From positions 1-33,043 of IMG/VR virus record IMGVR_UViG_3300020175_000021: DNA of 33,043 bases; one strand, given 5' to 3'. The stretch's first letter is position 1, and the number at the start of each line of letters is the position of its first letter. Source of the DNA: a virus. The translations under genes and the position numbers were made by a program. The notes beneath the pieces are model-generated. The model made no database searches. It worked only from the letters and a program-made list of their open reading frames with translations, and was not told where the DNA came from. Shown here piece after piece: positions 1 to 33,043 of the stretch.

Positions 1-2622
1 GCATCTGACCTAGACATGGGTGGCAACAAGGTTCTGTTTGGCAACGTCTATTCAGCAACAAGTGACTTACCAAGTGCATCTACATACCACGGCATGTTTG
101 CTCACGTACACGGCACAGGTAAGGGTTATTTTGCACACAATGGTTCTTGGGTTCCATTAGCAAATGCATCAGACATAGTAACATATACTGTCCAAGATGG
201 TCAGTTATCACAAAACAACTTTACAGATGCAGACCACACAAAACTAAATGCTATAGAAGCCAGTGCTGATGTTACAGATACAGCAAACGTAGTGGCGGCA
301 CTTACAGCAGGGACTAATGTTTCAATTGCGGCAAACGGCACTATTAGCTCGACAGACACTAACACCACATACTCTATAGGAGATGGTGGTCTAACGACTA
401 ATGATTTTACAAATGCTGATCACACAAAGCTAGATGGCATAGCTACATCAGCCAACAACTACAGTCACCCAAATCACTCAGGTGAAGTCACATCGACAGC
501 CGATGGTGCAACAGTCATAGCTGACAATGTGGTTGACGAAGCTAACCTCAAGGTAAGCAATACACCAACAAACGGATATGTACTAACAGCACAGTCAGGC
601 AATACTGGCGGTTTGACTTGGGCGGCGGCGGCTTCTGGTGGTGGTGGCGGTGGAGCTGACTTATATGATGCTAACGAAAGCAGTCCTTCAGCACAGCCTT
701 CTGCTACTGGTGCTAATGCAATAGCTATCGGTGACAGTGCAATAAGTAGCAATACACAAAGTTTTGCTCTTGGCACTAGTCTAGCTTCTGGAGCATCTAG
801 CTTTGCGGCGGCTATAGCTAACAATACCTCAAGCTATGGCGCATCAGGTGCTAATAGTATTGCGATGGGTAAACTAGCAAAAGCAACGACTGAGAAATCA
901 GTTGGTATTATGGCTCAAGCAACTGGAAACTATGCAGTAGCAATTGGTGATGGTACTGTAGCTAGTGGAAGTGCCTCAGTTGCACTTGGTAGAACTAATA
1001 CCGCATCTGCTACTTATACAGTTGCGATAGGATCTAATTGTTCTATTCAGGGTTTTAAATCAATTGGTATTGGTAGAGAAAATACTATAAATTCAAGCCA
1101 TGAGTCTTCACTTGTATTAGGCGAAGGCATTCAGTCCACAGCATCTAACCAAGTTAGTATTGGTGGCTCAACGCAAGACGTTAGAATCTCTGAAACCTAC
1201 ACATTACCTAAAGTAGATGGAAGTGCGAATGAAGTGCTTACAACTGATGGTTCTGGATCTGTTTCTTGGGCTACACCTGCATCTGGCGGTGGTGGAGGTA
1301 GTTATTTACCACTTTCTGGCGGCACTGTAACAGGTGACATTACCATGGACAGCACAAGTCCAGAGATAAAATTCCAGTATACAGGCAATGGTAATTATGG
1401 TGCTATTTCTTTAGATAGTAATAATAATTTAAATTTTGGTACTGGTAGTAATGCAGCATTAAAAATGCGTTTAACCGCATCAGGTATGTTGTTAAATACT
1501 ACAAACACGCAGGTAGCAAAAGGCTCATCAGGTTCTATTGGTACATACATTAGAGAAGGTCAAATAAACTCACATACATCTGGTGTGGAGGTAGCTAATT
1601 TCTCCAGACTCCAAGATGGTGACCTTCTTAATTTCCGTAAAAACGGAACATCTGTTGGAACAATAGCAACAGCTAGTGGTAACTTAACATTTGACGGTGT
1701 TGATGTAGCTACAAACATTCCAGCTTCTCTAGGTACAGCAGGCCAAGTTCTTACAGTTAATGCAGGAGCTACTGCTGGTGAATGGGCTACACCTTCAGGC
1801 GGCGGCGGTGGTTCACCAGACTTATATACTGACAACTACGATAGTACTTCTACTGCACCTTCTGCTACTGGAACTAATGCAGTAGCTATTGGTGTTAATG
1901 CATTAAGTACAAATTCTAAATCTGTAGCTATTGGTAAAAGTGTAGCAAGTGGGGCAGACAGTTTTGCGGCTAATATTTCTTCAACCTCTACATCTTATGG
2001 TGCAGTAGGTTCAGACAGTATTGCTTTAGGTGATAATAATATAGCATCTGGTGCTAGGTCTGGAGTTTTAGCAGGAAACAGCAATAGTGCATCAGGTGGA
2101 AGAGCAGTAGTAATTGGTGGCGCAAGTAATAACGCATCTGGGTCTTATTCGACTGCTAGAGGCGCACATGGAAAAACAAATAGTATTCGTCATAGCCATG
2201 CTACAGGTCTTTCACAACACAGCCAAGGTGTATACTATTTATTAGGTATTGATACAACAGATGCTACACCAAAAGTAATAAACTCAAGCCTTAGTGCATC
2301 ACCTAATACAACAAACCAAATTGTGCTACAAAACAACTCAGCATACACATTTTCAGGTACAATAGTTGCAAGAGAAAAAGCATCTGAAGGTACAGATGTA
2401 GGTGCTTGGGAGGTCAAAGGTATCATTCGTAGAGAAGCTAATGCTGGAACAACAGTTTTAGTTAACTCAGTTATAAACGAACTTAATGTACCTACAGGAT
2501 GGGCTATTGCTCTTACTGCTGACACAACAAACGGATGCTTAAAGGTTGAAGTAACAGGTGTAGCATCAACAAATATCAGGTGGTTGGCTACTATAGAAAC
2601 ATCGGAGGTTATATACGCATAA
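1..2622 (+). CDS. Tail fibre / receptor-binding adhesin, 3' part
   Basis: The frame is open from base 1, so this is the C-terminal part of a longer protein; the ATG at 16 is probably internal (codons before it read ASDLD). Numbering from that ATG, it starts with a GNKVLFGN...YHGMFAHVH segment and repeated ADHTKL motifs typical of marine phage fibres. Glycine-rich linkers near residues 208, 423 and 595 separate two YadA-head-like blocks (AIG...SxALG pattern, from about residues 214 and 601) from a middle domain that opens LPLSGGTVTGDI. The last ~120 residues look like a compact C-terminal fibre domain. The two YadA-like blocks are similar, suggesting internal duplication. It should form a trimeric fibre that contacts the host surface. 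The N-terminal attachment domain is absent here; the gene starting at 32778 has such a domain and may be the other end of this gene. Confidence 0.85.
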   Translation, partial: ASDLDMGGNKVLFGNVYSATSDLPSASTYHGMFAHVHGTGKGYFAHNGSWVPLANASDIVTYTVQDGQLSQNNFTDADHTKLNAIEASADVTDTANVVAALTAGTNVSIAANGTISSTDTNTTYSIGDGGLTTNDFTNADHTKLDGIATSANNYSHPNHSGEVTSTADGATVIADNVVDEANLKVSNTPTNGYVLTAQSGNTGGLTWAAAASGGGGGGADLYDANESSPSAQPSATGANAIAIGDSAISSNTQSFALGTSLASGASSFAAAIANNTSSYGASGANSIAMGKLAKATTEKSVGIMAQATGNYAVAIGDGTVASGSASVALGRTNTASATYTVAIGSNCSIQGFKSIGIGRENTINSSHESSLVLGEGIQSTASNQVSIGGSTQDVRISETYTLPKVDGSANEVLTTDGSGSVSWATPASGGGGGSYLPLSGGTVTGDITMDSTSPEIKFQYTGNGNYGAISLDSNNNLNFGTGSNAALKMRLTASGMLLNTTNTQVAKGSSGSIGTYIREGQINSHTSGVEVANFSRLQDGDLLNFRKNGTSVGTIATASGNLTFDGVDVATNIPASLGTAGQVLTVNAGATAGEWATPSGGGGGSPDLYTDNYDSTSTAPSATGTNAVAIGVNALSTNSKSVAIGKSVASGADSFAANISSTSTSYGAVGSDSIALGDNNIASGARSGVLAGNSNSASGGRAVVIGGASNNASGSYSTARGAHGKTNSIRHSHATGLSQHSQGVYYLLGIDTTDATPKVINSSLSASPNTTNQIVLQNNSAYTFSGTIVAREKASEGTDVGAWEVKGIIRREANAGTTVLVNSVINELNVPTGWAIALTADTTNGCLKVEVTGVASTNIRWLATIETSEVIYA

Positions 2623-2711
2623 TGGGTTCAATTAATTTAAAACACACAGGCAATGGTAGTGCTATTACACTACTGAAGTACTTCATCAATCTGCTTAATA
2701 AACTTACTTAA
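2622..2711 (+). CDS. Small protein or fibre remnant, 29 aa
   Basis: The ATG overlaps the fibre stop (TAATG), with a GGAGG about 12 nt upstream inside the fibre gene. The product begins MGSINLKHTGNGSAITL, which resembles the opening of small phage structural proteins, then ends after a hydrophobic LLKYFINLL stretch. It may be a real micro-protein or the remnant of a longer structural gene. Function unknown. Confidence 0.45.
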   Translation: MGSINLKHTGNGSAITLLKYFINLLNKLT

Positions 2712-2730
2712 ACTTAAAGGAGTCATTAAC

Positions 2731-3024
2731 ATGGCAATACAATTAGACTTATCAACATCACAATATGGCACAGCATTTACTGGTGCATACTTCAGAATCG
2801 TAACTGCGGCAATCAGCAGAGAACTAGGTGATAGCTTCACAGTAATGATCGACTGTAGTGGATTTGCTACAGCAACACCAACAGATGACACACATCCTGT
2901 AGACTTTAGAAGATATAATGCACCTCTAGCTACTATTGAGGCTACGGCTGGCGATGACTTCTTATCTAAATGTTATACTTGGGTGATGGCTCAAGCTGAC
3001 ATGAGTGGTTCATCAGCAGTATAA
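2731..3024 (+). CDS. Hypothetical protein, 97 aa, downstream of fibre
   Basis: A clear AAAGGAG lies 8 nt before the ATG. The protein is soluble, alternates beta-type and polar segments, and has two cysteines (near residues 47 and 87). There is no signal peptide or membrane helix. It sits between the fibre gene and the lysis/membrane cluster, so a fibre-accessory or small virion role is possible, but I do not recognise the family. Confidence 0.75.
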   Translation: MAIQLDLSTSQYGTAFTGAYFRIVTAAISRELGDSFTVMIDCSGFATATPTDDTHPVDFRRYNAPLATIEATAGDDFLSKCYTWVMAQADMSGSSAV

Positions 3025-3040
3025 AAATAAGGACGATCAA

Positions 3041-3232
3041 ATGAATAAAAGAACTATATCTTCTGCGCATGACAGGCTTGATGAGTTAGAAAAACAAGTG
3101 GTTGCAATTAAAACAGAAGTCAAGATACAATTTAAAGATCTATTTGGTCGTGTTAAACGTATGGAAAGTATTATGATTGCAGCAACAGGTGCTATATTAA
3201 CCTTACTCGTTGCGGTACTAATGAAAATGTAA
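3041..3232 (+). CDS. Small membrane protein, XhlA/holin-like, 63 aa
   Basis: The start at 3041 is preferred over an in-frame ATG at 3005 because it has AAGGA upstream and does not overlap the preceding gene. About 40 residues of amphipathic, probably coiled-coil helix (LDELEKQVVAIKTEVK) precede one C-terminal transmembrane helix (IMIAATGAILTLLVAVLM). This coil-plus-one-helix layout is that of XhlA-type haemolysin/holin accessory proteins. It lies upstream of other membrane and lysis genes. A lysis role is inferred; an unrelated membrane anchor is possible. Confidence 0.7.
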   Translation: MNKRTISSAHDRLDELEKQVVAIKTEVKIQFKDLFGRVKRMESIMIAATGAILTLLVAVLMKM

Positions 3233-3233
3233 A

Positions 3234-3788
3234 ATGTTACAATACATATTAATTGGTTTGTTTATTTTAATTGGCAGCCATGTTGCTGCTGATGACATAA
3301 TACGTACTGACACTAACAGTACAGTAACTTCTAATGGGTCAATGGATACTACTGTTAAAAGTCCACCACCCTCTGCTATATCTCCACAGATTAGCACAAG
3401 TAACTCTGACTTATGTACTGTCGGTGTTGCTGGTGCAGTGCAAACACAGATACTTGGTATCTCTGCTGGTCGTACTGTTAGAGATATGAACTGCGAAAAA
3501 TTAAAGAACGCAAAAACCATGTACGATATGGGTATGAAAGTTGCAGCCGTATCAGTCATGTGCCAAGACGAAAGAGTGTTTGAAGCCATGCTCAATGCAG
3601 GGACACCATGCCCCAAGGATGGGTTAGTAGGTGATAAAGCTAGGCTAGCATGGGAAATGGAAGCAGTTAAAGAAGAGATTAAGCGTGATCAGAACAATGT
3701 AATCAAGAGAGTCTTTGATAAAAATGGTGAAACAAAAATTGGTTTGGGTGTTATCTTTAGCACTCTTGCCTTCTTACTTGCACTCTGA
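3234..3788 (+). CDS. Exported, membrane-anchored protein, 184 aa
   Basis: A signal peptide (residues 1-19, ending VAA before DDI) starts 2 nt after the previous stop. The mature region contains a PPPSAISP segment, a stretch reading TVGVAGAVQTQ and four cysteines (in SDLCTVG, DMNCEK, VMCQDE and TPCPK), which could pair in the periplasm. A basic/acidic helix follows and the protein ends in a C-terminal hydrophobic segment (GLGVIFSTLAFLLAL), so it may be held in the inner membrane at its C-terminus. I recall similar proteins of unknown function in marine phages. It is the first of five consecutive exported proteins. Its 3' end overlaps the next gene by 74 nt. Confidence 0.8.
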   Translation: MLQYILIGLFILIGSHVAADDIIRTDTNSTVTSNGSMDTTVKSPPPSAISPQISTSNSDLCTVGVAGAVQTQILGISAGRTVRDMNCEKLKNAKTMYDMGMKVAAVSVMCQDERVFEAMLNAGTPCPKDGLVGDKARLAWEMEAVKEEIKRDQNNVIKRVFDKNGETKIGLGVIFSTLAFLLAL

Positions 3789-4587
3789 TCCCTATAGTTA
3801 TGGGTCTACAGGCAATGCAGCATCTACCACATTAAGCTGGGGAATGGCTAGTGTGTTGCCTGACGTTACTGGCATAGATATAAATGGTTTGATCTATAGG
3901 TATACCACAGTAAAGAATACTGAGGATGATATGCTAGTACATGTTGGTAATTATAATGCTAATGGTGATGGGTATACATTCCGCGAGACAGATGATTGGT
4001 CTGGCGTACCAAGCAATACAATCGTTAAGTCTTTTACTCTTGGCAATATACCATCAGCTAATTGGGGTACTGGTTTCATTGAGGTTGAAGGTGATGGCAG
4101 TGTTAAGGATGCAGTTGTTATATACAACTACAGAATAGATAAATGTTTTGACCCACAGTCTGATCCCACTTGTGCTGGGTACATAAGACCTGTGCCTGAT
4201 TTACCTGAGATAGATATATACACTGCTTTAGAAGATGATGCTGTTACAGGTGCATTAGAGTCAGATGAATTTGAATATGATGAAGATGGTAATCTTATAT
4301 TAGATGATGAAGAAGAAGAGGAAGAAAATAGAATTGAAATGGGTTTAACTGCATCTGCCAATGCGTTGACTTTATTCAAAGCACAAGGACAAGATGATAT
4401 TATCATGGCTATAAATCAACAGACTAATTTAGTTATGTATTACAATGCATCTATTAATGGTGGCGTATATGCTGACGCTGCTAGTCTTGCTGATTCAGAA
4501 ATACCTGACAATAAGAAAGCCTTGCGTAATAATTTAGCACAACAAATACTGCACGAACAAATGATTGATATGCAGTACAACAAATGA
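3715..4587 (+). CDS. Exported acidic protein, 290 aa
   Basis: It begins inside the previous gene in another frame. The N-terminus (MIKMVKQKLVWVLSLALLPSY, then LHS) is a typical signal peptide, supporting this start. The mature part is rich in Asp, Glu, Gly and Tyr, with a very acidic run near residues 195-205 (DDEEEEEE) and two cysteines (CFDPQSDPTC). The C-terminal ~80 residues look helical. The acidic stretch could bind calcium or act as a spacer. Family unknown. The same DNA encodes the C-terminal membrane segment of the upstream protein and this signal peptide, which suggests tight translational coupling. Confidence 0.8.
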   Translation: MIKMVKQKLVWVLSLALLPSYLHSDPYSYGSTGNAASTTLSWGMASVLPDVTGIDINGLIYRYTTVKNTEDDMLVHVGNYNANGDGYTFRETDDWSGVPSNTIVKSFTLGNIPSANWGTGFIEVEGDGSVKDAVVIYNYRIDKCFDPQSDPTCAGYIRPVPDLPEIDIYTALEDDAVTGALESDEFEYDEDGNLILDDEEEEEENRIEMGLTASANALTLFKAQGQDDIIMAINQQTNLVMYYNASINGGVYADAASLADSEIPDNKKALRNNLAQQILHEQMIDMQYNK

Positions 4588-4595
4588 GGTTTAAT

Positions 4596-5084
4596 ATGAA
4601 ATATTCTTTGGCAATACTTTCACTCTGTGCATTACCAGCATACGCTGATGTAGATATTACAGGTAATGTTGCAGCTAAATGTGTAATACAAACATCTAAA
4701 GCTGGTGTGTATGGCAACCCTATTGCCAGCAAGTTAAGCACCACACCTGCTGATGGTGGTATCTTGCCTGTTATTAGATTTGATGTATCTATAGCAGACA
4801 GCTATACAGCTAACATAACACATCCATCATCGTTTAGTTCTTCACCTACATTAACAGATACACTTGCATGGACAGGTAGCACAAGCGTAACACAAACGTC
4901 AGTCTCTGGTATGTCAGCTTATGAAGCAGCTAAGTTAACAGTAGATAATACTACAATATTTAATTTAACATTGGCTGGTTCAACGTGGTTTTCTACTGCA
5001 TCAAGTGCAACTTATGGTTCAGCCAAACCATTTCCGCAAGGTACATATACTGCGGTAGTACAGGCTAGCTGCATTGCTAAGTAA
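4596..5084 (+). CDS. Exported pilin-like / spore-coat-U-like protein
   Basis: The ATG at 4596 follows TGAGG and gives a clean signal peptide (MKYSLAILSLCALPAYA, then DVD). An alternative ATG at 4584 overlaps the previous stop and adds four residues. The mature protein of about 145 residues begins DVDITGNVAAKCVIQ, has a Ser/Thr-rich beta-type middle and ends YTAVVQASCIAK. One cysteine near the start and one at the end, in a beta-rich Thr/Ser protein, is the layout of chaperone-usher pilins and spore-coat-U proteins. That is a pattern match only. The next gene has chaperone-like features. A role in the host envelope or on the released virion is possible. Confidence 0.75.
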   Translation: MKYSLAILSLCALPAYADVDITGNVAAKCVIQTSKAGVYGNPIASKLSTTPADGGILPVIRFDVSIADSYTANITHPSSFSSSPTLTDTLAWTGSTSVTQTSVSGMSAYEAAKLTVDNTTIFNLTLAGSTWFSTASSATYGSAKPFPQGTYTAVVQASCIAK

Positions 5085-5457
5085 GGTACTCATATTTTTA
5101 GGGTGGGCAACTGTTGCATCTGCGCATGAAATGACACCAGCCTATCCTATAGTAAAGCCATCACATGTTTATGGTGTGCATAGGGTTGACCTCTCATTAT
5201 TTAATTCAAGAGAAGAAATAAATTATTACGAGATACAACTGTATAATAAAGATTGGAAACCTGTTCCCTTCTCTGCAATATACAGAATTATTAAGGTTAG
5301 TTATAAAGAGCGTAAAAACTTTAGTGTATATATACGTGAGTCTGACTTAGATGTAGCAGTGTATGTGTGTACCATATCAAAGATAAGAAGGCAGCGTGAA
5401 ACTAAAACATTAGTATCTTCTAAGATTTGCTCACGATTAGATGGAACTCCAGCATGA
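5074..5457 (+). CDS. Exported Ig-like protein, possible pilus-chaperone-like, 127 aa
   Basis: It starts at TTG 5074, within the last codons of the preceding gene; no ATG is available upstream of the signal peptide (MLSKVLIFLGWATVASA, then HE). The mature protein alternates hydrophobic and polar residues as in an Ig-like beta-sandwich (VDLSLFNSREEINYYEIQL, then WKPVPF). Two cysteines lie near the C-terminus (VYVCTIS and SKICSR). Single-domain similarity to the N-terminal domain of PapD-type chaperones is suggested by strand spacing and by the pilin-like neighbour, but no diagnostic motif was found. The TTG start may keep expression low. Confidence 0.7.
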   Translation: MLSKVLIFLGWATVASAHEMTPAYPIVKPSHVYGVHRVDLSLFNSREEINYYEIQLYNKDWKPVPFSAIYRIIKVSYKERKNFSVYIRESDLDVAVYVCTISKIRRQRETKTLVSSKICSRLDGTPA

Positions 5458-5843
5458 GATTTGCTATTCTTTTTTATTTCTTAGCTAGTGGCGCATGTGC
5501 AGACAGTAGTTCTCTTGCATTGTCATTGCCTAGCCCACCTATTAATGGGCAATCAGATAGTTTTTCAGCAAACAACTTGCGTTGTAGCAATGCAGTAGGT
5601 GGTGGCGTTAACCTTGAGTATGGTATTACTGGTGTGCTGTCTGGATTAGAAACAAGCAGCAGAGGTAAAGACATAGGTGTGTATGCACGTATAGTTATAC
5701 CGCTAGACAAACCTAAGTCTCGTATTAACTGTAATGATTTATACCAAGTAGAGTTAGCACAACGTAGGCTAGAGATACAAAAGCTGCGCGATGAATTAGA
5801 GCAGCTTAAAAATTTACAAGATGATATGGACTTTGAGAACTGA
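5454..5843 (+). CDS. Exported protein with C-terminal coiled coil, 129 aa
   Basis: The ATG at 5454 overlaps the preceding stop (ATGA) and gives a signal peptide (MRFAILFYFLASGACA, then DSS). An in-frame start at 5427 would bury the signal, so it was rejected. The sequence LASGAC is a weak lipobox, so lipidation is possible but not clear. The mature part has SLPSPPINGQSDSF, conserved-looking Cys-Ser-Asn-Ala, then VGVYAR-type strands and a C-terminal heptad-rich helix (LAQRRLEIQKLRDELEQL). The next gene is an inner-membrane protein with a long coiled coil. The pair could span the periplasm, as spanins do; this is an inference from topology only. Confidence 0.75.
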   Translation: MRFAILFYFLASGACADSSSLALSLPSPPINGQSDSFSANNLRCSNAVGGGVNLEYGITGVLSGLETSSRGKDIGVYARIVIPLDKPKSRINCNDLYQVELAQRRLEIQKLRDELEQLKNLQDDMDFEN

Positions 5844-6322
5844 TGGTTGACCTAACAGAATTTGATGGGCTTGCTGATAAAAAGATTAGTGCTGGTGGCT
5901 TTAAGCTATCGGCTGCATCTGTATTTGCAATCATAACCTTTCTATCTACTGTGGTTGCTGGCCTGTATGGTGGGTTTGTTATGTACCAGAAGATAGAAGA
6001 GGTAGCTGGCTTAGACTTAGGAGAGTACCAACAGCAAATGGATCTGATGGATGCGCAGGTACAACAAACAGTTGAGTACACACGCGACATTAAAAATAAT
6101 TTACGTGATGATCTTCTTAGGGTTGAGCAGCAAGCGGACAGAGTTGAGTCGTTGGTGCGTAAGACAGAAGAGAAGGTGCGCACTATGATAGATGCAGCAG
6201 ATCTTAGATTCGAATCGCAACGTGAACGCTTGCGATCAAATCAAGATGCTGAGATGAAAGACCTTGAAGATAAGTTAATGGATAAATTACAGAGGGCATT
6301 GGATAATCCTCTGGCTGATTAG
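5843..6322 (+). CDS. Inner-membrane protein with long coiled coil, 159 aa
   Basis: The start overlaps the previous stop by one base (TGATG). About 22 N-terminal residues precede a single transmembrane helix (about 23-48, ASVFAIITFLSTVVAGLYGG). Roughly 110 residues of strongly charged heptad-type helix follow (QQADRVESLVRKTEEKVR and onward). The topology fits an inner-membrane anchor with a periplasmic rod, like an i-spanin, or an exclusion/injection-related protein. It lies between exported proteins and holin candidates. I do not recognise a named family with certainty. Confidence 0.75.
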   Translation: MVDLTEFDGLADKKISAGGFKLSAASVFAIITFLSTVVAGLYGGFVMYQKIEEVAGLDLGEYQQQMDLMDAQVQQTVEYTRDIKNNLRDDLLRVEQQADRVESLVRKTEEKVRTMIDAADLRFESQRERLRSNQDAEMKDLEDKLMDKLQRALDNPLAD

Positions 6323-6331
6323 GAGAATAAC

Positions 6332-6643
6332 ATGGATGAATTTAAAAAATTTGATGTCAATGGTGATGGCGCAATAGATAAAGCAGAATGGGATGCACTT
6401 GAGTACGAGGATCGTAAGCGTCGCCTAGAGGACGAAGACGCTCAAAGGGATGCACAACGCAAGATGACATGGTTTGCCCTGTCAGGGATGCTCCTATACC
6501 CTTTGGCGGTGGTGCTAGCAGATCTCTTGACTTTAATTGAGGCTGCTAAGATACTCGGCAGCATGGCGAGTGTGTATTTTGTCAGTGTTGCTGGCATAGT
6601 AGCTGCGTTCTTTGGGGCGTCAGCGTTTACGAAAGGAAAGTAA
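6332..6643 (+). CDS. EF-hand membrane protein, possible Ca-responsive holin
   Basis: An AGGAG lies 6 nt before the ATG. Residues 8-19 form a canonical EF-hand loop: Asp1, Asn3, Asp5, Gly6, Ile8, Asp9, Glu12 (FDVNGDGAIDKAEWDAL). A charged helix to about residue 45 and two hydrophobic segments follow (about 46-66 and 75-97). A single EF-hand on a 103-residue protein with two membrane segments is unusual. It stands two genes upstream of the endolysin and next to a GTA-type holin, so a lysis-timing or membrane-sensing role is inferred. Calcium binding is predicted from the loop residues only. Confidence 0.8.
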   Translation: MDEFKKFDVNGDGAIDKAEWDALEYEDRKRRLEDEDAQRDAQRKMTWFALSGMLLYPLAVVLADLLTLIEAAKILGSMASVYFVSVAGIVAAFFGASAFTKGK

Positions 6644-6644
6644 T

Positions 6645-6992
6645 ATGCTTGGACTTGGATTGATAGGTAAGGTTGCTGATCTTGCTGGTGCTGTGATAGA
6701 TTCGAAGGCTGTTGTTAAGAAGGCTGAAGCTGAAACTAAAATGAAGCTTGCAACTGGTGAGATCTCTTGGGAGCAAGCAGCAATCAAAGCCAGCGAGAAT
6801 AGCTGGAAGGATGAAGCTTGGACTGTGTGTTTCATTGCAATCGTTGCGTGCTCATTTGTTCCACCGCTGCAGCCCTATATGAAGGAGGGCTTTGCTAATC
6901 TCGAAGCCGCACCGCAGTGGTTCCAATGGTCGTTGTATGCAAGTATAGCTGCAAGCTTTGGTATCCGTACCATGAAGGGATTTAAAAAATGA
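6645..6992 (+). CDS. Holin, GTA_holin_3TM-like
   Basis: The start at 6645 follows AAAGGAAAG; a longer in-frame start at 6612 lies inside the previous gene. The 115-residue product has an N-terminal amphipathic segment, a helix with ATGEISWEQAA, then SWKDEAWTVCFIAIVAC and a second membrane segment near WFQWSLYASIAASFGIR, ending in basic residues (KGFKK). The order Trp-Lys-Asp-Glu, membrane helix, then ASFGIR resembles the 3TM holin family of gene-transfer agents. Its 3' end overlaps the endolysin gene by 4 nt (ATGA), a usual holin-lysin pairing. It should form the membrane lesion that releases or activates the endolysin. Confidence 0.8.
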   Translation: MLGLGLIGKVADLAGAVIDSKAVVKKAEAETKMKLATGEISWEQAAIKASENSWKDEAWTVCFIAIVACSFVPPLQPYMKEGFANLEAAPQWFQWSLYASIAASFGIRTMKGFKK

Positions 6993-7612
6993 CTGAGGCT
7001 ATGAAGATATTGCAGGGTCGTATTGGTGCAGCAGCCGATGGTAACTTTGGCCCGAACACAGCAAGAGCAATCGTTGATTACTTTGGTTTGAATCGTAAGC
7101 GTGGCGCACACCTGCTTGGTCAAGCAGCACATGAGTCAGGTATGTTTCGTTTAACCAGAGAGAATCTTAATTATTCTGCTGAGTCTATGATGCGTGTGTG
7201 GCCTAAGAGATTTCCAACTATGGAATCGGCTGCACCTTATGCGCGTAACCCAGAGGCACTAGCGAACAAGGTGTACTCTAATCGCATGGGCAATGGAGAT
7301 AATGAAGGGGCGTTGTGGGTCGGGCGCGGCTTCATCCAGTTGACAGGCAAGGCAAACTATAGATCTTTTGCTAGTGATATGGGGTTGCCTGATGTAATGA
7401 CTGACCCTGATCTTGTTGCTACTGAGTATGCATTTGAATCTGCCATGTGGTTCTTTGAATCCAATGGCTTGTTTGAAATGGCTGATGATGGTGTGAATGA
7501 TTCAGTTATTACTAGCATAACCAAGCGTGTGAATGGTGGCACGCATGGGCTTGATGATCGTATGGAGCAAACAAAGAAAATACATTCTTGGATTGCACAC
7601 GTTGGCGTTTAA
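6989..7612 (+). CDS. Endolysin, GH19 chitinase-like lysozyme
   Basis: The 207-residue soluble protein starts at ATGA overlapping the holin stop. His48-Glu49 (QAAHESGMF) is the family's catalytic motif. Downstream, NKVYSNRMGNGD, ALWVGRGFIQLTGK and the C-terminal TKRVNGGTHGL are GH19 signatures. The first ~40 residues (ILQGRIGAAADGNFGPNTARAI) resemble a short peptidoglycan-binding-type segment that merges into the catalytic fold. It should cleave the glycan backbone of the host wall. With no signal peptide, it depends on the holin next to it. It is the last gene of the rightward unit before the convergent leftward operon. Confidence 0.93.
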   Translation: MTEAMKILQGRIGAAADGNFGPNTARAIVDYFGLNRKRGAHLLGQAAHESGMFRLTRENLNYSAESMMRVWPKRFPTMESAAPYARNPEALANKVYSNRMGNGDNEGALWVGRGFIQLTGKANYRSFASDMGLPDVMTDPDLVATEYAFESAMWFFESNGLFEMADDGVNDSVITSITKRVNGGTHGLDDRMEQTKKIHSWIAHVGV

Positions 7613-7627
7613 GTATATATCTTTCTG

Positions 7628-7646
7628 GCGGAGCTTAATGCTCCGC
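7628..7646. terminator. Convergent hairpin between lysin and leftward operon
   Basis: GCGGAGC (7628-7634), a 5-nt loop TTAAT and GCTCCGC (7640-7646) form a perfect 7-bp stem. It sits where rightward lysis genes meet the end of the leftward operon; the loop contains the stop codon of the leftward gene. Neither side carries a T-run, so it may be a weak bidirectional terminator or a 3'-end stabiliser. Confidence 0.55.
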
Positions 7647-8075
7647 ACGAAGAAGATCCGCTATCCTTGGTTGGCTAGAAAATTTTGAATTAAAACCAGG
7701 GAGTGGTGTGCGTTTATTCTTTGCAGCTTGAGTTAATTCAAACTCATGTAGCACAAACCCATAGGTAATTTCTTTTCTTTCTGCTGCTGTCTTTGCAGTC
7801 TTGAGTATCTCTTTGTACTGGTCATACCTGTTGCGCTGAACAGTTGACTTATAGATTAGTTCTTTATCCTCATACTCTTTGTCTGTTTGATTTCTGAACG
7901 CACGCTCCGCGCCTGTTGTGTAGCCTGTTGTAAACTTTACATCGTAGCGTTCAACAGCCACCCTGATTGCATGGCGTGGTATGCCATAGATTCTGTTGGC
8001 TTGTGATTTAGTCATGCCATTATTTGCATAGAATCTGATGCGTTCAATTAGTTCTGGTGTGATTGGTACAGTCAT
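7635..8075 (-). CDS. Helix-turn-helix protein, last gene of leftward operon
   Basis: GGAGGAC precedes the ATG. Residues 7-45 (TPELIERIRFYANNGMTKSQ, then YGIPRHAIRVAVERYDV) look like a helix-turn-helix unit of the kind found in phage regulators and terminase-like proteins. The rest is charged and helical with no recognised domain, ending SSQPRIADLLRAEH. It is distal in the operon, after the SSB-like gene. DNA binding is likely; regulator or recombination accessory are both possible. Confidence 0.7.
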   Translation of the reverse strand: MTVPITPELIERIRFYANNGMTKSQANRIYGIPRHAIRVAVERYDVKFTTGYTTGAERAFRNQTDKEYEDKELIYKSTVQRNRYDQYKEILKTAKTAAERKEITYGFVLHEFELTQAAKNKRTPLPGFNSKFSSQPRIADLLRAEH

Positions 8076-8092
8076 AAGTCCTCCGTGTGTGA

Positions 8093-8108
8093 GCGAGCCG
8101 AAGCTCGC
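8093..8108 (-). other. UUCG-tetraloop hairpin between SSB-like and HTH genes
   Basis: On the minus strand GCGAGC, TTCG and GCTCGC form a 6-bp stem with a very stable UUCG loop, directly after the SSB-like gene and before the next ribosome binding site. No T-tract follows, so RNA stabilisation or reduced read-through is more likely than full termination. Confidence 0.55.
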
Positions 8109-8117
8109 CCCTGTTAA

Positions 8118-8513
8118 TTAAAATGGTATGGTGTCATCATCGACATCAAGGTGAGCAGTGCTAACCTGTTGTGCCTGTTGTTGACCGCCATGTTTCTGAC
8201 TGATCTGCATAGAAAGATAATTGTTATCATCCTTCTGTTTCTTCCAGCCAGCGATTTGCATTTGTGTTCTTGCAGCGTAGTCTTCCATTGGCCCAGAATA
8301 ATCTGGGGCATTATCATTACCACGTTTGTCGTTCTCAAACAACACACCTACCTTCTGATAAACCTCAATGATCTTCATGCCACTCTTGGTTGTATCTGCT
8401 ACGAGTACGACTTTACGATCATTACCCTCTAGGTTTATCTTACCTTGCAATATCATCTTCATGCTATCGAAAGGTTTAAATGCTGCGCCTGTATTTGTGT
8501 TATCATATGCCAT
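8118..8513 (-). CDS. SSB-like ssDNA-binding protein (DUF736-like)
   Basis: AAAGGAG lies before the ATG. The 131-residue protein has a beta-rich core (KMILQGKINLEG, VVLVADTTKSG) and a segment with DNAPDYSG followed by IAGWKKQKDDNNYLSMQI, which resembles DUF736 proteins. A Gln-rich linker leads to a C-terminus DVDDDTIPF. The acidic Asp-run ending in Ile-Pro-Phe is the hallmark of bacterial and phage SSBs that recruit partner proteins. It lies next to an annealing protein and an exonuclease. It probably coats ssDNA during replication and recombination. Confidence 0.75.
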   Translation of the reverse strand: MAYDNTNTGAAFKPFDSMKMILQGKINLEGNDRKVVLVADTTKSGMKIIEVYQKVGVLFENDKRGNDNAPDYSGPMEDYAARTQMQIAGWKKQKDDNNYLSMQISQKHGGQQQAQQVSTAHLDVDDDTIPF

Positions 8514-8533
8514 GCTTCTGGCTCCTTTAATTA

Positions 8534-8986
8534 TTACCAGCTACCGCTAGTAGGTTTCTTGCCGCTATCTGCAGCGTACTTGTTGCCATCCATCTCACCT
8601 AGGAACACGTCAGCGTTACATCCTAGATGTGATAAGGCTTTGGTTAGGCCATCAGTGACAGCCATCTTAGGTGCATCCTCGGCTAGTCTGCCTTTGGTTG
8701 CATCGAAGAACTTACGACACCCAGTAAAGGGGCCGAACATATTCATTTGCTCGCCATGCCAAACAGATATGTGTGCTAGTATACTGGCATCGCCATTACT
8801 TAGCTGCACTATTTCTGTGTGTGACTGCCATCCCCAACCCACACCAACTGGGCCGAACTGCTCAGTCATCATGCGTACTTGGTATTGCGGATCGATAGCT
8901 GTAAAGCTACGCGACCCGAAGCTAACCTTCTTCAGATACTTGGGGTCTGACTTGGATAGCTTGTTCCATATATTTAGATTGTCCAT
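8534..8986 (-). CDS. Single-strand annealing protein, Rad52/Sak3-like
   Basis: GAGGAG precedes the ATG, which overlaps the exonuclease stop by one base. The 150-residue protein contains TDP-type NKLSKSDPKYLKKVSFG, FTAIDPQYQV, FGPVGVGWGW, a HGEQMNMFGP strand and the C-terminal DGLTKALSHLGCNADVFLG. From memory this pattern matches phage proteins assigned to the Rad52-like Sak3 group. It would pair complementary single strands after resection by the adjacent exonuclease, with the SSB-like protein downstream. The family is inferred from motifs and context, without a database search. Confidence 0.7.
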   Translation of the reverse strand: MDNLNIWNKLSKSDPKYLKKVSFGSRSFTAIDPQYQVRMMTEQFGPVGVGWGWQSHTEIVQLSNGDASILAHISVWHGEQMNMFGPFTGCRKFFDATKGRLAEDAPKMAVTDGLTKALSHLGCNADVFLGEMDGNKYAADSGKKPTSGSW

Positions 8987-9765
8987 TACTTACTCCTCTT
9001 GCTAATTCGTAATGCGCCACGTTTATCACGGCGTATGGTTAATAGATCTGAGTATACCTCACGTTCATTGTCGGCAACTATAGCCTTGAGATCTTTCTTG
9101 GCTGACTCGAATGACTTAGCTGCAGGTTCAAACTCTAGGTACTCTTGTGCTAAGTATGTGAAATGATTGTCCGAACTAGCGTCACGTTTAATCATATCAT
9201 CTACAAGTACTAGATTCTTAGGTGATGCGATTGGTTGGTCGTGTCCGATAGGTTCATCGTCACTCTCAACGTGCGCCCAGAAATCAGTACATGCATCAAG
9301 CACTACACTTATGTATGGGTCATGCTTCTTAACGTATGCACATTCCCATCTGTTGTTACCAAAGAATACTGACATGTATGCACCATCCATATTAGATAAC
9401 CATAGATACAACTGCACCTGTGCCATGTAGTAGTCACACACTTTGTCTAATGTATTGTGTGCGAAGGTATGCTTGGCCTCAACAAGATCATTGTCATCTT
9501 CTAGTATAGCATCAAGCGTACCTGCATACGGCACGCCATTGTGTGTGCGTGTGTATTTGTCTTGCTTCTCTAATATTTTTTTGCTGTACTCTCTTTCAAA
9601 CCAACCGAGGTTCATGTCCTCTGATAGTATGCCCATCTGTACTGCTAACTTGTGTGACAAATCTTCTGGCTCGACACGACCTGTCTTGATCTGCCACAGT
9701 TCATACCAGTTGCCGTTCATTATTTTGACAGCGTCACTGCCGCCAATAAATCCTTTACGTTCCAT
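8986..9765 (-). CDS. Recombination exonuclease, YqaJ/lambda-Exo type PD-(D/E)XK
   Basis: GAGGAGAATAAT precedes the ATG. FIGGSDAV at residues 6-13 is the typical opening of YqaJ-type exonucleases. Asp85 (GTLDAIL) and Glu96-Ala-Lys98 form the PD-(D/E)XK core, with Glu49 (GILSEDM) as an additional acidic residue and a downstream QVQLYLW helix. Length (259 aa) is close to the family norm. It should resect 5' ends of dsDNA to provide substrate for the annealing protein encoded next. The trio resembles lambda Red with a different annealing protein. Confidence 0.87.
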   Translation of the reverse strand: MERKGFIGGSDAVKIMNGNWYELWQIKTGRVEPEDLSHKLAVQMGILSEDMNLGWFEREYSKKILEKQDKYTRTHNGVPYAGTLDAILEDDNDLVEAKHTFAHNTLDKVCDYYMAQVQLYLWLSNMDGAYMSVFFGNNRWECAYVKKHDPYISVVLDACTDFWAHVESDDEPIGHDQPIASPKNLVLVDDMIKRDASSDNHFTYLAQEYLEFEPAAKSFESAKKDLKAIVADNEREVYSDLLTIRRDKRGALRISKRSK

Positions 9766-9792
9766 TATTATTCTCCTCTTATATGTACTTGT

Positions 9793-10278
9793 CTACTGCA
9801 TTGTTGCAGTAGGATCAAGATATTTATTGAAGTCAGACTCGACAAGATCTGTGTCAAGCAGCAGTCGTTGTCGATAGATTGAGTCAGGGTTGAGTATCCA
9901 CTCTGGTATTGCGCCGCCAGTTTTGATTCGCTTGACCATGAGTACAGCTGCGTCGAGCTTGCTCTGTGATGTCACCTTCAAGCTCTCTGTATTGCGCGAG
10001 TATTCGTCTACAGCTGTCTTCGTTGACATGATGAACGTCTTGATTGTCGGCCACGTACGAGAAGCTTGATACTGTCGGACGTGACCATCGATCTTTTTTA
10101 GCACGACCTCTAAGTCTACCTTCTCGAATGAAGAAGGTATATTATTGTTAATGTCCTCGACAATAAGCTGAAGCTCTTGACCGAGTGTGTCACGATCCAT
10201 GCTAGATGGTGGCGTGTAGCGTTTTAAGATACCCTGTAGCCAGACACCTATCATTGATGTGCGTTGGTTGTAGTCCAT
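9793..10278 (-). CDS. Hypothetical replication-module protein, lambda-P position
   Basis: AAGGAG precedes the ATG, 3 nt after the replication protein's stop. The 161-residue protein is mostly helical and soluble (LGQELQLIVEDINNNIPSSF, VVLKKIDGHVRQYQ, RTWPTIKTFIMS). It has no Walker motif, so it is not a DnaC-like ATPase. It directly follows the initiator-like gene, as lambda P follows O. An adaptor that loads the host helicase is a reasonable guess, but I do not recognise the family. Confidence 0.7.
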   Translation of the reverse strand: MDYNQRTSMIGVWLQGILKRYTPPSSMDRDTLGQELQLIVEDINNNIPSSFEKVDLEVVLKKIDGHVRQYQASRTWPTIKTFIMSTKTAVDEYSRNTESLKVTSQSKLDAAVLMVKRIKTGGAIPEWILNPDSIYRQRLLLDTDLVESDFNKYLDPTATMQ

Positions 10279-10281
10279 GTG

Positions 10282-10953
10282 TTACTCCTTATCTATGGCT
10301 AATTTTTTATGCGACATATCATTGATGATTTCATCTAAGAAATCTGTGTTGGTTCTGTTGCTAGGTGCAACGTCCTCGATGTCGTCTTCCCATCTCTCAC
10401 CATTGAGCCATGTGGTAGGGTGAGGGATGAACTGTTTGTCTGTGCCTTGAGTAGCATCAGAAAATTTTTTAACAGCAGTAAGAATTGCAATGGGATCTGC
10501 AATCTTACATGCTTTATCGAATGCCTTGCGAGCGTGACCCTTTGCTACCTTGCGTGGGTAAGCTGACCAGAACGCATCGAAGGGGGGTGTCTGTGTGACA
10601 CTCCAAGTAGTATTACTATTACTATTAATATCTATTACATTAGATATAACTTGGGGTGTCTGTGTGACACTGGTCTTTTTCATATCATCCTCCATTAAAT
10701 GTTTGAATCTATACACACTAGCTATGCCAGTGCGTCCAGACTTTCTTGTTATATAATTATTATCTATGCACCAGTTGATAGCACGTATGACTGTACTTCT
10801 ACTGAGGCCAGTAGTCTTGACTAAAGTTGGTATGCTTGGGAAGCACTCACCATTTAAATCTGTGTAACGTGCAAGCACAATCAAAATATATTTACCATTA
10901 GGATTGTTTACTTGCCAATCAATTACATCTCGTAGTAATATGTCTGCATACAT
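10282..10953 (-). CDS. Replication initiator, winged-helix, lambda O-like
   Basis: Residues 1-75 form a helix-turn-helix/winged-helix unit (DLNGECFPSIPTLVKTTGLS, RSTVIRAINWCIDNNYI), as in HTH_36 phage replication proteins. A linker near 85-123 carries the tandem-site repeats (each encodes SVTQTP). The C-terminal part has FDAFWSAYPRKVAKGHARKA and FIPHPTTWLNGERWEDD, a motif pair common in phage O-like/DnaT-like proteins. This arrangement mirrors lambda O, where the origin lies inside the gene between the DNA-binding and helicase-recruiting halves. The Shine-Dalgarno sequence is weak (GGAAAG). With no phage polymerase seen, it should recruit the host replisome. Confidence 0.82.
   Translation of the reverse strand: MYADILLRDVIDWQVNNPNGKYILIVLARYTDLNGECFPSIPTLVKTTGLSRSTVIRAINWCIDNNYITRKSGRTGIASVYRFKHLMEDDMKKTSVTQTPQVISNVIDINSNSNTTWSVTQTPPFDAFWSAYPRKVAKGHARKAFDKACKIADPIAILTAVKKFSDATQGTDKQFIPHPTTWLNGERWEDDIEDVAPSNRTNTDFLDEIINDMSHKKLAIDKE
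10584..10671. repeat. Candidate replication origin: two 19-bp iterons flanking AT-rich DNA
   Basis: The 19-mer GGGGTGTCTGTGTGACACT occurs at 10584-10602 and again, identical, at 10653-10671. Each copy contains a 5-bp dyad (GTGTC, 5-nt centre, GACAC). The 40 bp between are almost all A/T. Inner ends form an inverted repeat with one mismatch (ACTCCAAGT 10600-10608, ACTTGGGGT 10649-10657). The block lies in the linker part of the replication protein gene, as lambda iterons lie in O. No DnaA box was found nearby. Two copies are few for an origin; partial copies may exist. Confidence 0.65.
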
Positions 10954-10987
10954 TAGGTCTTTCCATTTCTTAATGTCCTCTTACTGT

Positions 10988-11023
10988 TAAACCTCTAGTA
11001 TTATGAGCCGTACTAGAGGTTTA
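10988..11023. other. 13-bp perfect stem-loop upstream of replication gene
   Basis: TAAACCTCTAGTA (10988-11000) and TACTAGAGGTTTA (11011-11023) are exact reverse complements around a 10-nt loop. The hairpin includes the stop codon of the HTH gene at 11013-11216 and fills the gap before the replication gene. There is no T-run in the leftward direction. It could be an RNase processing site, a partial terminator or an operator. Confidence 0.65.
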
Positions 11024-11216
11024 CTTTTGTGTACTCGGCAACACGCTTGCCGTTATCTAGTGTAATCATTTCTTTCATAAAAGGATAGCCACTTTCTTTT
11101 AGCTCATGCATCCTTGATGCTAATCTAAAGCAGCCATATAAATCTAATGCTGCATATGCTGTAATTGAATGACCTTTATCAAGGTGTGCTTTGATCATCT
11201 TCGTTTGGTTTTCCAT
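11013..11216 (-). CDS. Small helix-turn-helix protein (HTH_39-like), 67 aa
   Basis: GGAGAGACAA precedes the ATG, which lies inside the 3' end of the nuclease gene (38-nt overlap). The pattern IKAHLDKGHSITAYAALDLYG followed by CFRLASRMHELKESGYP is that of the PF14090-type HTH family in phages. The C-terminus (ITLDNGKRVAEYTKV) completes the wing. It probably binds DNA; it is encoded immediately before the replication initiator and may regulate it. Confidence 0.8.
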   Translation of the reverse strand: MENQTKMIKAHLDKGHSITAYAALDLYGCFRLASRMHELKESGYPFMKEMITLDNGKRVAEYTKVNL

Positions 11217-11532
11217 TTGTCTCTCCTAGTAAGTGTTCAAATAATTCCGCTGGCATTATTACCAACGACTGTGGTTTGCCTGTCTTTCTTTTGTAGAAGG
11301 CTATGTCCCTGCCATCCAGTACAGTAAATGGACTAGGGAAATTAGATTTATCTCTGTACTTTACCTCGGCTACCAGCTTTCGTCCGCCCAGTGTGACGTG
11401 GATGTCACCACTCCACTCTCCTCCGAGCGCACCTGAGAGTGGGACTCGGTAGTTTTCGATGCCGATTTTGTCGAGCCATTCGCAGAATCTTTTTTCGTGG
11501 TAGATTCCTTTAGACTTATTTTTGTTTGCCAT
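11179..11532 (-). CDS. PD-(D/E)XK nuclease, Holliday-junction-resolvase-like
   Basis: GAGGAGCAGAC precedes the ATG. Glu13 in a Y-H-E-KRFCEWL helix, Asp43 (GGEWSGDIHV) and Glu56-Val-Lys58 (LVAEVKYR) form an endonuclease core. Ser33 and Gly-rich residues before Asp43 recall archaeal-type Hjc resolvases and the small phage nucleases that resemble them. The 117-residue length fits. It likely resolves branched DNA before packaging or assists recombination. The substrate is inferred from the fold only. Confidence 0.8.
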   Translation of the reverse strand: MANKNKSKGIYHEKRFCEWLDKIGIENYRVPLSGALGGEWSGDIHVTLGGRKLVAEVKYRDKSNFPSPFTVLDGRDIAFYKRKTGKPQSLVIMPAELFEHLLGETNGKPNEDDQSTP

Positions 11533-11690
11533 GTCTGCTCCTCATAACATGTCATACATATGGTATGATATGTAGCTGGACTTGTTGTTGCCATGATCTG
11601 AACAAAAAATTCAGTACGATTATTACATGCATCACACGGATACGTGAGATTATTTAATATCTTTCGTGCTGATTTCGATCTGACAGCCAA
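11370..11690 (-). CDS. Zinc-ribbon protein, start and 3' extent uncertain
   Basis: The first ~55 residues, encoded upstream of the nuclease gene, hold C19xxC22 and C45xxC48 (YPCDACNNR and TICMTCYEEQ), a plausible zinc ribbon. The only start giving both pairs is TTG at 11690, with no clear ribosome binding site. The last ~160 nt overlap the nuclease gene in another frame and look like low-complexity Ser/Thr/Lys, probably not functional sequence. The nuclease frame is -1 relative to this one, so a programmed frameshift near the A-rich CAAACAAAAATA could fuse ribbon to nuclease. Confidence 0.45.
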   Translation of the reverse strand: MAVRSKSARKILNNLTYPCDACNNRTEFFVQIMATTSPATYHTICMTCYEEQTWQTKISLKESTTKKDSANGSTKSASKTTESHSQVRSEESGVVTSTSHWADESW

Positions 11691-11901
11691 GTGCTTCTAC
11701 CCAACAAGCGAACATGAAACCTGAGGGAACTCGCTTGTACTGCTCCCACTTATGAATCAATGATGGCGTACAACCTATACTAAATGCAAGCCCTTCTTGT
11801 GACATACCTAATTGATTGCGTCTATCGATCAGGCTTGTAATCATTTCATCATAAGATGTTGTTACATATGTATCACGTTTATAGTTTGGAAACTTTTGCA
11901 T
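11650..11901 (-). CDS. Cro/CI-type (XRE) regulator, 83 aa
   Basis: The ATG at 11901 lies within the end of the upstream gene (23-nt overlap); an in-frame ATG at 11937 would overlap it further. The helix-turn-helix is clear: IDRRNQLGMSQEGLAFSIGC followed by TPSLIHKWEQYKRVPSG. The tail FMFACWVEALGCQIEIS is typical of short XRE regulators. It stands next to a second small HTH gene, so the two may form a regulatory pair. No integrase is seen, so a lysogeny switch is not implied. Confidence 0.85.
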   Translation of the reverse strand: MQKFPNYKRDTYVTTSYDEMITSLIDRRNQLGMSQEGLAFSIGCTPSLIHKWEQYKRVPSGFMFACWVEALGCQIEISTKDIK

Positions 11902-12118
11902 GCAGCTTACGCTTATCCCTGCTCGTAGGATATGCACCTTCCATTAGTTCCATCACTCTCATAATTTTCTTTGCGGTTTCATATCTCAATTCAGTGCTGC
12001 CATTTAACGTACGATAATACGTTGAGGTTGGTAGCCCTGCCTTGATGAATACTTTATGCAAAGGAATATTAAATCCCTTATGCTTTTCCTGTATGGTATG
12101 CCAATAACTTTGTATCAT
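11879..12118 (-). CDS. Small lambda-repressor-like HTH protein, 79 aa
   Basis: It has a helix-turn-helix-type pattern (LHKVFIKAGLPTSTYYRTLN, then TELRYETAKKIMRVMELME) and a basic tail (SRDKRKLHAKVSKL). No Shine-Dalgarno precedes the ATG. Instead, a dyad directly abuts it (see 12119-12134), hinting at autoregulation or hairpin-controlled translation. Together with the downstream XRE gene it looks like a regulatory pair. Confidence 0.72.
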   Translation of the reverse strand: MIQSYWHTIQEKHKGFNIPLHKVFIKAGLPTSTYYRTLNGSTELRYETAKKIMRVMELMEGAYPTSRDKRKLHAKVSKL

Positions 12119-12134
12119 ACTGCGGTTATGCAGT
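12119..12134 (-). promoter_or_regulatory. Dyad abutting the start codon of the HTH gene
   Basis: ACTGC, a 6-nt centre and GCAGT occupy the exact place where a ribosome binding site should be, ending one base before the ATG at 12118. The dyad may be an operator for the HTH protein or an RNA hairpin that limits its translation. Confidence 0.45.
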
Positions 12135-12136
12135 AA

Positions 12137-12307
12137 TCAATCGAGCCAGTCAAGTTCATCCATCTCTACGTAACCATCTCCGTTACAGTTAGTGCATGGT
12201 CTCAATGGTATGTCGTCGTTGAGACTGGAGTATACTACTACCCCAGTCCCATCGCACTCAGGACAATCATTGAACTTAGCTACAATTTCAGAATCTAATT
12301 GTGTCAT
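12137..12307 (-). CDS. DnaJ-type zinc-finger miniprotein, 56 aa
   Basis: GGAGAGTTAG precedes the ATG at 12307. Two CxxCxGxG motifs are visible: Cys15, Cys18, Gly20, Gly22 (CPECDGTG) and Cys38, Cys41, Gly43, Gly45 (CTNCNGDG). This is the zinc-binding repeat of the DnaJ central domain without a J-domain. The C-terminus is acidic (EMDELDWLD). It probably binds one zinc ion and acts through protein or nucleic acid contact; the partner is unknown. Confidence 0.8.
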   Translation of the reverse strand: MTQLDSEIVAKFNDCPECDGTGVVVYSSLNDDIPLRPCTNCNGDGYVEMDELDWLD

Positions 12308-12512
12308 CTAACTCTCCTATGTTTTGGTTATCCTCCCATGCTTTGGTTGCTCGTTCAAGAAATTTCTTGCGCACAAATTTAGGGTTTGATTTCTCTAATG
12401 CATCTGCAATGTCAATGAGATGTGAAGGCCAAGCAACCATTGGCCCCATTAGATCTGCTATAAATTCATAGTGCTGCCGTGTCATCGGCGGTGTTTTAAT
12501 TGTGCTGGTCAT
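12288..12512 (-). CDS. Hypothetical protein, 74 aa
   Basis: GGGAGG lies 9 nt before the ATG at 12512; a longer in-frame start at 12575 lacks such support and runs through the upstream gene. The helical protein includes MTRQHYEFIADLMGPMV, LIDIADALEKSNPKFV and an acidic end (NIGELDDTIRF). It resembles small phage proteins of unknown role. It overlaps its neighbours by 17-20 nt, as expected within an early operon. Confidence 0.72.
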   Translation of the reverse strand: MTSTIKTPPMTRQHYEFIADLMGPMVAWPSHLIDIADALEKSNPKFVRKKFLERATKAWEDNQNIGELDDTIRF

Positions 12513-12675
12513 CTGGCAATGCCTCCCATTTAAGCTGCTTGTTGTTGTCAAAGTGCAATGTGATATAATCATCATTGCCTTTGGTGTCAGTTACCTTGAG
12601 TTCAAGAGCAGTAAAATCTTTGAAGATCTTACGCACTTGTGTAATCTTACTTGCATTCATAATAGTTATATTCAT
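12496..12675 (-). CDS. Hypothetical protein, 59 aa
   Basis: GGAGATTATAAA precedes the ATG, which overlaps the previous stop (ATGA). The product MNITIMNASKITQVRKIFKD continues with TALELKVTDTKGNDDYITLH and ends ALPDDQHN, a small alpha/beta protein. The continuous frame with good start signal and overlaps on both sides supports it. Function unknown. Confidence 0.75.
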   Translation of the reverse strand: MNITIMNASKITQVRKIFKDFTALELKVTDTKGNDDYITLHFDNNKQLKWEALPDDQHN

Positions 12676-12863
12676 TTTATAATCTCCTCTATTACATCTG
12701 TTACAAAATAATCTCTATGAACTGTGTCAATAAAACCTACACAGTCATCGCCGCAATCTTCGACACGTTCCATTACTTTTTTTTCTGCTTCATCTTTACT
12801 GTTTGCTGTTACACCTACAGTAAATCCCTGTTCGTAGTGTACTCCTACTGTATAATTAGGCAT
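12672..12863 (-). CDS. Hypothetical protein, DpnD/PcfM-like layout, 63 aa
   Basis: GGGAG precedes the ATG. The protein opens with a strand (YTVGVHYEQGFTVGVTA), then a helix with SKDEAEKKVMERV, then strands with DYFVTDVIEE. This strand-helix-strand layout resembles DpnD/PcfM-type small proteins. That similarity is weak and gives no function. Confidence 0.72.
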   Translation of the reverse strand: MPNYTVGVHYEQGFTVGVTANSKDEAEKKVMERVEDCGDDCVGFIDTVHRDYFVTDVIEEIIK

Positions 12864-12865
12864 TG

Positions 12866-13108
12866 TTATCTCCCTGTTCCTCTTACTTGGTACTCTGCTT
12901 TAAGACTGTATCGACCTGCATCATGCGTGTCGTTCCACTGTCTACAAAAATCCACAGCCTCCTCTTCAGTAAAGAAGGCATGTGTCTCACTTCCTATTTC
13001 ATTTCTGAAAAAGAAATTCTTACGACCAGCATGTGGTTCTAAACCATTAGGCCAGTCGCTGTTGTCTTTCCACCATGTGCGTTGAAAGCAATCGTATACT
13101 TCTATCAT
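12866..13108 (-). CDS. Hypothetical protein, 80 aa
   Basis: GAGGAG lies upstream within the end of the previous gene, which it overlaps by 4 nt (ATGA). The sequence is rich in aromatic residues (CFQRTWWKDNSDWPNG, KNFFFRNE) with a helix EEEAVDFCRQWNDTHDAGR. It has no recognised domain and probably is a small early host-interaction protein. Confidence 0.72.
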   Translation of the reverse strand: MIEVYDCFQRTWWKDNSDWPNGLEPHAGRKNFFFRNEIGSETHAFFTEEEAVDFCRQWNDTHDAGRYSLKAEYQVRGTGR

Positions 13109-13362
13109 GGGTAATACTCCTCTATTGTTTCGTTCGGATACAGATCTAAGAACTGAGCCGCTACTTTATACATGAATGCTTCTCTTCGATTAGCATGATA
13201 TGGATGACGCTCACCATCTTGATGTATAATTTCTTGAGCAAGATGATGATCAATCATGTTCGCTACATCTCTGCTGCATGTATCCATAGTAAGCTTAATT
13301 ACTTTGTATGGATACATATCGGTTTGCTCACGCATAAACTTAATTAACTGTGTGTGTTTCAT
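13105..13362 (-). CDS. Hypothetical protein, 85 aa
   Basis: AAAGGAC lies before the ATG. A helical protein with several histidines (IDHHLAQEIIHQDGERHPYH) and a C-terminal AQFLDLYPNETIEEYYP. The histidine-rich segment could bind metal but lacks a known signature. It is part of the run of short early genes. Confidence 0.72.
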   Translation of the reverse strand: MKHTQLIKFMREQTDMYPYKVIKLTMDTCSRDVANMIDHHLAQEIIHQDGERHPYHANRREAFMYKVAAQFLDLYPNETIEEYYP

Positions 13363-13363
13363 G

Positions 13364-13612
13364 TTAAGTCCTTTCTTCTGCGCACTCTGGACACACGTTG
13401 ACTACAGCATCAGTGTCCATTGATAGGTAAGCACAGTCATCACACCCATCTGTTGGTGTGTTGGTTACAATAAAGTTATTGATTTGCATCAGTGATATGA
13501 TTGCATATGGTTTGTCATCTGCATTCGGTTCATGTATGTATTTTATTATTGTGTTAAATAAATAATCTAACGCCTCGTAATCTGGCGTGTTAAAGATCTT
13601 ATCAATTTTCAT
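13364..13612 (-). CDS. Small CxxC/CxxC protein, 82 aa
   Basis: The ATG at 13612 has AAAGGAAAA upstream; an in-frame ATG at 13630 is less favoured. Residues 57-60 (CDDC) and 74-77 (CPEC) form two CxxC pairs at the C-terminus, a probable zinc ribbon. The N-terminal part is helical (YEALDYLFNTIIKYIHEP). It is one of at least three small zinc-binding candidates in this operon. Confidence 0.75.
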   Translation of the reverse strand: MKIDKIFNTPDYEALDYLFNTIIKYIHEPNADDKPYAIISLMQINNFIVTNTPTDGCDDCAYLSMDTDAVVNVCPECAEERT

Positions 13613-13719
13613 TTGGTTTTCCTTTTCCATTTCATTTCAATAGATTACATGGTGCGTGTGCGCGACACAACCCACCACATGTTGACCTCGATGCAACGTC
13701 AAGCACAAGATGTAGCCCC

Positions 13720-13881
13720 TCAAAAGAGGAGCAACACCCAAGCTACAGTTGTAATTCCAGCTGCGGTGGCTGCATATAAAAAGATACAGATGCCATCTAT
13801 CAATTCTTCACGATGTATTTCTGTATCAGTGTAACCTAGATTGCGACGATCCTTGCGGCGTTGCTTGAATGTATCTAACAT
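13720..13881 (-). CDS. Small membrane protein, 53 aa
   Basis: AAGGAG lies 7 nt before the ATG at 13881. The N-terminus is very basic (FKQRRKDRRN), followed by TDTEIHREELIDG and one C-terminal membrane helix (CIFLYAATAAGITTVAWVLL). Early single-span membrane miniproteins in phages often act in exclusion or host takeover; that is inference here. About 90 nt without a gene follow on the leftward side. Confidence 0.72.
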   Translation of the reverse strand: MLDTFKQRRKDRRNLGYTDTEIHREELIDGICIFLYAATAAGITTVAWVLLLF

Positions 13882-13904
13882 TGAGTATCTCCTTAGTAGT
13901 GAGG

Positions 13905-13918
13905 GGGGCTTACGCCCC
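13905..13918 (-). other. Short GC hairpin at a stop codon
   Basis: GGGGC (13905-13909), a 4-nt loop and GCCCC (13914-13918) enclose the stop codon of the gene at 13910-14359. No T-tract follows on the minus strand. It resembles the other stop-codon hairpins in this leftward operon. Confidence 0.5.
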
Positions 13919-14359
13919 AGCCTCTGCTAATGCTTTACGTTCTGCGGCCATCTTGAGTGCGGCTTTCATTGCATCGCTTTGCTTAGGTGCAGTCTTTAAT
14001 TTCTTAGGCATATATTTGTAAGCTTGTCCGCCAGTAACTATGGTATATACTTGGCAATCAGCATCGTGTCTGATTTGAAGCTCACTTAGTTCAAGTGTTA
14101 AGCGTTGTACGTATTGATCAATACGTTCACAAGCTATGTGATTACCTTCCTTTTTCTTTGTATCGTAATCTGCACCTGCATCTGCAATCTGTCCATTTTT
14201 GTAATTAATGCTACTTAATGATGTGTAGCAAGAATCTTTAGCTATACTCTCAAGGAAGCGTTGATTAACCATCGAAGTGTTTGACTCACCATTTTGATTA
14301 GTATGATATTTAATTACTTCTAGTTTTAACTTAGCTAGATTTGATACGTTATTTGACAT
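13910..14359 (-). CDS. Hypothetical protein, first gene of leftward operon, 149 aa
   Basis: CTAGGAGAACAAC precedes the ATG. The product is mainly helical and soluble, with a Lys/Ala-rich C-terminal helix (SDAMKAALKMAAERKALAEA). A middle segment (ADYDTKKKEGNHIACERIDQ) and YTIVTGGQAYKYMPKKLK are not motifs I recognise. As the promoter-proximal leftward gene, right behind two terminators, it may be an early regulator or host-takeover protein. Confidence 0.75.
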   Translation of the reverse strand: MSNNVSNLAKLKLEVIKYHTNQNGESNTSMVNQRFLESIAKDSCYTSLSSINYKNGQIADAGADYDTKKKEGNHIACERIDQYVQRLTLELSELQIRHDADCQVYTIVTGGQAYKYMPKKLKTAPKQSDAMKAALKMAAERKALAEAGA

Positions 14360-14373
14360 GTTGTTCTCCTAGT

Positions 14374-14396
14374 AAAAAGAGAGGCCAATCCTCTCT
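14374..14396 (-). terminator. Intrinsic terminator, leftward, proximal to first gene
   Basis: On the minus strand AGAGAGG, ATTGG, CCTCTCT form a 7-bp stem directly followed by TTTT. It ends 14 nt before the start codon of the first leftward gene. Confidence 0.75.
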
Positions 14397-14418
14397 ATGC
14401 AGACCAAGAGACAGTAAC

Positions 14419-14437
14419 AAAAAAGCCTACTTAGGCT
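14419..14437 (-). terminator. Intrinsic terminator, leftward, distal of tandem pair
   Basis: On the minus strand AGCCT, AAGT, AGGCT are followed by a run in which six T are present including the stem end. It lies about 23 nt before the second terminator, making a tandem pair in the leader of the leftward operon. Confidence 0.75.
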
Positions 14438-14650
14438 GGTGTGCCTTGCAACTTCTTTCCACGCCTGTGACCAGATGTAAGGAAGGCAAGCATAGAATAG
14501 AATACAGACAGGAGTTAGTGATAAAGGAAAGTGGTTGCGAGGTACTTTTGATGCTGTCATGCAGGTCAAGTAGAGAGGAGTGGCGGCTCTTTCTAGGAGA
14601 ACTCACATGTCACGTATCAAATCTAGATGAGTTAAAACTCTAAGTACCTT

Positions 14651-14677
14651 TTAGTATGTTTTAGTATGTGTAGTATG
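14651..14677. repeat. Three TAGTATG direct repeats, 9-10 bp apart
   Basis: TAGTATG occurs at 14652, 14662 and 14671, i.e. about one helical turn apart, within the control region. Such phasing suits a protein binding one DNA face, for example an HTH regulator encoded by the leftward operon or the small terminase just downstream. Confidence 0.55.
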
Positions 14678-14719
14678 ACTTTCTTTGCGTACTAATTGAT
14701 GTAATGACTGTTTTGTGCG

Positions 14720-14750
14720 TTGACACAGGGTGTATTTGTAGTGCTAAACA
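14720..14750 (+). promoter_or_regulatory. Candidate sigma70-type promoter for packaging/late genes
   Basis: A perfect TTGACA at 14720-14725 is followed by TGCTAAACA, an extended -10-like element (TAAACA at 14745, 19-nt spacer, or GCTAAA with 17 nt). It lies about 40 nt before the terS start codon. The -10 is imperfect, so it may need an activator. Confidence 0.5.
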
Positions 14751-14791
14751 TGGGGGGAGAGAGGGAGAGGGGGGCTACAATAGGAGTTAGT

Positions 14792-15169
14792 ATGGCAAAC
14801 ATAGCACTAAGGAAGTTAACACAGAAACAGACTGCACTCGTTGATGCATATGTAGCAAATGGTGGGAATCTTACACAAGCCTCACAAGAAGCTGGATACG
14901 CTGAGGGCGACAGTGGAAGAGTAACTGCACAGAAGAGTATGAAGCTAGCCCATGTGCAACAGTACATGATGGAAGTGGTGGCTAAAGAGTTTAGCAGACA
15001 TGCTCCTGCGGCAGTACACCAGTTAGCAGGGCTAGCTAAGCAAGCTAAGAGTGAGTACGTACAGCTAGAAGCTAGCAAGGATCTATTGGATAGAGCAGGG
15101 TTTAAGCCTATAGATAGGAGTCAGGTGCAACTTGCAGGAGATATTAAGGTATCGATAGACCTAGGATAG
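14792..15169 (+). CDS. terS: Terminase small subunit
   Basis: The ATG at 14792 has TAGGAG upstream; a longer frame from 14720 includes the promoter and was rejected. The 125-residue protein shows LTQKQTALVDAYVANGGNLT then ASQEAGYAEG, the N-terminal helix-turn-helix of Terminase_2-type small subunits, followed by a helical oligomerisation part (FSRHAPAAVHQLAGLAKQAK, ASKDLLDRAGF). It recognises phage DNA and recruits the large subunit encoded about 1.2 kb downstream. Five short basic or Gly-rich genes separate them. Confidence 0.85.
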   Translation: MANIALRKLTQKQTALVDAYVANGGNLTQASQEAGYAEGDSGRVTAQKSMKLAHVQQYMMEVVAKEFSRHAPAAVHQLAGLAKQAKSEYVQLEASKDLLDRAGFKPIDRSQVQLAGDIKVSIDLG

Positions 15170-15277
15170 GGGTAGGGGGGTTAAAAAAGTGTGATAGTTA
15201 CTTAGCTAGTGATCCCCCACTCACATGATTAGCGAAAAAAGCTTGAAAAAATATTTGGATTAAAAAGGGTTTTGTAA

Positions 15278-15385
15278 ATGAGTAGATTTGGTGATAAGGT
15301 TCCAGAGACGTTTGACAACAGTACGGATAACGAGACTGCTAAGAAGGCGTTAAAGAGTAGTGGATATACAAAGGAGACTGAATGA
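15278..15385 (+). CDS. Micro-protein, 35 aa
   Basis: The ATG at 15278 follows a GGG-containing AT-rich stretch (AAAAAGGGTTTTGTAA). The product begins MSRFGDKVPETFDNSTDNET and ends GYTKETE; its stop overlaps the next start (ATGATG). A hydrophilic peptide in the set of small structural-region genes. The ~100 nt before it contain no gene. Confidence 0.5.
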   Translation: MSRFGDKVPETFDNSTDNETAKKALKSSGYTKETE

Positions 15386-15579
15386 TGTGTGGCGGTGGTG
15401 GATCGGTATCTAAGAAGACCGAAGAGATTTATCAGAAAGAGAAGAAGGACTATGGTGACTTACCTTCCCTAGCAATGGGTGATAAGGTTAAGCGCAAGTC
15501 TTCTTCAGAAAGAATGAAGGACGTTAAGAAACCAGCTGATACTGCAGCTAGGTCATTGTTAATGCCGTATATGAAATGA
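15385..15579 (+). CDS. MCGGGG-type small basic protein, 64 aa
   Basis: AAGGAG lies 8 nt before the ATG at 15385 (an ATG three bases earlier is also possible). It begins MCGGGG, the same opening as the gene at 17970, then has a Lys/Ser-rich helix (SKKTEEIYQKEKKDYGD, KVKRKSSSERMKDVKK). The shared N-terminus suggests a common contact such as a metal or virion component. Function unknown. Confidence 0.72.
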   Translation: MCGGGGSVSKKTEEIYQKEKKDYGDLPSLAMGDKVKRKSSSERMKDVKKPADTAARSLLMPYMK

Positions 15580-15869
15580 GTACCCCAGCATGGACACGTA
15601 AAGCAGGGAAGAATCCCAAGGGTGGTCTTAATGCTAAGGGGCGTGCTAGTTATAAGGGTGGTACGCTTAAAGCTCCAGTTAAGTCTGGGGATAACCCAAG
15701 AAGAGCTTCTTTCTTAGCACGAATGGGCGGCATGAAGGGGCCAGAGCGTGACTCTAAGGGTAAACCAACTAGACTTCTTCTTAGCCTAAAGGCATGGGGA
15801 GCATCGTCAAAAGCTGACGCTAAGTCTAAAGCAGCAGCAATTAGTAAAAGGAATAAAAAGAATGGCTAA
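15576..15869 (+). CDS. Conserved basic phage protein, DUF6321-like, 97 aa
   Basis: The start overlaps the previous stop (ATGA). The sequence is very basic: TPAWTRKAGKNPKGGLNAKG, VKSGDNPRRASFLARMG, then TRLLLSLKAWGASSKADAK. I recall this pattern as a widespread phage domain of unknown function (DUF6321). Its place next to packaging genes and its charge suggest DNA binding in or near the head, which is inference. Confidence 0.78.
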   Translation: MSTPAWTRKAGKNPKGGLNAKGRASYKGGTLKAPVKSGDNPRRASFLARMGGMKGPERDSKGKPTRLLLSLKAWGASSKADAKSKAAAISKRNKKNG

Positions 15870-16011
15870 TGGATTATATGCAAACATCAACGCACGTAAG
15901 AAGAAGGGAACAAGTAGGTCTAAAAAGAACTCTACTATTAGCGACAAAGCTTATAAAAATATGAAAGCTGGCTTCCCTAAGAAGAAAACTTTATTGAAAA
16001 AGGATAAATAA
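15862..16011 (+). CDS. Small Lys-rich protein, MANGLYANI type, 49 aa
   Basis: The ATG overlaps the previous gene by 8 nt with AAAAGGAATAAAAAG upstream. It begins MANGLYANINARKKKGTSRS and continues Lys-rich. Proteins with this opening are common in T7-like marine podoviruses, beside the terminase genes. A DNA- or capsid-binding role is plausible because of its charge. Confidence 0.75.
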   Translation: MANGLYANINARKKKGTSRSKKNSTISDKAYKNMKAGFPKKKTLLKKDK

Positions 16012-16190
16012 TGGCTTGGACATTTAAAAATGGTGACCCATATGTGGGTGACACACACGAATTAGCTGGTATGACTTACTCTGGAAAGACGCGCACACGC
16101 GATTCTAAGCCTTTGATAGAGGTAAAAGAGGCAGTAAAGCCTAAGAAAGAACGAAAAACTAGAGCGACACCCTTTAAAAAGGAAAAGTAA
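16011..16190 (+). CDS. Hypothetical protein, 59 aa
   Basis: It starts at TAATG overlapping the preceding stop, after AAAAAGGATAAAT. The product runs MAWTFKNGDPYVGDTHELAG, then MTYSGKTRTRDSKPL and a Lys-rich tail. Continuous overlap on the left and tight spacing (2 nt) on the right support it. Probably a small virion or packaging accessory protein. Confidence 0.72.
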   Translation: MAWTFKNGDPYVGDTHELAGMTYSGKTRTRDSKPLIEVKEAVKPKKERKTRATPFKKEK

Positions 16191-16192
16191 CT

Positions 16193-16387
16193 GTGAGTTT
16201 TCTTAACACATTGCAGCCTAAAGAGCGCGATACACTACGTAGGGTGGTGCGCATAGTACATATGAAGCATCATCCTAAAGATTTTCAGACAGATCACGAA
16301 GCTGACAAGATTATTGAGGCTATTGGCCCCGAAATTGCAGCAAGAATGATTAAAGTTGGCATAGATAATAAGATATTAGATAAGTGA
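16193..16387 (+). CDS. Hypothetical protein upstream of terL, 64 aa
   Basis: It uses a GTG start at 16193, with AAAAAGGAAAAG upstream. The protein is helical (TLQPKERDTLRRVVRIVHMK, then DFQTDHEADKIIEAIGPEIA). Its stop overlaps the GTG start of the large terminase by 3 bases, so the two are translationally coupled. A packaging-associated role is inferred from position. Confidence 0.75.
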   Translation: MSFLNTLQPKERDTLRRVVRIVHMKHHPKDFQTDHEADKIIEAIGPEIAARMIKVGIDNKILDK

Positions 16388-17907
16388 TAGATTTTAAATA
16401 CAGGCCAGATGGCGAAGTTGTTAAGGCGTTTATGAAAGACGACACATTCTTTCGTGGCATTCGTGGGCCTGTTGGTTCTGGCAAGTCAGTGTCTTGTTGC
16501 GTAGAAATTTTTAGACGCGCACTAGCGCAGAAGCCTAATAAACAAGGGATACGCCGCAGCAGATGGGCGATAATCCGTAATACAAACCCACAGTTAAAGA
16601 CTACAACTATAAAAACATGGCTTGACTGGTTTCCAGAAGAGGATTGGGGTAAGTTTACTTGGTCAGTTCCCTATACACATATGATTAAAAAAGGCGATCT
16701 GGAGCTTGAAGTCCTCTTCTTAGCACTTGATAGGCCAGAAGATGTTAAGAAATTGCTATCTTTAGAGCTGACAGGCATATGGGTTAACGAAGCTAGAGAG
16801 ATTCCTAAGTCAATTATCGATGCATGCACCATGCGTGTAGGTCGTTTTCCCTCTATGCGTGATGGCGGAGCTACTTGGACAGGCGTTATCTGTGATACCA
16901 ACGCTCCAGAAGAGGATCATTGGTGGCCTATCATGTCTGGCGAAGTTCCAGTGCCTGACCATATCCCTAGAGAACAAGCTAAAATGCTGGTGAAACCCGA
17001 CAACTGGTCGTTTTATACCCAACCTAGCGGTATGATTGAGAAGTTTGACGAAGATGGTGAGATAGATGACTACGTTCCTAACGATGTAGCAGAGAATAAG
17101 GAGTATATGCGTCAGGATTACTACCCTAATTTGATACGCGGTAAGACAAAAAGCTGGATTGACGTATACGTTATGAACAAATTAGGCTCTATCCAAGATG
17201 GTAAACCTATCTATCAGATGTTTGCTAGCGATATTCACGTAGCAAAAGAGGAAATACCTATCGCTGCAGGGCTTCCCCTATACATTGGTATAGATTTTGG
17301 GCTTACACCTGCTGCTACAATGGGGCAAAAGGTACGTGGTAGGTGGCTAATACAGCAAGAAATCGTTGCATTTGACATGGGTATCGTTAGATTTGCAGAG
17401 GTTTTGCGCCAAGAAATAGCTACTAGGTTCTCAACTTGCTCGGAGGTATTTATATATGGCGACCCTGCTGGTGATTTCCGCGCTCAAACTGATGAATCAA
17501 CGCCCTTTCACATACTGCGTGGTGCTGGTTTGCGTGCTTTTCCTGCTCCGTCTAACTCTGTTGACCTAAGATTAGAGAGTGTTGCATCCCAATTGCAGAA
17601 AATGACAGAGGGAAAACCAGCATTTCTTATAGATCCGCGTTGTCAGCAGCTAATAAAAGGCTTTGAAGGTGGGTATCAGTACAGACGCATGGAGGTTTCT
17701 GGTGAAAGATACGCGGATAAGCCTGATAAAAATATGTTTTCACACGTACATGATGCGCTACAGTACCAAATGTTAGGTGCTGGTGAGGGCAGAGCCTTAA
17801 TAAACAACCAAAAGCCAGCGTCTGCAACAGTAGCAAAAGGCAGCTTTAACGTATTTGACAACAGAAAGAAGCCACAGCGTAGACAAGGATTGTGGTCAAG
17901 ACTCTAA
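16384..17907 (+). CDS. terL: Terminase large subunit
   Basis: A GTG start overlaps the previous stop (GTGA). The ATPase half has Walker A at residues 28-35 (GPVGSGKS) and Walker B ending in the catalytic Glu136 (IWVNEARE). The nuclease half has Asp304 (YIGIDFG), Asp360 (YGDPAGD) and Asp457 (HDALQYQ), the three metal-binding acids. Length (507 aa) is somewhat short of T7 gp19 (about 586). It drives DNA into the prohead and cuts at the end of packaging. The flanking small subunit and downstream portal support this. GTG may limit expression. Confidence 0.96.
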   Translation: MIDFKYRPDGEVVKAFMKDDTFFRGIRGPVGSGKSVSCCVEIFRRALAQKPNKQGIRRSRWAIIRNTNPQLKTTTIKTWLDWFPEEDWGKFTWSVPYTHMIKKGDLELEVLFLALDRPEDVKKLLSLELTGIWVNEAREIPKSIIDACTMRVGRFPSMRDGGATWTGVICDTNAPEEDHWWPIMSGEVPVPDHIPREQAKMLVKPDNWSFYTQPSGMIEKFDEDGEIDDYVPNDVAENKEYMRQDYYPNLIRGKTKSWIDVYVMNKLGSIQDGKPIYQMFASDIHVAKEEIPIAAGLPLYIGIDFGLTPAATMGQKVRGRWLIQQEIVAFDMGIVRFAEVLRQEIATRFSTCSEVFIYGDPAGDFRAQTDESTPFHILRGAGLRAFPAPSNSVDLRLESVASQLQKMTEGKPAFLIDPRCQQLIKGFEGGYQYRRMEVSGERYADKPDKNMFSHVHDALQYQMLGAGEGRALINNQKPASATVAKGSFNVFDNRKKPQRRQGLWSRL

Positions 17908-17953
17908 ATTGTGCATTGAAAATTATTCTTTTCTGTGCCAACCAATGTAAAAC
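17902..17953 (+). repeat. Repeated intergenic element, copy A
   Basis: The stretch from the terL stop reads TCTAAATTGTGCA, 15 nt, then TTCTGTGC...CAATGTAAAA. The same succession occurs after the gp16-like gene at 32705-32760. Both copies lie just before a start with a strong ribosome binding site. Possible roles are a promoter, an RNA element or a module-exchange junction. No clear -10 was found. Confidence 0.55.
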
Positions 17954-17969
17954 AACTAAGGAGAACAAT

Positions 17970-18215
17970 ATGTGTGGTGGTGGTGGCAGAAGTCAGGCAG
18001 ATACAGATGCTGAAGCTAAAAGAGCAGCAGAAGATCGCATTGCAGCAGAAGATGCAAAGCGTCAAGAAATTGAATCAAAGGCTGAGCAAAAACGTGAAGA
18101 CATTGGTGAAGCTATAGAAAGTCGCACAGAAAGTAGAGCAGGTGGACGTGGCGGTTCTGGTCGAAGATCTTTATTTAGAGCAGGTGGCGGTGGATATTTA
18201 GGTAGATTTGGCTAA
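17970..18215 (+). CDS. MCGGGG-type Gly/Glu-rich protein, 81 aa
   Basis: AAGGAGAACAAT precedes the ATG at 17970; a longer frame from 17892 has no support. MCGGGGRSQ opens it, then comes a long charged helix (AKRAAEDRIAAEDAKRQEIE) and a Gly/Arg-rich tail (GGRGGSGRRSLFRAGGGGYL). It sits immediately before the portal gene, overlapping its start by one base, as similar proteins do in T7-like marine phages. Probably a head or connector accessory; it shares its N-terminus with the 15385 gene. Confidence 0.75.
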   Translation: MCGGGGRSQADTDAEAKRAAEDRIAAEDAKRQEIESKAEQKREDIGEAIESRTESRAGGRGGSGRRSLFRAGGGGYLGRFG

Positions 18216-19762
18216 TGGAAAAAATTGCTAAGCAGTACATACAAAAGTATGAGAAAGCCAAGTCCTTTCGCGAGAACTGGGTTCCGTTGTTTGAGGAGTG
18301 CTACGAATATGCGTTGCCTCAACGTGAAAGTTTTTACGCTGAAACTGCTGGGCAAAGACGAGATGACCGTATATTCGACGAGACTGCGGTGGTGGGCGTG
18401 CAAGAGTTTGCTAGTCGCCTCCAGTCTGGGCTTGTTCCTAATTTTGCTAGGTGGGCTGATCTCATGGCTGGTAGTGAGGTTCCTCCAAATCAGCGTGAAT
18501 CTGTTGATAACGAGCTTGATGAGGTAACTGAATACGTCTTTGAGATACTACAAAACTCTAATTTTAGCCAAGAAGTACACGAATCGTTTATGGATTTAGC
18601 TGTTGGCACTGGTGTTTTGTGCGTAGAAGAAGGCGATGCACTCAATCCTGTTAACTTTTCTGCCATACCATTGCCACATGTGGTGCTAGATACTGGCCCA
18701 GATGATAGAATTGACCACGTTTTTCGTGAGCGCAAGGGTGTAAAGTACGATCACCTAGAGATGATGTACCCAAATGGTACATTAGATCCCAAAGTTATGA
18801 ACTATATGGGGTCAGATAAGACGACAACTGTACTAGAAGTTGTGTGTCGTGATTATTCTACTAAGAATGAAGAAGCATATCTAAGCTATGCGTTCTGTAT
18901 GACTACAAATACTGTGCTAAACTATAAACAAATGAAGGGTAACGGCTCAAACCCATTCATTTGTTTCCGTTGGTCTAAGTGTGCAGGTGAAGTTTATGGT
19001 CGTGGCCCATTAATTAACGCATTATCTGCTATAAAAACTACAAATCTTACCATCGAAATGATACTTGAGAATGCGCAAATGGCTATCTCTGGTGTATACC
19101 AAATGGAAGATGATGGCGTAATAAATCCAGACACAATACAGTTAGTCCCAGGATCTATTATACCAAAAGCTATGGGTTCGTCTGGCTTGCAACCAATAAA
19201 TGCAGCTGGAAACTTTGATGTAGCCCAATTAGTTTTAGGTGATATGCGTCAAAACATAAAACGCGCGTTGTATAACGACATGCTTGGCAATCCAGACAAG
19301 ACACCTGCGTCAGCTACAGAGGTAGCAGAGCGCATGGCAGACCTTTCTAGGCGTATGGGTGCAGCTTTTGGTAGGTTGCAAGCTGAATTAGTGCAACCTG
19401 TACTGCAGCGCGTTATTTACATCCTCAAGAAGCAAGGGCGCATAGATGTACCTACTGTAAATGGGCGTGAAGTTAAGATACGTTCTGTATCTCCGCTTGC
19501 ACAAGCGCAATCTAACCAAGATATTTCTAGCGTTGGTCGGTTTCTTGAGATGGTCGCTGGTACATTTGGACCAGAGATGTTGCAGCTATTAATTGATGGC
19601 GAGCAAACTGCTATACACTTAGCTAAAAAGTTTGGCGTGCCTGAAAGCTTGATTCGTGATGAAGAACAGCGTAAGCAAATAGCTGCAGTAGCGCAACAAA
19701 TGGCGCAACAGCAAGCGCAACAACAACAGGGTGGTATGAATGAGCAAGGGCAACAAGGTTAA
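18215..19762 (+). CDS. Portal / head-to-tail connector protein
   Basis: It starts at TAATG. The N-terminal segment (KAKSFRENWVPLFEECYEYA, then LPQRESFY) and R-R-D-DRIFDETAV are typical of the T7 gp8-type connector family (PF12236). The middle carries GEVYGRGPLINALSAIKT, NDMLGNPDKTPASATEVAER, and the C-terminus is Gln-rich. The length, 515 aa, is close to T7 gp8 (about 536). It should form the dodecameric ring through which the terminase packages DNA and on which the tail assembles. Confidence 0.94.
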   Translation: MEKIAKQYIQKYEKAKSFRENWVPLFEECYEYALPQRESFYAETAGQRRDDRIFDETAVVGVQEFASRLQSGLVPNFARWADLMAGSEVPPNQRESVDNELDEVTEYVFEILQNSNFSQEVHESFMDLAVGTGVLCVEEGDALNPVNFSAIPLPHVVLDTGPDDRIDHVFRERKGVKYDHLEMMYPNGTLDPKVMNYMGSDKTTTVLEVVCRDYSTKNEEAYLSYAFCMTTNTVLNYKQMKGNGSNPFICFRWSKCAGEVYGRGPLINALSAIKTTNLTIEMILENAQMAISGVYQMEDDGVINPDTIQLVPGSIIPKAMGSSGLQPINAAGNFDVAQLVLGDMRQNIKRALYNDMLGNPDKTPASATEVAERMADLSRRMGAAFGRLQAELVQPVLQRVIYILKKQGRIDVPTVNGREVKIRSVSPLAQAQSNQDISSVGRFLEMVAGTFGPEMLQLLIDGEQTAIHLAKKFGVPESLIRDEEQRKQIAAVAQQMAQQQAQQQQGGMNEQGQQG

Positions 19763-20006
19763 TGTTGGAATAGATGGGTATCAAAGGGCAACAAGCCAAG
19801 ATTTAGAGATAAGTCAAAACATAGCTGAACTATTTAATAGTCCTACTGGGGAAGCTGTAAAAAAATACTTACGTTCTATTACTATTGAAATGGTGCATGG
19901 CTCAAATGTAACTGCAGAAGAGTTAAGGCACATTGAAGGGCAGCGTTATATTGTTGCTTTGCTAGAAGCACGTATCAATCATGCACATAGGAGTAATAAT
20001 AAATGA
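19740..20006 (+). CDS. Hypothetical protein between portal and scaffold, 88 aa
   Basis: The start lies inside the portal gene's end (23-nt overlap, other frame). The product is helical: QDLEISQNIAELFNSPTGEA, then RSITIEMVHGSNVTAEELRH. The position between connector and scaffold genes is held by similar small proteins in marine podoviruses. It may help head assembly; function not known. Confidence 0.75.
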   Translation: MSKGNKVNVGIDGYQRATSQDLEISQNIAELFNSPTGEAVKKYLRSITIEMVHGSNVTAEELRHIEGQRYIVALLEARINHAHRSNNK

Positions 20007-20734
20007 ATGATATACCAGCAGAATCAGAACAGTCTACACATGCAGAAACTACAGAGCGTGACTTTGTAGTTGCAGAAGATGCAGCACCAGAACGACCAGA
20101 ATGGTTGCCTGAAAAATATAATAGCGGTGAAGATTTAGCCAAAGCGTATAAAGAACTAGAGTCTAAGCTAGGCACAAAGGAAGAAGATCTGCGCGCTAAG
20201 TTTCAAGAAGAGTATGATTCTACAAAAAATGCTGATCGACCTGCATCTGCTGGCGAATATGCACTACCAGACTTTGTTGATGATGAAGCTGCTGTAGATA
20301 ATGAGCTTCTTAAATGGTGGGCTGAACAATCATTTGACAATGGATTTGGTCAAGATAAGTTCGAAAAAGGTATTGAGATGTATCTTCAGACGATGGAGGC
20401 ATCTGCTCCTGACCTCGACGCTGAAGCTGCAAAGCTGGGGGAAAACTCAGATCAGCGAATAGAAGCGGCATCTATGTTTGCTACTAAGTTTTTCCCCAAA
20501 GAATCTATGCCAGCTATTGAACGTATGTTCGAAACGCATGAGGGTATTATAGCTATGGAGGCTATACAAGAAGCTATGAAAGATGGTTCCTTTACTGGAG
20601 ATGCAACACCTGCGGCTGGCATAAGTGAAGACAGTCTAAAGGAAATGATGCAAGACCCAAGGTACTGGAGTAAAAATGACCCTGCATTTGTTCGGCAAGT
20701 AGAGGCTGGCTTTAAGAAACTTTATGGAAGCTAA
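20003..20734 (+). CDS. Capsid assembly scaffolding protein
   Basis: ATGA overlaps the previous stop, with AGGAG upstream. The protein is acidic, with a disordered N-terminus, then PEWLPEKYNSGEDLAKAYKE and LESKLGTKEEDLR, the motif pair seen in T7 gp9-type scaffolds. A helical middle and a C-terminal basic segment (DPAFVRQVEAGFKKLYGS) fit capsid-binding ends of such proteins. 243 aa is within range of that family. It should guide capsid shell assembly and then leave the prohead. Confidence 0.9.
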   Translation: MNDIPAESEQSTHAETTERDFVVAEDAAPERPEWLPEKYNSGEDLAKAYKELESKLGTKEEDLRAKFQEEYDSTKNADRPASAGEYALPDFVDDEAAVDNELLKWWAEQSFDNGFGQDKFEKGIEMYLQTMEASAPDLDAEAAKLGENSDQRIEAASMFATKFFPKESMPAIERMFETHEGIIAMEAIQEAMKDGSFTGDATPAAGISEDSLKEMMQDPRYWSKNDPAFVRQVEAGFKKLYGS

Positions 20735-21245
20735 GATAATAAAGCGTGGTAACTTTTACCTAACACCATTTACTAAAGATCATGTTGAGGAAGTTATATC
20801 TAACTTAGCACCAGAAAATGTCAGGGAGATAAATCTCCTTGGCTATTGTAATGTTAGAGAATGCATTGAAGAGATGATGAAATACTCTGATTGCTACTTA
20901 GTACGCAAAGAAGGTGAAGTATTTACTGCTATATCTGGGCTTTGGTACGAAGATGGTAGAGAAACACCGCAGTTTTTTGCAATGTTTTCTAAGAATATTA
21001 AGAAAAACTTTACATCTATAGCGCGTGGATCACGTATGTTAGTTACATTTTTTGATAGAACACAAGACGAAATGTGTATGCGTATATTGAGCGATCACCA
21101 GTTTATGTTGGATTGGGCAGCATGGTTAGGATTTGAAGCAATAGGTGTAACTGAGTTTAATTCTAATCATTATGTTGATTTTGTGCGTTGCATTTCACCA
21201 CAAAAAAGTGCTTATAGTGAAACATCACGGCCCGTGATGCACTGA
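20724..21245 (+). CDS. Gp13-like protein, GNAT fold
   Basis: The ATG lies inside the scaffold gene's end (11-nt overlap). The protein starts like T7 gp13 (IIKRGNFYLTPFTKDHVEEV), with a Trp/Tyr-rich centre (AISGLWYEDGRETPQFFAMF) and an ending typical of the GNAT fold (LDWAAWLGFEAIGVTEFN). T7 gp13 is an internal virion-associated protein needed for tail assembly. Here the gene lies between scaffold and capsid, earlier than in T7. Acetyltransferase activity is not implied. Confidence 0.75.
   Translation: MEAKIIKRGNFYLTPFTKDHVEEVISNLAPENVREINLLGYCNVRECIEEMMKYSDCYLVRKEGEVFTAISGLWYEDGRETPQFFAMFSKNIKKNFTSIARGSRMLVTFFDRTQDEMCMRILSDHQFMLDWAAWLGFEAIGVTEFNSNHYVDFVRCISPQKSAYSETSRPVMH
21223..21239 (+). 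other. 17-nt inverted repeat before capsid gene
   Basis: CATCACGG, one base, CCGTGATG forms exact 8-bp arms close to the stop of the Gp13-like gene. As RNA it folds into a tight hairpin. It may protect the 5' end of a capsid message or mark a processing site. Confidence 0.5.
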
Positions 21246-21256
21246 AAGGCCCATTT

Positions 21257-21290
21257 GGATACCCTTGTCGATGTGAAGGAACGGATACCC
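21257..21290 (+). repeat. Two GGATACCC direct repeats in capsid leader
   Basis: GGATACCC occurs at 21257-21264 and 21283-21290, 26 bp apart, in the 78-nt leader of the capsid gene. It may be an RNA element controlling capsid expression. No promoter was identified in the leader. Confidence 0.45.
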
Positions 21291-21323
21291 GAGTAACCGA
21301 AACTTTATATTTAGGAAAGAAAA

Positions 21324-22133
21324 ATGGCTAATACAATCGACCAAGCTTTTATTAAGCAGTTCGAAACTGAAGTCCACATGGCGTACCAACGCATGGGTTC
21401 TAAGCTTCGCAACACAGTACGTTCAACAAATGTATCTGCATCAGTGGCAAGATTCCAGAAAATCGGAACAGGCACAGCGTCAACCAAAGCGCGTAACGGA
21501 GATGTTACAGCAATGGAACTAGCGCACACTAACGTAGAAGTCACAATGGCTGACTACTACGCAGCGGAATACATTGACAAGTTGGACGAATTAAAGATCA
21601 ACATCAATGAGCGTCAAGTTGTAGCTCAATCTGCTGCTGCGGCATTAGGCCGTAAAACAGATGAGTTAATTACAGCGGCTATGGATGCTGGTGCAAACTC
21701 AACGCAAATAGCTGACACAGGTGGCGCATTAGTAAAAGCTGACTTACTAACATTGTTTGAAACAATGGGTACAGCTGACATTCCAGAAGACGGACAGCGT
21801 TATATCGCTATGTCACCTGCTGGATACACTGACTTGTTTAACATCAATGAGTTCGCATCAAGTGATTATGTTGGGCCACAAAGCCTACCATTTGCTGGTG
21901 GTATGACAATGAAAGAGTTCTTAGGATTTAAGATCTTCTCAACGTCTGCTGTAGCTGGTGGTAAAAACTTTGCTTACCATACATCATCAGTTGGTATCGG
22001 TATTAACTCTGATGTTCAAACAGAGCTTAACTATGTACCGCAAAAGGTTGCACACCTAGCAACATCAATGATGTCAATGGGTTCAGTAGTAATCGACAAC
22101 AATGGCGTTTACGAAGTTCTTGACAACAACTAA
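21324..22133 (+). CDS. Major capsid protein
   Basis: TTAGGAAAG precedes the ATG. The 269-residue protein has the layout of compact HK97-fold capsid proteins: N-terminal arm (TIDQAFIKQFETEVHMAYQR), a long helix (VVAQSAAAALGRKTDELITA), the A-domain MSPAGYTDLFNINEF and a C-terminal end (VVIDNNGVYEVLDN). The context between scaffold and tail tubular genes confirms it. It is smaller than T7 gp10A (about 345). The gene is flanked by its own leader with repeats and a strong terminator, consistent with high expression as a semi-separate unit. Confidence 0.93.
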   Translation: MANTIDQAFIKQFETEVHMAYQRMGSKLRNTVRSTNVSASVARFQKIGTGTASTKARNGDVTAMELAHTNVEVTMADYYAAEYIDKLDELKININERQVVAQSAAAALGRKTDELITAAMDAGANSTQIADTGGALVKADLLTLFETMGTADIPEDGQRYIAMSPAGYTDLFNINEFASSDYVGPQSLPFAGGMTMKEFLGFKIFSTSAVAGGKNFAYHTSSVGIGINSDVQTELNYVPQKVAHLATSMMSMGSVVIDNNGVYEVLDNN

Positions 22134-22139
22134 TATTTT

Positions 22140-22160
22140 AGGGGGCTTCGGCCCCCTTTA
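22140..22160 (+). terminator. Strong intrinsic-type terminator after capsid gene
   Basis: AGGGGGC, TTCG, GCCCCCT form a GC-rich stem with a UUCG loop, followed by TT before TTA. The U-tract is short. It should cut most transcription after the capsid gene while letting some reach the tail genes. Confidence 0.75.
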
Positions 22161-22183
22161 ACTCCAATATATAGGTTGAAGAA

Positions 22184-22762
22184 ATGCCAGCAAATACACC
22201 AATAAAAGTATGTTCACGCGCTTCCGTCCTTATGGGCGGTTCTCCTATTTCATCCTTTGATGAAGGTACAGCCGAGGCTGATGTAGTTGACGCAATGTAC
22301 GAAGACATAGCAAGAGCAGCGTTAACAAGCACACGCTGGAGATTTGCAACTAACCAACAAGTATTAAACAGATTAACTGCTGCACCTACAAGCAGGTTTG
22401 ATGCAGCATATCAAATGCCATCTGATCTTCTCATGCTCAGCGCAGTTACAGTAAACGACGATCCAATTATATATGACATATATGGTGATAAAGTATATTG
22501 CGATACATCAACAAATGAGATTGTAGTAGCAGATTATATATATAGAGCTAATGAGGCTTATTGGCCTTCATACTTTACACTTGCTGTAGAGTTTCAAGTA
22601 GCAGCAATGCTGTCAATATCTATAGCTAGAGATGCTTCTCTAGGTAGTATGATGGATCAACAAGCTGAAAGACAGATGATAAAAGCTAGACGACTTGACT
22701 CGCAACAGCAAACAACGCGCAAGTTAATGACATCAAGGTTTATAGCACAAAGGCGTAGCTAA
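22184..22762 (+). CDS. Tail tubular protein A (gp11-like adaptor)
   Basis: The start has GGTTGAAG upstream. ICSR-type VCSRASVLMGGSPISSFDEG and DVVDAMYEDIARAALTSTRW are typical of T7 gp11-type gatekeepers. The centre has AAYQMPSDLLMLSAV, and the C-terminus is helical. Length, 192 aa, equals that of T7 gp11 (about 196). Twelve copies should join portal and nozzle. Stop overlaps the next start by one base (TAATG). Confidence 0.9.
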   Translation: MPANTPIKVCSRASVLMGGSPISSFDEGTAEADVVDAMYEDIARAALTSTRWRFATNQQVLNRLTAAPTSRFDAAYQMPSDLLMLSAVTVNDDPIIYDIYGDKVYCDTSTNEIVVADYIYRANEAYWPSYFTLAVEFQVAAMLSISIARDASLGSMMDQQAERQMIKARRLDSQQQTTRKLMTSRFIAQRRS

Positions 22763-24951
22763 TGCAGAAGGTAAGAATCCCACAGAATAGCTTTCAGTAC
22801 GGAGAAATAAGTGACAATACTGTAATGAGGACTGATAGTCCTATCTATGCTGCGTCTGCACAAAGCTTAGAGAATATGATTGTATTGCCAGAAGGTGCTG
22901 TAAAGAAACGACATGGTGCTAAGTTTCATTACAAAAATACACAAACCAATAAGGAGTTGTACTTAGCTCCATTTATATTTGACGATAACGAAGAGTATAT
23001 AATTGGTATTGGTGAGGCATACATACTGTGTTGGAGAATTACTGCTAATAATAATTTAAGTTTAGTAGCTACGATTACACAAGACACACAAAGCAATGTG
23101 CTGCCGTTTGATAAAGACTACATACATCAATACAATACTGCGCAATATGGTGACGTTATGTTTATATGTCACCCATTGTTTGCACCACGTATGCTTACAA
23201 GAACAAGCCTTACAACATTTGAGGTTAGTGTATTTAGCTTTGATACGAGCTATGACAATAAAGATACATACCAACCATATAGTGTTTTTCATAGTGCTAA
23301 TGTTACATTAACTTCTTTTAATCATGTTGTAGGTACTTTTCCTGTAATAGAAACAAGCTCGGCATATTTTGATACAACAGGTAAACATATTGGAGTAACG
23401 CTTAGATATGGGGGTAATGAAATTGAAATAACTGCTGTTGCAAGCTCTACTTCTGCAACTGGTAAAATTATAAAAGAATTATCAACAAGACTTACAGTAA
23501 CAAATCCTTTGCGCACAAGAGATGGGTCATCTACAATAGAAATTACGCATATTAAACATGGTTTAATAGCTGGAGATACTATTGTATTGTCTGATGCAGT
23601 AGCTGTTGGAGGTATAAATGCTTCAAGCATAAACGGAAGCAGAACTGTACAAGATATATTAGATCAAAATACATATACAGTTAATGCAGCAAGCAATGCA
23701 AACGCATCAGAAGATGGTGGTGGGTTTGTTAAAGTTGTTTCTAGTGGAGCTACAACAGAATGGGATGAACAATCTTTCTCTGCATTGCGCGGATACCCTG
23801 CATCTGTTACGTTCCATGAAAACAGACTATGTTTTGGCGGCACTATAGCTGAACCAGATACAATTTGGATGTCTCAGCTTGGTGAATTTTTTAACTATGA
23901 TGTTGGAGAAGGTGACGATACTGACGCTATAAACTTGGTTGCGGCTACAGGTGATGTAAATGAAATAAGATATATGAGGTCAAATCGTGACCTACAGATC
24001 TTTACGCTATCAGACGAGTTGTATGTACCAACATATCTTAACCAAGCTATTACACCTACAAATGCACAGATAAGAAAGCAAACGCCATTTGGTACTGAGT
24101 TTGTATTACCTACGTCTATTGATGGTGCTACTATATTTGTTGAGCGTGGTGGTAGAGCAGTACGCGAATACATATACTCTGATGCAGAAGATGCTTACAT
24201 ATCTACAGGTGTATCTACAGTTGCAAGTCATACAATAGTTAACCCAGTTGATATAGCAGTAGTGCATTCTGGATTTAAAACTCAAGAATCTTATGCAGCT
24301 TTAGTTATGGGCAATGGTGACATGGCATTGTTTAGTTCTAACAGGGCGGAAAAACGTGCAGCTTGGACAAGAGTTACAACGCAAGGCGACTTCTTAGCAA
24401 CTGCGTCTGTAGGTGATAGGTTATTTTATTATGCAAAAGATATAAATAATAACTATGTATTGTCAGAGTTTGTAGACGACATAGGCTTAGATAACTATTT
24501 ATACGTTGCGTATGGTAGTGGCACAGTAGATGTAAGTAGTTTGTATTCTAGCGGTACAGTAGATGTTATTGGTTACGATGGTACAGATAAGGTTTACTTA
24601 GGCGAGTTTACTGTAAGCGGTGGTAATATTACTATGACAGCGCACAGTAGCTATACACATTTCTATGTAGGTAAAAAGTTTACATCTAAAGTAATTACTA
24701 ATCCTGTAGATACTGTGGCTGCAAATGGGCCAGTTACAGGCGATGTAAGGGGTATAAGTACAGTTGTACTTAATATGAAAGACTCTACATCTGTTAAGGT
24801 AAATAACAGGACTATTAATAATATTACTGGATTTACAGGTAACAAAGAGGTTAGGCTTTTAGGATATAATAGAAATCCACAAGTAACTATAGAACAGGAT
24901 GACCCTATGCCTATGCAAGTTAATGGCTTAATATCGGAGTTAATTTTATGA
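22762..24951 (+). CDS. Tail tubular protein B (gp12-like nozzle)
   Basis: The N-terminal IPQNSFQYGEISDNTVMRTD followed by LENMIVLPEGAVKKRHGAKF is the signature of T7 gp12-like nozzles. A long beta-rich body follows: FHENRLCFGGTIAEPDTIWM, FFNYDVGEGDDTDAINL and IDGATIFVERGGRAVREY. Length (729 aa) is close to T7 gp12 (about 794). It forms the tail tip that carries the fibres. The next gene overlaps by 4 nt. Confidence 0.93.
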   Translation: MQKVRIPQNSFQYGEISDNTVMRTDSPIYAASAQSLENMIVLPEGAVKKRHGAKFHYKNTQTNKELYLAPFIFDDNEEYIIGIGEAYILCWRITANNNLSLVATITQDTQSNVLPFDKDYIHQYNTAQYGDVMFICHPLFAPRMLTRTSLTTFEVSVFSFDTSYDNKDTYQPYSVFHSANVTLTSFNHVVGTFPVIETSSAYFDTTGKHIGVTLRYGGNEIEITAVASSTSATGKIIKELSTRLTVTNPLRTRDGSSTIEITHIKHGLIAGDTIVLSDAVAVGGINASSINGSRTVQDILDQNTYTVNAASNANASEDGGGFVKVVSSGATTEWDEQSFSALRGYPASVTFHENRLCFGGTIAEPDTIWMSQLGEFFNYDVGEGDDTDAINLVAATGDVNEIRYMRSNRDLQIFTLSDELYVPTYLNQAITPTNAQIRKQTPFGTEFVLPTSIDGATIFVERGGRAVREYIYSDAEDAYISTGVSTVASHTIVNPVDIAVVHSGFKTQESYAALVMGNGDMALFSSNRAEKRAAWTRVTTQGDFLATASVGDRLFYYAKDINNNYVLSEFVDDIGLDNYLYVAYGSGTVDVSSLYSSGTVDVIGYDGTDKVYLGEFTVSGGNITMTAHSSYTHFYVGKKFTSKVITNPVDTVAANGPVTGDVRGISTVVLNMKDSTSVKVNNRTINNITGFTGNKEVRLLGYNRNPQVTIEQDDPMPMQVNGLISELIL

Positions 24952-25388
24952 GTTGGCAATTAATTGGTGCTGGTATATCAGCAATGGCCTCTTTACAAGC
25001 TGGAGCTGCTAGACAAGATGCAGCCAGAATGGATGCATTTAACACTGAAACTGAACGTGAACAAGGCGAAGTGTTGGCGTTGCAACAAGCAGCGCAACGC
25101 AGGTATGAATACGATTTAGCAACAGAAGCTAATGTAGCTATGTTCTATGCATCTGGTAGGGACGTTGGGTCAGACAGGTCTGTTGAGGCATTCTTAGCAA
25201 AACAAAAAGAAATAGCAGCAACTGATTTAAGCAGAATAGATTATCAAAGACAAACAGAATCTAGCGCAAGAACTAGAGAGGCTATGGCATTAAGGCGTGG
25301 GGGTAGAAATGCTAGACGCGCATCATTGTATCAAGCTGCTGGTACTATGGCGCAAGGTATATCTGATTATAAAAAAACCACAACATAG
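24948..25388 (+). CDS. Internal virion protein, gp14-like
   Basis: It starts at ATGA on the nozzle stop. A Gly/Ala-rich N-terminus (LIGAGISAMASLQAGAA) precedes a long helix (AQRRYEYDLATEANVAMFYA) and SGRDVGSDRSVEAFLAKQKE, then an Arg-rich part. T7 gp14 is an ejected protein forming a channel in the outer membrane. This gene's 146 aa is shorter than T7 gp14 (about 196) and shows the same position before gp15- and gp16-like genes. Role assigned by position and layout. Confidence 0.82.
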   Translation: MSWQLIGAGISAMASLQAGAARQDAARMDAFNTETEREQGEVLALQQAAQRRYEYDLATEANVAMFYASGRDVGSDRSVEAFLAKQKEIAATDLSRIDYQRQTESSARTREAMALRRGGRNARRASLYQAAGTMAQGISDYKKTTT

Positions 25389-25397
25389 GAATAAAAC

Positions 25398-28300
25398 ATG
25401 GCTGTTATAAGACAACAAACACAGGTTTTTAATAAGCCAGTTGGCGTGCGTAGAGTAAACACAGGCGAAGCCGAGTTGTGGGAAACTATTAAAAATCAAG
25501 CTGACGAGTTTACACGCAGAGCTTACAATGATGCAGCAGAAAATGCACAAAAAGTAGGTGCAGAAATTGCAGAAGGTGTAGAGCTTGAAGGTATAACTAC
25601 ATTAAATCCTATTACTGGCAAGCCAGAAGCTTTTGAAGCACCAGAAGGTATGGGTAAGTTTGCAATAGACGCTTATCAAAAGGTTATAAATGCTAGGTAT
25701 GAAGATTCTATATCTACTGAAATGGATATTAAAGCTAGAGAACTTGGCGCAAAATATGAGTTTGACCCTAAAGGTTATGAAACTGCTATGTCGCAGTACA
25801 TACAGTCAATGGCTGAAAATGCTGAAGGCCAATACAAACAATACATTACAACTACTGGTACTGAAAAATTAGCATACGAAAAGTTAAACGTACAAGACAG
25901 AACACGTAAACATTTTAGAAGACTTGAAACAGAAAACATAGCAAAGCAATTAGATCTTGCTAAAAGCCGTGTATATAACGTAGCTCTTAATGGTAACTTT
26001 GAAAAAGCAAATAATATTACAGCAAGAGAAATAAAAAGAGCGCATGATGGAATTAATGCAAATTTATTACAAGATGGAGCCGCACTGCAAACTAGCAATT
26101 TAATGAACATTGCAACAGGTAAAGGCTTAGTAGAGCATGTAATGAACTTTACTAGCGATTCAGATCAAAGAAATGTTATGAAGTTATATTTATCTACTAA
26201 AGGTAAAAAAGGTAATATAACAGATAAGAAAATTAAAAATAAACTTGATGTATTATTACAAGTCATAAACCCAGATACTAAAGCAGATATATTAAATCAC
26301 TTTACAACTACATCAAATAATTTTGACGTTGTTGAAAGAGATAAAGAACTTGCAGCTAATGCAGCAGCAGAAATAGCAAAAGCAGAAGGAATAGAAGCTG
26401 CTAAAATTCGCACCGAAAGCAGTAATGTTGGGTACAACAAACAGCAAGAGCATTTATTTTCTAGTGCTAGTGAAAATGCTGATCATATTTTTTCAGATGA
26501 TGCAACTGTAGATGAAGCAAGTGCAACATTATATACAGTTGTTACACAATTTGAATCTCTTTTAGATCAATATAATAAACGCTTAATAGAAGATAGTAAC
26601 TATAGCGATTCTGAAATGAACGCAGATATTAAATTATTAAAGCGTGGAATACTCGAACCATATATATTGCAAGCTGCAGGTGATGGTAATGTAGATTATT
26701 TACAAAGTGCTATTATAAATAATGATCAATTATCTAAAGATAAACTTACAGATAAACAATTGTTGTTAGTAGATGTATTAAAAGAAACTAATATAAATTT
26801 AGAAAAACCAATTGTAAAAAGTATATTAGGCCTTACAGACAATCCAACCGAAGCTACAAGAAAAAAAGAAGCAGCTGCATTAAAAGAAAAAGTATATAAT
26901 GCAAGACAAAAAGCGTTACAATTATCTAATTACGATAAGGTTGCTGATTTGTATGCAGCTGGAAACATGGATGTTGAATATCTAAAAGCAGAAATGAATG
27001 TATTAGATTCATTTGCAGGTACAGTATTTACAGCAACAGAAGTGCAAACACAAAAAAATAGATTAAAAAATGCATATGCCTTTGGAGTGTTGCAAAAATA
27101 CAGCGGTACTGCATCTGGAGAAAGCATGAAAGCAATGGCTCAATATATAGAGTCAGGCGGTCAAGATACTACAGGAATGTCATCTAGTGACATTGAAACT
27201 GGTCAGTCTGTTTTAGAAAATTTATCTGTATTAAGTAGAGATACAGCAAGTTCAAAAGCAAATAAATTAGCTTCTAAAATATCACAAAGAGAAAATGAAA
27301 TACAAAAACAAATAGATGCAAAAGCTATATACAATACAGTATTAACAAATGGTGGTGATCTTAAAGTAAAAAAACACAGACAAGCAACAGATGAAATACT
27401 AGCAGATAAAGGTCTTGATGATTATGTAAATTTTGACACTTGGCCTATTGCTAAAAAAAATGCGGCTTATTCTATTATGAGTCATGTACCACCGCAAAGC
27501 TTAATTGACAGCCTTAAAGACATAGTAAATGGACAGAACGTACCAAATGCAGATGCTTTATTAGATCATTATATAAGACTAGATAATCATTTATCTGGAG
27601 ATGGTATAACTACAAGCAGGTTTGGCGGTATATTGTCGTATGAACAAAAAGCTTTATTAAACGATGTAAATCAAATTAGGATTACACAAGGTGGTAGCGC
27701 GCAAGAAATAGCAGCTGTATTAATTAATAGACGCAACGATCCTAAATCAACACTTGCTATGAAACAAATATTAGGAATTGATGGTGACGACATAAAGACA
27801 GTAAATGATTTTGTTGTTGAGGAATTAGATGACATGCTATTGGCAATAGAACTTAAACCAATGGTTGAGTACATGGCTAGAACTGGTCAGTCACGCGATG
27901 AAATAGTAAAGCGGTTAGATGAAATTGTTGAGAAAGAATACCCAGAAGTAGAATATATAGCTGACCCAAGATTTCCTATGGGTCAAATGAAACGATCAAG
28001 ATACGGTTTACATGCAACTTTTCCAGATGATGATGAACGTGAAGAGTTTTTATCTATTATAGAATCACAATTACCTAATGGTTATTCTATGCACGCTGAA
28101 AAATACAAAGGAACAATAGCTACTGCTGATATACCTTTAGATCAACAGGGATATTTTGATACAAGCGATAATGATTATGCATTTAAAACAGGCCAAAAGA
28201 AACAAGTGTATCTTGTACCTGATGATACAGCTGTTGGTATTACTTATTATGCGCATGTAATAGAAAATAATGAACTTGTACCTTTAATATACACAGAGGA

Positions 28301-28472
28301 TGGTACTAAAATTTATCCAATGTTTGATAAAAGTGAAACTGCTGCATTTAGGAAAGATGCAGCATTAAAAAGAAAAACCCAAATAGAAACAGATTTTACT
28401 AATGCGCAAAAAAATAATGAAATAATTAAAAAGTCTAATTACTACAGAAATCGAAGGAAACGCGCACAATGA
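25398..28472 (+). CDS. Internal virion protein, gp15-like, 1024 aa
   Basis: CATAGGAAT precedes the ATG. The sequence is hydrophilic and mostly helical (GKFAIDAYQKVINARYEDSI, YETAMSQYIQSMAENAEGQY), with no signal peptide or membrane segment. It resembles the large gp15-like proteins of marine podoviruses. In T7 gp15 (about 747 aa) is ejected into the periplasm and forms part of the DNA translocation channel. The extra length here lies in charged helical parts. It has higher AT content than the tail genes. Assigned by position, size and composition. Confidence 0.82.
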   Translation: MAVIRQQTQVFNKPVGVRRVNTGEAELWETIKNQADEFTRRAYNDAAENAQKVGAEIAEGVELEGITTLNPITGKPEAFEAPEGMGKFAIDAYQKVINARYEDSISTEMDIKARELGAKYEFDPKGYETAMSQYIQSMAENAEGQYKQYITTTGTEKLAYEKLNVQDRTRKHFRRLETENIAKQLDLAKSRVYNVALNGNFEKANNITAREIKRAHDGINANLLQDGAALQTSNLMNIATGKGLVEHVMNFTSDSDQRNVMKLYLSTKGKKGNITDKKIKNKLDVLLQVINPDTKADILNHFTTTSNNFDVVERDKELAANAAAEIAKAEGIEAAKIRTESSNVGYNKQQEHLFSSASENADHIFSDDATVDEASATLYTVVTQFESLLDQYNKRLIEDSNYSDSEMNADIKLLKRGILEPYILQAAGDGNVDYLQSAIINNDQLSKDKLTDKQLLLVDVLKETNINLEKPIVKSILGLTDNPTEATRKKEAAALKEKVYNARQKALQLSNYDKVADLYAAGNMDVEYLKAEMNVLDSFAGTVFTATEVQTQKNRLKNAYAFGVLQKYSGTASGESMKAMAQYIESGGQDTTGMSSSDIETGQSVLENLSVLSRDTASSKANKLASKISQRENEIQKQIDAKAIYNTVLTNGGDLKVKKHRQATDEILADKGLDDYVNFDTWPIAKKNAAYSIMSHVPPQSLIDSLKDIVNGQNVPNADALLDHYIRLDNHLSGDGITTSRFGGILSYEQKALLNDVNQIRITQGGSAQEIAAVLINRRNDPKSTLAMKQILGIDGDDIKTVNDFVVEELDDMLLAIELKPMVEYMARTGQSRDEIVKRLDEIVEKEYPEVEYIADPRFPMGQMKRSRYGLHATFPDDDEREEFLSIIESQLPNGYSMHAEKYKGTIATADIPLDQQGYFDTSDNDYAFKTGQKKQVYLVPDDTAVGITYYAHVIENNELVPLIYTEDGTKIYPMFDKSETAAFRKDAALKRKTQIETDFTNAQKNNEIIKKSNYYRNRRKRAQ

Positions 28473-31400
28473 AAAATGCTTTTACAGAAATAGCTAAGTT
28501 TGAGCGTAAAGAAAAAAGATTACCTGTAGAAGATGACCCAACATTTGGTGAAACGCTTGAAGCTTCTTTAAAATATAAATACGCACCGCTTGCTAATTTT
28601 ATTACTGAAGGTGTTACGTTTGGATTTGAGCCTAAAGATATGATGGATACATATGATCCGTCACCAGATATACCAGAAAATTTAAAGCCATACGCCTCTT
28701 CTCTGCTTATGGCAAAGTCACCAGAGCATTTATCTTTTAAAATAAGAAATCTAAAAAAAGCATTAAAGACTAATGAAACATTAGCTAGGTCTGGTATAGG
28801 TGCGCAACTTGGTGCAGAATTATTTGATGGTATTAATTATATATCTATACCATTTAGAATGGCAAAAACTGGTGGGCAAGCTTTTCTTAAAGGGGGAATA
28901 GCTACAGGTACAGTTGTTGCTGGGCAAGAAGCTATAAGGTATCCGCTAGATCCTACTGCAAATAAAGAAGAGGTAGCATTAAACTTAGGTGCTTCTTTTT
29001 TCTTAGGCGGCGCACTTAAACACGCAACATCTATAAAATCTATAAGAAAAATAAATGCTATAGAAGATGGTAAAAATGCTATTAATGATATGAAGAAAGC
29101 TCTTGAAGCAGATGATGTAGAATTAGACCCTAACATAGCACCAAGTATCTTTACTGACTCATGGGTATATAAGGCAGCAACAACTCCAATGAAAAGAGTT
29201 ATGACAAATCCTAACGTACCTAACAGTGTTAAGTTGCGTACACTAGGTATAGCTAATGATTCTGGCATTCTTTTAGCTGCAAACAAAGAAGGTAAAAAAA
29301 TTGGAAACTCTGTATTTCAAAATGCAAAATTACATGAAGGCACTTGGGTACGAACAAACGATGATCTTATAAAAATATGGGGTCAGAGTACAGGTAAAGG
29401 CGTTATAAACCCAATGGATTACATGGTTAAACGTGGTGATTATGAAGATTGGTTAGCTTCTGTTGACAAAAAAGCTATGCGAGGAGAGCAACCTGCTAAT
29501 AATTTTGAAGCGCAAGCAATACAAAAATTAAATAAATTTTATGATGATTGGGAAGTGCAACTTAGAGACCAGGGATTAATTGGCAGCCAAGGTGATTATA
29601 CAAAAGTAATTAGATCAAGGCAAAACCGTTTAGATTTATTAGAAAAGCGATTAAAAGCTACAAAAAATCCAGAATATGCAACTACATTAACAGGTCAAAT
29701 TAATAGAATTACAAGGGAGTTAGATGAAGCAAAAGCAAATCTAGCAGACCTAGAAGGTATGGGTGCAATAAAGCCACCTAATGAAGAAATATTTAGACCA
29801 CGCTATTTTGACATGGGTAAAATTAGAAAAAATAGAGATCAGTTTGAAAAGATACTAAGCGATTGGTTTGCTAAAAATCCTGAGATTTGGGTAAAACAAT
29901 CTGATGGTAAATTTAAAAAAGAAACACTTTCATCAGATCCATTAGCAATAAACAAGCGTGTTAAAGCTGTAGTTGATGGAATGATTAATGAGCCAGATCC
30001 ACTTAACCCTGATAAAATGTATTATGGTATGGGTAAATCTAAACACTTTAAACATAGAGCATTAGATATACCAAATGCATTGGTACTTGATTACATGGTT
30101 ACAAATCCTGTTAGTGTTATGAAAGCGTATACAAAGCGCACAGCAGCACGATTAGAGTTTTCTAAAAAACATAATGGTGACAGCATAGACGATATACTAG
30201 ATGACACATTTAATGAAATGATGGACGAAGGTATAGATATAAACACAATACGTTCAGTGCAAAAAGATCAACGCCATTTATATGACAGAGTTGTTGGTAC
30301 AGTTTTGCGCAATCCAGATGCACGCAACCAAACTATAGCTAAAATAATGCGTGACTTAGCGCAGTTAAATTATTTAGGCTCTGCTGGTTTAGCAACAATA
30401 ACAGAGCCAGCAAAAATAATTATGGAGCATGGACTAGGCCCAACTATGCGTGGATTGTTTACTGTATTAAAAAACAATCAATTAAAACTAGGCGCAAAAG
30501 AAGGTCGTATTGCTGGTGAAATACTAGAAATACAAAATGGCTCTAGTCAAATGCGTATGGTTGATGACATTAACAATAATCCATTAAATGTTGAAAAGAT
30601 GGATAAAGTAAAAGATGCGTTTTACTTACTTAATGGTTTAAGTGTTATTACTAGAGCATTAAAAGATTTTGATTCTATGGTGCGATGCCACACTTTAATT
30701 GATTATTCTGTGCGTTGGGCAGAGGGAGTTGACAACCCTAAAGGTAGTATAAGAGCTACAAAAATGGAACAAGAATATCTTTTGCGTTATAATATTGATC
30801 TTGATGATGCACGAAGAATTGCTAAATCTCCTTGGGAAAAAGGTGAATCTGGATTGTATTTAGCTAACACTGAAGCGTGGGCAAATACTATAGAATTTCC
30901 AACAACTAAAGCAGATATAATAAGTGGGCCAACTAATGCTTATGCTAAAGATGGGCGTTATAGACCAGCTTTTTATAAAGAAAGAAATGGTGTAGGCACT
31001 ATACACATTGATGAAGAATATATTAAAAATGTTATGTACGATCAACGCGGTTGGGAAAACCCAAGAGTTGAAGGTGTGAGGCCACTTGAAACTGGTCTTA
31101 TAAATTCTCCAGAAGATTATGTTACATTTATAAAAATGCATGAAATTATGCACAGTAATTTTTCTGCAAAAGATTTAGGTTTTTTAAAAACTGCAACAAT
31201 ATTACGTGAAGTTCCAAATGAAAAAAAAGTAGTTGGTTATAGAAGAAAAGAAAATATAGATACATCAGGTACATATTTTGTTCATTATACAAGAAAACAA
31301 AACATAGAATCTCTTTTACGCAATGGTTATGACGTAAATAAAAAATCTATATTTCCACTAGCAACTGGTGAAAAATTAGCTGGTGATGTTATGTATTTTA

Positions 31401-32710
31401 CAAATGATATAAATCGTTGGAAGCAGGGTGATATCAAAGTTAAAGAAGGCACTGGAAATATAGATGATATTAATTATGATTATAACAAACAAGAATGGGT
31501 TACTAAGAAAAAAGGTTTAAAAAAAGAAACTTTAGAGCCTGTTGGTGCATATCTTGCAAAAGATGCAAAACTTTTAGTAATTGATTCTTGGGAAAAATAT
31601 CAAAAAATTGCTAGTGAATTAAAAGTTACTGGCGGCATGAGCGAATTAACAAAGTTAGCAAATAAAAAATATGACGCTATACACTTGTTAAATAAAAAAG
31701 ATGGTGGCTGGGATGTCCCATTAGAAAAACAAAAGAAAGATAAATATGGTGATACGATTACAAATTACTATGATGAAGTATCTTTAAATTCTGGAAATAG
31801 TGATTTTTTTGTATTTAATAAAAATAAAGTTGAATTTGAAAAAGAAGTTTTTGAAGAAACAACTGTTGAATATAATACAGTAAAAGAAAGTCGTGAAGAA
31901 ATAGATCTTGCTGGTTACGAAAATGCTATTAATGATTTGGCTGCAGCTAATATAAAAAATCAAAATCGCACAAGTGACGAAACAGTGCAAACATTTAGAA
32001 ACGCATTAGGCTCTGGTATAATGAATACTATACTTATGGGTACACCAGCAGATAAACCAATTATTACTGATGGTATTGTTTATATTCCTATGCGTGTAGC
32101 TGGTAAGTTTGGCATGAAAGAAGACTCTGCGTATAAAGGTTATGCGCGTATAGAAAATGGATTGCTTGGATTGCCATTCCAGTTTTATAGCTACTCACTA
32201 GCAGCAGTAAACAAAACTATGGGTGCGTATGCACATGGTCAATTTAAAAATCAATATATTGGTACAGCAATAGCAATGGGATTAGGTTACATGGCATTGC
32301 AAGCAAAGACACCAGATTGGGTAGAGTTGTCGTTCCAAGATCAATTTGCTAGATCATTAGATTACTCAGGTATAATGCCATTATACTCTGATATGTTTTA
32401 CACAGCTATGACTACAACGCTAGCAATGGATGGCCCAAATATAACTGGAGGTGCATTGCAACCTAAGTTTCCACAAGAAGCAGATACATATGATGCAGTA
32501 TCTGGGGTAATGGGTGCTGGACCAAGTATAACAACAGATCTTAGTAGAGCTATATATGAAATAGCTACAGGTGATGTAGGTGAAGGGTCTAAAGATTTTA
32601 TAAGAAATTTACCATATGCAAGACTTTGGTTTTTAAAAGGCAAAGTAAATGAATTAACCAATATGCTTGAAGGTGAATTAGATGGGCCTAGAGGGTTTGG
32701 TAGGTTCTAA
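28469..32710 (+). CDS. Internal virion protein, gp16-like, with inserted effector domains
   Basis: ATGA overlaps the previous stop. Residues ~1-806 and ~1170-1413 read as one helical injected protein, with ALGSGIMNTILMGTPADKP, YARIENGLLGLPFQFYSY and PKFPQEADTYDAVSGVMGAG in the C-terminal part, as in marine gp16-like proteins. No N-terminal lysozyme motif of T7 gp16 was recognised. Between NTEAWAN (to residue 806) and SDETVQTF (from 1169) lies an apparent ~360-residue insertion. It contains MHEIMHS (His891, Glu892, His895; HExxH), then an ART-like domain (VHYTRKQNIESLLRNG from 938, VMYFTND at 974, YDEV at 1101, FFVFNKNKVEF at 1113-1123) and GYENAIND (1149-1156), possibly the end of the peptidase domain. 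Enzymatic roles are inferred. Confidence 0.85.
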   Translation: MKNAFTEIAKFERKEKRLPVEDDPTFGETLEASLKYKYAPLANFITEGVTFGFEPKDMMDTYDPSPDIPENLKPYASSLLMAKSPEHLSFKIRNLKKALKTNETLARSGIGAQLGAELFDGINYISIPFRMAKTGGQAFLKGGIATGTVVAGQEAIRYPLDPTANKEEVALNLGASFFLGGALKHATSIKSIRKINAIEDGKNAINDMKKALEADDVELDPNIAPSIFTDSWVYKAATTPMKRVMTNPNVPNSVKLRTLGIANDSGILLAANKEGKKIGNSVFQNAKLHEGTWVRTNDDLIKIWGQSTGKGVINPMDYMVKRGDYEDWLASVDKKAMRGEQPANNFEAQAIQKLNKFYDDWEVQLRDQGLIGSQGDYTKVIRSRQNRLDLLEKRLKATKNPEYATTLTGQINRITRELDEAKANLADLEGMGAIKPPNEEIFRPRYFDMGKIRKNRDQFEKILSDWFAKNPEIWVKQSDGKFKKETLSSDPLAINKRVKAVVDGMINEPDPLNPDKMYYGMGKSKHFKHRALDIPNALVLDYMVTNPVSVMKAYTKRTAARLEFSKKHNGDSIDDILDDTFNEMMDEGIDINTIRSVQKDQRHLYDRVVGTVLRNPDARNQTIAKIMRDLAQLNYLGSAGLATITEPAKIIMEHGLGPTMRGLFTVLKNNQLKLGAKEGRIAGEILEIQNGSSQMRMVDDINNNPLNVEKMDKVKDAFYLLNGLSVITRALKDFDSMVRCHTLIDYSVRWAEGVDNPKGSIRATKMEQEYLLRYNIDLDDARRIAKSPWEKGESGLYLANTEAWANTIEFPTTKADIISGPTNAYAKDGRYRPAFYKERNGVGTIHIDEEYIKNVMYDQRGWENPRVEGVRPLETGLINSPEDYVTFIKMHEIMHSNFSAKDLGFLKTATILREVPNEKKVVGYRRKENIDTSGTYFVHYTRKQNIESLLRNGYDVNKKSIFPLATGEKLAGDVMYFTNDINRWKQGDIKVKEGTGNIDDINYDYNKQEWVTKKKGLKKETLEPVGAYLAKDAKLLVIDSWEKYQKIASELKVTGGMSELTKLANKKYDAIHLLNKKDGGWDVPLEKQKKDKYGDTITNYYDEVSLNSGNSDFFVFNKNKVEFEKEVFEETTVEYNTVKESREEIDLAGYENAINDLAAANIKNQNRTSDETVQTFRNALGSGIMNTILMGTPADKPIITDGIVYIPMRVAGKFGMKEDSAYKGYARIENGLLGLPFQFYSYSLAAVNKTMGAYAHGQFKNQYIGTAIAMGLGYMALQAKTPDWVELSFQDQFARSLDYSGIMPLYSDMFYTAMTTTLAMDGPNITGGALQPKFPQEADTYDAVSGVMGAGPSITTDLSRAIYEIATGDVGEGSKDFIRNLPYARLWFLKGKVNELTNMLEGELDGPRGFGRF

Positions 32711-32760
32711 ATTGTGCAAATATTTTGTGCGTTGCGCTTCTGTGCAATCAATGGAAAAAA
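32705..32760 (+). repeat. Repeated intergenic element, copy B
   Basis: After the gp16-like stop the DNA reads TCTAAATTGTGCA, 19 nt, TTCTGTGC, then AATCAATGGAAAA, matching copy A after terL. Copy B also contains TTTTGTGCGTTG (32723-32734), which recurs at 14711-14722 beside the terS promoter. ATTGTGCA and TGTGCAAT can pair with two G-T wobbles. Confidence 0.55.
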
Positions 32761-32777
32761 GACTACAGAGGTGACAC

Positions 32778-33043
32778 ATGACAATAAACATAGCTAACAA
32801 TACAGCAAGAATAAATTATACAGCAACGGCAGGCCAAACTGCGTTTGTAATTCCATTTGTGTTTTATAATAATACTGACTTAAAAGTTTATATTAATAGC
32901 GTATTAAAAACTATTAGTGTGCATTATGCGGTTACTGGAGGAAATGGCTCTACAGGCACTGTAACTCTTGGCACTGGCTCTACATTAAATGACAAGGTAA
33001 CGCTTGTCAGGGACGTTCCTATGGAGCGTACAACCGATTTAAC
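32778..33043 (+). CDS. Tail fibre, T7 gp17-like N-terminal domain, 5' part
   Basis: CAGAGGTGACAC precedes the ATG. The 88 visible codons encode a beta-rich attachment domain (YTATAGQTAFVIPFVFYNNT, DLKVYINSVLKTISVHY, DKVTLVRDVPMERTTDL), the pattern of the T7 tail-fibre N-terminal domain that binds the tail nozzle. The gene runs off the window. The body of a fibre without its N-terminus begins at base 1, so both may be one gene on a circular molecule. Joining the ends directly is out of frame, so some sequence is missing. Confidence 0.88.
   Translation, partial: MTINIANNTARINYTATAGQTAFVIPFVFYNNTDLKVYINSVLKTISVHYAVTGGNGSTGTVTLGTGSTLNDKVTLVRDVPMERTTDL

Follow-up and report, generated by a model that had tools for sequence, protein, structure and literature searches.

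A non-coding inverted copy of the first leftward gene forms a conserved rod in marine podovirus-like phages and probably controls when that gene is made

How can the first gene of a leftward phage operon be expressed if two terminator-like hairpins stand directly in front of it? The question is raised by the window, the whole stretch of DNA analysed here, which is a marine podovirus-like contig of 33 kb (33,043 nt; IMG/VR record IMGVR_UViG_3300020175_000021). The genes for the terminase large subunit, the portal and the major capsid protein are encoded rightward in the window, and those for a RecE-like exonuclease and a replication initiator are encoded leftward. A tail-fibre-like protein with YadA head repeats lies at the left end (16-2622, rightward), and a rightward ORF of 1413 amino acids (28469-32710) extends almost to the right end; the two end ORFs suggest that the contig is circularly permuted. 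The protein encoded by the first leftward gene, here gene 1, is predicted to be all-helical and to form a helical hairpin. It has no family match, a fold search gave a best PDB match of only E = 0.14 and thus no solved relative, and its best viral match is an unnamed protein (8.8e-4). The features from which the question starts are:

14792-15169, rightward strand: terminase small subunit gene
13910-14359, leftward strand: gene 1, first gene of the leftward operon, 149 amino acids
14418-14437, leftward strand: hairpin T1, stem 14437-14424 (AGCCT-AAGT-AGGCT) followed by TTTTTTG, -5.2 kcal/mol
14373-14396, leftward strand: hairpin T2, also called P4, stem 14396-14378 (AGAGAGG-ATTGG-CCTCTCT) followed by TTTTTA, -10 kcal/mol

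The original prediction proposed two tandem terminators that are either passed by antitermination or end a small RNA. Both hairpins and their T-runs are indeed present, and each consists of a GC-rich hairpin followed by a T-run, as demanded of an intrinsic terminator. The T-run of T2 ends about 14 nt upstream of the ATG of gene 1 (14359-14357), as claimed, and the gap between T2 and the gene is thus too short for a promoter. Terminator-like sites are enriched between positions 10000 and 20000 (16 vs 7.3 +/- 2.9 in shuffles), and a same-strand pair within 60 nt is therefore above chance. T1 alone is weak, since shuffling its 31-nt context gives an equally good fold in 38 of 200 cases. The relatives do not share this arrangement. 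Among 114 distinct 60-nt stretches preceding gene 1, a perfect hairpin (stem of at least 5 bp) is found in 59, and only three of these 59, all from the window's own lineage, carry a T-run behind the hairpin at the site of T2. The T-run of T1 forms one side of a conserved stem, P1, and is often reduced to 0-4 T in relatives; T1 itself is the short hairpin of a three-way junction. The tandem-terminator look, as judged from these alignments, is thus local to the window's lineage and not a conserved theme. A plain terminator pair was rejected as a general explanation because 56 of the 59 hairpins lack the T-run. Searches of Rfam at gathering and permissive thresholds revealed no match to an antiterminator family of the put or nut type. 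The loop of hairpin P4 (14378-14396, leftward) is of the type GGnUGGnCC and similar in several diverged lineages, where it is kept despite a drifted mirror arm; it could possibly be a protein-binding site.

Both hairpins lie inside a larger inverted-repeat element (14315-14646) that was absent from the original prediction. Its two arms, 14315-14397 and 14571-14646, are 80% identical over 84 columns and enclose a structured tip:

14315-14397, leftward strand: gene-side arm of the rod (from inverted repeat, fold and covariation)
14571-14646, rightward strand: mirror arm, a non-coding, degenerate inverted copy of 14315-14397 (from inverted repeat)
14410-14558, rightward strand: rod tip, a three-way junction (from fold and covariation)
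About 14410-14424 with 14546-14558: stem P1 of the rod tip
About 14441-14466 with 14525-14545: long hairpin P2 of the rod tip
14418-14437: short hairpin P3 of the rod tip, identical to T1

The gene-side arm comprises the first 15 codons of gene 1 with the ATG, the ribosome site AGGAG (14370-14366) and T2/P4. The mirror arm carries a pseudo ribosome site and an ATG (14607-14609), which is followed by a stop seven codons later. The RNA of the leftward strand is predicted to fold into a single rod of -114 kcal/mol (z = -13.2), in which the upstream arm opens T2 into the stem and T1 remains as a short hairpin at the tip. Comparison with Rfam, again at gathering and permissive thresholds, yielded neither a ribozyme nor any other known RNA family, and a DNA-level search of phage records gave zero matches.

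About 280 loci were collected by portal, terminase, gene 1 and polypurine-tract searches. Twelve near relatives share the fold, with 84 pairs of which 99.4% of the pair cells are kept; none of 500 shuffles paired as well, and slid controls reached 36-41%. The compensatory changes that the original prediction had called for were found, as 23 of the 84 pairs are changed on both sides; the twelve relatives fall into two sequence subgroups, so many of these both-side changes represent one event each. The ribosome site, for instance, is paired as GUUCUCCUAG:CUAGGAGAAC in one subgroup and as GUACCUCUAG:CUAGAGGUAC in the other (leftward letters). The claim of a structured leader therefore holds. TGCCTT (14442-14447) and AAGGCA (14483-14488), which were thought to pair with each other, are present; their pairing is not supported, and the conserved fold pairs GCCTTGCAAC with GTTGCGAGGT instead. 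Among 94 distinct leaders, 59 fold with a z-score below -4, and in 48 at least 10 of the 17 nt from the ribosome site to the AUG have their partners in the leftward RNA over 100 nt further upstream, which places the translation start opposite an upstream arm. The rod of the isolate Pelagibacter phage EXVC031P Hodr folds with z = -9.3. Taken together, the rod structure is well supported by comparative sequence analysis. Some lineages possess rods that do not overlap the gene start, among them a cluster with a different first gene (L121, L142, L195 and L220), whose rightward consensus contains 82 G.U and no A.C cells.

What is mirrored is the gene itself. In a strand-neutral alignment, an inverted copy of gene 1 scores clearly above shuffles in 47 of the 94 leaders, and the arms are thus homologous to the gene beyond chance, as expected of an inverted duplication. 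The shortest copies cover about 30 nt of coding sequence, and the longest take in all of gene 1 and continue past its stop. Full-gene copies occur in seven lineages (L185, L067, L143, L193, L024, L088 and L241) with up to 493 aligned nt at 76-86% identity; the rods of these lineages measure about 900 nt or longer, and the gene makes up one of their sides. Hodr has its own mirror copy, which reaches ATG+147, or +211 when a longer alignment is made. Of 238 other gene starts on these contigs, not one scores 40 or more, compared with 7 of 13 tract-adjacent gene starts scoring 50 or more. Comparison of relatives shows that the arms are a true inverted copy and that compensatory changes maintain their complementarity. 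A coding mirror gene, i.e. a divergent paralogue, was rejected, as each full-length copy examined contains about 26-41 small indels, mostly not multiples of three. An assembly or amplification chimera was judged unlikely since the arms have diverged (about 70-94% identical) and are found in many metagenomes and one isolate.

The tract next to these gene starts is the polypurine sequence GGGGGGAGAGAGGGAGAGGGGGG (14752-14774, rightward), which immediately precedes the gene for the terminase small subunit; scanning viral contigs for exact matches returned at least 120 stretches. It is possibly a packaging or promoter element. Upstream of it, TTGACA and GTGCTA are separated by 15 nt (14720-14746, rightward); the pattern TTGACA-N15-GTGYYN is seen again in relatives, and the motif in the window is probably the rightward promoter. 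Palindromes of the types GTGACGTnnCGTCAC and AGGTAnnnnnnTACCT lie between tract and rod in four lineages (L062, L045, L024 and L019). In relatives they are flanked by promoter-like motifs in divergent orientation; no such palindrome is evident in the window. They are possible operators. A search of bacterial and archaeal genomes for gene 1 relatives returned one contig (L284, PBGS01000047.1), which is binned as a Euryarchaeota MAG. It carries tract, terminase genes and rod in the same architecture and is probably a mis-binned phage.

Which of the two strands does selection act on? Selection on the leftward mRNA would be expected to leave G.U as the imperfect pairs of that strand; the reverse was observed. 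Changes from gene to copy at nine loci comprise 153 A>G, 94 C>T, 17 G>A and 16 T>C, and as the first two types correspond to G.U on the rightward strand, 247 arm transitions stand vs 33. In 17 pairs of close relatives, with every locus used once, changes between a Watson-Crick pair and a rightward G.U outnumber those between Watson-Crick and A.C (100 vs 24). The same 17 pairs contain 39 double Watson-Crick-to-Watson-Crick changes. As listed for nine of the pairs, double changes are mostly single scattered sites (27 transitions, 12 transversions); 16 of the 24 coding ones fall on third codon positions, and some sites recur between related pairs, which lowers the number of independent events. 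Folds restricted to Watson-Crick pairs contain 74 A.C and 12 G.T single mismatches on the leftward strand, as counted in 45 leaders picked for long-range pairing. Furthermore, the alifold energy is lower for the rightward strand in all ten clusters, and gCUUGc tetraloops, which are known to be stable, occur seven times on the rightward and never on the leftward strand. The four-fold sites of neighbouring genes lack the G enrichment of the copies, and strand-biased mutation alone was judged unlikely because their composition does not explain the gain of G. The contrast in z-scores between the strands is small (-7.9 vs -6.9), and the alignment of near relatives by itself separates the strands poorly. 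Single-stranded DNA of the same strand would produce a bias of the same sign. Overall, the strand assignment is fairly well supported, with the rightward, antisense RNA as the apparent target of selection.

The edges of the rod tell a different story, which is the main tension with the strand result. Two features are of interest here:

14281-14307, rightward strand: candidate promoter TTGACT-15-TATGAT, score 10.2 (control mean 4.1, sd 1.7)
14649-14677, leftward strand: three 10-nt repeats of the CATACTAAAA type at the right rod edge

The predicted start of the candidate rightward promoter falls on the left rod edge in the window; across all lineages, the rightward signal at this edge is weak (p = 0.03). 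The leftward promoter signal at the right edge, where a CATACTA-type motif is found, is stronger (p = 5e-5), and relatives have the leftward promoter-like motif CATACTAYAA at the site of the repeats. Most lineages with a full copy also show a hairpin or terminator-like leftward sequence at the far end. Judged by these motifs, the rod is bounded more like a leftward than a rightward transcript. A published pelagiphage transcriptome does not mention antisense or non-coding RNA; the phages studied there are not known to carry the rod.

Our tentative proposal, which falls somewhat short of even odds, is that the locus encodes a long rod RNA, most likely from the rightward strand, in which an arm containing the start of gene 1 is paired with a non-coding mirror arm and which gates gene 1 by being antisense to its start. 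We infer that the rightward RNA is made and that it is the selected molecule. Its 5' arm would be perfectly antisense to the ribosome site and start codon of gene 1, and its internal pairing would be weakened by G.U pairs and bulges, so that the arm might be released onto the gene 1 mRNA. As an antisense hairpin encoded in cis, the rod would then silence gene 1 or set the time of its expression, and the start of the leftward mRNA, likewise paired with its own leader, would reinforce the block. The rod probably controls when gene 1 is made.

The strand tests demote to a rival the reading in which the functional molecule is the leftward mRNA. The leader of this mRNA would cover the ribosome site and AUG of gene 1 by back-folding. 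Translation would be off in the long rod and on when the local hairpin P4 forms, and the switch might be thrown by RNase III, by a protein or by the kinetics of folding. The leaders of lambda N and the MS2 maturation gene gate translation in this manner. The start-region pairing in 48 of the 94 leaders, the leftward promoter signal at the right edge, rod bounds resembling a leftward transcription unit and the hairpin that 59 of 114 stretches retain right in front of the ribosome site all suit this reading. G.U tolerance on the mRNA strand, however, is not what was found, since the bias is opposite and the leftward mismatches are A.C, and the pairing need not span a whole gene, yet does so in seven lineages; we regard the reading as possible but unlikely. 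The two leftward terminators of the original prediction are still less credible, and we consider them improbable as a general explanation. In the window's lineage both hairpins do have T-runs, and the long fold would open T2; these points are set against the missing T-runs and shrinking T1 run of the relatives and against strand tests that favour a rightward over a leftward RNA. Antitermination, attenuation or a terminated leftward small RNA may exist in this one lineage.

The rod RNA might instead have a function of its own, as a stable ribonucleoprotein, possibly bound by the gene 1 protein, or as an RNA-copied molecule with the geometry of Obelisks or hepatitis delta virus (HDV). Full-copy rods of about 900 nt or more, rods away from the gene start and the predicted helical hairpin of the gene 1 protein would be in line with this idea. 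The locus is DNA-encoded, however, Rfam contains no matching ribozyme or RNA family, and RNA binding by a protein without a solved relative is only putative, so that we hold such a function to be rather improbable. The same rather low probability is given to a widespread class in marine podoviruses, in which a whole gene is paired to its inverted copy and an antisense-selected rod of up to about 1 kb is perhaps protein-bound or RNA-copied. Template switching during replication can create and maintain hairpins (PMC8794818), and folded single-strand promoters such as Frpo of the F plasmid are known (PMC9849209). The mirror copy could accordingly be a mutational by-product refreshed by template switching, or a DNA element formed by the folded single-stranded rightward strand, e.g. 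a priming or promoter site. Template switching is plausible as the origin of the copy. Template-switch tracts were rejected because most of the double changes are scattered single sites, frequently at third codon positions; moreover, the 4- to 7-fold G.U bias and the gCUUGc loops favour RNA, and the phenomenon is confined to one locus. A by-product or DNA element is hence quite unlikely.

Several known systems share single traits with the rod. In the lambda N and MS2 maturation-gene leaders, an upstream arm is paired to an early gene at its ribosome site and start codon, as the rod arm is; unlike the rod, these leaders do not mirror coding sequence, and the substitutions in the rod fit the opposite strand. 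Lambda OOP and FinP exemplify cis-encoded antisense RNAs to an mRNA start that are folded into stem-loops. The putative rod RNA has the same relation to its mRNA start and is also folded into stem-loops, but a sense-like mirror copy within one and the same molecule hides its antisense arm, and the RNA is only predicted. HK022 put is a short antitermination RNA of two hairpins; it resembles the rod as a structured RNA early in a leftward phage transcript, whereas the rod comprises 300-900 nt of variable sequence. Plant MIR or hairpin-RNA genes arose when their target gene was duplicated in inverted orientation (PMC3237417), and their arms, too, consist of a gene segment and an inverted copy, with one arm antisense. 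They act in trans via Dicer and Argonaute, whereas the phage copy lies in cis and follows the gene, in some lineages along its full length. Obelisks and HDV form rods in which an ORF occupies one side and pairs with non-coding sequence (PMC11922315), a geometry that the rod shares in its full-copy form at up to about 1 kb; in contrast to these RNA replicons, it is a DNA phage locus in which no ribozyme was detected. The locus cannot be assigned to plant hairpin genes, start-hiding leaders or Obelisks and HDV, since in each comparison a defining feature either failed or is only putative. To our knowledge, neither bacteria nor their viruses offer a counterpart to an inverted non-coding copy that continues to track a protein gene. 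Among Rfam families and open-access PMC papers, none describing such a locus was found, although absence there is no proof of novelty. The claim of novelty concerns the architecture, and the mechanism may turn out to be of a known kind.

If the proposal is true, marine phages would harbour a large, fast-evolving class of RNA, in which RNA pairing and protein coding evolve under joint constraint. It would also represent a new and testable kind of early-gene control, and the rod is open to experiment, as the isolate Hodr has a cultured host, strain HTCC1062.
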